Source: Epsilonproteobacteria bacterium tcs-49
GTDB lineage: Bacteria > Campylobacterota > Campylobacteria > Campylobacterales > Sulfurovaceae
Length of the DNA: 64,000 nucleotides
Assembly (NCBI GenBank): GCA_002049495.1
Contig: LLYS01000001.1
Coordinates: forward strand, 124,001 to 188,000
Direction of reading: 5' to 3'
Positions 1 through 64,000 of this stretch are shown here, in pieces. Numbering within the stretch: position 1 is the first letter of the stretch; the number at the start of each line of letters is the position of its first letter. The translations under genes were made by a program, and so were the position numbers. Under the pieces are notes generated by a model, which saw only the letters and a list, made by a program, of their open reading frames with translations, was not told the origin of the DNA and made no database searches.

Positions 1-2
1 GC

Positions 3-182
3 GACGACATCGAAAAGCTGCGTGCCGGGCGGGAAGGGATCTTGCAGGGCTTTAAAGACGCCGAACGCATCTGGGGGGAGAAACTTCCCGAGATCAGTTA
101 CAAAACCCTGGATAAAACCCTAGAAATGATCGATAAAAAGATCGAGGAGCTGGGCTACAGCGTCATCGACGAACAGGCATAA
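3..182 (+). CDS. C-terminal end of an unidentified protein (partial)
   Basis: The window opens inside an open frame that ends with TAA at 180-182. About 59 codons are visible, coding for a charged, probably helical tail rich in Lys, Glu and Asp that ends in ELGYSVIDEQA. The frame has the same G+C-rich codon choice as the host genes. I do not recognise the family from this fragment. It converges on the sensor kinase gene that follows: the two stop codons lie side by side. Confidence 0.5.
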   Translation, partial: DDIEKLRAGREGILQGFKDAERIWGEKLPEISYKTLDKTLEMIDKKIEELGYSVIDEQA

Positions 183-2075
183 TCACGCCTGTTCGGGCAG
201 CTCGATCACAAAGCGGCTTCCCCCTTGGCAACGCTCATAATACAGCCGCCCTTTTAAATTTTTTTCAACGATGGTCTTGGACATATAGAGGCCGATTCCC
301 GTACCTTCCCCCTCCTCTTTTGTCGTAAAGTAGGGTTCAAAGATGCGCGGCAAGACATCCCCGTCGATGCCGCCCGCGTTATCCTCGACCGCACAGATCA
401 CCCGAGCGTTTTGAGTTTCGCAGGAAAGTATGATGCGGGGGTTTTCCTCATTTTGTTTCAAAAGGGCGTCTTTGGCATTGTTGATAAGATTCAAAAACAC
501 TTGCTGCAACTGCCCCTTGTACGCCGTGATCGCGACGCCGGGAACACACCGCATCACAACCTCTATCCCGTGGTTGTCCAGCTGGGCCTGCTGGAGGTGA
601 AGGGTATCGCGCAAAGCCTGTTCCAGCTTAAAATGCTCACGCTTTTTATCCACTTTAAAAAAGTTTCTGAAATCATCTATCGTTTTGCTCATGAAGCGGA
701 TCGTTTTTGTGTTGCGCTCGATAAATCGGTCGATAAACGCCGCATCCATCAAACCTTCCTCAAAATCATCCTCAAGGTTTTGGATATTGATATTAAGCGC
801 ATTGATCGGCTGTCGCCACTGGTGGGCGATCGCTCCGATCATCTCTCCCATCGCCGCGAGTTTGGCCTGCTGCTGCAGCAGCTCATCTTTTTGGCGATTT
901 TTCGCGATCTCGCTTTGCACCCTTTTTTCCAGCTGCTCGTTGAGCTCCTGAAGCTGCCCGTGGAGGCGTTTTAATTCGCTGATATCGATGACCGAAGAGA
1001 TGCGTACCCGCTGTTTATTCCAAATAATCTCCCTGCCTTTGACCAGTACGTCGACGGTTTTGCCGTCTTTGGTCAGCACCTGCGTCTCATAGGGTTGGGT
1101 ATCGCTTTTTTGCAACTGCTCTTTGATGATCCCGTGCTGCTTTGCGGGAATAAAGCGCTCGATCCGCTCCCCGATAAAGTCCCTCTCCTCATAGCCAAAC
1201 ATCTCCCTGGCCACGCGGTTGCTTTTGATCCCCCGATACTCCATATCAAAGATCATGATCGCTTCTAAAGTGGATTCAAGGAGCATCTCAAAGCTTTCCA
1301 GCGAATTTTGCAACTCCCGATTATGCTTTTTCGTGATGTAGTTGTAATACCCCATCAATCCAAGTACCGCCGCGACGACTCCGAAAACCGCAAACACCCA
1401 GCGATAATCGGCGCGCTCGACCAGCTTGACGTCCAGCCACTTGCGCTCGATCGCCGTTTTGTCATCCGGTGGTATCGATTGCAGCGTTTGGTTCAGCAGA
1501 TAAAGCAGCTTGGGTTTTTCTTTGCTCACCGCCATGGAGAGGGCATACTCCATAGAGCTGTACCCCGCGATCTGCAGATTGTTCAAGCCGTATCTGCTGA
1601 TATGGTACGAAGCCACGGGAAGCGTAGCCATGGTAAAGTCCGCTTCCCCCCGGTTAACCGCCTGCAGCGATTGCAGGTAGCCTTTGGTTTCCATGATCTC
1701 AATAGAGGGGTAGCGCTTCTTCACCAGATCGATCAAGCCGCTGCCGCGCTTTCTGGCCATGACCTTGCCCCGCATCATCTCCAAGCCGTGGATAAAGGGG
1801 TGATCGTCGCGGGCGATAAACGCGAGCCTATAGCGCAGATAGGGTTGGGTAAAATCCGCATACCCTTTCCTGCTTTCGGTGACCGTAGCCGCGGGTAAAA
1901 AGTCGCACGTACCCGCTTTTAACAGCTCCTGGGACTCTTTCCACGAATCGGTGGGCAGATGCTCAAACTTTACGCCAAGACGCTGCTGCACAAGCTTCAT
2001 CACATCCATAGCGATTCCGTGAACCTCTTTGTTTTGCACATACTCTATGGGTTTCCAGTTGGGGTTGTTGCACAT
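183..2075 (-). CDS. Sensor histidine kinase, C-terminal part of an amber-split gene
   Basis: Kinase half of a two-component sensor. In order it shows a bacterial extracellular solute-binding (SBP_bac_3) domain (about residues 1-215), one membrane span (about 225-247), a PAS domain (about 258-365), a coiled coil, a HisKA box with the phospho-acceptor in AIAHQWRQPIN, and an HATPase_c domain with N box (NLINNAKDAL), G1 (DNAGGID) and G2 (GTGIGLYMSK). The open frame has no signal peptide although its first domain should be periplasmic. The frame continues upstream without a shift through six codons to a TAG at 2094-2096 and then into the preceding gene. The pair therefore reads as one 910-residue BvgS-like sensor with two tandem binding domains, interrupted by an amber codon. 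On its own, this half would have its sensory domain in the cytoplasm. Confidence 0.8.
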   Translation of the reverse strand: MCNNPNWKPIEYVQNKEVHGIAMDVMKLVQQRLGVKFEHLPTDSWKESQELLKAGTCDFLPAATVTESRKGYADFTQPYLRYRLAFIARDDHPFIHGLEMMRGKVMARKRGSGLIDLVKKRYPSIEIMETKGYLQSLQAVNRGEADFTMATLPVASYHISRYGLNNLQIAGYSSMEYALSMAVSKEKPKLLYLLNQTLQSIPPDDKTAIERKWLDVKLVERADYRWVFAVFGVVAAVLGLMGYYNYITKKHNRELQNSLESFEMLLESTLEAIMIFDMEYRGIKSNRVAREMFGYEERDFIGERIERFIPAKQHGIIKEQLQKSDTQPYETQVLTKDGKTVDVLVKGREIIWNKQRVRISSVIDISELKRLHGQLQELNEQLEKRVQSEIAKNRQKDELLQQQAKLAAMGEMIGAIAHQWRQPINALNINIQNLEDDFEEGLMDAAFIDRFIERNTKTIRFMSKTIDDFRNFFKVDKKREHFKLEQALRDTLHLQQAQLDNHGIEVVMRCVPGVAITAYKGQLQQVFLNLINNAKDALLKQNEENPRIILSCETQNARVICAVEDNAGGIDGDVLPRIFEPYFTTKEEGEGTGIGLYMSKTIVEKNLKGRLYYERCQGGSRFVIELPEQA

Positions 2076-2093
2076 GACAAAGGGGCTGTTTTG

Positions 2094-2915
2094 CTACAGA
2101 TAGCGCCGTTCGCTTTTGGAAAGCAGCTGCAAAAACTTTTCATCGCCGCTTCTGTTGGTATGCAGCCACTTGGCGATGATGGCGTTGATTTCGCGCTGGC
2201 TGATCTGTTCGTAGGTTTTGTTTAAAATCGCATGCAGCATAGGGCTTTTGCGGCTGGTGAGCAGGTGCAGCCCCGAAGCTGGCAGCGCGCTTTGGGGCAG
2301 CGCTTTGATCCCGGTGATCACGTTTTCGTAGAGGTAGTTCAGTACCGTCACCTGCGCCCCTATATAGGCGCTTACCCTGCCCTCAAGAACCAGATCGATC
2401 GCTTCTTCAAGCGTCTCGGTAAAAACGATCTCAATTTCGGGATAGTTTTCGCGTATCTTGGGGATGGTGCCGTAATCTTTGATCAGCGCGATCTTTTTTC
2501 CCCGAAGATCTTCAAATCCATTGATCTTGCTGTTTTGCTCCCTGACGAAGATATACTCTTTCATTTTATAGTAGGGATCGCTGTAAAACCCGTACTCGGC
2601 ACGCTCTTTGGTGTAGTACGCCCCGGGGAGCAGATCGATCTCCCCCGCTTTGAGCTGCTGCAGCATCTGCGTCCAGGGCTTGGAGACAAAGCGCACCTGC
2701 AACCCCGAACGCTCAATGATCAACCGTAGGATTTCACCGCTGATCCCGTCCACTTCACCGCGCTTATTCATAAAGATAATAGGCGACCAGCTGTCGATTC
2801 CCACCGTTACGGTATGGTTATCGATCCACTCTTGCTGCTGCCTGGTAAAATCCGGCGTATTTGCGCTGCATAGGGTTAAAAAAAGAAGATAAAGGAGAAA
2901 AAAACGTTTCATCAC
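2094..2915 (-). CDS. Periplasmic solute-binding domain, N-terminal part of an amber-split sensor kinase
   Basis: 273-residue SBP_bac_3 (amino-acid-binding-like) domain with an N-terminal signal peptide (MKRFFLLYLLFLTLCSA). The first codon may be GTG at 2915 or ATG at 2912. It ends in LLSKSERRYL followed by TAG. That ending is the usual linker between two tandem binding domains of BvgS-like kinases. The reading frame then continues, with no other stop, into the kinase gene at 2075. The gene could still produce a secreted binding protein, but the family and the frame continuity point to a nonsense mutation in one large sensor gene. Confidence 0.8.
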   Translation of the reverse strand: MMKRFFLLYLLFLTLCSANTPDFTRQQQEWIDNHTVTVGIDSWSPIIFMNKRGEVDGISGEILRLIIERSGLQVRFVSKPWTQMLQQLKAGEIDLLPGAYYTKERAEYGFYSDPYYKMKEYIFVREQNSKINGFEDLRGKKIALIKDYGTIPKIRENYPEIEIVFTETLEEAIDLVLEGRVSAYIGAQVTVLNYLYENVITGIKALPQSALPASGLHLLTSRKSPMLHAILNKTYEQISQREINAIIAKWLHTNRSGDEKFLQLLSKSERRYL

Positions 2916-2998
2916 ACCTGCCGAGAGTTTAAAATAGTCTATATGCTACAGGAAGTTTCATAAAATATCGTTTAACCCAACCTGAACCCGCCATTTGC

Positions 2999-3004
2999 TA
3001 TAAT
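2999..3004 (+). promoter_or_regulatory. -10 box upstream of valS
   Basis: A perfect TATAAT lies 50 bp before the valS start, with no convincing -35 box, as is common in Campylobacterota. A ribosome-binding AGGA at 3047-3050 precedes the ATG at 3054. Confidence 0.5.
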
Positions 3005-3053
3005 TGCGCAATTTAATAACAATTTTCTTATATCATAGGCTAGGACAGGATTT

Positions 3054-5659
<2,606 letters not shown>

Positions 5660-5660
<1 letters not shown>

Positions 5661-6688
5661 TGCCCTTTAGCAAAGCCAACCGAAGCGGTACGATCAGCGG
5701 TATCATCTTTGTCGCTATCTTCGCCGCTGCGGCGACCTTTATCTCCACCCTCTCCTACTTCTCCGCTTTGGGGATCAGCCCCCTGGTCATCGGGATCGTA
5801 CTGGGAATCTTTTATGCCAACACCCTGCGTAACCGTCTGCCCGAAGCGTGGAGCCCCGGGATCGTCTTCAGCGCCAAAAAAATCCTGCGTTTTGCTATCG
5901 TTTTGTACGGCTTCAATATCAGCTTCCAGCAGATCGCTTCGGTGGGTCTGGAGGGCTTCACCGTCTCGGTGCTGATTGTGCTTAGCACCATGATCGTGGG
6001 TATCGTCGCGGGGACGAAGCTGTTTAAGATGGATTTTCAAACCTCCGCGCTCACCGCTTCGGGCGGGGCGGTGTGCGGCGCTGCGGCGGTACTGGCTACC
6101 GAACCGGTGCTCAAAGCCCCCGCGTACAAAAGCGCCGTGGCCGTTTCCATGGTGGTGCTTTTCGGTACCGCGGCGATGTTCCTTTATCCGGCGATGTATG
6201 GCTGGGGGATTTTGGATATGAGCGATTACGAGTTCGGTATCTACGTGGGCGCGACGATCCATGAGGTGGCGCAGGTGGTCGCCGTGGGGCTTGGCTTTGG
6301 CGGAGAGATCGCCAATGATGCCATTATCGTCAAGATGACGCGGGTGATGCTCATCGCGCCCATGCTGCTGATTATGGGCTTTTTGATCAACCGCTTCGGC
6401 AGTATAGAAAGCGGCAAAAACTCCGTGGTGATCCCCTGGTTTGCGCTCTATTTTATCGGGGTCAGCGCCCTGCACTCTTTGCATATCCTGCCTGTCTCTC
6501 TCGTCGACGTGATCTTGCAGATCGATACCTTTTTGCTCACTATGGCGATGACGGCACTGGGAATGGAGACGGTTTTTAGCAAGTTCAAAGGGCTTGGGCT
6601 TGCGCCCTTTTACACGGCGCTGACGATGTTTGTCTGGCTGCTGGTGGGGGGATACTTTATCACCAAAGGGGTGGTCGCGCTACTGTAG
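5660..6688 (+). CDS. YeiH/UPF0324 family membrane transporter
   Basis: 342-residue polytopic inner-membrane protein of the family annotated as putative sulfate exporter (Cons_hypoth698). It shows about ten hydrophobic segments, with the conserved loop SGGAVCGAAAV and the HEVAQVVAVGLGFG segment near residues 197-213, which are typical of the family. Its substrate is not established from sequence. Translation probably couples to valS through the one-base TAATG overlap. Its 3' end overlaps by nine bases with the convergent purN gene. Confidence 0.85.
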
Positions 6689-7174
6689 CAGCTGCGCTAC
6701 CACCTTGGGCAGATGCTCATGCTCCGCGGCTTTGAGCCGCCGCATATACTCCGTAAAGTCGCAATCCGCATCCAACGGCACCTGCGCGATAATCTCTCCG
6801 TCATCGAGCTTTTCATTGACATAGTGGATCGTAATCCCGCAGTGCTTTTTATCCTCAAAGGAGCGCTTTTGCGCGTGCAGCCCCTTGTAGTGGGGCAACA
6901 ACGAGGGGTGGATATTGATCATGCGGTAACGCGCCGTCACCTCCGCGGGCATGATGCGCATAAACCCCGCCAAAACGATCAAGCGCGGATCATAGCTTTG
7001 CAGTCTTTGGAGTATCTCATCGGTGCTTTTGATCACCTCTACGGGGATATTTCGCTTTTCAAACGCCGCGATCGCTTCTGAATTTGGCTCATTTGTAAAG
7101 CCCGCCTGGACGGGAAAGTCCCGCTCAAGCAGATTTCGCGCGTTGGAGCCGCCCTTGCCGAAAAATATGATCAT
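6680..7174 (-). CDS. purN: Phosphoribosylglycinamide formyltransferase
   Basis: Transfers a formyl group from 10-formyl-THF to GAR in purine synthesis. The 164-residue protein has the GART core: a short glycine loop GKGGSN, VLAGFMRI, the catalytic N-x-H in INIHPSLLPHYKG, and the aspartate of KLDDGEII. It is shorter than the E. coli enzyme (212 residues), with losses mostly in the N-terminal nucleotide-binding half, so a related formyltransferase role cannot be ruled out. It is transcribed toward the YeiH-like gene and overlaps its end. Confidence 0.85.
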   Translation of the reverse strand: MIIFFGKGGSNARNLLERDFPVQAGFTNEPNSEAIAAFEKRNIPVEVIKSTDEILQRLQSYDPRLIVLAGFMRIMPAEVTARYRMINIHPSLLPHYKGLHAQKRSFEDKKHCGITIHYVNEKLDDGEIIAQVPLDADCDFTEYMRRLKAAEHEHLPKVVAQLLQ

Positions 7175-7215
7175 ACAACCGCCTCTTTTTTAGCGCAATT
7201 GTATAGCATGGGGGC

Positions 7216-8064
7216 TTAATCTTTTGTATACTTGTTGTATTTTCCCACCGCAAAGATCATCAGCGAGACACCCAGGATCAGATAAAGCGCATTTGCCATG
7301 TCGGTGTAATCGATCAAAGCGATTTTAAACACTACCATCAGCGCTTCGATAGAAAGCGCGATGATGATGGAGATGAGAAACTTGGTAAAGACTTTGTTCT
7401 CATCCTTGTTCTCCCCCGCGACCGATTTGAAAAAGATCTCCTGTTCCAAAATCGTTTTGGACAGATCGTAGATCGCCAGTCCCAGTGTAAGGGCGATAAT
7501 CGCTTTGAAGGTGGATTCGAGGTTGAAATGCTCCAGATCCACCACCGAAGCGCCGAAGATATAGATGGCATATACCCCGAGAAACACGGAGAAAAACAGC
7601 AGCGAAAAGCCCATAAACCCGTAGACGAACTTGTTGAGCCCCCGTGAGAGGCGGTGGCTTTGGATAAGCCCCAGCTGCTCCAGGATCGCTACCACATCCA
7701 GGTCGATCACCAGGTAGCCCCCTTCGATCTTTTCGGCGAAGGTGACATTGGTCTTGCCCGTCCCGGCACTGATGTAGGGGTTGCTCAAAAAGTAGTTTTT
7801 ATTGCTAAAAAGCACCTTGTCAAAGTAGAAGGACTTGGACACCCCCAGCCGGCTGTCGTCGGATCTGGAGCGGTAGTAGTACGGTGAGGCAAGCTTGTAA
7901 TCGTCATCGACGAAGTACACCAGCTGCGCGCAGTGCATGGTGCTGAAAACGCGGCTGACGTTTTCTTTGGTTACGTGTTTGATGTGCAAACGTTCGATGG
8001 TATTACTGACAAAGTTTTCTATCATCTCTCTGTTTTGCTTATAGGTTGCTATTAACTCTTTCAT
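7216..8064 (-). CDS. Membrane protein with PDC/Cache-like sensory domain
   Basis: 282 residues. The N-terminal 150 residues resemble a small PDC/Cache-type sensor (VYFVDDDYKLASPYYY, then a strand-rich stretch and GGYLVIDLDV). Four hydrophobic helices follow at about residues 153-178, 190-208, 226-252 and 258-276. There is no kinase, GGDEF or methyl-accepting output, so the signalling partner is not visible. An AGGATC ribosome-binding site precedes the ATG. This is the last host-like gene before the A+T-rich integron. Similar proteins of unknown role are common in Campylobacterota. Confidence 0.6.
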   Translation of the reverse strand: MKELIATYKQNREMIENFVSNTIERLHIKHVTKENVSRVFSTMHCAQLVYFVDDDYKLASPYYYRSRSDDSRLGVSKSFYFDKVLFSNKNYFLSNPYISAGTGKTNVTFAEKIEGGYLVIDLDVVAILEQLGLIQSHRLSRGLNKFVYGFMGFSLLFFSVFLGVYAIYIFGASVVDLEHFNLESTFKAIIALTLGLAIYDLSKTILEQEIFFKSVAGENKDENKVFTKFLISIIIALSIEALMVVFKIALIDYTDMANALYLILGVSLMIFAVGKYNKYTKD

Positions 8065-8189
8065 GACAGATCCTTTCAGACTTATTTGATCCTATAACTA
8101 TTTAGGTTAATTTCTCCTGAAAGTGTCCGGGTTTGCGTGAAATCGTGGGAAAAGCGGAAGAAAGGATCGGCTATGAGCTTATACACGTC

Positions 8190-8222
8190 ATTTACTATAT
8201 AACGGCGCAGCGTCCGGATAAC
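8190..8222 (-). other. Distal end of the cassette array: attC-like remnant
   Basis: Beyond the last full attC, the minus strand reads GTTATCCGGACGCTGCGCC and then GTTATAT. The first part nearly matches the start of the first cassette next to attI (GTTATCTCGGACGCTGCGC, minus strand from 14739). The same sequence motif therefore occurs at both ends of the array. The remnant may be a decayed cassette or half an attC. Confidence 0.45.
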
Positions 8223-8271
8223 GTTTGAGTTCATCGACAGCTTTGCTGTTCGGTGCTAGGATTTGTTAGCT
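8216..8271 (-). other. attC site 4 (last cassette)
   Basis: On the minus strand it begins AGCTAACAAATCC and ends CAAACGTTATCC. The inner arms CCGAACAG and CTGTCGATG pair imperfectly, as expected for attC. The TAA stop of the methyltransferase gene lies inside the first core box. It is about 56 nt long and nearly identical to attC site 3. Confidence 0.85.
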
Positions 8272-9456
8272 ATTTATACTATTTAAAACTTCTTTTAATC
8301 CATATGTAGTTGAATTAATAATTTCTATTTCACCACCTATTGAATCAAGTTCAAATAATGATTTCATATCATTTGTTCTAATTAAAAATGATTTTTTTGA
8401 ATGTTTTGTTTTTACTGCTTTAGCTAATTGCTTGATTGCCTCTTCAATCGTTTCATGTTCTTTTTGGATACGGATTAATATAGGAGTGTTTTGATAAGTC
8501 TCCTTAAGTATAGCATCTATTCCGCTATTTCTTTGAACTGGAACATAATCAATATCATGTAAAAATTTTTCTACTAAAATATCAACATTTCTATATGCAT
8601 CTTTGCCTTTTTTCAATAAATTGGATTCACTCTTTATGGGGTTATCCAATCTTGATTTAGTAAGTTGTATAGCATCCTCTGAAATATCCATACCTATAAC
8701 ATTTCGTTTTTTTAATTTCCCTGCAACTAAAGTTGTACCACTGCCACAAAATGGGTCAAGAATTGTATCTTCTTCATCCGATGCTATTTCAATAATTCTC
8801 TCTAATAGTAATATTGGTTTTTGTGTTGGATACCCAACTCTTTCTTTTGCTTTTGGATTTAAATAAGGTATTTCCCATACATCATTTAAGGGAACACCTT
8901 TTTTGGAATCACTATTTATTGTATTTCCATTTTCATCTTTAGCATATACTGTTTTCCCGCTATTATCTCTAACTCTTTTTTGTAAAATCTGATCAATATT
9001 TGTAGTTTCAGAATAATTATTATAAATTGTTTTGAACTTAAAATCTTTAGTCTTTGAGTAGAAATATATTGTTTGATGAGATGGTAGTAAACCTTTTCTT
9101 GAATTTGACCATCTTTTATAATACCAAATTATTTCAGACTGGAATTGATTTATGCCAAAAATATTATCTAAAAGAGTTTTAACTATATGAGTTGAATTTT
9201 TGTCACAATGAACAAAAATACTTCCTGTTTCTTTGAGCACTCTTCTTAATTGGATTAGTCTATAATATAAAAACTCTGCGTATTCCTCATTGCTTTTCCA
9301 AATATCTTTATATGAAAATTCTTTACTTCCATCTCTTGTTTTTAGTTTTTGTATTGTATTAGTAAAAAATGGTGGATCTAAATAAATCAAATCTACGCTA
9401 TTGTCTTTAAAATCTTTTAGCAGATTTAAACAATCACCTTGCAAAATTCTTTCCAT
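8266..9456 (-). CDS. Site-specific DNA methyltransferase (N6-A or N4-C, beta type)
   Basis: 396 residues. Motif IV is DPPF (after VDLIYL, about residues 27-30) and the SAM-binding motif I is FCGSGTT (about 237-243), which lies after motif IV, the order of beta-class amino-methyltransferases. About 130 C-terminal residues beyond the catalytic fold are of unknown role, possibly target recognition. It follows the restriction gene by five bases on the same strand and in the same cassette, so it is the protecting partner of that enzyme. The ATG has CTGGAG upstream. The gene is very A+T-rich compared with the host. Its stop codon is in attC site 4. Confidence 0.88.
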   Translation of the reverse strand: MERILQGDCLNLLKDFKDNSVDLIYLDPPFFTNTIQKLKTRDGSKEFSYKDIWKSNEEYAEFLYYRLIQLRRVLKETGSIFVHCDKNSTHIVKTLLDNIFGINQFQSEIIWYYKRWSNSRKGLLPSHQTIYFYSKTKDFKFKTIYNNYSETTNIDQILQKRVRDNSGKTVYAKDENGNTINSDSKKGVPLNDVWEIPYLNPKAKERVGYPTQKPILLLERIIEIASDEEDTILDPFCGSGTTLVAGKLKKRNVIGMDISEDAIQLTKSRLDNPIKSESNLLKKGKDAYRNVDILVEKFLHDIDYVPVQRNSGIDAILKETYQNTPILIRIQKEHETIEEAIKQLAKAVKTKHSKKSFLIRTNDMKSLFELDSIGGEIEIINSTTYGLKEVLNSINS

Positions 9457-9461
9457 ATTTA

Positions 9462-10373
9462 TTATGCTCCAGAATTTTCTTTTGCGATTTTTTCTAAAAT
9501 GTTTTTTAAGTCTATATTTGTTCTATTTTTAACATATTCCCAAGCACTATCCCCATAATAGTATTCTCCTCCTATTCCATTGTAAAGAGTTTCAAGTGTA
9601 TTTTGGATTTTTATTGCTTGTTCACGATTTGGATAATAAAACATTACTCTAATTGGATTATATCCAGCGTCATGAATGACTCTGATTCTCGTATGTTCTT
9701 TTGTTATGTGGTCACCGTCAGTTGTAGCATCTCTCCATTTTATTTCTATTGCATTATTACCTTCTAAGCAATCAATTTCAAAAGTTTTTGGTCGTGTACC
9801 TAAAGTATTTGGTATTTTTGTTGTTGCTGAATCAGGAAATTTATGTAAAAAACATAGTTTTGTAGCTTCTTCTAAAAAAGAACCTGCATATTTATATAAA
9901 AAACGTCCTTTATTTTGGTACAAATCTATCAAATGTCCTTCTTCATCTGTCACACCTAAAACTTGATAAACTAAATAGTGTGATTTATCATCACTTTCCA
10001 TCTCTTCCATTCTATCATCAATTTTTCTTTTTAAATTATCTGCATATATTTTTGCTAAATCTTTTATTTCTTGTTCTATATTCATTAAAATTTTTTCCTC
10101 TAATTTTTCTATTTCTTCTTCAAGAATACTAAGTCCTGACGGATAAGAAGTAATAAGCCCTTCATAAAGTATATCTTCAAAAATATGTGATATATCATTT
10201 TCTTCATTTGGGTTATAGTTTATCCTATTTTCATTGATGAAGTTATTTTCTTCTTTTAATAATTCATCATACTCTTCTATTGAAAGTTTATCTAAATATT
10301 CATTTAACTCTTCATATTGTTTTTCTTTACGCTGCAATAGGTTTTGCAATTCAATTAAATAGTCATTGTCCAA
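9462..10373 (-). CDS. Type II restriction endonuclease, ApaLI-like
   Basis: 303 residues. The N-terminal 140 residues are acidic and helical. The C-terminal half has a PD-(D/E)xK-like core: FEIDCLEGNNAIEIKWRDAT, with Asp in EID and the E-x-K of EIK, then TKEHTRIRVIHDAGY and RVMFYYPNREQA. This looks like the ApaLI family (recognition GTGCAC in ApaLI), but the specificity here is not known. The likely start is a TTG at 10373 with AAGGA six bases upstream. It is first in a two-gene cassette with the methyltransferase. The endonuclease is translated before its methyltransferase, an order that usually needs a control mechanism on entry into a new host; no control gene is visible. Confidence 0.65.
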   Translation of the reverse strand: MDNDYLIELQNLLQRKEKQYEELNEYLDKLSIEEYDELLKEENNFINENRINYNPNEENDISHIFEDILYEGLITSYPSGLSILEEEIEKLEEKILMNIEQEIKDLAKIYADNLKRKIDDRMEEMESDDKSHYLVYQVLGVTDEEGHLIDLYQNKGRFLYKYAGSFLEEATKLCFLHKFPDSATTKIPNTLGTRPKTFEIDCLEGNNAIEIKWRDATTDGDHITKEHTRIRVIHDAGYNPIRVMFYYPNREQAIKIQNTLETLYNGIGGEYYYGDSAWEYVKNRTNIDLKNILEKIAKENSGA

Positions 10374-10388
10374 AAATAATCCTTATAT

Positions 10389-10445
10389 AGCTAACGTTTG
10401 ACTTCACCGACAGGGTGTCCTGTTCGGTGCTAGGATTTGTTGTAC
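10389..10445 (-). other. attC site 3
   Basis: On the minus strand it begins GTACAACAAATCC and ends GTCAAACGTTAGCT, with inner arms CCGAACAGG and CCTGTCGG. It is 57 nt long and differs from attC site 4 at only about a dozen positions. It separates the three-gene cassette from the restriction-modification cassette. Confidence 0.85.
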
Positions 10446-10467
10446 TTTTTTCAGCAAAAATTTGGTT

Positions 10468-11985
10468 TTATAGTTTCAATATTTTACCACTTTTTATATG
10501 TTGTTTAAATTCTTCTGCATTGTTGAATTTTAATTCAACATTGAAGGTATTAGCAATCATTGCTAAACCACTATTTATATTTTCACCATTTTGAATAGCT
10601 AAACTTATTGTTTTAAATCCATCTTTAATTTCTAATTCTTTTTTATTAAAATAGTTATCATAAATTGACATAGCATATTCACGATATTCTTTTTCTTGAA
10701 TAATTAAATCTTCACAATATGCTTTTATTGCTTCTCTTTGTTTATTTGATATCTCTGTATCATGAATAGATTTTTGCAACTCTGAATATACAGCACTACT
10801 CATAATTGATGCTGTCATACCACCAATAACACCACCAACAATTGTTCCCACACCTGGCATTATTGCCGTTCCTACAACTGCTCCTAAATTCGCACCTGTT
10901 AATGATGTTGCTAAAGTTGTTCCCTCTTGACCAATATTTTTAGCAAATTCATTTGCATCAATTTTTCCAGTTAATAAATTTTTTGTTTGTTTTGCTAATA
11001 TCACTCCTGATTGAAGTATTACAGTAGGAGTATTGCCTTTTGCTAGATTTTTGGCAACTTGATTACTAGATGATTTTAAAATTCCACCAATAGCAGAGCT
11101 TGTGGCACCACTTGCATAAGCAAGTGCAGTTGCTTTACTTGTATCAACTGCCATATCTTGTAATGCCTCTTTGCCTATTTTATCTCCTTTATAAAAAGCA
11201 TAAAGGTTTTTAGCTGAATTTATTCCACCACTTATAGCTCCACCAATTTTTGCAGATTCTATACCTGCTTTATGAGATATTTTACCTATATCTTTTGCTA
11301 TACTTATATTATGGTTTTTTCTAGCTTCCATAGCTTCTTCTGTACTGACTTTTGCATCTCTGAGTCTACTTTTTGCATCTTTTATATCATCAATCTTTTT
11401 CTGTAGATCATTTACTTTATTGCTATCACCATTGTCAATTCTATTTTGCTTTTGTTTTTCAAGTTTTGAGATTTGATTATCCCAGTCTGCTTTAATATCA
11501 CTTATTTGGTCACTTGGTACATCTAAAATAGCATCTTTATAATGATTAAATTCTTTTCCATATAGTTTTCTATAGCTTTCAAGATTTTTAAAAACTTTTT
11601 GCTGTGAGCCTCCTATATAATTACCTGCTGTATCTAAAATTGGATTTCCATTCTTGTCAACTTCTACATGATCAAATTGAGGATGATTAACACTTCCTAC
11701 ATCATCAGTTCTACTTATTCTTGTATTCTTTTCATCTAAAATATTTTGTGCATTAGTTCTTGCTGTTGTCTTTATTTCAGCAGAAAATCCTGATTGTTGA
11801 TGATAATTATTATCCACGTATTCTGGATTAATATTACTATTTGCTATTTTACTTAAATCTGTATGTGTTTTAAAGTGTTCTGCATTTGCAAACCCAAACC
11901 GTTCCAATTCAGCACTAATAGCTATATTTACTTCATTGTTAAAGTCTTTTTCTTTTTTTCTTTTTTTTAAGCCAAATAAATCCAT
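10468..11985 (-). CDS. Unknown large protein with coiled coil and glycine-zipper segment (three-gene cassette)
   Basis: 505 residues, family not recognised. A soluble N-terminal part (1-130) carries a distinctive stretch, HQQSGFSAEI at 62-71 and RTDDVGSVN at 92-100, followed by QFDHVEVD. Charged coiled coil covers about 160-215. A long small-residue region follows (245-400) with alternating Gly/Ala/Ser, including MPGVGTIVGGVIGGMTASIM at 376-395, which resembles the glycine zippers of membrane-inserting proteins. There is no signal peptide or enzyme motif. It is third in a tight operon, four bases after the upstream gene, and its partners are a second glycine-zipper protein and a TerB-like protein. 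A membrane-acting effector of a defence or toxin system would fit, but that is inference. Confidence 0.6.
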   Translation of the reverse strand: MDLFGLKKRKKEKDFNNEVNIAISAELERFGFANAEHFKTHTDLSKIANSNINPEYVDNNYHQQSGFSAEIKTTARTNAQNILDEKNTRISRTDDVGSVNHPQFDHVEVDKNGNPILDTAGNYIGGSQQKVFKNLESYRKLYGKEFNHYKDAILDVPSDQISDIKADWDNQISKLEKQKQNRIDNGDSNKVNDLQKKIDDIKDAKSRLRDAKVSTEEAMEARKNHNISIAKDIGKISHKAGIESAKIGGAISGGINSAKNLYAFYKGDKIGKEALQDMAVDTSKATALAYASGATSSAIGGILKSSSNQVAKNLAKGNTPTVILQSGVILAKQTKNLLTGKIDANEFAKNIGQEGTTLATSLTGANLGAVVGTAIMPGVGTIVGGVIGGMTASIMSSAVYSELQKSIHDTEISNKQREAIKAYCEDLIIQEKEYREYAMSIYDNYFNKKELEIKDGFKTISLAIQNGENINSGLAMIANTFNVELKFNNAEEFKQHIKSGKILKL

Positions 11986-11989
11986 ACAG

Positions 11990-13027
11990 TTATTCCTGAT
12001 AATTTAATTGAAATTGCAATTCTGAAATCATTGTTTGATTACCTTCTAAAACTTCCAAACTATTACTAATAAAAGCACCTTCTTCATTCATAAGTGGCAT
12101 TTTTATTATTTCATTTAATATTGATGCAATATTTGCAGAAGTGGCAAATACTTCAGCTTCTCTAGTTGATAATATATCAATATTAAATATTTTATTTTTT
12201 ATTGGGTCAATAAATTTTGCAATTGCGGATCTTTGTTCTAGTCTATAGGCAATTTTAGCCATTTCAGTATTATAAACCTTGAGTAAAGCATCTAATCCTT
12301 TAATACTTTCACTCATTAAATAGCATCCTCTTCTTATTTGAGATAATTCAGCTATTAAGGTAGTGACCTTTTCTACTAATACATCAATTTCATCGGAATA
12401 ATTATTTGCTTCATTTAATGCTTGTTTACCTTTATTTGTTCCAAGAAACATTCCAAATACTAAAACGGGTGCTAATGCTATTCCTCCAAGAACTACCATT
12501 CCTCCTGTCATACCTGCACCACCAGCACTTACTGCACCTCCACCAAGCCATGCTAAAGTTGCATTTGTTGCAGCAGCTCCTGATAGCGTTCCTATTGCAG
12601 TACCTGTTGAGGCTGTTCCAATAATTGCAGCCGTTCCCATAGCACCAAATGCCGCTGTTGTACCTATTAATGCACCACCTGCGACGGCTGTAGAAATTTC
12701 TTTTATATTGGTTGTTATAATCTGCATGTCTTTAAAATCTGTTTTAAAGTTACTATAATCTAGTGTTTCATCTTGCTTTAAAGGTTTTAAATCAACTTTA
12801 CCTATTACCTCATATGCCTTTACAAAATCATTGATACTTTGTGAGTATACTTCTTCTTTTAATACACCCAAACTCTGAATATCATCTTGGGTTTTTTCTT
12901 TTGTCTCTTCTAATTCTTCTTTTATATCATTTTTTCTTTTATTCGTATTTTTTGTAATTCGTTTTGCATCACTTCTATCAATTGCTCCAAATGTTATAAA
13001 ATTAGTTGTTTTTCTAAGAAGTCTCAT
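11990..13027 (-). CDS. Unknown glycine-zipper membrane-associated protein (three-gene cassette)
   Basis: 345 residues, family not recognised. It has a basic N-terminus, a charged coiled-coil region (about 25-65), and a long hydrophobic Gly/Ala/Thr-rich stretch (113-197) with repeated G-x3-G spacing, for example GGGAVSAGGAGMTGGMVVLGG. A helical C-terminal half (about 205-345) follows. It has no signal peptide. It starts two bases after the stop of the TerB-like gene and ends four bases before the next start, so the three genes are translated together. The repeated small-residue pattern suggests insertion into or packing within a membrane. Confidence 0.6.
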   Translation of the reverse strand: MRLLRKTTNFITFGAIDRSDAKRITKNTNKRKNDIKEELEETKEKTQDDIQSLGVLKEEVYSQSINDFVKAYEVIGKVDLKPLKQDETLDYSNFKTDFKDMQIITTNIKEISTAVAGGALIGTTAAFGAMGTAAIIGTASTGTAIGTLSGAAATNATLAWLGGGAVSAGGAGMTGGMVVLGGIALAPVLVFGMFLGTNKGKQALNEANNYSDEIDVLVEKVTTLIAELSQIRRGCYLMSESIKGLDALLKVYNTEMAKIAYRLEQRSAIAKFIDPIKNKIFNIDILSTREAEVFATSANIASILNEIIKMPLMNEEGAFISNSLEVLEGNQTMISELQFQLNYQE

Positions 13028-13029
13028 AA

Positions 13030-13425
13030 TTAGCTCTCAATATATTCTATAAATTCATTTTGTATTTTCTTATATTGCTCTAATAAATTTTCTATTTTTC
13101 TAAGTTCATTTATATGTACATTAATTAAATTGCAAATATTATCTGTATATTTATCTTGTTCTACATGGTAATCTTTATTTGAATGCCCTAGTGCAACTAA
13201 TTCTAATAATAATATTTTTTTTGATTCTATCTCATCAAAATAATCTTTGATTTCGGATTTTTCGATTACTAGTTCGTCATTAAAACTCAATGACATTTCA
13301 GAACACAAATTTCTAAGATATTCTTCTTCATGATTATCCATAAGCCCGTCATCTATAGTTAGTATCTCTTTTGCTAATCCTAAGAAAATTTTTCTCTGTT
13401 TATATGATAATGATGCTAAAAACAT
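13030..13425 (-). CDS. TerB-like protein (three-gene cassette)
   Basis: 131 residues. The pattern LSYKQRKIFLGLAKEILTIDDG, with the acidic turn NHEEEYLRNLC and the later helix KKILLLELVALGHSNKDYH, fits the all-helical TerB (tellurite-resistance B) fold seen in stress and defence operons. A C-terminal coiled coil runs from about 100. It is the first gene of the three-gene cassette, with AAGGAA before the ATG, and lies just downstream of attC site 2. The family assignment is from sequence pattern only. Confidence 0.55.
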   Translation of the reverse strand: MFLASLSYKQRKIFLGLAKEILTIDDGLMDNHEEEYLRNLCSEMSLSFNDELVIEKSEIKDYFDEIESKKILLLELVALGHSNKDYHVEQDKYTDNICNLINVHINELRKIENLLEQYKKIQNEFIEYIES

Positions 13426-13448
13426 TTTTAATTCCTTTAATTTTTATT

Positions 13449-13518
13449 TGATAACGGTTGAGTTGAGAAATATTTGAGCCAGCAGGGTCAAATATTTCTC
13501 TCCAAGGTTTTGTTATAC
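13449..13518 (-). other. attC site 2
   Basis: On the minus strand it begins GTATAACAAAACC and ends CAACCGTTATCA. A long central stem pairs GAGAAATATTTGA with TCAAATATTTCTC around CCCTGCTGGC. It is 70 nt long and more A+T-rich in its stem than sites 3 and 4. The YciI-like gene stops immediately before it. Confidence 0.85.
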
Positions 13519-13809
13519 TTATTCTTCTTTTAAATCCAAAAATTGAGTACTTGTCATACTTGGTATAAATTCTTGAATTTCATACCTTGCTAAATTGTTT
13601 ATTTTAAATGGGTCTTGATTTAAAACTTCTTCTAGTTTTTCCTTGTTATCTAACTTTGACAATATGATTCCACCTGTTCTTGGTACTTTTCTCCCTGATG
13701 CAATAAAATTACCTTCTTCATATTGATCTTTTAAATATTGTACATGCTCCGGTAAAATTTTATCAATCTCTTTTAGATCACATATATAAGTTAATGATAC
13801 TATAAACAT
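13519..13809 (-). CDS. YciI-like protein (integron cassette)
   Basis: 96 residues of the YCII-related ferredoxin-like fold: a MFIVSLTY strand, the conserved His in LPEHVQYLKDQYEEGNFIASG, then GGIILSKL and DPFKINNLARYEIQEF. Some family members are small hydrolases or dehydrochlorinases and others have no known activity. It is the only gene of its cassette. AAAGGAG precedes the ATG, and the TAA lies next to attC site 2. Like the other cassettes, it is much richer in A+T than the host. Confidence 0.75.
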   Translation of the reverse strand: MFIVSLTYICDLKEIDKILPEHVQYLKDQYEEGNFIASGRKVPRTGGIILSKLDNKEKLEEVLNQDPFKINNLARYEIQEFIPSMTSTQFLDLKEE

Positions 13810-13825
13810 TTTTCTCCTTTTTTAA

Positions 13826-13894
13826 GTATAACGTTTGTCGTGAGCGATAATTTTCCCGCAGGGTAAATTATTGCGTTCCTCGAATTTGTTAGAT
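13826..13894 (-). other. attC site 1
   Basis: On the minus strand it begins ATCTAACAAATTCG and ends ACAAACGTTATAC. The central stem pairs GCAATAATTTACCC with GGGAAAATTATCGC, imperfectly. It is 69 nt long. The HEPN-like gene stops five bases before it. Confidence 0.85.
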
Positions 13895-13899
13895 GTATC

Positions 13900-14559
13900 C
13901 TAATAATATTGTTGTGCCATGTCATTCTCATAGTCACTAATGATGTCATTTGACATCCCTATATAGTGATCAATATGAGAATCGATTGCCCATAGCATAC
14001 TATTTACCTCTTCCATGATTTGTAACATATTTTTAATATCGTATGTTTTTTCGTCAGGAAAATGCAATTTTCCATTTTTGTTTTTATGGTACCTATATTT
14101 TTGACCATTTTTATCTGTATCGTGCATTTGTTGAATGTACTTTTCAATGTCTTTAGGAAACTCTTCGTTTGAAATAGAAATGTAAAATAGTATTTTCTTG
14201 AATGAATCAAGTAGCTCATATAAACTGTGAGTATTATCTAGTGAATCGCTGATTTTTTCAGATAATGTACCATTTTGTAGGTATCCTAATTGTTTCATTT
14301 TTTCGTATAAAATTTCAGCCTCTTCAATCAAGCTTTTTAAATGCAATTCTATGTAATGTCTATAATTAAAACAAATAGGATAAATTAAAGAATCTTTGTC
14401 TGATTTATTCGCAATACTTATTGCTTTATTTACTAAATGGCTTGCTGCTTCATAGTATCCATTGATGTATGCATATTTAGCATCAATGAATCTATTGCCA
14501 ATAGTCGGATTTTGTTTTATTTCTTGCATTGAAGATTTTTTAAACAGTTTCTTTTTCAC
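13900..14559 (-). CDS. HEPN-like protein (integron cassette)
   Basis: 219 residues, mostly helical. The segment NYRHYIELHLKSLI (about 65-78) carries the R-H-x-x-E-L pattern seen in a group of HEPN-fold proteins, many of them toxins or abortive-infection RNases. A second conserved-looking stretch is KYRYHKNKNGKLHFPDE (about 151-167). The start is a GTG at 14559 with AAGGA twelve bases upstream. No antitoxin partner is visible in the cassette. The fold assignment is uncertain; the protein may simply be a conserved hypothetical. Confidence 0.45.
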   Translation of the reverse strand: MKKKLFKKSSMQEIKQNPTIGNRFIDAKYAYINGYYEAASHLVNKAISIANKSDKDSLIYPICFNYRHYIELHLKSLIEEAEILYEKMKQLGYLQNGTLSEKISDSLDNTHSLYELLDSFKKILFYISISNEEFPKDIEKYIQQMHDTDKNGQKYRYHKNKNGKLHFPDEKTYDIKNMLQIMEEVNSMLWAIDSHIDHYIGMSNDIISDYENDMAQQYY

Positions 14560-14579
14560 TTTTAAGTTTTTCCTTTAGT

Positions 14580-14663
14580 ATCTAACGGCGCCGCGGGTAA
14601 GCGACAGCCGGATAAAAAATTTTAATTTTTTGTTTGGGTGCTCGCTTCTCCCGCTTGTTATCT
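14580..14663 (-). other. attC site 0, ending a cassette without ORF
   Basis: On the minus strand it begins AGATAACAAGCGGG and ends GGCGCCGTTAGAT. The arms AGAAGCGA and TCGCTTACCCGC pair, with a long A+T-rich loop between them. It is 84 nt long. Between it and the attI crossover (about 14738) lies a cassette of about 150 bp with no plausible ORF. A 15-bp perfect inverted repeat (14583-14597 and 14698-14712) encloses the site. Confidence 0.75.
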
Positions 14664-14708
14664 GGTGCGAAGCAACAGATGACTAGCGGGTGTTCAGCCC
14701 GCGGCGCC

Positions 14709-14739
14709 GTTATCTCGGACGCGCAGCGTCCGAGATAAC
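14709..14739. repeat. Perfect 13-bp inverted repeat at the attI junction
   Basis: GTTATCTCGGACG, a five-base loop CGCAG, and CGTCCGAGATAAC form a flawless hairpin bounded by GTT and AAC, the core bases of integron recombination. It sits at the integrase-proximal end of the cassette array, where attI meets the first cassette. A near copy of one arm plus loop is found at the far end of the array (8204-8222). Confidence 0.7.
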
Positions 14740-15027
14740 TATTTATTAAACATATATTGTATACAAAACAACCTTAATTATTAAAAATAACACACATAAA
14801 GAATGTCATATAATATATTAAGAAAAAGCACCTTAACACGGCACTTAATGAGATGTTATTAAAAGAATTGTTTAAAATCAACTACTATATATTAAATATT
14901 AATTTTTAGATATAATTTTAATATACATTTAATATATATATTTAGACAAAATTCATACATTTTATATGTATATTGTCACTATATCGTGATAAACCTGCAA
15001 AATGCTAAATATATTGGGAGGTGCAAT
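14740..15027. promoter_or_regulatory. attI and divergent intI/cassette promoter region
   Basis: About 290 bp without a gene, extremely A+T-rich, between the first cassette and intI. The attI crossover should be the GTT on the minus strand at 14737-14739. For intI there is a perfect TATAAT at 14911-14916. For the cassettes a possible leftward promoter is GTGACA (14974-14979) with TATGAA (14952-14957), spacing 16. These promoter calls are weak in such A+T-rich DNA. Confidence 0.4.
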
Positions 15028-15990
15028 GTGGGTAAAAAACTATTGGATATTATGACGGATAAGATTAGATTTAAACACTATAGCATAAGTACTGAGAGGA
15101 CTTATGTGCATTGGGCTAAGCGATATATACTTTTTCATAACAAACGGCACCCCAAAGATATGGGAAAGATGGAGATTGAGCAATTTCTCACCTTCCTTGC
15201 TACAAAGTTACATGTAAGTCCCGCCACACAGAACCAAGCTTTCAATGCAATTTTATTTTTATATGAACAGGTTTTGGATATTTCGTTAAAAGATCAAAAC
15301 ATCCAAGCTCTAAGAGCTCAAGAGAGAAAACATATACCCGTTGTGCTTACGATAGATGAAGTGAAAAATGTCATATCAAACATGAAAGGTATCTATCAGC
15401 TCATGGTCAAACTCATGTACGGATGTGGCTTAAGGATGAACGAAGTTCAAAATATCAGGGTAAAAGATATCGATTTTGGCTATGAGAAAATTTATATCTG
15501 GAACAGTAAATCTCTCAAAGACAGAACGTTACCGATGCCTAAAAAGATCAAACAAGAACTTATAATCCAAGTCGAAAGAGTAAGAGAACTTCATGCAAAA
15601 GATTTGCATGACGGCTTTGGCGGTGTATACATCCCTTATGCACTGGAGCGAAAATTTCCCAATGCTAAATATGAAACAAAATGGCAGTATGTTTTTCCAA
15701 TGGAGAAAATATCAACCGATCCAAGAAGCGGTGAGCGAAGAAGACACCACATACTCGATGTGACATTAAGCAGAAATATTAAAAAAGCAGTTACAAAGTC
15801 CAGTATTGACAAAAAAGTAACTGCTCATACATTCAGACACTCCTATGCTACACATCTTTTACAAAACGGTACAGATATACGATCAATTCAAGAACTTTTA
15901 GGTCATAAATCCATAGAAACCACTATGATATATACTCATGTTGTAAAGGAGTTACATAAAAACGAGATCAAAAGTCCACTTGACTTTTAA
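15028..15990 (+). CDS. intI: Integron integrase (IntI)
   Basis: Tyrosine recombinase that joins cassettes at attI and attC. With the GTG start at 15028, which has GGGAGG seven bases upstream, it is 320 residues. The longer frame from 14986 adds 14 residues without a good ribosome site. Catalytic residues are Arg136 (CGLRMNEV), His267 and Arg270 (HTFRH), His293 (LLGHKS) and nucleophile Tyr302 (MIYTHV). The IntI-specific insert, which ordinary XerC/D proteins lack, is clear at about 193-237: [19 protein letters not shown], then WQYVFP and [11 protein letters not shown]. It is read divergently from the cassettes, the classic layout. Nothing in the sequence suggests it is inactive. It is A+T-rich, but less so than the cassettes. 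Confidence 0.93.
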
Positions 15991-16077
15991 TACGATATTT
16001 ACCACTTCACCAACCGACAATATCCCCCTACAAAACTCCACTCCCATAGTGTAAACTGCTGCTAAAAAAGAGGTGAC

Positions 16078-17481
16078 ATGCTGGATTTTGCGGTAGTGGG
16101 CAGCGGTGTGGGCGGCAGCTGCAGCGCGTTGATGCTTGATAACCGGTACAAAACGGTACTTTTTGAAAAAGATAGCAACCTCGGGGGCTGCAGCTCCACA
16201 TTCAGGCGCAAAGGAGCGCTGTTTAACGCGGGAGCGACCACCTTCGCGGGCTACGAAGAGGGCAGCTACCTATACCACTTTTTCAAAACCCACGGCGTCT
16301 ATTTTGAGTCCAAGCCCCTCTCCTGCGCCCTGCACGTCATCCAGCAGGGCCACAGCATCCGCCGCTACAACCTCGTCGAACACTTTATCCAAGAGATCAA
16401 CCAGACCCACTACCACGGCAAAAACGACGCCTTTTACCGCTTGATCTATACAATCAACCGGGACTTTTACGCCCAAAGCGGCTACTACTACTCCAACCGC
16501 TCTTTGGGCGCGAAGATGCGTTCGCTGCTCTCTTTTCGGCGGCTGCTTTTTCGCTTCTATCCCTATCTTTTCACCGATGCGCGCAGCTTCATCACCCGCT
16601 TTTTCGGCAGCGTTTCCGACGAGTACCTGGACTACATCGACAACCAGCTGCTCATCGTCGCCCAGGCAAAAAGCCACGAGGTCAACTTCCTCACCGCCGC
16701 CCTGGCGCTGGGATACCAGTTCCAGCAAAACCACTACGTCTACGGGGGGATGGGCTCCATCTTTGAAGCGATCGCCAAAAACCTCCGGGATGTGCGCCGC
16801 AACAGCGAGATCCAAAGGATCGAACCTTTCAAAGAGCGCTACATCCTCCACGGCGCCAAACAAAGCGTCGAAGCCAAAAACGTCGTGCTCAACACCACCG
16901 TCTTTGACGCGCCCAAGCTTTTTGACACCCCCCGCATCACAAAGCACTTTGAACGCTACAGCAGCCTTGACAGTTCCCTCAGCGCCTTTGTGTGCTATAT
17001 CAAGCTCAAAGTCCCCCACTACTTTGACCACCACTACCAGCTTATAGAAAAGGACCCCCTGCCCCACAGCGTCTCCAACTCCATCTTCGTCTCCTTTGGC
17101 GACGGAAGGGACCGCTCTATGCAAAAAAGTGTTACAATATCGATCCATGTGGACAAACGGCAGTGGCAAACGCAGATCGAGCAAAAGCAACAGGCGCTCG
17201 AAGGGGCGATTTTGGCGCTGCTGCACAGGCGGCTGGGCTTGAAAAAAGATGATATAGAGCACTGTTTCAGCGCCAAGCCTGGCACCTACGCACGCTTTAT
17301 CAACCGCTCCAGCCTGGGCGGCATCCCGCTGCTGCGGCGCAACCTGGTCCATACCCTGCCGGGTAACGACACCCCCTTTAGAGGGCTGTATATGGTGGGC
17401 GATACCAGCTACGCCGCCCAGGGGTGGCCCGGGGTGATGATGGGTGTACAAAATTTAGAAAGGCTGTTATGCAAAATCTAG
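16078..17481 (+). CDS. FAD-dependent oxidoreductase, CrtI/CrtISO-like
   Basis: 467 residues of the phytoene desaturase/carotenoid isomerase superfamily. The N-terminal Rossmann motif is VGSGVGGSCSALML (7-20), followed by FEKDSNLGGCSSTFRRKG. The C-terminal FAD motif is GLYMVGDTSYAAQGWPGVMMG. No other carotenoid gene is near, so the substrate is open. AGAGGTGAC precedes the ATG. The next gene, a LytS-type kinase, begins inside its last 13 bases, so the three genes form an operon. It is the first host-like, G+C-rich gene after the integron. Confidence 0.75.
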   Translation: MLDFAVVGSGVGGSCSALMLDNRYKTVLFEKDSNLGGCSSTFRRKGALFNAGATTFAGYEEGSYLYHFFKTHGVYFESKPLSCALHVIQQGHSIRRYNLVEHFIQEINQTHYHGKNDAFYRLIYTINRDFYAQSGYYYSNRSLGAKMRSLLSFRRLLFRFYPYLFTDARSFITRFFGSVSDEYLDYIDNQLLIVAQAKSHEVNFLTAALALGYQFQQNHYVYGGMGSIFEAIAKNLRDVRRNSEIQRIEPFKERYILHGAKQSVEAKNVVLNTTVFDAPKLFDTPRITKHFERYSSLDSSLSAFVCYIKLKVPHYFDHHYQLIEKDPLPHSVSNSIFVSFGDGRDRSMQKSVTISIHVDKRQWQTQIEQKQQALEGAILALLHRRLGLKKDDIEHCFSAKPGTYARFINRSSLGGIPLLRRNLVHTLPGNDTPFRGLYMVGDTSYAAQGWPGVMMGVQNLERLLCKI

Positions 17482-18488
17482 AGCTCAAGATCGCGCCCAG
17501 AGATTGGGCGGTTATCTTTGCCATCGGGATCATCTTTGCCTCGCTGCTTTCGGCGCTGCAGTACTTTCTCGCCGCAGCGGATTTTTGGCAGGGAGCACTG
17601 TTTGGCGCTATTTTGGGCGGTTTTATCGTCACCCTTTCCATGCTGTTTATCACCACGCTCAACACCCGCATCCTCCCCGAGATCAAAAAAAGCTACTGGA
17701 CCGCACTGGCTGCGCTTTTTTCCTTTTTGGCGGGGTTTTTCGGCACCCTGCTCGGGGACGCCGTTGCCGGGGCTTTGGATATCGGGCTTTTGCAGCGCTT
17801 TGAAAGCCACCTGCTTTTTTTCGCGGCGCTGCTTGGGGTGCTGACCTATATGATCGGCTCGCTGCTTTATCAATTTGTCAAGATGTCCAACCAGAAAGAC
17901 CACCACCAAAAACAGCTGTACAAAAGCCGCGTCAAATCCTTGGAAACCCAGCTAAACCCCCACTTTCTCTTTAACGCCCTCAACTCCCTTGCCGAGCTGC
18001 TGCACACCGACACAAAGCGCAGCGAGGAGGCGCTGATGCAGCTTTCGCAGTTTCTGCGCAGCGGGATGAAGGAGGAGACGCTCATCCCTCTGAGTCTGGA
18101 GCTTGAAAACGTTGCGCGCTACGTGGCGTTGGAAAATATCCGCTTCAGCGACAAGATCGCGCTGCGGATTTCGGGGCAGCGGGAGTTTGCGCACGTGCGC
18201 GTGCCCAAGTTTTCCATCCAGCTGCTGGTCGAAAACGCTATCAAACACGGCTTTGACCCCTTGGCAAAGGAGTTTGCGATCTCCATCACCATCCACAAAG
18301 AGCAAAAGCTGCACATCCGGGTGCAAAACAGCGGCAAAGCCGTCACCACCGAGCGCTTCGGGATCGGACTGAGCAACCTCAAAGAGCGGGTATCGATCCT
18401 GTGCGGCGGGACGGTACACGTTAAACAAAACCACCCCCCGATCTATGAGATCACATTAGGAGTATGCAATGAATCTACTGTTAGTTGA
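17469..18488 (+). CDS. LytS/YehU-type sensor histidine kinase
   Basis: 339 residues from the ATG at 17469; an upstream in-frame start at 17424 would lie deep inside the preceding gene. Four hydrophobic helices (about 12-135) are followed by a His_kinase domain with ETQLNPHFLFNALNSL (phospho-acceptor His in NPHF) and a HATPase region with LLVENAIKHG and GIGLSNLKERV. This class partners with LytTR response regulators, and such a regulator starts 20 bases before its stop. The tight overlaps with both neighbours imply coupled expression with the CrtI-like enzyme. Confidence 0.88.
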   Translation: MQNLELKIAPRDWAVIFAIGIIFASLLSALQYFLAAADFWQGALFGAILGGFIVTLSMLFITTLNTRILPEIKKSYWTALAALFSFLAGFFGTLLGDAVAGALDIGLLQRFESHLLFFAALLGVLTYMIGSLLYQFVKMSNQKDHHQKQLYKSRVKSLETQLNPHFLFNALNSLAELLHTDTKRSEEALMQLSQFLRSGMKEETLIPLSLELENVARYVALENIRFSDKIALRISGQREFAHVRVPKFSIQLLVENAIKHGFDPLAKEFAISITIHKEQKLHIRVQNSGKAVTTERFGIGLSNLKERVSILCGGTVHVKQNHPPIYEITLGVCNESTVS

Positions 18489-19155
18489 CGACGAAGCGCT
18501 GGCGCTTGGTCGGTTGGAGCGCATGAGCACGGAGCTGGGACATGAGTATGAAGGTTTTAGCGACCCCCGGGCAGCCCTGAAAAGAGCTACGGAAAAAGAG
18601 TTTGACGCAGCGGTGCTTGATATCAATATGCCGGGGATGGACGGGCTGGAGTTGGCAAAGCAGCTCAAATACCACAACCCCGATCTGTTTCTGATCTTCC
18701 AGACGGCGTATGAGCAGCACGCCCTGCAAGCCTTTGATCTCGAAGCGATCGATTATCTGCTCAAACCCTTCACCGCCGAAGACTTCGCCAAAAGCCTCCG
18801 ACGCGCGCAAAAACAGCAGCGGCAAAAGCCCAAAAAGTTTTTGACCAAAAACGGCAACGAGTTTTATCTGGTGGATGAGGAGGATATCTACTACATCGAA
18901 GCGGACTTGACCGAGGTGATCATCCGCTCCTCACACGGATTTTCCTACTACGCCAAAAAGATTTCGCAGATGGAGCAGCTTTTAGGCGGAAAGTTTTTCA
19001 AGATCCACCGCTCCTATATTATCAATCTGGACAAGATCGCAAAGATGAAAACCGGAGAGCAAAGCAAGATCACTTTTTATTTCAAAGGGATCGAAGACAG
19101 CGTCGAGTCCAGCAAGGACGGCGCCAAGAAGTTCCGCCGCTATATGGAGCTGTAA
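18469..19155 (+). CDS. LytTR-family response regulator
   Basis: 228 residues. The receiver domain (1-120) has the acidic pocket DDEAL, the phospho-acceptor Asp in LDINMPGMDG (about residue 51), and KPF at about 103. The LytTR DNA-binding domain (about 125-228) has DIYYIEADLTEVII and FFKIHRSYIINLDKI. TTAGGAG precedes the ATG, which lies inside the kinase gene. It is the output partner of the upstream LytS-like kinase. Targets are unknown. Confidence 0.9.
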   Translation: MNLLLVDDEALALGRLERMSTELGHEYEGFSDPRAALKRATEKEFDAAVLDINMPGMDGLELAKQLKYHNPDLFLIFQTAYEQHALQAFDLEAIDYLLKPFTAEDFAKSLRRAQKQQRQKPKKFLTKNGNEFYLVDEEDIYYIEADLTEVIIRSSHGFSYYAKKISQMEQLLGGKFFKIHRSYIINLDKIAKMKTGEQSKITFYFKGIEDSVESSKDGAKKFRRYMEL

Positions 19156-19156
19156 A

Positions 19157-19273
19157 TCAGCGGTAGGTAAAGGCGATGGCGGCGATACAGAAAACCACGA
19201 TATAGATCAGCTGCATGGCACGGATCGACAGCCGCCTATCGATAAAGTGCCACACCGTTCGCAACCAGCGCAT
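19157..19273 (-). CDS. Possible 38-residue single-span membrane protein
   Basis: A short frame on the minus strand starts with ATG at 19273, 14 bases after the HiPIP stop, and ends at TGA 19157. It encodes a basic N-terminus (RWLRTVWHFIDRRLSIR) and one hydrophobic helix (MQLIYIVVFCIAAIAFTY). Its position and the positive-inside pattern suggest a small membrane partner of the HiPIP. The ribosome-binding site is weak, so it may not be translated. Confidence 0.4.
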   Translation of the reverse strand: MRWLRTVWHFIDRRLSIRAMQLIYIVVFCIAAIAFTYR

Positions 19274-19287
19274 GGGAGCTCGGCCCG

Positions 19288-19533
19288 TTAATTCTGCTCC
19301 TTGACGTAAAAGCTGCACCACCCTTTGGGCGCCACTTTCCCCTCAACGATAGCACAGGTTTTCGTTTCCGCTTCATAGTGGAAACAGTTATCGCACTGCT
19401 GCTCCCCTTTGGGGGTTTCTTGATACTTTGCCGCCTGTTTGCTCATCTTTTTGGCAAAAAGGTTGACCGTTCCCAGGGTCAAAGTACCGATAGCCGCTGC
19501 CGTAAGTTTAAAAAACTTTCGTCTTGCTAGCAT
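19288..19533 (-). CDS. High-potential iron-sulfur protein (HiPIP)
   Basis: 81 residues. A Tat-type leader with ARRKFFKLTAAAIGTLTLG suggests export in folded form. Four cysteines at 47, 50, 60 and 73 (CDNC, KTC, GWC) match the HiPIP cluster ligands, and the spacing suits a [4Fe-4S] high-potential protein. These soluble periplasmic carriers move electrons in sulfur or iron oxidation and photosynthesis; in this host a respiratory role is likely. AAAGGAG precedes the ATG. Confidence 0.85.
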   Translation of the reverse strand: MLARRKFFKLTAAAIGTLTLGTVNLFAKKMSKQAAKYQETPKGEQQCDNCFHYEAETKTCAIVEGKVAPKGWCSFYVKEQN

Positions 19534-19693
19534 TTTATCTCCTTTTAAGGGGTTTATTCCATGTAAACATATTTCACCTTAAAACAAAATAAGAGTTACA
19601 GATACCCCAACTTTGTAACCAATCGACATTTTCCCCCTATGAAATTTTACAAAGAGGTATTACAATTGTGATAACAACAATAAAGGAGTGCAG

Positions 19694-20482
19694 ATGCAGA
19701 CGGTTTTGACCATCGCCGGCAGCGACAGCAGCGGCGGCGCGGGCATACAGGCGGATTTGAAAACCTTTGAAGCGTTCGGGGTGTTTGGCACCTCTGCCCT
19801 CACCGTTTTGACCGCGCAAAACACCACGGGAGTCAGCGATATCTTTCCCATCTCCCCGGAGTTCATTCAAGCGCAGATTCAGGCGGTACTGGAGGATTTC
19901 GACGTCGCGGCGATCAAGATCGGGATGCTTTTTAGCAAAGAGATCATCGACGCGATCAAGGAGGTGATCGCACCTTTGGATATCCCCGTGGTGTTGGATC
20001 CGGTCTTTATCTCCAAAGCCGGTTCGCGGCTTCTCGAAGATGACGCTATCGAAGCGATGCACGATCTTTTCCCCTACGCTACGGTACTGACACCCAACCG
20101 CTATGAAGCGCAAAACCTCTTTGGCTACGCCTTTGGCGACAGCGACGCGCTGCAAGAGGTCACAAAAGCGCCATGTAAAGTGCTGATCAAAAATGAAAAG
20201 ATGGAGCTTGGAGGCGTGGAAAAGTCGGTGGATATGCTCTTTGACAAGCGCAACAAAGCTACCTTCGTCAGCGACTATGTGGACACTACGAACCTCCACG
20301 GTACCGGGTGTTCCTTCTCCAGCGCCATCGCGGCGAACCTGGCTTTGGGCAAAAACCTCGAAGATGCCATCCAGATCGCCAAGGAGTTTATCTATCACGC
20401 CATCGCAAACGCGCCGGACATCGGCAGGGGCAAAGGTCCGATCAACCATAAAAAAGGAGGTGTTTTATGCCACGAAGATTAA
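19694..20482 (+). CDS. thiD: Hydroxymethylpyrimidine / phosphomethylpyrimidine kinase
   Basis: Phosphorylates HMP and HMP-P for thiamine synthesis. From the ATG at 19694 it is 262 residues; a GTG two codons upstream is less well placed for AGGAG at 19684-19688. It shows the ribokinase-like signatures [20 protein letters not shown] at the N-terminus, the LTPNRYEA motif, and the anion-hole [16 protein letters not shown]. Its end overlaps thiE by 16 bases. I saw no TPP-riboswitch core in the 150 bp upstream; a possible -10 TACAAT lies at 19661-19666. Confidence 0.93.
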
Positions 20483-21090
20483 GCGGTATCTACGCCATCA
20501 CCGACGAACTGCTCACACCGCCTGAGAGTATCGTCTCCCAGGTGGAGCGCGCCCTCAAAGCCGGGGCGAAGATCATCCAGTTTCGCGACAAAACCCGCCC
20601 CGATTCGCTGGTAGAGGTCACCTGCATGGAGCTGCAGCGGCTCTGCATCGAACACGACGCGCTGTTTATCATCGATGACCGTGCCGAGCTGGTCGCTTCC
20701 ATCGGCGCCGACGGGCTACATATCGGCAAGGACGACATCCCTTTGGACCAAGCCAGAGCAATCGTAGGCCAAAACGCTGTCATCGGCGTTTCCTGCTACG
20801 GCAGCTTGCACAAAGCGGCCAAAGCGCAGCAGGAGGGGGCGGACTACGTTGCCTTTGGCTCCTTCTTCCCCTCGCCGACCAAGCCGGGTTCAAACGTGGT
20901 AGACAAAGCGCTTATCGAGCGCGCCAAATCACAGCTGCAGATCCCCGTATGCGTCATCGGCGGCATCAATGCGGACAATATCGACCAGCTTACCCCCTAC
21001 GGCCCCGATATGTACTCCATGGTCAGCGGAGTATTCGGCGATGATGCCATCGAAGAAAATATGAAAAAAATCCAATCCAAACTCAAATAA
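20467..21090 (+). CDS. thiE: Thiamine-phosphate synthase
   Basis: Joins HMP-PP and thiazole phosphate to make thiamine phosphate. The 207-residue TIM barrel has QFRDKTRPD near the N-terminus, the diphosphate-binding IIDDRAELVASIGADGLHIG, GVSCYG, YVAFGSFFPSPTKP, and the terminal phosphate site VIGGINADNI. AAAAAGGAGG precedes the ATG. It sits in a compact thiD-thiE-THI5-like operon. Confidence 0.93.
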   Translation: MPRRLSGIYAITDELLTPPESIVSQVERALKAGAKIIQFRDKTRPDSLVEVTCMELQRLCIEHDALFIIDDRAELVASIGADGLHIGKDDIPLDQARAIVGQNAVIGVSCYGSLHKAAKAQQEGADYVAFGSFFPSPTKPGSNVVDKALIERAKSQLQIPVCVIGGINADNIDQLTPYGPDMYSMVSGVFGDDAIEENMKKIQSKLK

Positions 21091-21102
21091 GGAGACTTTA
21101 TC

Positions 21103-21981
21103 ATGAAACTTGCCCTTGAATGGTTTATCAACCCCGACCACCTGCCCTTTATCGTTGCCAAAGAGAAAGGCTTTTTCGCCGAAGAGGGGATCGCTGAATT
21201 TGACATCATCGAACCAAACGAGCACTACGACGGCTTGGAGGAGTTAAAACAGCACAGGATCGAGCTGGCTACCAATGAGCCTTTGCACCTCATCGAACAG
21301 TACCATGACGACCTGCTTTCGCTGGGGATGTACTTTGAGACAAAAGGGGGCGTGGTGATCAAGCGCGAGTCTTACCAAAAGCTCAAAAACGGCGGCAGCA
21401 TCAAAGTCACCACCCCCGTCTCCAACGCCAAAACCGACGGTATCGGCTTTGAAATCATCCGGCGCTACTGCGCCAAACAGGGCTTTGAGGTAAAAAAAGA
21501 GCAAGTGAGCTTCCACGCGACCGACTTTTACCACACCAAAAATATGAAAGCGGGATATGATGCGGGCTGGCTGTATTTTTACAACTTTGAAGGGGTGGAG
21601 GTCAAGTATGAAAAGATGGATGTACTTTTTATGGACGCCCAAAGCGCGGGCTTTGCCAACTTCAGCGCGCTGGATATCTTCACTTCAAAAAGCTACTATA
21701 AAAACCATAAAAATCAGGTAGAGAGTTTCATCCGCGCCGTGCACAAAGCGATCGAATTCATCGGCTGCAATCCCAAAGAAGCGGCGCAGCTGTATTACGA
21801 TTATACGGGGGAGGAAAAATCCGATATAATGGATGATATATTAAGCGAAACCAGCAAGTGTTTCCGACAGGGGTTTTACTCAAGCTATACAAAGGAGTTG
21901 CCCATTTTGGATTTTTTCCGAGAGATCGGCATCACCGAACTGGATGAGAAAACCTTTAAAACAGCGTTTTTACAAGCTTAA
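21103..21981 (+). CDS. THI5/NMT1-like protein without signal peptide
   Basis: 292 residues of the NMT1/THI5 binding-protein fold: LEWFINPDHLPFIVAKEKGFFAEEG at the start, then GIGFEIIRRYC and a periplasmic-binding-like C-terminal lobe. Unlike ThiY-type transporter proteins it has no leader peptide, and no ABC permease or ATPase gene follows. It does not carry the CCCFC iron site of yeast Thi5 HMP-P synthase. With thiD and thiE directly upstream (12 bases), a role in supplying or sensing the pyrimidine moiety is likely, but the activity is unknown. GGAGA lies before the ATG. Confidence 0.65.
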   Translation: MKLALEWFINPDHLPFIVAKEKGFFAEEGIAEFDIIEPNEHYDGLEELKQHRIELATNEPLHLIEQYHDDLLSLGMYFETKGGVVIKRESYQKLKNGGSIKVTTPVSNAKTDGIGFEIIRRYCAKQGFEVKKEQVSFHATDFYHTKNMKAGYDAGWLYFYNFEGVEVKYEKMDVLFMDAQSAGFANFSALDIFTSKSYYKNHKNQVESFIRAVHKAIEFIGCNPKEAAQLYYDYTGEEKSDIMDDILSETSKCFRQGFYSSYTKELPILDFFREIGITELDEKTFKTAFLQA

Positions 21982-21995
21982 CACAAAGGAGCGTT

Positions 21996-22946
21996 ATGAA
22001 ACTGGCCGTATCGTCCTGCCTGCTGGGCAACGAGATCCGCTACAACGGCGGACACAAGCGCGACCGCTTTATCACCGACACCCTCTCAAAGTACGCGGTG
22101 TATGTCCCCTTTTGTCCCGAAGATCCCGCTTTTGGCACACCGCGCGAAGCGATACGGCTGGTCGAAACCAAAGACAAGGGCTTGCAGATCGAGACGGTCA
22201 AAAGCGGACAAAACCGCCATGACGCGCTGCTAAAAGAGTGCGATAGCGAGTGCGAGCGTATCGCCAGAGAACCCCTGTGCGGCATTATTTTTCAAGCCAA
22301 ATCCCCCAGCTGCGGCTTTGGCAGCGCAAAAACCTACCTGGAAAACGGCTACTCCAGCGGCAAAACCGACGGGGTATTTGTGACCACGTGCAAGGAGCGC
22401 TTTGGCAACCTGCCCATGGAGGAGGAAGCCAGACTCAACGATCCGTGGCTGCGGGAAAACTTCATTATGCAGATCTTTGCCTACAGCGATATGCAAGACC
22501 TCGCCGCCACTATCGAAAAGTTTGCCCAGCTGGTGGATTTTCACACCCGCTACAAATACCTGCTGCTTGCAAAAGATGAAGCCGCCTACCGCGAGCTGGG
22601 GCGCATCGTCGCAAACAGCGAAGGCTTGAGTCTGGAGCAAAGCGTGAAGCGCTACAAGGAGCTGTTTTTCCAAACCATCGCCGTAAAAAGCAAGATCAGT
22701 AAAACGGTCAACGTTTTAGAGCATATGGCGGGCTTTTTCAAAAAACAGCTCACCCCCGAAGAGAAGGGGGAGCTCCATACGCTGATCGAGGATTACAAGC
22801 ACAAGATCATCCCCCTCATCACCGTGATCGCCACCGTTAAACTGCTGGCAAAAAAGCACAACGTCACCTATCTGCTGGATCAAAAGTTTCTTGATCCCTA
22901 CCCCAAAGAGTTGGCGCTGCGCTCGCATGTGGGAAGCGGTAAATGA
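21996..22946 (+). CDS. Fused DUF523 (TudS-like) and DUF1722 (YbgA-like) protein
   Basis: 316 residues. The N-terminal 150 residues are DUF523: AVSSCLLGNEIRYNGGHKRD, FCPED, and KSPSCGFGS supply the cysteines that in TudS bind a [4Fe-4S] cluster for thiouracil desulfuration. The remaining 160 residues are the helical DUF1722/YbgA domain (LVDFHTRYKYLLLAKDEAAY). This fusion is known, and YbgA-like genes often lie beside photolyase genes, as here, so a role in nucleotide repair or salvage is plausible. Start ATG; stop overlaps the lipocalin start (ATGA). Confidence 0.82.
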   Translation: MKLAVSSCLLGNEIRYNGGHKRDRFITDTLSKYAVYVPFCPEDPAFGTPREAIRLVETKDKGLQIETVKSGQNRHDALLKECDSECERIAREPLCGIIFQAKSPSCGFGSAKTYLENGYSSGKTDGVFVTTCKERFGNLPMEEEARLNDPWLRENFIMQIFAYSDMQDLAATIEKFAQLVDFHTRYKYLLLAKDEAAYRELGRIVANSEGLSLEQSVKRYKELFFQTIAVKSKISKTVNVLEHMAGFFKKQLTPEEKGELHTLIEDYKHKIIPLITVIATVKLLAKKHNVTYLLDQKFLDPYPKELALRSHVGSGK

Positions 22947-23455
22947 GAGCGCTTTTTCTGCTGCTGCCGATGCTGTTTTTAGGGTGTGCGCCCAAGCAGC
23001 CAAACCCGCCGCAAACGGTGGAGCGTGTGGATATAAAGCGCTATATGGGCACGTGGTACGAAATCGCCCGCTACCCCCACAGCTTTGAGCAACACTGCAC
23101 CGGCGTCAGCGCCGAGTATGCCCGCAACGAAGATGGGACGATCAAAGTGACCAACACCTGCTACCTCCATAAACTCAGCGGAGAAAAAAGCGTCGCCCAC
23201 GGCGAAGCGTACGCGGTGGAGGGGTCAAAGGGGGCTAAACTGCGCGTAAGTTTTTTCTGGCCCTTTTACGGGGATTACTGGATTTTGGAGCTGGCTTCGG
23301 ATTACCGCTACGCGCTGGTGGGATCGCCGGATAGAAACTACCTGTGGATCCTTTCACGTACAAAAACCCTCGCTCCAAAAGACAGAACCTATCTGCTGCG
23401 CCGCCTTGAAGCCGCGGGGTATGAACGCAAAAACCTCATCTGGACGCCTCAATGA
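22943..23455 (+). CDS. blc: Lipocalin (Blc-type) lipoprotein
   Basis: 170 residues with a lipoprotein signal and lipobox LFLGC (Cys at 15). The lipocalin signature GTWYEIARYPHSFEQ lies near residue 35, followed by beta-barrel strands and YLWILSRTKTL. Bacterial Blc proteins bind lysophospholipids or fatty acids at the outer membrane. It overlaps its neighbours on both sides by ATGA, so it belongs to the photolyase operon. Confidence 0.9.
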   Translation: MRALFLLLPMLFLGCAPKQPNPPQTVERVDIKRYMGTWYEIARYPHSFEQHCTGVSAEYARNEDGTIKVTNTCYLHKLSGEKSVAHGEAYAVEGSKGAKLRVSFFWPFYGDYWILELASDYRYALVGSPDRNYLWILSRTKTLAPKDRTYLLRRLEAAGYERKNLIWTPQ

Positions 23456-23901
23456 TCTTTACCAAAGAGTGTGCACTGCCCTGCGATCTACACAGCGCCT
23501 TTGCCTTTCACCGCGATATACACAACTTGCCAAAACTCTCCCCGCCCGATACGGTGGTCACGCTGCGCACGCCGCCCGCTGCGCTCAAGGAGGGGTCGGT
23601 GCTGCACCTGCACGCGCAAAAGGGGTTTTACTCCATGGAGTGGATCGTCTCCGTCGAAAAACTTGAAGCCCCCTCTTTGCTTGTGGACAAAGCGGTCAAA
23701 TCCCCCTTTGCCGGCTGGGTGCACTACCACCGTTTTTTCGAGCGCGAGGGCCAAACGGTTATGTGCGATGAAGTGCACGTCACCCTGCCCTTTGGCGTTT
23801 TTGGCAAACTTTTTGAAAGCTTTGTCAAACGCGAACTTGAAAAGATGTTTACCTACCGCTACAGGGTCACCAAAGAACTTTTAGCGCCAAAGGAGTCATA
23901 A
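23452..23901 (+). CDS. SRPBCC/START-like ligand-binding protein
   Basis: 149 residues. FTKECALPCDLHSAFAFHRDIHNLPKLSP, GFYSMEWIVSVEKLE and a C-terminal long helix (FGKLFESFVKRELEKMFTYR) match the polyketide-cyclase/START-like helix-grip fold. The ligand is unknown. It lies between blc and the photolyase gene and overlaps blc by four bases, so co-transcription is likely. Homologues of this type are often found beside photolyases. Confidence 0.72.
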   Translation: MIFTKECALPCDLHSAFAFHRDIHNLPKLSPPDTVVTLRTPPAALKEGSVLHLHAQKGFYSMEWIVSVEKLEAPSLLVDKAVKSPFAGWVHYHRFFEREGQTVMCDEVHVTLPFGVFGKLFESFVKRELEKMFTYRYRVTKELLAPKES

Positions 23902-23904
23902 GCC

Positions 23905-25260
23905 GTGAAAAAGCTGCTGTGGTTCCGCCGTGACCTGCGCATAGAAGATAGCGCCCTGCTTAGTATCGGCGGAGAGGTGCAACCCCTTTTTATCTTCGAT
24001 CCGCACATTCTGGATACGCTGGAAGCGGATGATCGCCGGGTGGGGTTTATCTTTGACCGTGTCCTTGCTTTGAAAAAAGCGCTGCAAAACAGGGGTCTTG
24101 ATCTGTGGGTCTTCTACGCCGCTCCGGAAGCGGTGTTTGACTACCTCAAAACCCGGGGCTTTGCCAAGGTGTACGCTTCGGTAGACTATGACGCCTACGC
24201 CAAAAAGCGTGACGACCAGATCGGACAGATCATGGAGTTTGTCCCCCTCAATGACAGCTACATCTTTGAACCAAACGAAGTGCTCAAAAGCGACGGCACC
24301 CCCTATCTGGTTTTTACCCCCTTTTTCAAACAAGCTCTCAAGCTCTACACCCCCGCACATCACCACGCTTACCCCTTTGCCGCCCAAAAGCTCGCCGCCC
24401 CCGTAGAACACAAGCTACACTGCCTTGAAAACAAAACGTTATCGACCAAACCTTTAAAGATCCAATCGCTGGGCTTTGCCCCGCAAAAACTCCCCTTTGT
24501 TCCCCCCGAAAAAAAGTTGGAAAGTTTTGCCCGAAAGATCGATCACTATGAGCAGCGGCGGGATTTTTTGAGTGAGGATATCACGTCGCATCTGGGGATC
24601 GATCTGCGCTTTGGCACCGTCAGTATCCGCGAAGTGCTGCGTACGCTGGTGGCGTTTAAAAAGCGGGGCTTGCAAACCCGGGAGTTTTTCAGGCAGCTGC
24701 TGTTTCGGGAGTTTTACGCATATCTGCTCTACCATTTTCCCAGATTGGAAAAGGAAGATCACAAACCGCTGGTTCGCTACGAGTACAACCGGGAGTACTT
24801 TGAGCGCTTCACCTCGGCGCAAACGGGCGTGCCGCTGGTGGATGCGGGGGTAAGCCAACTGCTGCGAACGGGGCAGATGCACAACCGTGCGCGTATGGTC
24901 GCGGCGTCGTTTTTTACCAAACATCTGCTGCAGTGGTGGAAAGAGGGGGAGCGCTTCTTTGCTGCGCATCTGCTTGATTACGACGCGGCGAGCAATGTGC
25001 TTTCGTGGCAGTGGGCTGCCGGGACGGGGATCGACCCCCAACCCTACTTTCGCATCTTCAACCCCTACACCCAGGCGCAAAAGTTTGACAAGGACGCGGC
25101 CTATATCAAAACCCAGCTGCCCCAGCTGCGCGACCTGGATGCAAAACGGCTGCACAGTGAGGATTTTTTGCTTGAAAACGGTGTCGAAAACTACCCAAAA
25201 CCGATCGTTGTCCACAAAGAAGCCAGAACCAAAGCGCTGGCGGCGCAAATCAAACCTTAA
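23905..25260 (+). CDS. phrB: Deoxyribodipyrimidine photolyase
   Basis: Light-driven repair of cyclobutane pyrimidine dimers. The 451-residue protein starts LLWFRRDLRIEDSALL and has the FAD-binding C-terminal domain: GVPLVDAGVSQLLRTGQMHNRARMV, then WQWAAGTGIDPQPYFRIFNP and the Trp-rich surface. The start is GTG at 23905 with AGGAG upstream. It ends the cluster TudS/YbgA - blc - START-like - phr, which reads as a light or oxidative stress unit. Confidence 0.92.
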   Translation: MKKLLWFRRDLRIEDSALLSIGGEVQPLFIFDPHILDTLEADDRRVGFIFDRVLALKKALQNRGLDLWVFYAAPEAVFDYLKTRGFAKVYASVDYDAYAKKRDDQIGQIMEFVPLNDSYIFEPNEVLKSDGTPYLVFTPFFKQALKLYTPAHHHAYPFAAQKLAAPVEHKLHCLENKTLSTKPLKIQSLGFAPQKLPFVPPEKKLESFARKIDHYEQRRDFLSEDITSHLGIDLRFGTVSIREVLRTLVAFKKRGLQTREFFRQLLFREFYAYLLYHFPRLEKEDHKPLVRYEYNREYFERFTSAQTGVPLVDAGVSQLLRTGQMHNRARMVAASFFTKHLLQWWKEGERFFAAHLLDYDAASNVLSWQWAAGTGIDPQPYFRIFNPYTQAQKFDKDAAYIKTQLPQLRDLDAKRLHSEDFLLENGVENYPKPIVVHKEARTKALAAQIKP

Positions 25261-25309
25261 AGATTTATCATAGCTTTCTTCCCTTAATAGGGATTTGTTA
25301 AAAAGATAG

Positions 25310-25315
25310 TATAAT
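25310..25315 (+). promoter_or_regulatory. -10 box upstream of the PAS-GGDEF gene
   Basis: TATAAT lies 42 bp before the ATG at 25357. No -35 at a standard distance. AAAGGAG precedes the start codon. Confidence 0.4.
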
Positions 25316-25356
25316 CATTGCAATACGATAGCATTGCGCAGTTTTAAAGGAGTTGT

Positions 25357-26636
25357 ATGCAAAAGGTGGAAGAGGTATTGCAAAAAGCGGACGTGGGTAC
25401 GTTTTTGACCGCTTTCAATGCCAGTCTTGATCCCATAGTCGTGACCGATACCAACCTCGACGAGGGGGTCAAGATCCTTTTTGTCAACGACGCCTTTTGC
25501 AAAACCACCGGCTACAGCAAAGAGGAGGTCCTGGGGAAAAACCCCAAGATCCTGCAGGGAAAAGACAGCGACAAAAAACCCTGCAGCGCCTCAAACGCAC
25601 CCTCAAAGCGGGCAAGGATTTTACGGGGCAAACGGTCAATTACCGCAAGGACGGTAGCGACTACGTAGTGCAGTGGAGCGTCTCCGCCCTGCGCGATCAA
25701 AACGGTGACCCCGTCGCTTACTTCTCCACCCAAAAGATTTTAACGCGGCTGGAAAAGATCGAAGATGAGAAGCTGCTGTTTCAATCGGTGGTCAAGCAGG
25801 CCCCCGGGATGATCTTGGTAACCAATATCGAGGGGATCATTGTCTATGTCAACGACGCTTTTGTCAACAATATCGGCTACAGCCGCTCCGAACTGGTGGG
25901 GCAGCACTCCAGAATGCTCAAATCGGGCAAGCAGGGAGCGAAGTTTTATGAGCGGATGTGGCAGGAGTTGGTGCGTCACGGCAAGTTTGAGGATGTGTTT
26001 ATCAGCCAGCGCAAAGACGGCAGCCTCTTTTACGACAAGAAAAAGATCACCACCATCAAAGATAAACAGGGCAACCCCAAATACTACCTCGCCGTCAGCT
26101 ACGACATCACCCAGACGGTGGAGACGGAGCAGGATCTGCGCGACAAGCTCTTTACCGACCAGTTGACCAAGACCTTCAACCGCAAGAAATATGAAAAAAC
26201 GATCAAATCCAAAATCACCGCCTTTAAACAAAGCGACAACCGCTTCTCTTTGATCCTGTTTGATATCGACCACTTCAAAACAATCAACGACACCCACGGC
26301 CACCAAAAGGGAGATACGATCTTAAAGGAGTTGGCTAAACTGACCCAGCAAAATCTGCGTAAGAATGAGGATATGCTTTTTCGCTGGGGCGGAGAGGAGT
26401 TTGCCGTCATCACCGACGCGCCGCTGCAGCAAGCCGTACTGATCGCCCAAAAGCTTCGCAAAACCATCGAGGCACACGATTTTTCGGGCTTGCACGTCAC
26501 CGCCAGCTTCGGAGTGGCGGCGATCGGCCCGGAGATGGGTGCTAAGCAACTGTTTGAACAAGCCGACAACGCCCTTTATGAAGCCAAAGAACAGGGGCGC
26601 AACCGCGTCATAACCGCCGACCCGGACGCTACGTAA
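25357..26636 (+). pseudogene. PAS-PAS-GGDEF diguanylate cyclase, frameshifted at an A6 run
   Basis: Two frames join into one 426-residue protein if one A is added at the run 25573-25578. The first frame covers the first half of PAS 1 (TDTNLDEGVKILFVNDAF...GKNPKILQGKDSDKK); the second resumes at TLQRLKRTLKAGKDFTG and continues through PAS 2 and a full GGDEF domain (LFDIDHFKTINDTHGHQKGD, RWGGEEFAV), which would make cyclic di-GMP. Lengths fit exactly: 1280 nt plus one is a multiple of three. It could be a real mutation, phase variation at the A run, slippage, or a sequencing error. If unrepaired, the product stops after 103 residues. Confidence 0.75.
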
Positions 26637-27246
26637 CCAGCGGGACGAAGCGAAACCCCCAAAACACCTCCGTAGAGATTTTGCCGCTGCCGTCTTTAGA
26701 TATCTTATAGATCGAATCCCGCACGGGCAGAACCATCACGCCGCCGGGTTTGAGCTGTTCCAGCAGCGCTTCGGGGACCTCCTTCGCCGCGGCGGAAACC
26801 AAAATACGGTCATACTCCCTGCCCGGCTTTCCAAGCAACGCTCCCGATTGTTCGATCGTTGCGTTTTCCACCCCCGATTTTTGCAGATTGCGCTGCCCAA
26901 ACCTCACCAAAGCGGGCACCCGCTCTATCCCCTCGACCGTTCCCCGCACACAGATCGCAGCCAGCAAAGCCGTACTCCAGCCAGAACCGCTGCCCACATC
27001 AAGGACCCTATCCCCCTCTTGCGGCTGCAAAAGCTCCAGCATGATCGCCACCGTCGAGGGTTGGGAGATGGTTTGCCCCTCTCCGATAGGCAGCGGCACG
27101 TCCAAGTAGGCATCCGCTTCGAACCCTTCGGGCATAAAAGCGCGGCGGTCTATGCCGTAAAAGGCTTCGATGATACGCGGCGTTTGCAGATACCCCCTGC
27201 CGATGATCGAATCGACTAACTCCTTCATACTTCCATGCTCCATCAC
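26629..27246 (-). CDS. pcm: Protein-L-isoaspartate O-methyltransferase
   Basis: Repairs damaged aspartyl residues using SAM. 205 residues, with the SAM motif VLDVGSGSGWSTALLA, the preceding GQTISQPSTVAIMLELL, and SAAAKEVPEALLEQL. The start may be GTG 27246 or ATG 27243; the ATG overlaps the TGA of the upstream transglutaminase gene. Its 3' end overlaps the PAS-GGDEF gene by eight bases, in convergent orientation. It is the last gene of the moxR operon. Confidence 0.9.
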   Translation of the reverse strand: MMEHGSMKELVDSIIGRGYLQTPRIIEAFYGIDRRAFMPEGFEADAYLDVPLPIGEGQTISQPSTVAIMLELLQPQEGDRVLDVGSGSGWSTALLAAICVRGTVEGIERVPALVRFGQRNLQKSGVENATIEQSGALLGKPGREYDRILVSAAAKEVPEALLEQLKPGGVMVLPVRDSIYKISKDGSGKISTEVFWGFRFVPLVT

Positions 27247-29126
27247 TGCTCCTTTATATAGCGCTCAATCAAACGTTTCAAGGTTTTCAACTCTTTTTTG
27301 TGCGCATCGGGAGCAAACTCTATGCGGTGATACAAGCGATCGATTTGCTCCAACCCCGGATCCCTTTGCGCAGATAAAAACCCGTGCAGGGAGCGGCTCC
27401 TGTCTTTGACGACGCCCCGCTTTTGCAGATGGGCCAAAAGCTTTTGCATCAAGCAGACCGCGGGGTCCTTGCAGCGTGTTTTGCGCAGCAGCGCAAAGAT
27501 GCTGACCCCTAATACCGCAAGAAAGAGGACCGAGAGTACGAACAGCGTCAAAAACTGTCTATCACGCAGCAGCTTTGTGAAAAAATCCTGCTGTTTCAGG
27601 TAGTTGTAGTGCAACACCCAGCTTTGGATTCTGTATTTGAGATAAAGCAGGCGAAGTTCCCAGGGATCGGGCGCCGTTTTTACCCGGTCCACCGCTTCGA
27701 GCGCCCCCTCTTCGCCGCTTTGTCCCCCCGCGGTCAACGCCGTGGCTTCTACGCGCACCCAGCCTTGTTTGGGCAGGTAGATCTCCGTCCACGCGTGGGC
27801 GTCTTCACGGCGGATAACGATATAGTTTTCCACACGGTTTTGCATATTGGCTTTGTATCCCGTCACAACGCGCGCGGGCAGACCGGCCATGCGGGCACTC
27901 ACGGCAAAGGCGGACGCAAAATGCACGCAGTACCCCACCCTTTGGTCAAATAAGAACGCATCCACGTAGTTTTGCAGATCATATGCCGGCGGTTCGAGAC
28001 TGTAGCGCAGCTTTTGCTTTCTGAAAAGATCTTTCAGTGCCTCCAGGCGCTTGGCGGGCTCATCGATACCGCGCAGCTTTTTAGCCGCTTTTCTCGTTTG
28101 CGGGTTTTTATCCGCGTCGTAGTGCAGCGCCTGTGGATCGATGGAGTTTTGCAAAGAGCGGTAGTTTTGCGCCGAACGCATTTCGTAGCGTTTGGTTTGA
28201 AAGATCGGCTTTTGCGCTTTGAGTACGTATCCCCGCTCCAGTTTCGCCTTTTTGGGCAGACTCACGGGATAATCCAGCGCATAGAGATAGGTTTTGTAGT
28301 GGGGGTAAAGGGTCACGTTATACGTGATAAACTCCTCTTTTTGTGCCAGCGGCCGGGCGTTTGGCGGATTGTCCGTCTCCACCCAGCTGTTGCCCTCGTT
28401 CTCATACAGTACGCTGCCGCGAAAGTAAAGCTGCGAAGAGGGGAAACCGCTTGGAAACTCTACCTCCATCACCACCTCTTTGGACAGCACCTTTAAAGCC
28501 CGATCATCCACATACATCTGTCCGTCGTGTCCCGCCGCCCCCAGCTGCCGGCCCTTGAAGCCGAAGTCTTTGGTATCGAAGGAGATTCTGGGAAAAAACA
28601 GAAACAGCACCACGATCACGGGGGCGGAGATAAAAAAGACGATCACCCCCATGCGCACGGCATCCAAAAGCCCCTGGCGCATCCTTGAGTGCAGCAGCAA
28701 AACCGTGAAGATAAACAGTTGTAAAATCGTAAAAAACAAAGCGCTGATACTCTCATAGTAAAACAGCCCCAGACTCATCAGTAAAAACGGCGAGATCAGC
28801 AGGTAAAAGTTTAACCGCTCCTGCAGCCGCTGGACGGCTACGGCGACAAGCAGCAAGGAGATGATAAACTCCACGAAGATGCGAAAGCGGCTCAGATCCG
28901 TCGACGCGAACAGGGCAAAAAAGGAGACCCCTACGGCAACCGCACCCAAAAAGAGTAAAACATACTGCCACGAACGCCGTTTTTGCCAAATAAACCCCAC
29001 CGCGACAAGCACAAACAGCTGCATGGGCAGCTTGACTACCAAAATCACCGGGGCCAGGGCGACAAGCAGCGCCGCGTCGATCAGGGCCAGGTCGTTAGTA
29101 TAGCGCCAGTTTTTCAAGAATCGCAT
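27243..29126 (-). CDS. TgpA-like membrane transglutaminase
   Basis: About 627 residues from the ATG at 29126, where the region MRFLKNWRYTNDLALIDAALL begins; the longer frame to 29195 runs deep into the DUF58 gene. Six or so N-terminal membrane helices (to about 175), a periplasmic transglutaminase core with VGYCVHFASAFAVSARMAG (catalytic Cys), AHAWTEIYLPKQGW (His), and a further helix near residue 530 with a cytoplasmic tail. The usual catalytic Asp position reads RVEATA, so Glu here. The gene follows moxR and DUF58, a common trio linked to the envelope. Confidence 0.82.
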   Translation of the reverse strand: MRFLKNWRYTNDLALIDAALLVALAPVILVVKLPMQLFVLVAVGFIWQKRRSWQYVLLFLGAVAVGVSFFALFASTDLSRFRIFVEFIISLLLVAVAVQRLQERLNFYLLISPFLLMSLGLFYYESISALFFTILQLFIFTVLLLHSRMRQGLLDAVRMGVIVFFISAPVIVVLFLFFPRISFDTKDFGFKGRQLGAAGHDGQMYVDDRALKVLSKEVVMEVEFPSGFPSSQLYFRGSVLYENEGNSWVETDNPPNARPLAQKEEFITYNVTLYPHYKTYLYALDYPVSLPKKAKLERGYVLKAQKPIFQTKRYEMRSAQNYRSLQNSIDPQALHYDADKNPQTRKAAKKLRGIDEPAKRLEALKDLFRKQKLRYSLEPPAYDLQNYVDAFLFDQRVGYCVHFASAFAVSARMAGLPARVVTGYKANMQNRVENYIVIRREDAHAWTEIYLPKQGWVRVEATALTAGGQSGEEGALEAVDRVKTAPDPWELRLLYLKYRIQSWVLHYNYLKQQDFFTKLLRDRQFLTLFVLSVLFLAVLGVSIFALLRKTRCKDPAVCLMQKLLAHLQKRGVVKDRSRSLHGFLSAQRDPGLEQIDRLYHRIEFAPDAHKKELKTLKRLIERYIKEQ

Positions 29127-29955
29127 CTTTTTGCCCCCGCTTTTTATACAGTGTTTCCTTTGGCAGTCGCAGCACAAAATCGATATCGTGTTCATACGCT
29201 TGCAGCACCCACAGGGTCAACTGCGACAAACGCTGCTCCGTCCCCTGCCCTGCGCGGTAAAAATCAAACTCCAACCGGCGGTTTTCCATGCTGTAGTGAA
29301 ACTTTTTACTCTGCAGCTGGCCTTTGGCGACGGAGGGCCAGTGGATATGGGAGAGTTGGTCGGCGGGATCGTAGGAACGCAGCCGGTCAAAGCTGTCCAA
29401 CTGTCCGAAACGCTGCAACCGGCTTTGAAAGCTTTTTTGCAAACTTTTTCCCTTGGGACGGGGATAGACGATGAGTTTTTCCTTGGGATGAAACTCTTTG
29501 TAAAAGCGGATATGCCCAAAGGGAAAGTAGCTCGTAAGGCGCAGCTTCCCTACTGCGTGTCTTCCCCTGGACGCAAATCTCTTGGGAACGGTGACGACCC
29601 TTTCGCCTTTTGCTTCCACCCGGTCTATGGGGCGATCTTGCAGATACAGGGCATAACTGTCGCTTGCAGCTTCATTGACGATCGCGATCGAAAGATCAAA
29701 GGATCTGCCCGCAAACACGTCGGCGACAGGCAGCGGCTTAAGCTGCAGTTTGTATATATTGAGCCGCCCGAGCAAACAGCTGCTCCCCGCAACGGCAAAA
29801 ACGAAAAACAAAACGATATAGACGATATTGTAATTGTGCATATACGCCTGCATAAACAGTCCCACCATCAAAGCGACGATCAGGAAAAAATACTTCGTCG
29901 GGCGGGATTTGACCACCCGATTAAAGTGTATGAACCGCTTTAAAAATCTCATCAA
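29095..29955 (-). CDS. DUF58 protein
   Basis: 286 residues. Two N-terminal helices (about 20-60), then a DUF58 domain with the hallmark LRSYDPADQLSHIHWPSVAKG. DUF58 proteins act with MoxR ATPases, in unknown envelope assembly roles. The start overlaps the moxR end by 35 bases and its end overlaps the TgpA-like gene by 32 bases from that gene's chosen ATG, so the trio is tightly packed. Confidence 0.85.
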   Translation of the reverse strand: MMRFLKRFIHFNRVVKSRPTKYFFLIVALMVGLFMQAYMHNYNIVYIVLFFVFAVAGSSCLLGRLNIYKLQLKPLPVADVFAGRSFDLSIAIVNEAASDSYALYLQDRPIDRVEAKGERVVTVPKRFASRGRHAVGKLRLTSYFPFGHIRFYKEFHPKEKLIVYPRPKGKSLQKSFQSRLQRFGQLDSFDRLRSYDPADQLSHIHWPSVAKGQLQSKKFHYSMENRRLEFDFYRAGQGTEQRLSQLTLWVLQAYEHDIDFVLRLPKETLYKKRGQKDAILEKLALY

Positions 29956-30793
29956 GCAGATCTATGCTTTGGTTTTTTGCGATCACCCTGTGGTGCAGTA
30001 CGTTGGGAAGCAATCTGTCGATATCATCGTCGATGACGAATTTTCGCCCCTCAATCATCGCCCACGCCTTCGCCAAAGCGATCAGCTGCTTCCCCGCACG
30101 GGTGGATAAGCCGTACTCAAACAGTCCGCTTTCTCTGGTAAAGGTGATGATCCGCATGACGTACTCTACGATCTTTTCCCCGGCAAAGACCGCGGCGGCC
30201 TGTTTTTTCAACTCGGGGATATGCTTTGGATCCATACTTGCCAATTCCATATCTTCGACCTGTTCGAGCAGGATCCTCTTTTCCGCCGCTTTATCGGGAT
30301 AGCCGAGGCTCATGGAGATCATAAACCGATCCAGTTGTGAAATGGGCAGCGGAAAGGTTCCCGCCTCCTCCAGGGGGTTTTGCGTAGCGATGACAAAAAA
30401 GTGCTCGGGCAGGGCCATCGGTTTGCCCTCAACCGTAACCTGATGCTCCTCCATCGCTTCAAGCAAAGCGCTCTGGGTTTTGGGCGTGGCACGGTTGATC
30501 TCGTCCGCGAGGATACATCCGCTAAAGATCGGCCCCCTTTTAAAAACAAACTTTGACGCCTGCGTATCGAAGTAGTTGACCCCGATAATGTCGCTGGGAA
30601 GCATGTCGCTGGTAAACTGGATCCGCTTGAACTCCAACCCCAGAACCGTTGCCAACGATTTTGCCAGCGTGGTTTTGCCCACTCCCGGGATATCTTCGAT
30701 CAAGACGTTCCCCCCCGCCAGGGCCAGCTTGATATGTTGTTCCTTGCTTTGGACGCTTTGTTCCACCTGCGCCACGATCTGTTTGATCTGCAA
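29921..30793 (-). CDS. MoxR-family AAA ATPase
   Basis: 290 residues. Walker A GVGKTTLAKS (about 39-48), Walker B CILADEINRATPKTQSALLEAMEE, sensor 1 ATQNP. MoxR chaperone-like ATPases act with VWA or DUF58 partners; a DUF58 gene follows directly. First gene of the operon moxR - DUF58 - tgpA-like - pcm. A -10 TATAAT on the minus strand lies at 30843-30848. Confidence 0.92.
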   Translation of the reverse strand: MQIKQIVAQVEQSVQSKEQHIKLALAGGNVLIEDIPGVGKTTLAKSLATVLGLEFKRIQFTSDMLPSDIIGVNYFDTQASKFVFKRGPIFSGCILADEINRATPKTQSALLEAMEEHQVTVEGKPMALPEHFFVIATQNPLEEAGTFPLPISQLDRFMISMSLGYPDKAAEKRILLEQVEDMELASMDPKHIPELKKQAAAVFAGEKIVEYVMRIITFTRESGLFEYGLSTRAGKQLIALAKAWAMIEGRKFVIDDDIDRLLPNVLHHRVIAKNQSIDLLDEIFKAVHTL

Positions 30794-30842
30794 ACCCTAT
30801 CCTTTAATACCGAGATAAGCGGCATATTTTAAGATTGGATAT

Positions 30843-30848
30843 ATTATA
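30843..30848 (-). promoter_or_regulatory. -10 box upstream of moxR operon
   Basis: TATAAT on the minus strand, 50 bp before the moxR start, in a short A+T-rich gap. No clear -35 box. Confidence 0.4.
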
Positions 30849-30854
30849 ACACAG

Positions 30855-31283
30855 TTAACGCAGTCTCACGTAGCCTTTTTTGTAAAGCTTTATCAAGTGT
30901 GACGCCCCCTTTTGCGCCAACCCCTCGGAAGTTTCCACCAAAACGTCGCACCGGGCTTTGGCGTACCCGGGATCGTAGTCCCGGCCGCTTTCGTTTGCCG
31001 AAGTGGTGTAGATCCAGCCAAAACGGCGCACGAAATCAGCGTGTCTGCCCCGCACTACGCGGTAACTCTCCCCGTCGGGACAGACAAAGGTGGTATGCTT
31101 GGCGCGGCGTACGAAGTTTTTGTGTTCCCGCGGAATGCGCGGCAGCTTCGACAGGCTCGCCACGGCTTTGATGTAGGACTTTTCCGGGGGGCGTTTTTTG
31201 GCCCGGGAAAGCGCCCCGGGACTTTGCGAGAGAAAACCGACGGTGGTATCGGTCTGGATCAGATAGACGTCTTTTGGATTCAA
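30855..31283 (-). CDS. Short Sua5/YciO/YrdC-family protein
   Basis: 142 residues with [19 protein letters not shown], the conserved basic stretch [14 protein letters not shown] and [13 protein letters not shown], all typical of the YrdC fold that makes threonylcarbamoyl-AMP for tRNA t6A. It is clearly shorter than TsaC/Sua5 (about 190 or more), so it may be a reduced TsaC of this lineage or a paralogue. It overlaps the carB end by four bases. Confidence 0.75.
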
Positions 31284-34200
31284 CTCAGATAATCTTGGAG
31301 CGCCTTTGGCTCATATACGTCATCCAGGCTTGCGATCGCATCGGCCGCGACGTTGGCCGCGGCGAGAGTGGTAAAGTACGCCACCTTGCTTTTCAGTACC
31401 GCCTGACGGATCAGCTTGGCATCGTTTTTACTGGAGCGGTTGTCGCTGGTGTTGATCGCCAGATCGATATCGCCGTTTTTGATCATATCGGTGATGTTGG
31501 GTCGCCCTTCGCTGATTTTGAACACCTTTTCACTCTCGACGCCGCTGTCGGTGAGAATCTTGTGCGTCCCGTCCGTAGCGACGATCTTGAAGCCCAGGTT
31601 GATATATTTCTGCGCCAGCTGCGCGGCGTTTGGCTTGTCCAGATCGGTCAGGGACATAAACAGCGTGCCGTCTGTGGGCAGGTCGTTTTTACACGCCACC
31701 TGGCTTTTGGCGAAGCTGGTTCCAAAGCTTTGGCTGATCCCCATCACCTCCCCGGTGGATTTCATCTCGGGACTGAGGATCAGATCGGCGCCGCTGAGTT
31801 TGTCAAAGGGAAAGACCGCCTCTTTGACCGCGATATGGTCTTTGAGCTTGGGTTTAAGCACGTTGCCGTCATCGGTGACGACGCCGAAGGTATCGTAGTA
31901 CTCCAGCGCCTCTTTCAAATCCCCCTGCACCATCACGCGCGTCGCCACTTTGGCCAAAGGCACGCCGGTAGCTTTGCTGACAAAGGGCACCGTCCGGCTG
32001 GCTCTGGGGTTGACCTCGATCAGATACAGCTCCCCCTGATGGATCGCGTACTGGATGTTGAGCAAGCCTTTGACCTGCAAGCCCAGCGCGATCTGCTTGG
32101 TTTGCGTCTCCACCTCTTTGATCTGCTCATAACTCAGGCTCACGCTGGGCAGGGAGCAGGCACTGTCGCCGCTGTGGATCCCCGCTTCCTCGATATGCTG
32201 CATCACCGAGCCGATATACACACTCTCGCCGTCGCTGATCGCATCCACGTCCAACTCTACCGCACGGTCCAGGAACTTATCGATCAGTACCGGGGATTCG
32301 TGCGAAACGCTTACGGCTTCATCCATATAGGATTTGAGCTCCTCCTGGCTGTAAACGATACGCATCGCCCGACCGCCTAAAACGTAGCTGGGACGGACAA
32401 GTACGGGGTAGCCGATCTCTTTGGCGATCTCAAAAGCCTGTTCTTTTGTCGTCGCCGTACCGTTTTCGGGCTGTTTTAGCCCCAGCTTATTTAAAAAGTT
32501 TGAAAACTTCTCTCTATCTTCGGCTTCATCGATCACCTTGGCACTGGTTCCGATGATCTTCGCACCGATGGCGGTGAGTTTTTTTGCCAGTTTCAGCGGC
32601 GTCTGGCCACCGAAGTGTACGATCACCCCGTCGGGGTTTTCCCGGTCGATCACCGCGCGCACCCGCTCAAAATCGATGGGTTCGAAGTAGAGGATATCGC
32701 TGGTGTCGTAATCGGTGGACACGGTTTCGGGGTTGCAGTTGTACATGATCGATTCCACATCCATATCCCCCAACGCAAAAGCCGCGTGGACGCAGCAGTA
32801 GTCAAACTCGATCCCCTGCCCGATACGGTTGGGACCGCCGCCGATAACGAGCACCTTTTTCTTTTCGCTCGCCTCTTTTTCCTGCTCGGGCAGTTTGGTG
32901 ACGTTGGTCGTGGAGTACAGGTACGGCGTCAGCGCTTCAAACTCCGCCGCGCAGGTATCGACCTCGTTGTACTCGATATGTACGCCCAGCTTTTGGCGCG
33001 CGCCGTAGATATCGTTTTCGTTGAGTTCGCTGTTTTCTTTGCTGTTTTCTTTGCTGTTGATCAGATGCGCGATCATCGCGTCGCTAAAGCCGCTGCTTTT
33101 GACTTCGCGCAGCAGCTCCTCGTTGCCCAGCGTTTCCAGATCGATTTTGTTTTCCAGCTCGATAAGCTCCTCAAACTGGTACAAAAACCATCTGTCGATC
33201 TTGCACAGTTCATACAGATCCTCTACGCCAAGGCCTCTTTTAAAACCTTCATACACGTAGCGGATACGGTCGGCGTTGGGGCGTCTGATCTCCTGTTTGA
33301 GTTTCTCATCGTCGCACTCTACCGCATCAAAACCGCTCAGCCCGGTCTCTAAAGAGCACAGCGCTTTTTGGAAAGACTCTTTGAACGTTCGGCCGATCGC
33401 CATCGCTTCCCCCACACTCTTCATAGAAGTGGTCAGTGTGGACTCGGTTTCGGGGAACTTTTCAAAGGTAAAGCGCGGCAGCTTGGTCACCACGTAATCG
33501 ATCACCGGTTCAAAGCTTGCCGCCGTCCCGGTGATATCGTTGGTGATTTCATCGAGGGTATAGCCAACGGCGAGCAGGGTCGCCACTTTGGCGATGGGAT
33601 ACCCCGTCGCTTTTGACGCCAGGGCGCTGCTCCGGCTTACTCTGGGATTCATTTCGATCACGGTCATGCGTCCGTTTTCGGGGTTGACGGCAAATTGGAC
33701 GTTACTTCCGCCCGTATCCACACCGATCTCTCGCAAGATCGCGAAGGAAGCGTCACGCATCCGCTGGTACTCTTTATCCGTCAATGTCAGTGCCGGAGCG
33801 ATGGTGATGGAATCGCCCGTATGCACCCCCATAGGGTCCACGTTTTCGATGGAGCAGATGATGATACAGTTATCCTCTCTATCGCGGATAACCTCCATCT
33901 CGTACTCTTTCCAGCCAAGCAGGGATTCTTCGATCAGAATTTCGTTGATGGGGCTGGCTTCCAAACCGCTTTGGGCGATCTCTTTGAATTCGTCGATATT
34001 ATAAGCAACGCCGCTACCGCCGCCCGCAAGGGTATAGGACGCTCTTAAAATCATGGGAAAGCCGATCTTTTCCGCAGCTTCCAGGGCTTCCTCCATAGAG
34101 TAGGCGTAGTGGGATTCGGGTAGATCCATCCCGATACTTTGCATCGCCTGCTTAAACTCCTGGCGGTCTTCGCCCTTTTTGATCGCCGCGGGATCGGCAC

Positions 34201-34543
34201 CCAGGAAGGAAACGTTGTCAAGCATCCCCTTCTCATGCATACTCATCGCTACGTTCAGCGCGGTCTGTCCCCCCATGGTGGGCAGTACCGCATCGACGTT
34301 TTCCTTTTCGATGATCTTGGCGATAACGTTTTCGCTGATGGGTTCGACGTAGGTTCTGTCGGCAAACTCGGGATCGGTCATGATCGTAGCGGGGTTTGAA
34401 TTGATCAAAACCACTCTGTATCCAAGCTCTTTAAGCGTTTTGGCGGCTTGGGTACCGCTGTAGTCAAATTCACACGCTTGACCGATGACGATAGGTCCCG
34501 ATCCTATCAGTAAAATCGTTTTAATATCTTCTCTTTTTGGCAT
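31280..34543 (-). CDS. carB: Carbamoyl-phosphate synthase, large subunit
   Basis: 1087 residues, full length. Two ATP-grasp halves ([73 protein letters not shown]) and a C-terminal MGS-like allosteric domain (about 945-1087). The product feeds arginine and pyrimidine synthesis. A YrdC-like gene follows with an overlap of four bases. The small subunit (carA) is not in the window. A possible leftward -10 is TATAAT, minus strand, 34571-34576. Confidence 0.97.
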
Positions 34544-34570
34544 TTACTCACCTCTTTAAATAGTTCTATA

Positions 34571-34576
34571 ATTATA
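34571..34576 (-). promoter_or_regulatory. -10 box upstream of carB
   Basis: TATAAT on the minus strand, about 28 bp before the carB ATG, between coaD and carB. No convincing -35. Confidence 0.35.
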
Positions 34577-34598
34577 TCATTTTCAACTAAAATTTCCG

Positions 34599-35093
34599 TT
34601 ACAGATCGCAGGCGTCGCTGTTGATCATCCTGCTGACCGATTTGGGCACCAGGTGGTCGATCCTGCCGCCGTAATCAAGCATACTGCGCACGATGGAGGA
34701 GGAGATGAACGCATTTTGCAGCGTGGGCATCAGATAGATCGTTTCGATACTTTCATCCAAAGAGGAGTTGGCATACCCCATCTGCAATTCATACTCAAAG
34801 TCGCTCACGGCACGAAGGCCCCGTACGATGATACTGGCTTCTTTTTTTCTGACGAAATCCACCAAAAGCGTATCAAAGGGTTCGACGCTGACTTGATCCA
34901 TATCGCTGATCGCTTCATCGACGAGCTTGACGCGGGTTTTGAGGCTGAATTTGGGCTGTTTTCCCGTATTGGTGGCCACGGCGACGATGATTTCGTCAAA
35001 AAGGTGTTTGGCTCTTTTGATAATATCCAGGTGGCCGTTGGTGATGGGATCGAACGTCCCGGGGTAAATAGCTATCTTTTTTTGGGCTTGCAT
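34599..35093 (-). CDS. coaD: Phosphopantetheine adenylyltransferase
   Basis: 164 residues. Fourth step of coenzyme A synthesis. It has IAIYPGTFDPITNGHLDIIKR (T-x-G-H nucleotide motif), VRGLRAVSDFEYELQM, and ISSSIVRSM. It lies 21 bases after ubiX, in the same leftward run as ubiX, flgA, pgsA and fabL-like. Confidence 0.95.
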   Translation of the reverse strand: MQAQKKIAIYPGTFDPITNGHLDIIKRAKHLFDEIIVAVATNTGKQPKFSLKTRVKLVDEAISDMDQVSVEPFDTLLVDFVRKKEASIIVRGLRAVSDFEYELQMGYANSSLDESIETIYLMPTLQNAFISSSIVRSMLDYGGRIDHLVPKSVSRMINSDACDL

Positions 35094-35114
35094 ATAGTTT
35101 TTTCTCCTTTATGT

Positions 35115-35648
35115 TTAACTCCAGCGCCGAAACAGACCGTGTTCTATTCCCAGCTGATCATACCACTTTCCGATCAAGAAATCCTCCATCTGCTCCAGGG
35201 TTTCGATACCGCTGTAATACCCTAGCACCGGGGGAGCGATCACGACGCCGATCATGGAAAGCTTGTGCATATTTTCCAGGTCGATGGGGCTGAAGGGGAG
35301 TTCGCGGGGAGCCAGCAGCAGGGTCTTTCGCTCCTTTATCATCACGCTTGCCGCGCGTGTGAGCAGGTTGTCCGCGATACCGTGGGATATCTTTGCCAGC
35401 GTATTCATACTGGCTGGAATAACCGCCATCATATCCACCCCGAAGCTGCCGCTGGCAATGGAAGCGGCGATATCGCCGTTTTCGTGCAGCGTAACGCCGG
35501 CATCTTCTTTGATATTGACCGTTTGGGCGTGGTCGGTGACGATAACGTGGCACTCATACCCCTCGGGCAGATTGTGTATGAATTTTTGCGCCAATCCCAC
35601 CCCGCTTGCGCCGCTGGTGGCAACGACGATCTTTTTGTTTTTTGCCAT
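35115..35648 (-). CDS. ubiX: Flavin prenyltransferase UbiX
   Basis: 177 residues. Makes prenylated FMN for UbiD decarboxylases. The N-terminal flavin motif is VVATSGASGVGLAQKF; SFGVDMMAVIPASMNTLAKISHGIADNLLTRAA is typical, as is KTLLLAPRELPFSPIDLENM. It follows flgA by nine bases and shares its orientation. Confidence 0.93.
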   Translation of the reverse strand: MAKNKKIVVATSGASGVGLAQKFIHNLPEGYECHVIVTDHAQTVNIKEDAGVTLHENGDIAASIASGSFGVDMMAVIPASMNTLAKISHGIADNLLTRAASVMIKERKTLLLAPRELPFSPIDLENMHKLSMIGVVIAPPVLGYYSGIETLEQMEDFLIGKWYDQLGIEHGLFRRWS

Positions 35649-35657
35649 AATTCTCCT

Positions 35658-36500
35658 TTAGAGTATCTCGACCACGTCCGGGGCGATAATCTTGGCCTTG
35701 TAGCGGTTTTGGCCGTTTTGTACCTTGATCACCTCCCCCACTACACCGTCATCCAGGGCCCTGGCTTCAAACTCGATGACGATATTGCCGTTTAAATAGC
35801 GGCACTTGACCGTATGGTCCCTGCGCACCGCGGGTTTTTCCTTGACCATATAGGTCGTAAGAACCTTGCCCTCTCTCAGGGCGTATTTAGCCACTTTGTT
35901 GCGGTAACTGTCCACGTAGTTTTTATCCACATGGTCAAACTCGATCGCTTCTTGTTTGATATTGCTGCGCGTCAACTCCTCTCCCCGCGCGATCTTTCTG
36001 ACGGTGACGAAACGTTTGAAACTGCCCGTGATATCGTAGCGGAAAAAGTGGGTTTTCTCCCCCTGGCGCACCCTAATGGTTCCCGTCGGACGGGCGGGAT
36101 CCGAGAGCAGATCATAGGGTTTGTTGCAATCAAAATAGCGGTTCTTTTTCACAAAAAGCGAATCGATCTTCAAGGTTGGGTATTTTTGCATAAAGTGGCT
36201 GCGCAGCTCCTTTTCCAAACACTCTCCGCGGCTTTGCAGATGAAAGGTTACGCGGGCGAATTCCGCCTCTTCAAGGGGGCAGTGGAACTGTTTGAAAAGC
36301 CTTTGGATCTCATGGACGGGGTGCTGGTACTTTTGCTGATTGGCGGGCAGGTGCAGTACGAAAAACTTTTTTTCGCAATCGGGAACAAGATCGGTGGAGT
36401 ACACCGAGGTATCGTAAAGGGTATACTCCTTTTGCAAAGCCGCCCCCTGCAGGAGTGTTGCCAGCAGCAAGAGCGCCGCGCTAACGAATATTCTTAGCAT
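35658..36500 (-). CDS. flgA: Flagellar P-ring assembly chaperone FlgA
   Basis: 280 residues with a signal peptide (RIFVSAALLLLATLLQGAA). The C-terminal 150 residues are the SAF-like domain (TVRKIARGEELTRSNI, YALREGKVLTTYMVKEKPAVRR, VVGEVIKVQN) of FlgA, which helps assemble the flagellar P ring in the periplasm. The upstream part is variable. It starts inside the last 20 bases of pgsA. The presence of flgA among housekeeping genes fits Campylobacterota. Confidence 0.85.
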   Translation of the reverse strand: MLRIFVSAALLLLATLLQGAALQKEYTLYDTSVYSTDLVPDCEKKFFVLHLPANQQKYQHPVHEIQRLFKQFHCPLEEAEFARVTFHLQSRGECLEKELRSHFMQKYPTLKIDSLFVKKNRYFDCNKPYDLLSDPARPTGTIRVRQGEKTHFFRYDITGSFKRFVTVRKIARGEELTRSNIKQEAIEFDHVDKNYVDSYRNKVAKYALREGKVLTTYMVKEKPAVRRDHTVKCRYLNGNIVIEFEARALDDGVVGEVIKVQNGQNRYKAKIIAPDVVEIL

Positions 36501-37026
36501 ATCCTACGGTATACTCGTAACCCGAGTAGATGGTGATAGCCACGGCAACCCACAAAATCGCCTGGGCAAAGGGCCAGTTCATCAACAGCCACCCGATAGC
36601 GATCATCTGCACGATCGTTTTGATCTTGCCCAGCATCGAAGCGGCGATATCGATCCCGTCGCTTGCGGCCATCACCCGAAGCCCCGTGACGAAAAACTCC
36701 CTGGTAAAGATCAAAAACACCGCCCAGCCGCTGGCACGGTCGATAATCATCAGCCCGATAAAGCCCGCAAGCACGAGCATCTTATCCGCCAGGGGATCGA
36801 TGATTTTACCGAGGGTGGTCATCTGGTTGAAATTCCTTGCGATATAACCGTCGAAAAAATCGGTCACGCTGGCGATAACAAAGATCAACCCCGCGAAATA
36901 GTCCAACCATGAGGGGTGGATCCCCGCAAACATCGCGCTGTCACGTTCGATAAGAAAAAAAAGCATCAAAGGCGCCAGCAGGATGCGGAAAAACGCCAGC
37001 GTATTGGGGACGTTGAACATCGCCAT
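36481..37026 (-). CDS. pgsA: CDP-diacylglycerol-glycerol-3-phosphate 3-phosphatidyltransferase
   Basis: Makes phosphatidylglycerol phosphate. From the ATG at 37026, which overlaps the stop of the FabL-like gene as TAATG, it has 181 residues. The longer frame upstream lies inside that neighbouring gene and has no membrane-like sequence. The CDP-alcohol signature is DFFDGYIARNFNQMTTLGKI followed by IDPLADKML. About four to five membrane helices follow. Confidence 0.93.
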   Translation of the reverse strand: MAMFNVPNTLAFFRILLAPLMLFFLIERDSAMFAGIHPSWLDYFAGLIFVIASVTDFFDGYIARNFNQMTTLGKIIDPLADKMLVLAGFIGLMIIDRASGWAVFLIFTREFFVTGLRVMAASDGIDIAASMLGKIKTIVQMIAIGWLLMNWPFAQAILWVAVAITIYSGYEYTVGYAKNIR

Positions 37027-37790
37027 TACTGGAAACTCGTTCCGCCGTCGATGACGATCGTCTGTCCCGTCAGCCAGGACGCCTCCTCCGTAGCTAGAAA
37101 GTATACCGTTCCGCACAGATCCTCAGGCTGTCCCATGCGGTTGAGGGGACTGCGTTTCTCCACCTCCGCTTTGACCTCTTCGTAGTTGGGAAACGCTTTG
37201 AGCGCATCGGTATCGATGGGCCCGCCGCTGACGGCGTTGACGCGGATATTTTTCTCTCCCAGTTCCGCCGCGGCGTATTTGACCATGGTTTCCACGGCAT
37301 TTTTGCTGTTGCCGTGTCCCGCGTAGTTGGGCGTATAGACAAGGTTGCCCGTGGAGCTGAGACTGATGATGGATCCGCCGCCCGTTTTCTCCATACGCTT
37401 GGCCGCTTCCTGTGCGCCCACGACAAAAGCCAGTACCGTTGCGGTATAGATATTGTTCAACCCTTTGGGTTTTAAACGCATAAAAGGGGCAAAGCCGCCG
37501 ACGACGCTTCGTCCGCTAATGATAGCGTTGGAGACGAAGTAATCCACCCGGTCGAAATCCTCATCGATCTGTTTGAACAACTCTTTGTAGGTTTCGGGTT
37601 CTAAGATGTTAAGCTTATACGCCTTTGCCTTGATGCCAAATTGGTCCTGCCACTGCGCGGCCAATGCGTTTGCCTGTTCTTCGTTGCTGTTGTAGGTAAA
37701 GGCGATATCCACGCCCTCCTTCGCAAACCGCTCGGCGATCGCTTTTCCGATGCCTCTGGTTGCTCCGCTGATGACCAGTGTTTTTGACAT
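37026..37790 (-). CDS. fabL: SDR enoyl-ACP reductase, FabL-like
   Basis: 254-residue short-chain dehydrogenase. Nucleotide motif ISGATRGIGKAIAERF; active-site Tyr and Lys in YAGHGNSKNAVE. The stretch VNAVSGGPIDTDALKAFPNY closely resembles B. subtilis FabL, the NADPH enoyl-ACP reductase, more than FabI or FabG. Its stop overlaps pgsA. It follows dapA by nine bases on the same strand. Confidence 0.75.
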   Translation of the reverse strand: MSKTLVISGATRGIGKAIAERFAKEGVDIAFTYNSNEEQANALAAQWQDQFGIKAKAYKLNILEPETYKELFKQIDEDFDRVDYFVSNAIISGRSVVGGFAPFMRLKPKGLNNIYTATVLAFVVGAQEAAKRMEKTGGGSIISLSSTGNLVYTPNYAGHGNSKNAVETMVKYAAAELGEKNIRVNAVSGGPIDTDALKAFPNYEEVKAEVEKRSPLNRMGQPEDLCGTVYFLATEEASWLTGQTIVIDGGTSFQ

Positions 37791-37799
37791 AGTTATCCT

Positions 37800-38690
37800 T
37801 TATAATGAGGGTATATCGTATTTTTCCAAGCTCAGCTCGATGCGCTTCATGTTTTCGCTGCTGGGCGCGACCAGGGGCAGCCTGTACTCAAGCGTATCGA
37901 TCAGTCCCGCCAGGTACATCGCCGCTTTGATCGGGATGGGGTTGCTTTCGCAAAACATCGCTTTGTTGATGGGGTAGAGTTCGTCGTTAATCTTTTTAGA
38001 CGCTTTCCAATTCCCCGCAATCGCTTCATCCACAAGCGCGGAGATCATGTTGGGCAAAATGTTCGCCGTCACCGAGATCACCCCGTTGGCCCCGTTGGCC
38101 ATAAGCGGATAGTTGATAGAATCCTCACCGCTGACCAGGCACAGCTCGTCGCGTCTGGCAAGCAGGTCGACGCTGCGTTCCATACTGCCGGTGGCTTCTT
38201 TGATCCCGAAGATGTTTGGCATCTCGTCAAAGAGGCTGCAAACGGTATCGGGGATGATATCCACACCCGTTCGCCCCGGAACGTTATAAAGCATTACGCC
38301 GATCTCGACGCTGTTTGCGATCGCTTTATAGTGCTCAATAAGACCCTTTTGGGAAGGTTTGTTGTAGTAGGGACTGACCGAAAGGATCGCATCTGCGCCG
38401 CTGGCCTGGGCGTGCTGGGCAAGCTCCACCGCTTCTGCCGTGGCGTTGGCACCCGCTCCTGCGAGAACTTTGACGTCGCTGTCTTTGCATACCTGCGCCG
38501 CGATCTCGATACAGCGCTTATGCTCATCCATACTCAGCGTCGTACTCTCTCCGGTAGTTCCCACGGGCACGACCGCGTCGATCCCGTTTGCGATCTGTCT
38601 TTGGATCAGTTTCGCGTAACTCTCCTCATCCAGTTTTCCGTTTTTAAAAGGTGTAATCAGTGCCGTCATCGCTCCGCAAACTGTTTGCAT
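37800..38690 (-). CDS. dapA: 4-hydroxy-tetrahydrodipicolinate synthase
   Basis: 296 residues. Condenses pyruvate and aspartate semialdehyde for lysine and peptidoglycan. It has [25 protein letters not shown], and the Schiff-base Lys in [18 protein letters not shown] lies before the ATG. It begins the run dapA - fabL-like - pgsA - flgA - ubiX - coaD. Confidence 0.96.
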
Positions 38691-38779
38691 CTGTTATCTC
38701 CTGTTTAATTTTCTCCTTTTTTACGGACACGGTCCGCAAAAAATTCTCGTTTTAAAGCCTTTTTTTTTGCGCCGGCTTT

Positions 38780-40084
38780 CTACGAGCCCTCGTTCATAAT
38801 GCTTAAAAATTCATCATTGTCTTTGGTCTTTTGCAGCTTCGTATATAGAAACTTCAGCGCTTCGACCTCGTTCATTCCGTTCATCGCGTTACGCAGCGCC
38901 CATATCTTTTGCAGATCTTCCGGCGTAGTCAGCAACTCCTCTTTTCTCGTCGCTGATTGCAAAATGTCGATGGCGGGATAGATACGTCTGTTGGAGATGT
39001 CGCGGCTGAGCACCACTTCACTGTTGCCCGTACCTTTAAACTCTTCAAAGATCACCTCATCCATCTTCGACCCCGTATCGATCAGCGCCGTGGAGATGAT
39101 GGTCAAAGAACCGCCGTTTTCAATATTTCTCGCCGCCCCGAAAAAGCGCTTGGGTTTGTGCAGCGCGTTGGCGTCAACCCCGCCGCTGAGCACTTTGCCG
39201 CTGCTTGGGGTGACGGTGTTGTACGCTCTGGCAAGTCTGGTGATCGAATCAAGCAAGATCACGACATCTTTGCCCGCTTCGACCCGCCGTTTCGCTTTTT
39301 CCACGACGATCTCCGCGACTCTGACGTGGTTTTGCGCGGGCATATCAAAGGTGGAGCTGTATACTTCGCCTTTGACCGAACGCTTCATATCCGTCACCTC
39401 TTCGGGACGTTCATCTACCAAAAGTACCATCAATTCTATATCGGGGTTGTTATGCGTCACGCCGTGCGCGATCCCCTTTAAAAGCTCCGTCTTACCCGTT
39501 CGAGGCGGCGCTACGATCAAGGCTCTTTGCCCCTTGCCGATGGGGGTAAACATATCAAGAACCCGCCCCGTAAGCTTCATCGGGTCGTAGGAGAGCTTGA
39601 TCTTTTCATTGGCGTACAGCGGCGTGAGATTGTCAAACAGCGGCCGCTTTTTACTCTCGTCGGGGGAGAGGTAGTTGATCGCTTCGATCTTCAAAAGCGC
39701 GTAGTAGCGCTCCTTGTCCTTGGGAGGGCGCACCTGTCCCGTGATGATATCCCCTTCGCGCAGACCGAACTTTCTGATCTGTGTAGCGGAGACGTAGGCA
39801 TCGTTTTCGCTGTTGGAAAAGTTGCCGTCGATGGAGCGCAAAAATCCAAACCCGTTGTCCGTGATCTCCAAAATCCCGGTAAAGAGGATAAAGCCCCCCT
39901 GTGACGTCTGGGATTTGAGGATTTCAAACATCAAATCCTGGCGTTTGAAATCGTTGGGGTTTTCAACGTTGATCTCTTTTGCGATCTCGACCAGTTCATC
40001 CAAGGTTTTTACCTGCAGATCCTCTACGGTATAACCTTCCACCGGTATATGTGTCCTTGATTTTTTACGACTGTTGTTGTTCAT
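38780..40084 (-). CDS. rho: Transcription termination factor Rho
   Basis: 434 residues. An N-terminal RNA-binding CSD ([22 protein letters not shown]), then the RecA-like core with Walker [15 protein letters not shown], Walker [17 protein letters not shown] and DVNA-type Q-loop [21 protein letters not shown]. It has no large insertion. A perfect consensus sigma-70 promoter precedes it (see 40153-40181), with a short leader of about 60 nt. Confidence 0.97.
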
Positions 40085-40152
40085 ATTGCCTTCTTGTAAT
40101 AGATTCTTTTCGGTAGTACTCTTTTTGCAGTAGCTTTTTATGTGGTTTGGGA

Positions 40153-40181
40153 ATTATAGTTAAAATATTCAAAATTGTCAA
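40153..40181 (-). promoter_or_regulatory. Perfect consensus sigma-70 promoter for rho
   Basis: On the minus strand, TTGACA (40176-40181) and TATAAT (40153-40158) are separated by exactly 17 bp, and rho starts about 69 bp downstream of the -10. A perfect -35 is unusual in Campylobacterota, where most promoters lack one. Confidence 0.8.
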
Positions 40182-40209
40182 CAAGCGCCCTGCAGAGGCG
40201 CGAAGAGGG

Positions 40210-41058
40210 CTACTCAAAGCAGGTGCCCACCCCTTCGCTGGTCAAAATTTCCAGCAGGATCGAATGCTCCACGCGGCCGTCGATGATATGGGCTTTTTTC
40301 ACGCCGCCTTTGATCGCTTCCAGGCAGGCGTTGACCTTGGGCACCATCCCGCCGTGGATCGTACCGTCGGCGATGAGGGAGTTGGTCTGATCCACCCCCA
40401 GCTTTGTTAACAGGTTTTTCTCCTTGTCCATCACCCCGACCGTATCGGTGAGAAAGAGAATTTTACGTGCCTGCAGCGCGATGGCGATCTTGCTTGCGGC
40501 CAGATCGGCGTTGATATTGAAACCGGGGTGCCCCACTTCGGTACTGGAAGCGATGGGGGCGATGACGGGGATAAAGCCCTCGTTGATCAGATTGTTCACG
40601 ATCTCGGGGTTGACCTTCTCCACGACCCCCGTATAGCCGAAACTCTCGAAATCCTTGGCTCTGGCTTCGATCAAGCGCCCGTCTTTGCCGCTGATCCCGA
40701 TCGCCTTTGCCCCGTAGTTGTTCAAAAGCGCCACGATCTCTTTGTTGATTTCGCCGCTAAGCACCATCTCCGCGATCTTCATACTGTCCAGACAGGTCAC
40801 GCGCTGCCCGTCGACGAACTTGCTCTCTACCCCGAAATGCTCCAGCATCGACGTGATACTTTTGCCGCCGCCGTGGACGATAACCGGCCGCATCCCCACA
40901 AGCCAAAGCAGCACCATATCTCTGGTAAACTTCTCCTTGAGCTCGTCGCTGGTCTGCGCGGCACCGCCGTATTTAACCACGATAATTTCATTATTGAACT
41001 TTTTGATAAAGGGAAGCGCGTCTAAAAGCGTCTTGACCCGTTCATGACTGTTTTGCAT
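40210..41058 (-). CDS. argB: Acetylglutamate kinase
   Basis: 282 residues from the ATG at 41058 (MQNSHERVKTLLDALPFIKK); the frame extends 16 residues upstream but the family start fits here. It has IIVVKYGGAAQTSDELK, VHGGGKSITSML, and the C-terminal NINADLAASKIAIALQARKI and DGTIHGGMVPKVNACLEAI. Second step of arginine synthesis. It precedes rho on the minus strand, separated by the rho promoter. Confidence 0.93.
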   Translation of the reverse strand: MQNSHERVKTLLDALPFIKKFNNEIIVVKYGGAAQTSDELKEKFTRDMVLLWLVGMRPVIVHGGGKSITSMLEHFGVESKFVDGQRVTCLDSMKIAEMVLSGEINKEIVALLNNYGAKAIGISGKDGRLIEARAKDFESFGYTGVVEKVNPEIVNNLINEGFIPVIAPIASSTEVGHPGFNINADLAASKIAIALQARKILFLTDTVGVMDKEKNLLTKLGVDQTNSLIADGTIHGGMVPKVNACLEAIKGGVKKAHIIDGRVEHSILLEILTSEGVGTCFE

Positions 41059-41142
41059 CGGTTTTGACTCTTTTCTGTGTATGATTTGAAAATAAAAGTA
41101 TACCAAATTGTAGTTTTAACCTATTCTTAATCACTCTGCGCT

Positions 41143-41148
41143 TATAAT
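41143..41148 (+). promoter_or_regulatory. -10 box upstream of the chemoreceptor gene
   Basis: TATAAT about 55 bp before the ATG at 41203, with GAAGGAG before the start codon. Confidence 0.4.
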
Positions 41149-41202
41149 CAGGTATAAGAGGATGTAATACCATCCCAACACAGGGTAAATGAAGGAGTAA
41201 TT

Positions 41203-43157
41203 ATGGGGTTTAAGGATTTAGGGATCAAAAGGAAGCTGTTTATCATCTTCACCGTTTCGTTTATCGTCACCGGGGCGATTATCGGGGTTTTCGTCTATTC
41301 GCACCTTGAGCAGATCGAGCAGGATACATTGACAAAAACCAAAAAATCGCTCAGCGCGGCGCTGAAAAGCACGCTGGATGCGAAAAAAGACACCTGGCTG
41401 ACAAACGCTTTGCAGATCGCATCGAACAATGAGATCCAGGACGCTTTGCAGGCGGGAAACCGGGAGCGGGTAATCAAAATCCTTAACGGTTACGGGCAAA
41501 CCTTTAAAGCCAATACGGGGTTTAAAAACGTTAACATTCATATCATCACCAAAGATCTTATCTCCTTTGTCAAGTCGTGGAAACCGGAAAGCTACGGCGA
41601 GGAGTTAAGCTACAGCAAAGCGTACAAGGAGGTCAAAAAGACCCGCAAGCCGATGGTGACGATGGAGCAATCCCCCAAAGGGCTGCGCTTAAAGGGACTT
41701 TTCCCGATCATCAAAAACGATACTTTTTTGGGTATCGCCAACTTCGAGGGGGGTCTGAACTCCATCAAACGGACCCTCAAGCCAAACGACATGGAGTTTT
41801 TATACTTTATGGACGGCAAGTTTCTCTCCCTGGCCAAAAAGCTTTCGGACAAGCCCCATTTTCAAAACCTTTATCTCAACCAAAAGGATACGGACAAAGC
41901 CTTTTAAACTATGCGCTTAACGACCTTGATTTGGCAAAAGCGAAAAACGGCGGTGTTTTTGACGAACACTACTACACCGTTGCGCAAAACATCACCAACT
42001 TCGACGGGGAGGTGCTTGGGGTGTATCTCATCGGTCAAAAAAGCGATATCGTTTCCAAAATCATCGACTCCAGCGCTTCCGCGATCTTCCAGCTGATCGC
42101 AATTCTGGCGACGGTAGCGGTGGTGTTGATCATCATTATTTTGTTGATTATCAATACCTTTATCTCCAAACCCCTGAACCATCTCAAAAACGTGGCCCTG
42201 GATCTCAGCCGCGGCGAAGGGGATTTGACGAAACGGCTTCCCGTTGACGCCAAGGATGAGATCGGACAGGTGAGTAAGTATATCAACGAATTTATCGCCA
42301 AAATCCAGGACCTCATCGACGATATCAAATCGATCTCTTCGGAAAACAGCAACCTAAGCGCCACCATGCTCGACAACTCCGACACCCTGGAGGAGTTGGC
42401 GAAAAAGCAGTACGAAATCATCACCAAATCGGGCAAACTCTCCAGCGAAGCCAGAGAGGAGCTCACCCACTCCGAGGAGTTGGCGGAAAAAACTTCCGAA
42501 GATGTGCAAAAAAGCTACAAAGTCCTCAAAGAGATGGAGCGTACCAGCAGCGAAACCATCGATATGATCACCAAAGACAGCGCCAAGGAGCATGAGTTGG
42601 CGGAAAAGATCCATTCGCTTTCCGAACAGGCGATGGAGATCAAGAATATTTTGCAAATCATTAAAGATATCGCCGACCAGACCAACCTGCTGGCCCTCAA
42701 CGCGGCTATCGAAGCAGCCCGGGCGGGCGAACACGGCAGAGGGTTCGCCGTCGTCGCCGACGAGGTGCGCAAACTGGCCGAACGGACGCAAAAAAGCATC
42801 GGTGAAATCGATGCGACGGTGATGGTCGTGGTACAAAACGTCCAGGACGTTTCTTCGGAGATGAACAACAACAGTGACGATATGGAGATACTTACGGGCA
42901 AAACCGAAGAGATGGTCAATGTTTTAGAACAATCCCAGCAAGCGTCACTGAAAACCATCGACGCTTCCAACAGTTCCAAGGATGAAACGAAACATATCTC
43001 CCAAAAGATCAAAGAGGTTTACGGCATTATGCAAGAGGCGCAGGAAGCGACGAAAAACACCAAAGAGATTTCAAATAAACTCGATAACCTCGGAGCGACG
43101 CTGAAAAACAGCGCCGGCAAACTCGAAAGCAAACTGGCCCAGTTTAAAACCAAATAG
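41203..43157 (+). pseudogene. Methyl-accepting chemotaxis protein, frameshifted at a T4 run
   Basis: If one T is added at 41902-41905, the two frames give a 651-residue chemoreceptor; 1955 nt plus one is a multiple of three. Order: TM1 (about 10-30), a periplasmic Cache-like domain (35-290), TM2, HAMP ([17 protein letters not shown]), and a signalling domain with the hairpin tip [38 protein letters not shown]. As it stands the first frame stops at TAA 41905-41907 (after [10 protein letters not shown]), so no signalling domain would be made. Cause: mutation, phase variation, or error at the T run. Confidence 0.8.
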
Positions 43158-43160
43158 TTC

Positions 43161-44102
43161 TTACCTGCGGATATTTCGCAGGTGCTGGCGATAACTGGAT
43201 GCAAAAAGGTGGGTGCCGTCCGCGCCCCTGACGAAGTAGAGATAATTCGTCTTTGCGGGGTTGATCGCCGCTTTGATCGCTTCTAGGCTTACGCTGCCCA
43301 CGGGATCGGGCGGCAACCCTTTATACCTGTAGGTATTGTAGCGGCTGTCATCTTCGCGGATCCGTTTTGGCGTCACCTTTGTATGGGAGTAAACCCCGTA
43401 GTTCAGGCTTCCGTCCATCTGCAGCTTCATCCCCTTCTCCAGGCGGTTATACACCACCGAAGCAACCAGCGGCATCTCCGCGGCGTTTGCCGCTTCTTTT
43501 TGCACGATGGAAGCGACGATGAGATATTTGTACCACCTTTTTTTATTGTAGCCGCCAAAAATTTTGCGCGAGAGCTTCACTTGGCGCTTTTCCGAACGGG
43601 TCACCAGATAGTGCACGAGATGGCTTTCGGAGATCCCTTTGGGTATGTGGTAGGTATCGGCGATAATAACGCCGTCTTTATACTCCGTCATCTTTTCATA
43701 AGCGTTTAAAAGTTTTTTGACATCCAGGTCCAGCCGCTTTGCCACCTGCCAAAAGAAAAACTCCTTTGTTTCCCCGGGGATCAGCGTGATCTTTTCCATC
43801 GCCGCTTTGGCAACGGTAAGCTGGTGCAAAAAATCCAGCCTCGTCAGGCGGTTGGCGCCGATTTCGCACCAGCCGCTTTGGGGGTGGCCCAAAAAGCGCA
43901 GGATAAACGAATCCAATTTGTTTACATTAAACCCGTTACCCGATAAATGGTGTATAATTGTATTAATTGAGCCTTTGGGAATATAAACCACTTTGGTCGT
44001 TTTCAGCGGCTGCAGAAGATAAAATAAAAGAGTGATAATGGTAAAAAGAGTACTCCACTTAACAAAATTCAATATTATTGCTTTATCAATTTTTCTATTC
44101 AC
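43161..44102 (-). CDS. mltG: Endolytic murein transglycosylase MltG
   Basis: 313 residues (YceG family). A membrane anchor (about 15-31), then a LysM-like part and the catalytic region LIVASIVQKEAANAAEMPLVASVVYNRLEKGMKLQMDGSLNYG (catalytic Glu in QKEAANAAEM), with the end DPVGSVSLEAIKAAINPAKTNYLYFV. It cuts glycan strands at the membrane. The start is GTG at 44102, or TTG at 44072; either lies inside the divergent AsmA-like gene, so the two genes overlap head to head. Confidence 0.9.
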   Translation of the reverse strand: MNRKIDKAIILNFVKWSTLFTIITLLFYLLQPLKTTKVVYIPKGSINTIIHHLSGNGFNVNKLDSFILRFLGHPQSGWCEIGANRLTRLDFLHQLTVAKAAMEKITLIPGETKEFFFWQVAKRLDLDVKKLLNAYEKMTEYKDGVIIADTYHIPKGISESHLVHYLVTRSEKRQVKLSRKIFGGYNKKRWYKYLIVASIVQKEAANAAEMPLVASVVYNRLEKGMKLQMDGSLNYGVYSHTKVTPKRIREDDSRYNTYRYKGLPPDPVGSVSLEAIKAAINPAKTNYLYFVRGADGTHLFASSYRQHLRNIRR

Positions 44103-46557
44103 GATACTGCTGTCTGCCTTTTTGATTTTAAGTTACGGAATCTCCGTGCAAAAGTTCTCCTTTAACGGAGTCAGTGTGGATTCATTATATCTTAAATTGG
44201 ATAATAAACTGCAACTGCGTATCAAGGAGGTGACGATCACTCCTTCGGACGAAACGGGGGTCATCAACGCCGATCATATCATTGAGGGGATCAAAAACTT
44301 TCCCCTGCTTTTTTCAAAAGTCGATATCCAAAAACTCAGCGTTTTACAACATGGCGACCGCTACGATTTCCGTATCGGTTATGAAAACGAAACCTACAGT
44401 ATCGACGCGCCCTGGTTTTTTCTCTACTCCACTATCGACGTACAAAAGCACATCATCCACGCCGAACCGATCATCCACGTCAAAAACCAAAACGCTTATA
44501 TCTTCGGCAACCTGCACTACGATATTTTCAAAGACGACGCCGCGTTTGAATCCACGTTTTACTGGCACGACGCCAAAGGCGATCTGAGCATCACAAAGGA
44601 GCAAAGCATCCTCAAAGCCTACGCCAAGAGTGAATCGTTTCAAAACCTCAAGGCGATCTTTGACAGCTTCGGCTTGAACCGGACAATCAACGCCTGGACC
44701 TATGAAAAGATCACTTCCCCCAGCTACAAGCTGGCTTATATGCGCTTTACCCACGATTTGACCAAACCGCTGAACCTTTACAATCTCGATGCCAAAGCGG
44801 TCGCACAGGATACGGCGATCAAGTTCCACGAAAAGGTCGATGCGGTACAAACGCAAAGCGTGGATGTGCACTTTACGCAGGGACAGCTGCGTTTTACTCT
44901 GCATGAGCCCACCTACCGGGGACACAGCATCGCCGGAAGCAAGGTATATATCAGCGATCTGCTCGATGACAAAAGCGACTTCATCGTCGTGGATATCAAA
45001 GCAAACCAGCGCTACGACAGGGGGATCAAAGCGATACTGGACGCCTACGGTATCGATATTTTGCTTACCCAGCCAAAGGGTACGATCAAAGCGGATTTAC
45101 GTTTGAAAATCTTTTTCAAAGACGGTGCCACCACGGCAACGGGCACCTTCAAAGCGCAAAACGCCCTGTTTAACCTCTTTGGTTACGACCTTCCCGCCAA
45201 ACATGCCGATGTTTTACTCAATGGCTCCCGACTCCAGCTGCAAAATATCCGCATCGAAGATGCAGAGCAAAATTTTGCGTTCAGCGGCGATATCGATTTT
45301 GACGACAAAGACGCCCGTCTCGTATTTGATATCGACAGCTATGAGAAATTTGACGCGAGCGTCAAAGATGAGCGCCTCCGAGTCGGGATCGATTTTAACG
45401 GTGCCACGCAGATCCGCATCCCCAAACTCGATACGCAGATCCTTGTCGACAACAAACTACAGATCAAGTTCAACGATCTCGCCCGGTATGTTCCCTATTT
45501 CCCCGCATACGATTACAACATCAGCGGCGGTAGCGCCGTCGTCTCCAGTCAAGATTACAAACGCTTTGACCTTCACGGCAAACTGAAGACAGACAATCGC
45601 TACCTCTATAGAAACAACTACCTCGAAAGTTACCCCTTCGATGCCCTTTACGACAGCACAAAGGGGCAGCTGCTGGTCAATATCGACGACGGGGTGCACT
45701 ACAACCACAAGAAGCGTTTGCTCTCGCTGCATGGGATCAATATCGATGTTACGGAGTTTTTGCAAGAGGGAAAGAATATCGACGGAAAGATTGAACTTTC
45801 CGCCCGGGGAGAAAACAGCGATATAAAGATCGATACCAGTGAACTCGTCAGCGACAGTTACGAACTGCTGCTTAAAAACGGTTATATCTACCTCAACGCC
45901 CGCAAAGGTGCAAGCAAAACCACCTTTAGCCTCTATGACGGGGTGGTCTCCATGACCGGCAGCAACCTCGACGACACCGTTTTGCATCCACTGATCAATT
46001 TTAAGGGCTTAAAAAGCGGTACCTACCACTATGAACTCAGCGGCAGCAGGGAGAATCTGGCGGGACGCTTCGCAATCGAGGGGGGCATCGTGCAAAACGT
46101 GGGGGCTTATAACAACCTGCTCGCACTGATCAACACCATTCCCGCCCTGGCGGTTTTTAAAGATCCGGGCTTCAACGCCGACGGACTGGTTGTCAGAGAG
46201 GGAGAGATCAACTTCGTGGTCAAGGGAGATTATCTTATCATCACCGATCTGCTCATCAAGGGAAAATCCTCCGACCTGCTCGGAAGCGGCGTGATCGATC
46301 TGGTCAACGACAGGATCGATATGAACGTCAAGATCAAAACCGTACGCGAAGTGGGAGAACTGGTTTCAAAAATCCCCGTCGCGGGGTATATCATCTTCGG
46401 CGACGATAAAAGTCTAAGCTTTAAAGCCAAGATCAAAGGCGATCTAAAAGACCCCGAAGTCTCCACCGACAGCGCGGAAAAGATTTTCAAATCCCCGTTG
46501 CAGATGATCAAGCGCACTATCGAATCCCCGCTGAAACTGCTTGAAGATATCTTTTGA
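44038..46557 (+). CDS. AsmA/DUF3971-like envelope protein
   Basis: About 839 residues from the ATG at 44038. A single N-terminal helix (about 9-33) anchors a long beta-rich periplasmic body with repeated amphipathic strands, and ends with the AsmA-type stretch LINTIPALAVFKDPGFNADGL, GSGVIDLVNDRIDMNVKIKT. Members of this family bridge inner and outer membranes in lipid transport. The next gene, metH, has its own promoter. Confidence 0.75.
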   Translation: MVKRVLHLTKFNIIALSIFLFTILLSAFLILSYGISVQKFSFNGVSVDSLYLKLDNKLQLRIKEVTITPSDETGVINADHIIEGIKNFPLLFSKVDIQKLSVLQHGDRYDFRIGYENETYSIDAPWFFLYSTIDVQKHIIHAEPIIHVKNQNAYIFGNLHYDIFKDDAAFESTFYWHDAKGDLSITKEQSILKAYAKSESFQNLKAIFDSFGLNRTINAWTYEKITSPSYKLAYMRFTHDLTKPLNLYNLDAKAVAQDTAIKFHEKVDAVQTQSVDVHFTQGQLRFTLHEPTYRGHSIAGSKVYISDLLDDKSDFIVVDIKANQRYDRGIKAILDAYGIDILLTQPKGTIKADLRLKIFFKDGATTATGTFKAQNALFNLFGYDLPAKHADVLLNGSRLQLQNIRIEDAEQNFAFSGDIDFDDKDARLVFDIDSYEKFDASVKDERLRVGIDFNGATQIRIPKLDTQILVDNKLQIKFNDLARYVPYFPAYDYNISGGSAVVSSQDYKRFDLHGKLKTDNRYLYRNNYLESYPFDALYDSTKGQLLVNIDDGVHYNHKKRLLSLHGINIDVTEFLQEGKNIDGKIELSARGENSDIKIDTSELVSDSYELLLKNGYIYLNARKGASKTTFSLYDGVVSMTGSNLDDTVLHPLINFKGLKSGTYHYELSGSRENLAGRFAIEGGIVQNVGAYNNLLALINTIPALAVFKDPGFNADGLVVREGEINFVVKGDYLIITDLLIKGKSSDLLGSGVIDLVNDRIDMNVKIKTVREVGELVSKIPVAGYIIFGDDKSLSFKAKIKGDLKDPEVSTDSAEKIFKSPLQMIKRTIESPLKLLEDIF

Positions 46558-46578
46558 TCCCCCCGCAAAGCGTTTTGG

Positions 46579-46584
46579 TATAAT
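46579..46584 (+). promoter_or_regulatory. -10 box upstream of metH
   Basis: TATAAT about 155 bp before the metH start; transcription from about 46591 would give a leader of about 145 nt. Confidence 0.5.
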
Positions 46585-46610
46585 AATAGAATTTTTACAA
46601 AACGGTTACA

Positions 46611-46709
46611 GAGGATCAAGCCATAGCTCCTTGGGGTTTTCATAAGTCACAACTCCCGGGACAAATCCTCACTTCGTTCTGAGCCTCTACATTGCGGCTT
46701 ATGAAAACC
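46611..46709 (+). promoter_or_regulatory. Structured metH leader with 12-bp inverted repeat
   Basis: GGTTTTCATAAG (46635-46646) and CTTATGAAAACC (46698-46709) are perfect complements around a 51-nt loop that contains CTCA-TGAG. GAGGAT at 46611-46616 pairs with ATCCTC at 46665-46670, inside that loop, which gives an alternative or pseudoknotted fold. I do not find the conserved core of a SAM, SAH or cobalamin riboswitch. It could also be a small palindromic repeat element. Confidence 0.45.
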
Positions 46710-46736
46710 AAACTATAAAAAGTAACAGGACATGAT

Positions 46737-49700
46737 TTGATAGAGTTAAACAGAGTTTACGTTTTAGACGGCGCGATGGGCACCCAGATACAGGATCTGG
46801 ATATTCCAAAACAGAAGTGGCAGGGCGTCGAGGGGTGCAACGAAATCCTCAACAGCTCCGCCCCCGAACTGGTTTCCAAGATATACAAACGCTACCTCAT
46901 GGCCGGAGCGGATATCATCAAAACCAACACCTTCGGCGCCATGCCGTGGGTACTTGAAGAGTACGACCTGGCGGAAAAAGCCTATGAGCTCAGCTTTCAA
47001 GGCGCCAAACTGGCAAAAGAGCGCTCAGAAGAGTTCAGCACCCCCGAAAAACCCCGCTACGTCGCGGGCGACATCGGCCCGGGGACCAAGCTGCCCTCAC
47101 TCAACCACACCGATTACGACACTATTTACGAAGGTACCAAAATCACCGCGCAGGGGCTTGTAGACGGCGGAGCCGATCTGTTTTTGCTTGAAACCTGCCA
47201 GGATCCTTTGCAGATCAAAGCCGCGCTCAACGCGTGCAACGACGTCGCAACGCAGATCCCCATCATGGTCTCGGCCACCATCGAACTTTCCGGCACCATG
47301 CTTATCGGCACCGACGCGGTGACGCTCGCGCACATTCTGGAGCCTTTCAATATCCTGACTCTGGGCTTTAACTGCGGTACCGGCCCCGAACAGTACAGCA
47401 AGCATGTCAAAGCCCTGAGCGAAGTATGGGACAAACCCATCAGTATCCACGCCAACGCGGGCCTTCCCGAAAACAGAGGGGGCTACACCTACTACCCCAT
47501 GGGGCCCGAAAAGTTCGCTTCGCTGCAAAAGGGCTTTTTGGATATCGACGGGGTGACTATCGTCGGGGGTTGCTGCGGGACCACGCCCCAGCATATCCAG
47601 GCTTTGGCAAAAGCGGTGGAGGGCGTCCCCCCCAAGCCGCCAAAGGGCACCATGGAAAAATCCCTGGCGTCGCTGTACAGCGCCACGACGCTGAAGCAAG
47701 ACCCCGCGCCTTTGCTTATCGGCGAGCGCAGCAACGCCACCGGATCCAAAGCGTTTCGCGAACTGCTGCTGGCCGAGGATTACGCCGGTACGCTCAACGT
47801 CGCCCAGGAGCAGGTACGAAGCGGCGCGCACGTGCTGGATGTGAGCGTGGGCTTTGCCGGACGCGACGAGCGCAAGGATATGGACGCGGTACTGCAGCTG
47901 TACAAAGACAAGGTATCTCTGCCCTTGATGCCCGATTCCACTCAACCCGCCGCGCTGGAGACGGCGCTGAAACATATCGGGGGCAAAGCGATCATCAACT
48001 CGGTCAACCTTGAAGACGGGATCGAAAAGTTTGATGAGATCTGCGCCCTGGCCAAACGCTACGGCACGGCGCTGGTGTGTCTGACCATCGATGAGAAGGG
48101 GATGGCAAAAACCAAAGAGAGAAAGGTACAGATCGCCAAGCGCATCTATGAGCGCGCCACGCAAAAGCACGGGCTGGACCCGAAGGATCTGGTTTTTGAC
48201 CTGCTCACCTTTACCGTAGGCAGCGGTGATGAGGAGTACCGCACCGCCGCTATCGAAACCCTCGAAGCGATCAAAGAGGTGACGGCGCTTTTCCCCCAAA
48301 GCGGTACGGTGCTGGGACTTTCCAACATCTCTTTTGGTTTGGACAAGGATGCGAGGAAATACCTCAACTCGGTATTTTTGCACCACTGTCTCGAAGCGGG
48401 GATGAGTGCGGTGATTATCAACGTCAAGCATGTCATCCCCATGGCAAAGATCAGCGACGAAGACAGAAAAGCGTGCGAAGATCTGCTCTTTAACACCCAC
48501 GACAACGCCCTGTTTGCCTTCATCGAGCATTTTAAAAACAAAGAGGGGGTTTTTGAGGAGCAAAGCGAGGATCTGAGCAGCCTCAGCGACGAGGAGAAGA
48601 TTTACAAGTTTCTGCTTGACGGGGACAAGGAGCGCATGATCGAACACGTCAAGGAGGCAAAAGATCGCCTCGCTCCCGAAAAGATCGTCAACGAAGTGCT
48701 TATCGAAGGGATGAAAGAGATCGGCGAAATGTTCGGCAAGGGCGAGATGCAGCTGCCCTTTGTACTCCAATCGGCCGAAACCATGAAAAAAACGGTGGAT
48801 TTTCTCACCCCCTACCTGCCCAAAACCCAAAAAAAGACCGAAACCACCCTCGTTATCGGCACGGTCAAGGGCGATGTGCACGACGTGGGCAAAAACCTCG
48901 TCGATATCATTTTAAGCAACAACGGCTTTAAAGTGATCAATCTGGGGATCAAGGTCGAGATCGAAGAGTTCATCGACGCCATAGAAAAACACGACCCCGA
49001 CGCCATCGGCATGAGCGGACTGCTGGTCAAATCCACGCAGGTGATGAAAGATTCACTGCAAATACTCAAAGAAAAGGGCTACGACCTGCCCGTACTGCTC
49101 GGCGGCGCGGCGCTGACGAAAAACTTCATCGAAGAGTATTGCCGCCCAAGCTACGACGGCGCGGTGTTTTACTGCAAAGACGCCTTTGACGGCGTCACGG
49201 CGATGGGACGCATCGAAAAGGGCAATCTGGATACCGACCTGCACGGAGACGGTGACAAACCCGCTAAAAAAGAGAAACAAAAGCATGAGATCCCGCCCTT
49301 TGAACAGATCCCAATGCCCGAACCGTTCAAGTGTGACACCCCGCCCTTTTGGGGACGGCGCGTTATGGAGGTGGATAAGGCGCTGGCGTTTGAGTGGATC
49401 AATGAAAAGATGCTTTTTTCCAAGCGCTGGGGCTTCGGGGGTAAAAACCTCTCCAGGGAACAGAAGCAAAAACAGCTGCACGAAACGGTGCATCCGGCGT
49501 ACCTGCGCTTGAAAAAACTGTTTTTGGAAGAGCTGTTCGAACCCACGGTGATCTATGGCTACTTCAGATGCAAAAGCAGAGAAAATGAACTGCTCGTCTA
49601 CGATGAAAAAGGCAGGGAGAAAGTCTTTGGTTTCCAGCGCCAGCACAAGCCCCCCTTTCGCGCGATCCCGGACTTTTTTGACAACAAAGAAGACGTAATC

Positions 49701-50090
49701 GCCTTTACCTGCGTCAGCGCCGGGGCAAAGATCAGCGCATATGAAAAGAAACTCTACGACGCCGGAGAGTTTAGCGAATACTACCTGGTCCACGGCCTGG
49801 GCGCGGAGCTGGCCGAAGCGCTGGCCGAAATCGTGCACAAACAGATCCGTCTGGATCTCAACGTCGATAGCGGCAGTATCAGAGATGTACAATTAAGCGG
49901 CTATCAGGGTGCGCGCTACAGCTTCGGCTACCCCGCCTGCCCCGACCTGGAGCTTAACGAGCCGCTGTTTGAACTGCTGCGGCCCGAGGAGTTTGGTATC
50001 AGCCTGAGCCAAACCCATCAGATCGTCCCGGAGCAATCCACCTCTGCGCTGGTGTGCGTGCATCCCGAAGCAAACTATTTTAATCTATAG
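46737..50090 (+). CDS. metH: Cobalamin-dependent methionine synthase
   Basis: 1117 residues. Homocysteine-binding barrel (DGAMGTQIQ; zinc ligands in NCGTGP and GGCCGTTP), pterin-binding domain (IGERSNATGSKAFRELL), cobalamin domain with the His ligand in DVHDVGKNLVDIIL, and an AdoMet-binding activation domain (about 880-1117) ending in HPEANYFNL. The start is most likely TTG at 46737, six bases after AGGA; an out-of-frame ATG ATT TGA overlaps it. Full-length enzyme. Confidence 0.96.
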   Translation: MIELNRVYVLDGAMGTQIQDLDIPKQKWQGVEGCNEILNSSAPELVSKIYKRYLMAGADIIKTNTFGAMPWVLEEYDLAEKAYELSFQGAKLAKERSEEFSTPEKPRYVAGDIGPGTKLPSLNHTDYDTIYEGTKITAQGLVDGGADLFLLETCQDPLQIKAALNACNDVATQIPIMVSATIELSGTMLIGTDAVTLAHILEPFNILTLGFNCGTGPEQYSKHVKALSEVWDKPISIHANAGLPENRGGYTYYPMGPEKFASLQKGFLDIDGVTIVGGCCGTTPQHIQALAKAVEGVPPKPPKGTMEKSLASLYSATTLKQDPAPLLIGERSNATGSKAFRELLLAEDYAGTLNVAQEQVRSGAHVLDVSVGFAGRDERKDMDAVLQLYKDKVSLPLMPDSTQPAALETALKHIGGKAIINSVNLEDGIEKFDEICALAKRYGTALVCLTIDEKGMAKTKERKVQIAKRIYERATQKHGLDPKDLVFDLLTFTVGSGDEEYRTAAIETLEAIKEVTALFPQSGTVLGLSNISFGLDKDARKYLNSVFLHHCLEAGMSAVIINVKHVIPMAKISDEDRKACEDLLFNTHDNALFAFIEHFKNKEGVFEEQSEDLSSLSDEEKIYKFLLDGDKERMIEHVKEAKDRLAPEKIVNEVLIEGMKEIGEMFGKGEMQLPFVLQSAETMKKTVDFLTPYLPKTQKKTETTLVIGTVKGDVHDVGKNLVDIILSNNGFKVINLGIKVEIEEFIDAIEKHDPDAIGMSGLLVKSTQVMKDSLQILKEKGYDLPVLLGGAALTKNFIEEYCRPSYDGAVFYCKDAFDGVTAMGRIEKGNLDTDLHGDGDKPAKKEKQKHEIPPFEQIPMPEPFKCDTPPFWGRRVMEVDKALAFEWINEKMLFSKRWGFGGKNLSREQKQKQLHETVHPAYLRLKKLFLEELFEPTVIYGYFRCKSRENELLVYDEKGREKVFGFQRQHKPPFRAIPDFFDNKEDVIAFTCVSAGAKISAYEKKLYDAGEFSEYYLVHGLGAELAEALAEIVHKQIRLDLNVDSGSIRDVQLSGYQGARYSFGYPACPDLELNEPLFELLRPEEFGISLSQTHQIVPEQSTSALVCVHPEANYFNL

Positions 50091-50098
50091 GAGAGAAA

Positions 50099-50848
50099 AT
50101 GAAAGCGTTGGAACTGGTTGTTATCTTTACTCTGTTTTTGGCGGTACTGTTTATCCCGCTCTCAAGACATATTGACCTGCAGCCCCCGCAGACAAAACAG
50201 ATCGCCAAGGAGCCGGAGGTTCAAGCCAAGCCCGCTCCCGAAAAGGAGAAAAAGCCCCTCCCCGTCAGCGAAAAGAAGAAGCGCTTTTTAAATACGGTGC
50301 TGCCTGCGGTGCAAAAGGTATATGCCAAACTGGACAAGCGCTACGAAATGGCTAAACAAGCCATTGAAAACAACAGTTCCAAAGAGTTTATAAATAATTT
50401 GAAACAGGAGTATGACGTCCAAAGCGACGAAGCGCTGCTGCGCGCGCTTAAACCCCACCCCAAAAGCATCGCTTTGGCGCAGGCCGCGGTGGAGAGCGCG
50501 TGGGCGACGTCGCGCTTTTTCAAATTGGCCAACAACCTGTTCGGGGTGTGGTCCTTTAGTGAAAACGAACCCCGGGTAGCGGCGAAGGGCAGCCGGGAGG
50601 GGCAAACGGTTTGGCTGCGCAAATACGACAGTGTCGCCGACAGTGTGGAACACTACTACAAAACCATCGCGACGGGCTTTGCCTACAAGGAGTTCCGCAA
50701 AAAAAAGATGCAGACGGACAACCCCTATACTCTGGTCAAAAAGCTGCACCGCTACTCTGAAAAGGGGGATGCCTACGGCAAGCTTCTATCCGCGATCATC
50801 AAGCACAACAAATTTCACAGGTATGACGAAATGCCCGACAATTCGTAA
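50099..50848 (+). CDS. Bax-like glucosaminidase-domain protein
   Basis: 249 residues. An N-terminal signal anchor (about 6-22), a proline-rich lysine linker, then a Bax/FlgJ-type glucosaminidase region: LPAVQKVYAKLDKRYEMAK, SIALAQAAVESAWATSRF (catalytic Glu in VESAW), NNLFGVWSF, and the C-terminal YGKLLSAIIKHNKF. The role is murein remodelling in the periplasm. It follows metH by eight bases with GGAGAG before its ATG. Confidence 0.8.
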   Translation: MKALELVVIFTLFLAVLFIPLSRHIDLQPPQTKQIAKEPEVQAKPAPEKEKKPLPVSEKKKRFLNTVLPAVQKVYAKLDKRYEMAKQAIENNSSKEFINNLKQEYDVQSDEALLRALKPHPKSIALAQAAVESAWATSRFFKLANNLFGVWSFSENEPRVAAKGSREGQTVWLRKYDSVADSVEHYYKTIATGFAYKEFRKKKMQTDNPYTLVKKLHRYSEKGDAYGKLLSAIIKHNKFHRYDEMPDNS

Positions 50849-50890
50849 TCCTCTTCTTTTCTTTAAAAAAATATTAAATTCGTAGCACTA

Positions 50891-50917
50891 ATGCAGCAAT
50901 TACAGATTTTGCTGCAT
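50891..50917 (+). terminator. Possible terminator hairpin after the bax-like gene
   Basis: ATGCAGCAA and TTGCTGCAT are perfect 9-bp complements around a nine-base loop. The following T run is short and broken (TTGTTAC), so termination may be weak. Confidence 0.4.
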
Positions 50918-50991
50918 TTGTTACCGCATTCGCACATTTTTTGGGTAAAATATGAAACTATTCTATATGTGACAAAAATGTGAGAGTGGCT

Positions 50992-53208
50992 ATGCAGTTA
51001 AAAATTCGACATAAATTACTTCTGTTAATCTTTATCCCCATCTGTCTTACTTTCGCGCTTATTCTCTTTACCTTTTACAGCCACTTTGAAGACCATTTTA
51101 AAGACCACGCCCTGGAACAGACCCAGCGCGACATCGAACTCTTTACCAAACGGATCCAATCCCTGAAAAAAACGGTTACGGAGTATACGCAAAGCCTTGC
51201 CGGGGATGAAGCGCTGCTTACCTCGATGAACCTGATCGTCAACTATGAAGACCCCAGTAAATACTATAAACTGATCTTTGACAAGGAGAAACGGAAACTG
51301 CTGGAACAAAGCGAAGCGTTTCTTTCCGATTACCACCGCTACCATCTACTCTTTTTCTCCCCCGAAAAAAAGCTGATCGCTTACAAAGATGCTCAAAAAG
51401 GCGCCGACCGCCGCATCATCTCCAGCTACGACGCTACGATGCAGCCGGTTTATCTCGATCAAAACGGAGAACCCGTTTCCCCGGCACAGGATATTCCGCT
51501 GCAGCTTGACGATAGCGGCAGGGTTTTTTTGCCCCATAAACAAACCCTCTATATCCAGATCCGTCAAAAGCTGCAGCACACGGACGGCAGACTGCTTGGC
51601 TACGTCAAAGTGCTGTTGCCGATCAACAGGGAACATTTTCAGATCCTGACAAACAGTATCCCCAACGATTTCTGGATCAAAACAAGGTATTTCACCCTCA
51701 GCAAATCCCAAAAACCTTTAAACGTACAGTTTACCCAGCTGCTTACTTCCGAAGCACCGGCGGGCGAAACCCCTTCGCATCTGATCTACTTTAAGCGGTT
51801 GTGTAAAAAAAGCGATAAAGTTCCCATGGTTTTTGCCGTCTCCGGGTTTAGCAAGAACAAGCTTTTCGGACAGCTGAAGGGTATGGTCTACCAGGGCGGT
51901 TTGATCGTCACGGGGGCTTTTTTGCTGCACATTCTGCTGGTTTCTTTTTTTACGGGTCGCTATATTCTCCAACCCCTGAACGATCTTCTCGGCTCCATCA
52001 AGGGCTTAAGGGGAAAGGAGTTTCACCCCATCGATATCAAAAGCAGTGATGAGCTGGGCCAGATCAGTACGGAGTTTAACCAACTCTCTTTGGAGCTGCA
52101 AAGTTCCGTCCTGAGCCTGGAGCGCAGCAACCTGCTTTTGCAAAACATCCTCGATACGGTCCCTATCCGTATCTTTATCAAAGACAGGAAGGGCCACTAT
52201 ATCAAAGCCAACAAGCAGTTCCTGACCGATACGGGATATACAGATGAAGAGGAGATCATCGGCAAAAGCGATTTTGAACTTCCCTGGAGCGAGGAGGAAG
52301 CGAAGCATTTTATCAAAGATGATCAAGCCGTCGTCAAAGACGGCCGCTCCTTTTACCGTATCGAAGAGTCCCAGACGAGAAGGGACGGCTCCGTAGCCAC
52401 CCTGCTGACCTCTAAGGTACCTTTGAAAAACGCCGAGGGGGAGATCATAGGTCTTTTGGGGATGTATGACGATATCACCGCCCAGAAAAACTTGAAAAGC
52501 AAACTGATGGAGAAGGAGAAATACCTCCTGCACCAAAGCCGCCTGGCCCAGATGGGGGAGATGATCAGTATGATCGCCCACCAGTGGCGCCAACCGCTGA
52601 CGGCTATCAGCTCCACCGCCAACTCCATGAGTTTGAAGCTGGCGATGGATAACTTTGACAAGGAGTATTTCAACCGGCGCCTTGAAAATATCACCAAATA
52701 CTCCCAGCACCTCTCCGAAACCATCGATGATTTCAGAAACTTCTTTAAAAAGCATAAGGATAAAAAGGAGATCACGCTGGAGAAGGTGGTGGAGGATTCG
52801 CTCAATATTATCCAAACCTCTTTGCAAAACAGAGAGATCACCGTATATAAAGATTTCAACTGCTTTAAAACCTTTAAGACTTATCCCAACGAGTTGCGTC
52901 AAGTGGTGCTGAACCTCATCAAAAACGCGGAGGATATCCTTATAGAACAGGAGATGGAGGAAAAATGGATCAAAATCCAAACAGAATTCAAAAACGGCAA
53001 GCACCTTTTGCTTGTCAGCGATAACGCCGGAGGTATCGATGAAACGATCATGGATAAGATATTTGAACCCTACTTTTCCACAAAACAGAACCGGGACGGG
53101 ACGGGATTGGGACTTTATATGTCTAAAATAATAATCGAAGAGCATTGTCACGGAAAACTCAGCGTTTCCAACGACCGACACGGAGCAGTATTCAAGGTGG
53201 AATTATGA
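50992..53208 (+). CDS. Sensor histidine kinase (Cache-like, HAMP, PAS)
   Basis: 738 residues from the ATG at 50992. TM1 (about 8-26), a periplasmic sensing domain (30-300), TM2 (about 305-325), HAMP, PAS (LDTVPIRIFIKDRKGHYIKANKQFL), HisKA with LAQMGEMISMIAHQWRQPLT (His in IAHQW) and HATPase (ELRQVVLNLIKNAEDIL, GTGLGLYMSKIIIEEH). It is paralogous to the kinase at 54930 with a very similar catalytic half. Its stop overlaps the next gene (ATGA), a receiver-GGDEF-EAL protein. Confidence 0.9.
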   Translation: MQLKIRHKLLLLIFIPICLTFALILFTFYSHFEDHFKDHALEQTQRDIELFTKRIQSLKKTVTEYTQSLAGDEALLTSMNLIVNYEDPSKYYKLIFDKEKRKLLEQSEAFLSDYHRYHLLFFSPEKKLIAYKDAQKGADRRIISSYDATMQPVYLDQNGEPVSPAQDIPLQLDDSGRVFLPHKQTLYIQIRQKLQHTDGRLLGYVKVLLPINREHFQILTNSIPNDFWIKTRYFTLSKSQKPLNVQFTQLLTSEAPAGETPSHLIYFKRLCKKSDKVPMVFAVSGFSKNKLFGQLKGMVYQGGLIVTGAFLLHILLVSFFTGRYILQPLNDLLGSIKGLRGKEFHPIDIKSSDELGQISTEFNQLSLELQSSVLSLERSNLLLQNILDTVPIRIFIKDRKGHYIKANKQFLTDTGYTDEEEIIGKSDFELPWSEEEAKHFIKDDQAVVKDGRSFYRIEESQTRRDGSVATLLTSKVPLKNAEGEIIGLLGMYDDITAQKNLKSKLMEKEKYLLHQSRLAQMGEMISMIAHQWRQPLTAISSTANSMSLKLAMDNFDKEYFNRRLENITKYSQHLSETIDDFRNFFKKHKDKKEITLEKVVEDSLNIIQTSLQNREITVYKDFNCFKTFKTYPNELRQVVLNLIKNAEDILIEQEMEEKWIKIQTEFKNGKHLLLVSDNAGGIDETIMDKIFEPYFSTKQNRDGTGLGLYMSKIIIEEHCHGKLSVSNDRHGAVFKVEL

Positions 53209-54933
53209 ATGTAGAAAAGATCAAAACGTTGCATAAGTTTGGAAAATCCCTGCGGATTCTTTATGTGGAAGACAATACCGAAGCCAGGGAATCGACCCTG
53301 GACGTTTTACACGATATCTTCCACGATATCACCGTCGCACTGGACGGCATCGACGGGTTGGAAAAATTCCAAAGCGAACACTTCGACCTGGTCATCACCG
53401 ATATCAATATGCCCAAACTCAACGGCATCGACATGGTCGAAAAGATCCGTGACAAAGATGCCGACGTTCCCATTTTGATCACCTCCGCTTACAGCGACTC
53501 GGGCTACTTCATGGAAACGATCAAGCTGGGCGTGGAGGGATACCTGCTCAAACCCATCGACCTGGAGCAGTTCATCGACGCGTTGACAAAAGCCCTGGAA
53601 AAGATCAAACTGCGCACGGAAAACGAACAGTACAAGCAGGAGCTTGAAAAGGAGAATCAAACCCTTTCAAAAAATATCAAAAGCACTACCGAATTGCTGC
53701 AAAAGCAGATGTTTACCGACCAGTTGACCGGTTTGCAAAACCGGGCCGCCCTGGATCGCGACATCGAAACCCACCGGGAAAAAGACGGAACCTCCCTGAT
53801 TCTGCTCGATATCAACAACTTCAAAAATTTCAACGCCCTGTACGAGTTGGATACGGGCAACAGTATCCTCAAACACTTCGCGAAGGAGCTGGGAGCTGGA
53901 GATATTCGCTTCCCAAAGCGGATACCGGGTTTCCGCCGACGAATTCGCGCTGCTGCACGTCCAGGAGGATTTCTGCTTCGAACAGCTGCATGAGGATATC
54001 TCGGCACTGCTGGAGAGCTTTGACAATTATGAACTGTTCATGCAAGACGAAAAGATCATCATCAATATCACCATGGGCATCGCCCTGCGCGACGGCGGCC
54101 TCTTTACAAAAGCCAGCGTCTCCCTGGATGAAGCAAAAGCAAAAAATAAAAAGTTCATCATCTACGATAACTCTTTGGATACCACAAAGGAGCTCAAAGA
54201 TGTTTTTTACTGGCAAAACGAGATCAAAAAAGCGCTGGAGCAAAACCGCATCATCCCCTTTTTCCAACCCATCTTCGATAAAGAGCAACGGATCTTAAAA
54301 TATGAATCGCTGATGCGGATGAAAAAGGAGCACAGCCACGAGTTCATCTCACCCTTTTTCTTTCTGGAAGTTTCACTCAAAACCAAACAGTATGATTTTA
54401 TCAGCGAAATGATGATTACCAAGGTGCTGGAGATCGCAAGAAAACACGATGATAAAACCTTTACTATCAATCTGGGCTACCGCGATATCCAAAACGCCAA
54501 CATCAAAAAACTGTTTGCGGACTATATCCGGCGCTCCAAAGAGGAAAACAAACGCTGCAATCTGATTTTTGAAATTGTCGAAAGTCAGGATATCGACAAC
54601 TATAAACAGCTGAAGGAGTTTTTCGATTCCTTCCGCTGCAGCGATCTGAAAATTGCTATCGACGATTTTGGCAGCGGGTATTCCAACTTTACGCAGATCC
54701 TTTCGATCATGCCCGAATATATCAAAATCGACGGTTCCCTGATCAAAAATATCGACCACGATATCCAGTCGCTGGCTCTGGTCAAAGCGATTTTGAGCTT
54801 TGCCAAACGCTTAAATATCAAAACCATCGCCGAATTCGTCCACTCCGAGGAGATCTTTGAAATCCTCAAAGCTGAGGGGATCGACGAATTCCAGGGCTTC
54901 TATCTGGCCGAACCCACCGAGGATCTGCTTTGA
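53205..54933 (+). pseudogene. Receiver-GGDEF-EAL regulator, frameshifted by a 7-bp duplication
   Basis: Receiver domain (ILYVEDNTEARESTLDVL; Asp in ITDINMPKLNG), GGDEF domain (FTDQLTGLQNRAALDRDIE), and an EAL domain (YESLMRM, FEIVESQDI, IAIDDFGSGYSN, IKIDGSLIK). The tandem repeat GGAGCTG GGAGCTG at 53885-53898 breaks the frame; removing one copy restores 1722 nt, 573 residues, and reads KELEIFASQSGYRVSADEFALL, a degenerate GGDEF loop. The EAL domain keeps its Glu, Asn, Asp-Asp and Lys catalytic residues, so the intact protein would be a c-di-GMP phosphodiesterase. As it stands, the product ends shortly after the break. Confidence 0.85.
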
Positions 54934-57044
54934 TAAAACTTTTCAAACGGTATGAACAGCATCTGGTTTTTATCCTCTTGCTGCTGGCGGGGTGCAGCGC
55001 CTTGGTCTATATCAACGTGGATAAAAACGACAGGGTCCGCTACTTTTTGGAAAATGCGCAAAAAAGCCTGCAGATCCATTTCAATACCATTTACGAAAAC
55101 TACCGGATCGCTTCGAACAATATTCATATCTCCCTGCTGCAAGAGGAGGCGGTCACCCGGATTATGGACCAAGCTAACGGTGCGGGCAAGGAGCAAAAGG
55201 CCAAACTGCGCCATACCCTTTACGGCATGCTTGCCGAACGTTACGAGCGGATCAAGAAATTTGGAGTGGAGCAGTTTCATTTTCACCTGAAAAACAATGA
55301 AAGCTTTCTTCGGCTGCATAAACCGGAAAAATTCGGCGATAACCTCAGCGATATACGCTACAGCGTGCGCTACACCAATGCCAACCAAAAACCCGTAGAG
55401 GGGTTTGAGACCGGCCGTATCGTCCACGGCTTCCGCTTTGTTTATCCGCTGTTTCATGACAGCCGCCACGTAGGCAGCGTCGAAATCTCCATGTCTTCTC
55501 GTATTTTTCAAGCCACGATGGAAAACTCCTTCAAAAACGATATCAATATCATTTTGAAAAAGGATGTGGTACTGGAGAAGCTGTGGAAGGAGGAGCTGCA
55601 CAGCCACTATAAGCAAAGTAAAGAACACCCCGATTATCTGCAGGCGCGATTTGACGAAAACCCCCACACCCTTCCCAGGATACGCGACGTTTCCAGACAG
55701 TTGCAAAAGGGGCGCCCCTTTTCCATCTACGACCCCGAGTATGAGCGGGTCGTCAGCTTTCTGCCTTTGAGAAATATACGGGAGAAAAAAGTGGTGGGCT
55801 ATATCGTTTCCTATAGCCCCTCAAGCTACATTCCCAAAGTCTACAGCGACTACTACACCCTTACTTTCTCCATTATCGGGGTATTGGCGCTGCTGTTTTA
55901 TTTTTTGAAAAAAGATTTTAACTACAAGCGCAGTTTGCGAGAAAGCGTAGAGCAGAAAACGGCGGAGTTAAAAACCGCCAATACCCAGCTTCAGGAGCGA
56001 ATCGCCGAGATCAACCACCTGATCAACGGGGCGATGGAAGCGATCATGATCTACAAAGACGGCGGATGTATCGATTGTAACAGTGCCGCGGTGCAGATGT
56101 TTAGCGCCGACGACAAGATCGATCTGCTGCAAAGCTCCCTGTATGAGCACTTTCCCAGGAACCGCCACGAACTTTTACGCACCCGCACGAAAGCCGGCGA
56201 TACGGAAAGCTTCGAACTGACGGCACTCACCCTGCGCGGGGAGGAGTTCCCCGTTTTGATGCGTCTGCACGAGTATACAAAGGGGGGCCACAGTTTTCTG
56301 GTAACGACGGTGATGGATCTGAGCGACCTCAAAGAGAAAGAGAAAACGCTTATGCACCAAAACCGCTTGGCGCAGATGGGAGAGATGATCAGTATGATCG
56401 CCCACCAGTGGCGCCAACCGTTGACGGCGATTAGTTCCACGGCCAATACCCTCTATCTCAAAACCTCCATGGACCGCTTCGACAAGGGGTTTTTCACCGA
56501 CCGTTTGGAAAAGATCGCCACCTACTCCCAGCACCTTTCAAGCACCATCGATGATTTTAGAAACTTTTTCAAACGCCACAAGGAGCAGCGCGAAATCACG
56601 CTGGAGGAGCTGTGTGACGATTCCATAAGCATTATCGAAACCTCCCTGCAGTCCAAAGGTATCGAACTTTACAGGGATTATCGGGCCAATACCAAACTCT
56701 TAACCTACCCCAACGAACTGCGGCAGGTGGTGCTCAACCTGTTGAAAAACGCGGAGGATATTCTCATCGAATCCAAAAAGCAAAGCAAGTGGATCACAGT
56801 CAAAACCCGTATTCTACAAAATGGAGAGTTAGCCGTGATTGTGGGGGATAACGGCGGCGGAATAAAAGATGCTATAATGGAAAAAATTTTCGACCCCTAC
56901 TTTTCGACGAAAACCGGGAAAGACGGAACGGGGTTGGGGCTTTATATGTCCAAAACGATCGTCGAGGACCACTGTAACGGTACGATCCGTGTTCGCAATA
57001 CCACTGAAGGGGCGGAGTTTACGATCGCGCTAGCAACACAATAA
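54930..57044 (+). CDS. Sensor histidine kinase (periplasmic sensor, PAS)
   Basis: 704 residues with a likely TTG start overlapping the TGA of the EAL gene. One helix (about 9-27), a periplasmic sensor (30-300), a second helix (about 305-325), coiled coil, a PAS-like domain (LINGAMEAIMIYKDGGCIDCNSAAVQMF), HisKA (LAQMGEMISMIAHQWRQPLT) and HATPase (ELRQVVLNLLKNAEDIL, GTGLGLYMSKTIVEDH). The catalytic half is very close to that of the kinase at 50992. The receiver-kinase gene follows after ten bases. Confidence 0.9.
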   Translation: MIKLFKRYEQHLVFILLLLAGCSALVYINVDKNDRVRYFLENAQKSLQIHFNTIYENYRIASNNIHISLLQEEAVTRIMDQANGAGKEQKAKLRHTLYGMLAERYERIKKFGVEQFHFHLKNNESFLRLHKPEKFGDNLSDIRYSVRYTNANQKPVEGFETGRIVHGFRFVYPLFHDSRHVGSVEISMSSRIFQATMENSFKNDINIILKKDVVLEKLWKEELHSHYKQSKEHPDYLQARFDENPHTLPRIRDVSRQLQKGRPFSIYDPEYERVVSFLPLRNIREKKVVGYIVSYSPSSYIPKVYSDYYTLTFSIIGVLALLFYFLKKDFNYKRSLRESVEQKTAELKTANTQLQERIAEINHLINGAMEAIMIYKDGGCIDCNSAAVQMFSADDKIDLLQSSLYEHFPRNRHELLRTRTKAGDTESFELTALTLRGEEFPVLMRLHEYTKGGHSFLVTTVMDLSDLKEKEKTLMHQNRLAQMGEMISMIAHQWRQPLTAISSTANTLYLKTSMDRFDKGFFTDRLEKIATYSQHLSSTIDDFRNFFKRHKEQREITLEELCDDSISIIETSLQSKGIELYRDYRANTKLLTYPNELRQVVLNLLKNAEDILIESKKQSKWITVKTRILQNGELAVIVGDNGGGIKDAIMEKIFDPYFSTKTGKDGTGLGLYMSKTIVEDHCNGTIRVRNTTEGAEFTIALATQ

Positions 57045-57054
57045 GGAGAAGACG

Positions 57055-58245
57055 ATGGATGTGGAATTGGTAAAGCAGCTGCAAGACCAGGGCAGGCGGC
57101 TCAAAGTACTCTATGTAGAAGATAACGACCAGGCGAGGGAATCCACCGTCGACATCCTCGATACCTTTTTCCCCCGTATCGATACCGCCCGCGACGGGGA
57201 GGAGGGGTTGCAAAAGTTTGAACAAAACGGCTACGACCTGGTCATCACCGATATCAATATGCCCAAAATGAACGGTTTGGATATGACCAAAGCGATCAAG
57301 AAGCTCAATCCCGCTATTCCCATCTTGGTCATCTCCGCGTATAATGAGTCCAACTACTTTTTGGAAACGATCAAACTGGGAGTCGAAGGGTATCTGCTCA
57401 AGCCCGTGGATATGGACCAGTTTCTGCAGATGATCAAAAAGGTCACCGAAAAGATCGCGTTGCGCAAAGAAAACCACGCGTATAGAACCCAACTGGAACA
57501 CAAGGTAAAAAAACAGGTGGATGAGTTGCTGCAAAAGGACCAAATCATCACCGAAAAATCCAAACTGGCGCTTATGGGGGAGATGATCGATGCCATCGCC
57601 CACCAGTTCAAACAGCCCCTCTCCATCATCAAACTCCAGGCACAGCAACTTGAGTATGCCCATGAACAAAACGATATCGATCGCGAAACCATCCTGGATT
57701 CCACCAAGGGTACGATGCAGCAGGTGGATCACCTGCTTGAGACCATAGAGGAGTTCCGCAGCTTTCTGCGCCCCGATACCCAAAGGGAGCTTGTGGTCCT
57801 TAAAGAGCTCATCGACTCGGTGTTGCTGCTGCTTCAAGATGAGCTTAAGCGCAATAGCGTCATGACGAAAATTTTGGGAGAAACGCAGGTAACGGTCAAC
57901 ATCATCCCCACGGAGTTCAAGCACGTTTTGATCAACCTGATCAACAATGCCAAAGATGCCTTTGAGGATCGGGGGATCGAACTGCAAAAACAGATCACTT
58001 TCGAAATCGAAGAGTGTACGAATATGATCCATCTGCATATTTACGATAATGCAGGCGGCATCCCCGAAAAAATTCTGCCCGAGATTTTCAAACCCAACGT
58101 CACCACCAAGGATTTTGCCAAGGGGACGGGGATCGGCTTATACATTTCACAAATGATTATCAAAAAGATCGGCGGCGACATCAGCGCGTGCAATATCGCC
58201 GAGGGAGCGAAGTTTACGATCCAGATTCCCAAGCACGAAGTTTAA
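57055..58245 (+). CDS. Receiver-histidine kinase fusion (soluble hybrid)
   Basis: 396 residues. An N-terminal receiver (1-125; Asp in VITDINMPKMNG; VISAYNESNYF; LLKPVDMDQF) is joined by a coiled coil to HisKA (LALMGEMIDAIAHQFKQPLS) and HATPase (HVLINLINNAKDAF, DNAGGIPEKI, GTGIGLYISQ). It has no membrane helix. This receiver-first layout can let the upstream kinases phosphorylate it and pass the signal on. It closes the signalling cluster; convergent with mfd, overlapping its end by four bases. Confidence 0.9.
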   Translation: MDVELVKQLQDQGRRLKVLYVEDNDQARESTVDILDTFFPRIDTARDGEEGLQKFEQNGYDLVITDINMPKMNGLDMTKAIKKLNPAIPILVISAYNESNYFLETIKLGVEGYLLKPVDMDQFLQMIKKVTEKIALRKENHAYRTQLEHKVKKQVDELLQKDQIITEKSKLALMGEMIDAIAHQFKQPLSIIKLQAQQLEYAHEQNDIDRETILDSTKGTMQQVDHLLETIEEFRSFLRPDTQRELVVLKELIDSVLLLLQDELKRNSVMTKILGETQVTVNIIPTEFKHVLINLINNAKDAFEDRGIELQKQITFEIEECTNMIHLHIYDNAGGIPEKILPEIFKPNVTTKDFAKGTGIGLYISQMIIKKIGGDISACNIAEGAKFTIQIPKHEV

Positions 58246-61196
58246 CTCCGCAGATGCTCCAAAACCGTTTTTAAGATATCGTCGTCATCCTTGCTGGGGG
58301 ATTTGAGGTAACTTTTTTGACCCCGCTCATCCTCAAGGGTGATGTTTTGCTCGTAATTGGTAAGTTTGACGATCTTTTTCTCTTTGGCAAGGAGTTTGAC
58401 GATCATGAGGTCCAAAAACTGCCGGGTATAGTTGTCGGGCTTACCGAAGCGGTCTCTGATCTCCTCTTCAATATCAAAGATCTCCGCCACGCTTTCACAG
58501 TGGCTCAGCCGCCGGTACAGCTCCAGCCGCAGCCTGTCCTCGCTGATAAGGTCCTCATTGAGATACGCCGTGACGCTGAGCTTGACCTCCACCTCTTTGC
58601 TGGGCTGGGTCTCGTTGTTGATCGCCCGGATCGTGTCTTCAAGCATCTTGAGATAAAGCCCGTAACCGATCTGTTTGATGTTGCCGCTTTGGGCTTCGCC
58701 GATGATGTTGCCTCCGCCCCTGATCTCCAGATCGTGCATCGCCAAAATAGCCCCGCTGCCAAGATCGCTGTGCGATTCCAAAGCGAGCAGACGCTTTTTG
58801 GATTGCTCGGTCAAAACCTCTTTGTCCTGAACCAAGAAGTACGCAAACCCCTCTTTATCCCCGCGCCCTACCCGGCCGCGCAGCTGGTGCAGATCCGCGA
58901 TACCGAAGTTGTCGGCGCCGTCGACGATGATGGTGTTGACCGTGGGGATGTGGATACCCGATTCCACGACGGTGGTACTCAGAAGCAGATCATACTCTCC
59001 GCTTTCAAAGCGCAGCATCTCCCGCTCCGTTTTTGCCGGCGGGACCTTGGAGTGCAGCACCAGGATACGCAGCTCAGGCAGCAGTTCGTGCAGCTGCTGC
59101 TTTTTCTCCTCGATCCCGGCGATGGAGTTGAAGATATAAAACAGTTGCCCGCCCCTTCGCAGTTCGCGCATGATGATCTCTTTGACCAGCTTCTCGTCGT
59201 GGTTTTTCACAAAGGTGCGCACCCCCTTTCTCTCGCTTGGCGGCGTAAAGAGTTCGCTAAAGGTTTTGACTTTGCTCAGCGCCATATTCAAACTTCGCGG
59301 AATGGGCGTGGCGCTCATACTTAACAGGTGGGTATCGGCGGCTAACTCTTTGAGTTTTTCCTTTTGTTTGACGCCGAATTTATGCTCCTCGTCGATGATG
59401 ACGAGACTCAGTTTGGCAAACTCCATCCCAAACAGGGCGTGCGTTCCGATAAGCAGATCGATTTCGCCGTTTTGCAGCTGCTGCTTGATCAGGGTTTTAT
59501 TCTTCGCCGTTACGAAGCGGTCCACTTTGGCAACGGTGATGCCGTGGGCTTTCAAGCGCTCCCTGATCGTTTTGTAGTGCTGGTTGGCCAAAAGCGTGGT
59601 GGGAACCACCATCGCACTTTGATAACCGCTTTTGGCGGCGATAAAGATAGCGTTCATCGCCACCTCCGTTTTGCCAAAACCCACGTCGCCGCTAAGCAGC
59701 CGATCCATGATCTTACCGCTTGCAAGCTCCTTTGCGATCTCGTCGCAGGCGCGCTTTTGATCGGGTGTATACTCAAAACCCGCGCTTTGCCGGAACAGTT
59801 CCAACTCCTCGGTTTCAAGGACGTTGCCCTTTTTCAAAAGACGCTGCGCGGCGTTTTTGATAATCTGGTTGGCGATGGCGAAAAGTTTTGTTTTGACCTT
59901 TTCCTTGATCCGTTTGAAGCTGTTTTTGCCCAGCTTGTCCAAAATAGGCAGCGCCCCGCCCTCGGCGATATAGCGGTCGATGAGATTCAAACTCTCCACG
60001 GGCAGCAGCAGCTGGTCTTTGTTTTGGTACTCCAGTACGATAAACTCCCGCACCGCGCCCAGGATGGAGCGCTTCTCCACCGCTTTAAAACGTCCGATCC
60101 CGTAATCCTCATGCACCACGTAATCGTTGACGTTGAGTTCGTCCAGGATAATGGAGGAGCGCTTTTTGGGTTTTTGTTTCACCTTTTTATTCAAAGAGAG
60201 AAACATCTTTTTTTCCGAAGCGATATTGACGATAGCATCGCTGAAAACGTGTTCGTACTTTTCAATATCTTTGACGTTGCTTCGGCGCAGCGTGGTTTCG
60301 CTTGCGGCGATGAGCGTAATCTTTTTGTGCTTGTTAAACTCCAGCATCGCGTTGATATCGACCACTTCCAGATCGCGGTACTCTTTGGCTTCGGGCAGGT
60401 CGGGCAGATCAAAGGCTGTCTTATCCACCTGCGTATCGGTAAAGTCGTAGTGTTCGTGCAGCGCTTCGTCGAAGTTGGTTTTTACCGCACCGTAGTGTTG
60501 TAACAGATTGTGGCTGTACCCCTGCAGATACCAAAAACCAAGCGAATCCATATCTTTGATAAACAGATCAAATCCACTTTGTTCCACCCGTTTCTCAATC
60601 TCTTTGCGCTGCGTAGCCTCCAGAGACAAAAACGCGGGTAAAACCGTGATGCTTTCCAACTCCTCGGGATCGCTTTTTTGCGATTGCAACTCAAAGGTTC
60701 GGATCGATTCGAGCTCGTCGTCAAAAAAACTGAGCCGGTATGCTTTTGCGGCACCCGGGGGGAAAATATCGACGATATCGCCGCGGAAGGAGACTTCACC
60801 GGCTTGTTCGACGATATCGACGAAATCGTATCCCCAGTTATAGAAGCGTTCCTTAAGCTCCTCCCTTTCAAAACTCTGGGCAAACTCCATGCCAAAACTT
60901 TGCAGGTACTGCGGTTTGGGCAGTTCAAAACTCAGGGTTTTAAAAGGAACGATCGCCACCTTCTTGCCGCTATCGTGGTAAAAGCCGTGCAGCTGCGTAA
61001 TCAGCCGGTGCAACTCTTCGCGGAAACTGCGCAGATCATCCCCGTAACTGGCACGAAAATCGGGAAAGCGGTAGGTGCGCAAGCCGTGCAGCGACAGCGC
61101 GTCCGCCGCCAGTTTCGCCTCACTCTCATCGGCAACGACCACCAGGTCGGCGAAGGAGTGGGAAAAATACTCGTATAACTTACTCTGTATCTTCAA
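58242..61196 (-). CDS. mfd: Transcription-repair coupling factor Mfd
   Basis: 984 residues. UvrB-like N-terminal part, RNA-polymerase interaction and translocase domains: DYVVHEDYGIGRFKAVEKR, Walker A LSGDVGFGKTEVAMNA, DEEH box VIIDEEHKFGVKQ, TRG motif and ...GRVGRGDKEGFAYF. Shorter than E. coli Mfd (1148), as in other Campylobacterota. It starts inside the last 17 bases of the bactofilin gene. Confidence 0.96.
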   Translation of the reverse strand: MKIQSKLYEYFSHSFADLVVVADESEAKLAADALSLHGLRTYRFPDFRASYGDDLRSFREELHRLITQLHGFYHDSGKKVAIVPFKTLSFELPKPQYLQSFGMEFAQSFEREELKERFYNWGYDFVDIVEQAGEVSFRGDIVDIFPPGAAKAYRLSFFDDELESIRTFELQSQKSDPEELESITVLPAFLSLEATQRKEIEKRVEQSGFDLFIKDMDSLGFWYLQGYSHNLLQHYGAVKTNFDEALHEHYDFTDTQVDKTAFDLPDLPEAKEYRDLEVVDINAMLEFNKHKKITLIAASETTLRRSNVKDIEKYEHVFSDAIVNIASEKKMFLSLNKKVKQKPKKRSSIILDELNVNDYVVHEDYGIGRFKAVEKRSILGAVREFIVLEYQNKDQLLLPVESLNLIDRYIAEGGALPILDKLGKNSFKRIKEKVKTKLFAIANQIIKNAAQRLLKKGNVLETEELELFRQSAGFEYTPDQKRACDEIAKELASGKIMDRLLSGDVGFGKTEVAMNAIFIAAKSGYQSAMVVPTTLLANQHYKTIRERLKAHGITVAKVDRFVTAKNKTLIKQQLQNGEIDLLIGTHALFGMEFAKLSLVIIDEEHKFGVKQKEKLKELAADTHLLSMSATPIPRSLNMALSKVKTFSELFTPPSERKGVRTFVKNHDEKLVKEIIMRELRRGGQLFYIFNSIAGIEEKKQQLHELLPELRILVLHSKVPPAKTEREMLRFESGEYDLLLSTTVVESGIHIPTVNTIIVDGADNFGIADLHQLRGRVGRGDKEGFAYFLVQDKEVLTEQSKKRLLALESHSDLGSGAILAMHDLEIRGGGNIIGEAQSGNIKQIGYGLYLKMLEDTIRAINNETQPSKEVEVKLSVTAYLNEDLISEDRLRLELYRRLSHCESVAEIFDIEEEIRDRFGKPDNYTRQFLDLMIVKLLAKEKKIVKLTNYEQNITLEDERGQKSYLKSPSKDDDDILKTVLEHLRS

Positions 61197-61569
61197 GCAC
61201 CTCTTCCTTACTTACCACTTCGCGCATCACTTTGCTGTTACCCTCAAACATCCCTTTTGGTTCAATGATCAGGTTTTCCGCTTCCACTTCGCCGTAGACC
61301 ATCCCCTCGGGCAGGATATCGACGGTTTTTGCCCGGACCGTTCCGTTGACTTCCCCGCTGACGATCACCTTATCGGCCTGGACCTCTCCCAGGATTTTAC
61401 CGTTTTTATCCACCGTCACTTCCGAAGAGCTCATGAGCTTACCTTCAAAAATTCCGTCGATATGCATCTTGCAGACCTGTTCGATCTCGCCTTTGATCTT
61501 CGTTCCCCGTGTGATTATCGTTGTGCTATTTTCATCGCACTCTTGGCCGCTTTTAGTAAAGAGTCCCAA
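61180..61569 (-). CDS. Bactofilin
   Basis: 129 residues. The DUF583/bactofilin beta-helix: TIITRGTKIKGEIEQVCKMHIDGIFEG, GEVQADKVIVSGEVNGTVRAKTVDILPEGMVYGEVEAENLIIEPKG, with short charged ends. Bactofilins polymerise and help set cell shape; with an M23 peptidase directly upstream the pair resembles the CcmA/Csd helical-shape module of Helicobacter. Overlaps both neighbours. Confidence 0.92.
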   Translation of the reverse strand: MGLFTKSGQECDENSTTIITRGTKIKGEIEQVCKMHIDGIFEGKLMSSSEVTVDKNGKILGEVQADKVIVSGEVNGTVRAKTVDILPEGMVYGEVEAENLIIEPKGMFEGNSKVMREVVSKEEVLEDTE

Positions 61570-62432
61570 TTTATCCTCCTTTGTTTTTCAAATACCTGTT
61601 CGTAGTTTTCCATATCCCACTGCATAAAGCGCATGGGGTTGATGGTTTTTTGTATATGGCGCACCTCATAATGCAGGTGCGGTCCGCTGCTTAAGCCCGT
61701 ACTTCCCACGTGGCCGATCAAATCCCCTTTTTTGACAAAGGTTCCCGCATCGACGGCGATCGATTTGAGATGGCCGTACATCGTTTTAAAACCGAAGTTG
61801 TGATCAACGATCAGCAAATTTCCGTAACCGCTTTTTTTATGGTAGCCCGAAAACTCCACGATCCCGTTGGCCGTGGCGTATACGGGCGTCCCGTAACCGC
61901 CTTTAAGGTCCACTCCGGTGTGAAACTCCTTTCGCTTGACGATGGGGTGGATGCGGTAGCCGTATTTGCTGGTAATCCCGCGGTATTGCAGCGGATAGCC
62001 GCTGGGGATGTTTTCAAGCATGAAACGCTTCTCCGCGGCGGTCAGCTTGGCGATATCCACCCGTTTGATCAGATGCTCATCCTTTTGGGGTTTTAGCCCC
62101 ACCATCATTTCGATATCGGAAATCTTTGCCTCCACCTGCGAAAGCTGCATATTTTTTTCATTCAGCAGCATCTGCAGGTTCTGCAGTTCATTATTTGCTT
62201 CCCTGTACTCCCGGGTCAATTTCGCTTTTTTGTCATTGAGCGCCGTAACCTCCTCATACAGGAAGTTGATCAGGAAGCTGCCGATAACCAGTGCACTCAA
62301 AACAACCAGTATACTCACCGTCAAAAACCGCCGGGCAAGCTGCCCCAGCGTCACTTGACGAATCCCCCTGGCGCTGTTGATGGTAAAGGTGAACTTCTCC
62401 TTTTTCCCAAAGGTCCGAACCCTGTTTTTCAT
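61515..62432 (-). CDS. M23-family metallopeptidase
   Basis: 305 residues. One helix (about 32-55), a coiled coil (60-100), then the LytM/M23 domain: HTGVDLKGGYGTPVYATANG with the H-x3-D zinc pair, and SSGPHLHYEVRH with H-x-H. It cuts peptidoglycan cross-links. Its stop lies 55 bases inside the bactofilin gene, and it follows folC by six bases. It is the likely partner of the bactofilin in cell-shape control. Confidence 0.9.
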   Translation of the reverse strand: MKNRVRTFGKKEKFTFTINSARGIRQVTLGQLARRFLTVSILVVLSALVIGSFLINFLYEEVTALNDKKAKLTREYREANNELQNLQMLLNEKNMQLSQVEAKISDIEMMVGLKPQKDEHLIKRVDIAKLTAAEKRFMLENIPSGYPLQYRGITSKYGYRIHPIVKRKEFHTGVDLKGGYGTPVYATANGIVEFSGYHKKSGYGNLLIVDHNFGFKTMYGHLKSIAVDAGTFVKKGDLIGHVGSTGLSSGPHLHYEVRHIQKTINPMRFMQWDMENYEQVFEKQRRINWDSLLKAAKSAMKIAQR

Positions 62433-62438
62433 CTGCTT

Positions 62439-63542
62439 TTACTCCTTGTCGCTTTGCCAGCTGCGGACAAAGCTTTCTACGGTGAAGAAGGAACCAAACA
62501 CCAGGTAGTGTTCCCCCCGTTTGATCCCTTCGTAACCGCCGCAGGGGATCCCCAAAGCTGCGCACACCGCTTCTATATCCTCGCGTGCGGCAGCCCTTGG
62601 GGTCCTGATCGGAATGATTTCGACACGCTTTAACCCGGGGCGCAGCTGCGTAAGCACCCCTTTGATATCCTTATCGGCCAGGGCGTTGTACACAAGGATC
62701 GTCCCCGCGGGCAGCTGTTTTGAAAGCACCTGCGCGGCAAGGGGGTTATGCCCCACATCAAGGGTAATATTATCGGCAAATCGGTAATTTCGTCCAAAAA
62801 GTTCAAACCCTTCCAACAGTGCGGAGTCGTACGCAATCCCCAGGAGGCGCAAAACCTCCACCGCCGTTTGGATGTTTTCCCCCAGATAACCGCCCATAAA
62901 AAAATCTTCCCGGGGTTGAACTCTGCGGTAGTTTTCAAACATCGCATCGGCGACGGCGTAGACCTCTGTGCAGGGCTGCTTTGCCACGACAAGGGTATTG
63001 TCACAGCTTCGCAGTTTGGTTTTGGCGATCTCTTCGACGCTTTCTCCTAAAAACTCCTGATGGTCCAGCCCCACGGGAGTCAGTACGGAAATCTCCTTTG
63101 GCGCAACGTTCGTTGCGTCGAATTCACCGCCCATCCCCGCTTCAAGAACCATGAATTCGCACCCGTTGCATGCCGTCAAAGCCAGCAGCGTCGCGTACTC
63201 GAAATAGCTCAGTTTCTCCTCTAGTCCCGAGAGGATTCCAAGAAGCTTTTCATGGGCGCGTTCCAGTGCCGCATCGTTGGCATCTTCACCGTTGATCCAG
63301 ATGCGCTCGTGAAAACTCATGATATGGGGGCTGCTGAAGTGCCCGACGCTTTTGCCGCTTTGACGCAGCATATGCGCCAGGGCACGTCCCGTGCTGCCTT
63401 TACCGTTGGTTCCGACGATATGGATCGTCCGCTGCTTTTTCAAATGCGGCCGCAGCAGCGCATACGCCCGCTGTACGGTTGAAAATTCAAACTCTTTGCG
63501 GTATTCCTCTTTATCCCGTAAAAATTGCGTTAATGTTTTCAC
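62439..63542 (-). CDS. folC: Folylpolyglutamate / dihydrofolate synthase
   Basis: 367 residues. P-loop IVGTNGKGSTGRALAHML, the ligase signature EAGMGGEFDATNV, ISVLTPVGLDHQEFLG, and DVGHNPLAAQVL. A little shorter than E. coli FolC (about 420). The start is a GTG at 63542, overlapping the upstream GGDEF stop (GTGA). Precedes the M23-bactofilin-mfd set. Confidence 0.93.
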   Translation of the reverse strand: MKTLTQFLRDKEEYRKEFEFSTVQRAYALLRPHLKKQRTIHIVGTNGKGSTGRALAHMLRQSGKSVGHFSSPHIMSFHERIWINGEDANDAALERAHEKLLGILSGLEEKLSYFEYATLLALTACNGCEFMVLEAGMGGEFDATNVAPKEISVLTPVGLDHQEFLGESVEEIAKTKLRSCDNTLVVAKQPCTEVYAVADAMFENYRRVQPREDFFMGGYLGENIQTAVEVLRLLGIAYDSALLEGFELFGRNYRFADNITLDVGHNPLAAQVLSKQLPAGTILVYNALADKDIKGVLTQLRPGLKRVEIIPIRTPRAAAREDIEAVCAALGIPCGGYEGIKRGEHYLVFGSFFTVESFVRSWQSDKE

Positions 63543-64000
63543 TTTTCTATCTTGTTTCTTCCATTGTTTTTTGCTTTATAGAGCAGTTTGTCGGCTATTT
63601 TAAGCATATTCGGTACCGATTTTTCCCGATCCCTGGCCGCGACCCCGCCGCTGACGGTCACTTCGATACGGGTTCCTTTATACATAAACTTGCTTTTTTC
63701 GATCGCTTCGCGCACCTTTTGAGCAAAACTGTACGCTTCGTCCCGGTCGGTAAAGGGAAGCACAGCCATAAACTCCTCCCCGCCAAGGCGGCACACCAGA
63801 TCGTTTTGCCGTTTATAACGCTTAAGCACCTTCCCCAGACTTGCCAGGATCACGTCACCCGCGTCGTGGCCGTATGTATCGTTTATCTTTTTGAAAAAGT
63901 CGATATCAAAAAGCGCGACGGCAAAGTTTTTCCCGTGGCGCTGAAAATCCGCTTCGAGCTCCTCAAGCTTTTCATCCCCCGCTCTTCTATTGGGCAGCTT
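63539..64000 (-). CDS. GGDEF-domain diguanylate cyclase (partial, runs off the window)
   Basis: The last 153 residues of a diguanylate cyclase. The visible part includes ALFDIDFFKKINDTYGHDAG, the active-site RLGGEEFMAV, and the C-terminal ADKLLYKAKNNGRN. The N-terminal sensor lies beyond 64000. Its TGA overlaps the folC start by two bases. Confidence 0.9.
   Translation of the reverse strand, partial: KLPNRRAGDEKLEELEADFQRHGKNFAVALFDIDFFKKINDTYGHDAGDVILASLGKVLKRYKRQNDLVCRLGGEEFMAVLPFTDRDEAYSFAQKVREAIEKSKFMYKGTRIEVTVSGGVAARDREKSVPNMLKIADKLLYKAKNNGRNKIEK

Follow-up and report, generated by a model that had tools for sequence, protein, structure and literature searches.

The window analysed here, a stretch of 64,000 nucleotides from Epsilonproteobacteria bacterium tcs-49, contains an integron. 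Its integrase gene, intI, was identified with the TIGR02249 model (E=2.3e-123, 411.6 bits against a cut-off of 265), and the true start of IntI is probably at 15028, as relatives start near that codon. The closest named relatives of the integrase were found in Arcobacter and other Campylobacterales. The cassette array lies on the - strand and runs leftward from attI (approximately 14740) to approximately 8200. Among its distal cassettes is a restriction-modification pair inside the array (8266-10373, - strand; Type II DNA methyltransferase and Type II restriction enzyme, PADLOC E values of 7.5e-173 and 4.9e-100). The cassette protein at 11990-13027 (- strand) matched PDC-M09A, a candidate phage-defence model (E 4.6e-26), and its gene is adjoined by that of an uncharacterised 505-aa protein (10468-11985). 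The features relevant to the first cassette are as follows:

8198-8222, - strand: GTTATCCGGACGCTGCGCCGTTATA, collapsed relic of the cassette in the most distal part of the array
14583-14597, + (bottom) strand: 5' arm of the outer stem in the bottom-strand fold, part of the 15-bp perfect repeat TAACGGCGCCGCGGG/CCCGCGGCGCCGTTA
14586-14738, - strand: ORF-less palindromic cassette of 153 bp, both ends at a GTT core; homologues share the boundaries
14599-14647, + strand: arm B of the three-way junction, an A+T-rich stem from the DNA fold, both sides changed in 12 of 20 pairs
14648-14692, + strand: arm A of the junction, which holds another GTTATCT...AGATGAC pair similar to hairpin 0, from the DNA fold and pair counts
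14693-14696, + strand: the unpaired junction bases TTCA, belonging to a conserved GTTCA, in invariant alignment columns
14698-14712, + (bottom) strand: 3' arm of the outer stem, sharing GTTA with the base of hairpin 0
14709-14739, + strand: hairpin 0, a perfect inverted repeat with 14-bp arms and the loop GCA (14723-14725), whose arms house the R' (GTTATCT, - strand) and R'' (AGATAAC, - strand) of the cassette
14740-14985, - strand: attI region between the cassette and intI, with the conserved AACTATTTATT at the crossover
14986-15990, + strand: intI, integron integrase

The cassette is delimited by crossovers between G and TT (G/TT below), located between 14739 and 14738 at attI and between 14586 and 14585, where the next cassette begins. 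On the - strand the order of elements is attI-G / TT-ATCTCGGACGC-TGC-GCGTCCGAGATAAC-GGCGCCGCGGG...CCCGCGGCGCC-G / TT of the next cassette, and the AACTATTTATT motif is also found upstream of intI in relatives. Hairpin 0 (GTTATCTCGGACGC-GCA-GCGTCCGAGATAAC on the + strand) abuts attI and overlaps both crossover triplets; together with the repeat enclosing attC site 0 (attC0) it makes up one unit, the 153-bp cassette. The first bases of the cassette and the preceding G read GTTATCT, which becomes the R' box upon excision, and AGATAAC is the R'' box. As these are the cassette's own boxes, hairpin 0 links its own R' and R''. The outer repeat (14583-14597/14698-14712) is the stem just inside R' and R''.

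An initial annotation of this DNA had described an ORF-less first cassette, a flawless symmetric hairpin at attI ending in the GTT/AAC core bases, and a second perfect 15-bp repeat enclosing attC0. All of this was confirmed, with the arms of the hairpin corrected from 13 to 14 bp (loop of 3) and the longest closed ORF determined as 34 aa (2-39 aa across the family described below). Hairpin 0 is the only perfect inverted repeat in the 64-kb window with arms of at least 13 bp and a loop of 3-8, and no comparable repeat was obtained in 12 dinucleotide shuffles of the window, so that a chance origin was rejected. Wide occurrence of the hairpin in the host genome, which the annotation had named as the finding that would speak against its reading, was looked for; the 2.2-Mb genome (G000) contains a single site, and a common host-genome repeat was thereby rejected.

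Folding of the bottom strand predicted a structure spanning the whole cassette, with an outer stem, a terminal hairpin and a three-way junction from which two arms extend. For attC0 the folding energy is -60 kcal/mol, three to six times the values obtained for the attCs of gene cassettes in this array (-10 to -21 kcal/mol). In the excised circle, the arms of the hairpin and the outer stem are predicted to join into a continuous stem of ~28 bp, in which the crossover bases would be located mid-stem and R' and R'' would be held together by the 3-nt loop. Arm A contains a second GTTATCT-type hairpin (14648-14692), whose sequence seems to change in step with that of hairpin 0 across the family, which suggests that the R-box hairpin was duplicated internally.

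The comparison of first positions in related strains, as proposed in the annotation, was carried out and proved decisive; the cassette belongs to a family. Palindromic ORF-less cassettes with the same architecture and a different sequence are present in many Campylobacterota integrons; at attI the same organisation was found at L035, L039, L040, L043, L047, L050, L058, L061 and in genome G032, with quite different arm sequences. A first-position cassette of this kind is present at 10 of 37 distinct attI junctions (window included), these junctions having been found by integrase homology, so that they were unselected for the cassette, and some of the integrases being incomplete. DNA searches gave two related subfamilies of ~153 and ~185 bp, found across multiple genera and families within the order and sharing a common bottom-strand topology; the same G/TT boundaries are kept by the homologues, with the exception of the GAT-type copies discussed below. 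Identical copies recur within genomes: the 185-bp cassette is present four times in G180 (L115, L118, L119, L120) with different flanks, the scored copies being identical, and two identical copies each were found at L043 and in the closed genome G032. In G190, copies lie in tandem at attI. Internal copies are located behind different gene cassettes. The MAG contigs L035, L039, L040, L047 and L050 end within the cassette, as is expected of a repeat. A search for plasmid relatives gave one partial Streptomyces match of ~43 bp (E 0.04), which was judged to be due to chance.

The conservation of the fold was evaluated with an alignment of ten diverse members, in which 24 of 65 consensus pairs had changed on both sides, a count reached by none of 500 shuffles. 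The covariation score was 0.33, as compared with 0.07-0.08 for slid partners, a slide by one column being sufficient to destroy the signal; since the structure itself was obtained from these sequences, the slid control overstates the contrast, but the shuffle control is in agreement. When the alignment was folded independently for each strand, energies of -95.5 (bottom) and -52.4 kcal/mol (top) were obtained, with 64 G.T cells in the bottom-strand fold versus 2 in the top-strand fold. For hairpin 0 alone, 14 G.T versus 2 C.A were counted on the bottom strand (the underlying hairpin listing includes one spurious entry, from L043). The bottom strand folded better than the top strand in 17 of 17 cassettes with both DNA and RNA parameters. 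The view of the annotation that a symmetric hairpin lacks strand polarity thus applies to this one hairpin and does not extend to the whole cassette. At the level of sequence, these comparisons show that compensatory changes have maintained the fold among divergent relatives, with a preference for the bottom strand. The two arms of a perfect palindrome can also change jointly when replication is accompanied by correction through template switching, a process that requires no selection on the structure; template switching yields no one-strand G.T bias, which argues against it as a complete explanation.

Preference for the bottom strand is a known property of IntI substrates (PMC8946536), and membership of the cassette in this class was assessed feature by feature. 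The array adjoins a true integron integrase, G/TT crossovers bound the cassette on both sides in the window and in relatives, and an ORF is lacking, as in other ORF-less integron cassettes. Classical attC sites have the organisation R''-L''-L'-R' and form a bottom-strand hairpin with an unpaired central spacer, extrahelical bases and a variable terminal structure (PMC8946536). The cassette shares with them bottom-strand folding, the AAC/GTT core and a branched terminal structure, and its R' (GTTAGAT, 14586-14580, - strand) agrees with GTTRRRY. It differs in its R'' (AGATAAC, 14715-14709, - strand, against RYYYAAC), where AAC is kept and YYY is not, in its perfectly paired outer stem of 14-15 bp, which leaves neither an unpaired central spacer nor extrahelical bases, and in the linkage of R' and R'' by a 14-bp hairpin. 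The extrahelical bases may be replaced functionally by the conserved GTTCA that is left unpaired at the junction. We therefore call the cassette a variant of the ORF-less cassette without the unpaired spacer of a classical attC.

A different role for the fold would be that of a structured small RNA transcribed from the + strand, in the manner of sRNA-Xcc1 from the Xanthomonas integron. ORF-less cassettes encoding regulatory RNAs are known (reviewed in PMC8876359), and the bottom-strand RNAs fold with -78 to -126 kcal/mol and with covariation; the bottom-strand preference, however, is already expected of an IntI substrate. A consensus scan for sigma-70-like promoters gave no site within 14586-14738 on either strand, and the sequence upstream on the + strand, which is that of the next cassette, varies from array to array. 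No Rfam family reached its gathering score, the matches to MicF, InvR, RgsA and others lying far below it and being judged to be due to chance. We consider a small RNA to be quite improbable. Of the suggestions in the annotation, that of a promoter-bearing cassette was not borne out by these searches, and that of a regulatory RNA was not borne out as far as known families are concerned.

Somewhat better placed, though still unlikely, is a regulatory element of benefit to the host, whose very stable fold at the first position would insulate the array or intI, either by lowering read-through from Pc or by terminating transcription from the array towards intI (a GC-rich hairpin followed by TATTTATT). 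Retention of the cassette at attI in 10 of 37 loci and the constraint on its structure are compatible with such a function, as is a terminator-like score for hairpin 0 and TATTTATTAA on the + strand (shuffles average 0.4 sites in the region). This score, however, depends on the T-rich tail, which belongs to attI, and internal copies without the tail keep the fold. The base of the hairpin stem is A+T-rich, and the constrained strand is the complement of the cassette transcript, top-strand folds being weaker by 8-19 kcal/mol.

The similarity of the cassettes does not track that of the integrases: the window and L061 share 63% in IntI and 83% in the cassette, and L043 and L122 share 82% and 57%, respectively, which is consistent with independent movement. 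A further rival reading is that of a REP/IS200-like palindrome moved by a tyrosine (HUH) transposase, e.g. a RAYT that happens to target integrons. REPs are palindromic single-stranded DNA substrates (PMC3733652), and the two Y1-type transposase genes located within ~0.7 kb of both element loci of G041 appeared promising. No such transposase was detectable in the genome of the window (E 1e-3), though, the boundaries of the element coincide with the integron crossover, and the integrase-derived sample shows the element without any need for a RAYT, so that we rejected this scarcely probable route.

Our preferred reading, to which we assign a probability of roughly 60%, is that the cassette is a non-autonomous and probably selfish element that retains little more than a recombination substrate. 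It is based on a sequence that serves folding and yields no evident product, and on a cassette that multiplies both inside arrays and from one array to another and is located at the most frequent insertion point of IntI. IntI would recognise the folded bottom strand, excise the cassette and reinsert it mostly at attI, of which the identical dispersed copies are an indirect sign; the strong fold would provide a high frequency of capture, and the cassette would spread by this frequency rather than through benefit to the host. The annotation's idea that the hairpin is relevant to recombination is supported. A pure decoy, in contrast, would leave the multiple identical copies per array, the G/TT boundaries and the different neighbours unexplained, and the decoy, promoter and regulatory-RNA readings are all less supported than that of a selfish cassette. 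Neither excision nor insertion was observed, and no pair of loci with the same neighbours, with and without the cassette, was found; a close homologue of the first gene cassette, sought for this comparison in 175 family genomes, was not obtained. Recombination of the spacer-less outer stem by IntI may be poor or different, and the enrichment at attI could result from host selection rather than from insertion bias. Somewhat short of an even chance, we tentatively extend the reading to a satellite lineage specific to integrons, with its own three-way-junction single-stranded DNA fold (R' and R'' tied by the hairpin), a spacer-less site, spread between genera independently of the integrase and, at the first position, a possible lock on attI.

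As an explanation in its own right, such a lock, in which a single hairpin would tie up the upstream site's R box together with the cassette's own R'', so that further insertion at attI is blocked and the array immobilised, is very unlikely. Beyond the overlap of hairpin 0 with both crossover triplets, it draws on variant copies at attI junctions (L150/L165, L166, L151/L167, L164/L168 and L155) in which GTT/AAC is replaced by GAT/ATC in both hairpin arms: intI was intact in 0 of 5 GAT-type loci and in ~12 of 17 GTT-type loci (Fisher p ~0.01, the loci not being independent). Against it, recombination at attI takes place on double-stranded DNA, where the hairpin is mostly unextruded, and copies of the GTT type are found together with an intact intI as well as with tandem insertions at attI.

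Repeated ORF-less cassettes as such have been described (PMC1382264, PMC6557892, PMC8876359). In Vibrio superintegrons, where 6-49% of the cassettes of an array are non-coding, paralogous non-coding cassettes have been proposed to be selfish or functional, selfishness being suspected since 2006 (Boucher et al. 2006, PMC1382264). They resemble the present family in lacking an ORF, in being repeated in arrays and in being shared between species. Unlike the present family, they are conserved in sequence and specific to vibrios, and the portion of that report drawn on here describes no whole-cassette palindrome, terminal hairpin or preference for attI. ORF-less cassettes of Treponema may also occupy the first position; they carry sigma-70-like promoters, for which the present cassette gave no match, and are rare at that position (1/42 and 1/5; Tansirichaiya et al. 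2019, PMC6557892), which is common here. MITEs and REP/BIME elements are likewise short, non-coding, palindromic and multi-copy, with the enzyme acting in trans; the present family, by contrast, is located at integron crossovers and needs no dedicated transposase in the genome of the window. No description of whole-cassette palindromes was found in the open-access literature, to which the search was confined.

The family provides suspected-selfish non-coding cassettes with a structural signature that they previously lacked, namely a covarying, bottom-strand-specific fold of the whole cassette, and the cassette is small enough to be synthesised and tested. If IntI mobilises it, it would represent a minimal cassette in which the unpaired central spacer is dispensable; if not, another route into integron sites would be indicated. 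Its concentration at attI and its persistence after loss of the integrase bear on the effects of first-position cassettes on the integron. Such persistence is seen in G023, in which the cassette remains at attI and intI is reduced to fragments.

Remnants of the cassette were found as well. The relic at 8198-8222 consists of the 5' arm and loop of the hairpin joined to the final GCC-GTT, and CGGACGCTGCGC occurs genome-wide only there and in hairpin 0; a 22-bp fragment of the cassette is located on contig 4 of the same genome beside an apparent attC site. At L058, L133 and L169 (12723) the hairpin is directly followed by a gene and the rest of the cassette is absent, as though a deletion had removed the interior of the palindrome and fused the hairpin to the gene that follows. 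A longer perfect palindrome around the same kind of attC (TGATGTAACCGAGATAAC...GTTATCTCGGTTACATCA, L136) was left unused as a possible assembly fold-back, being located at a contig end. Among the rearranged copies (second copy of L128/L143, and L142), one is without the first half of the attC part, its hairpin being joined at AAC to the second half, and one has arm B duplicated. Gene cassettes headed by a GTT..AAC hairpin were seen at L058 (1188-1221), L133 (~2316), L169 (12723-12758, decayed) and L066 (3153), the last of these in a gammaproteobacterial integron.
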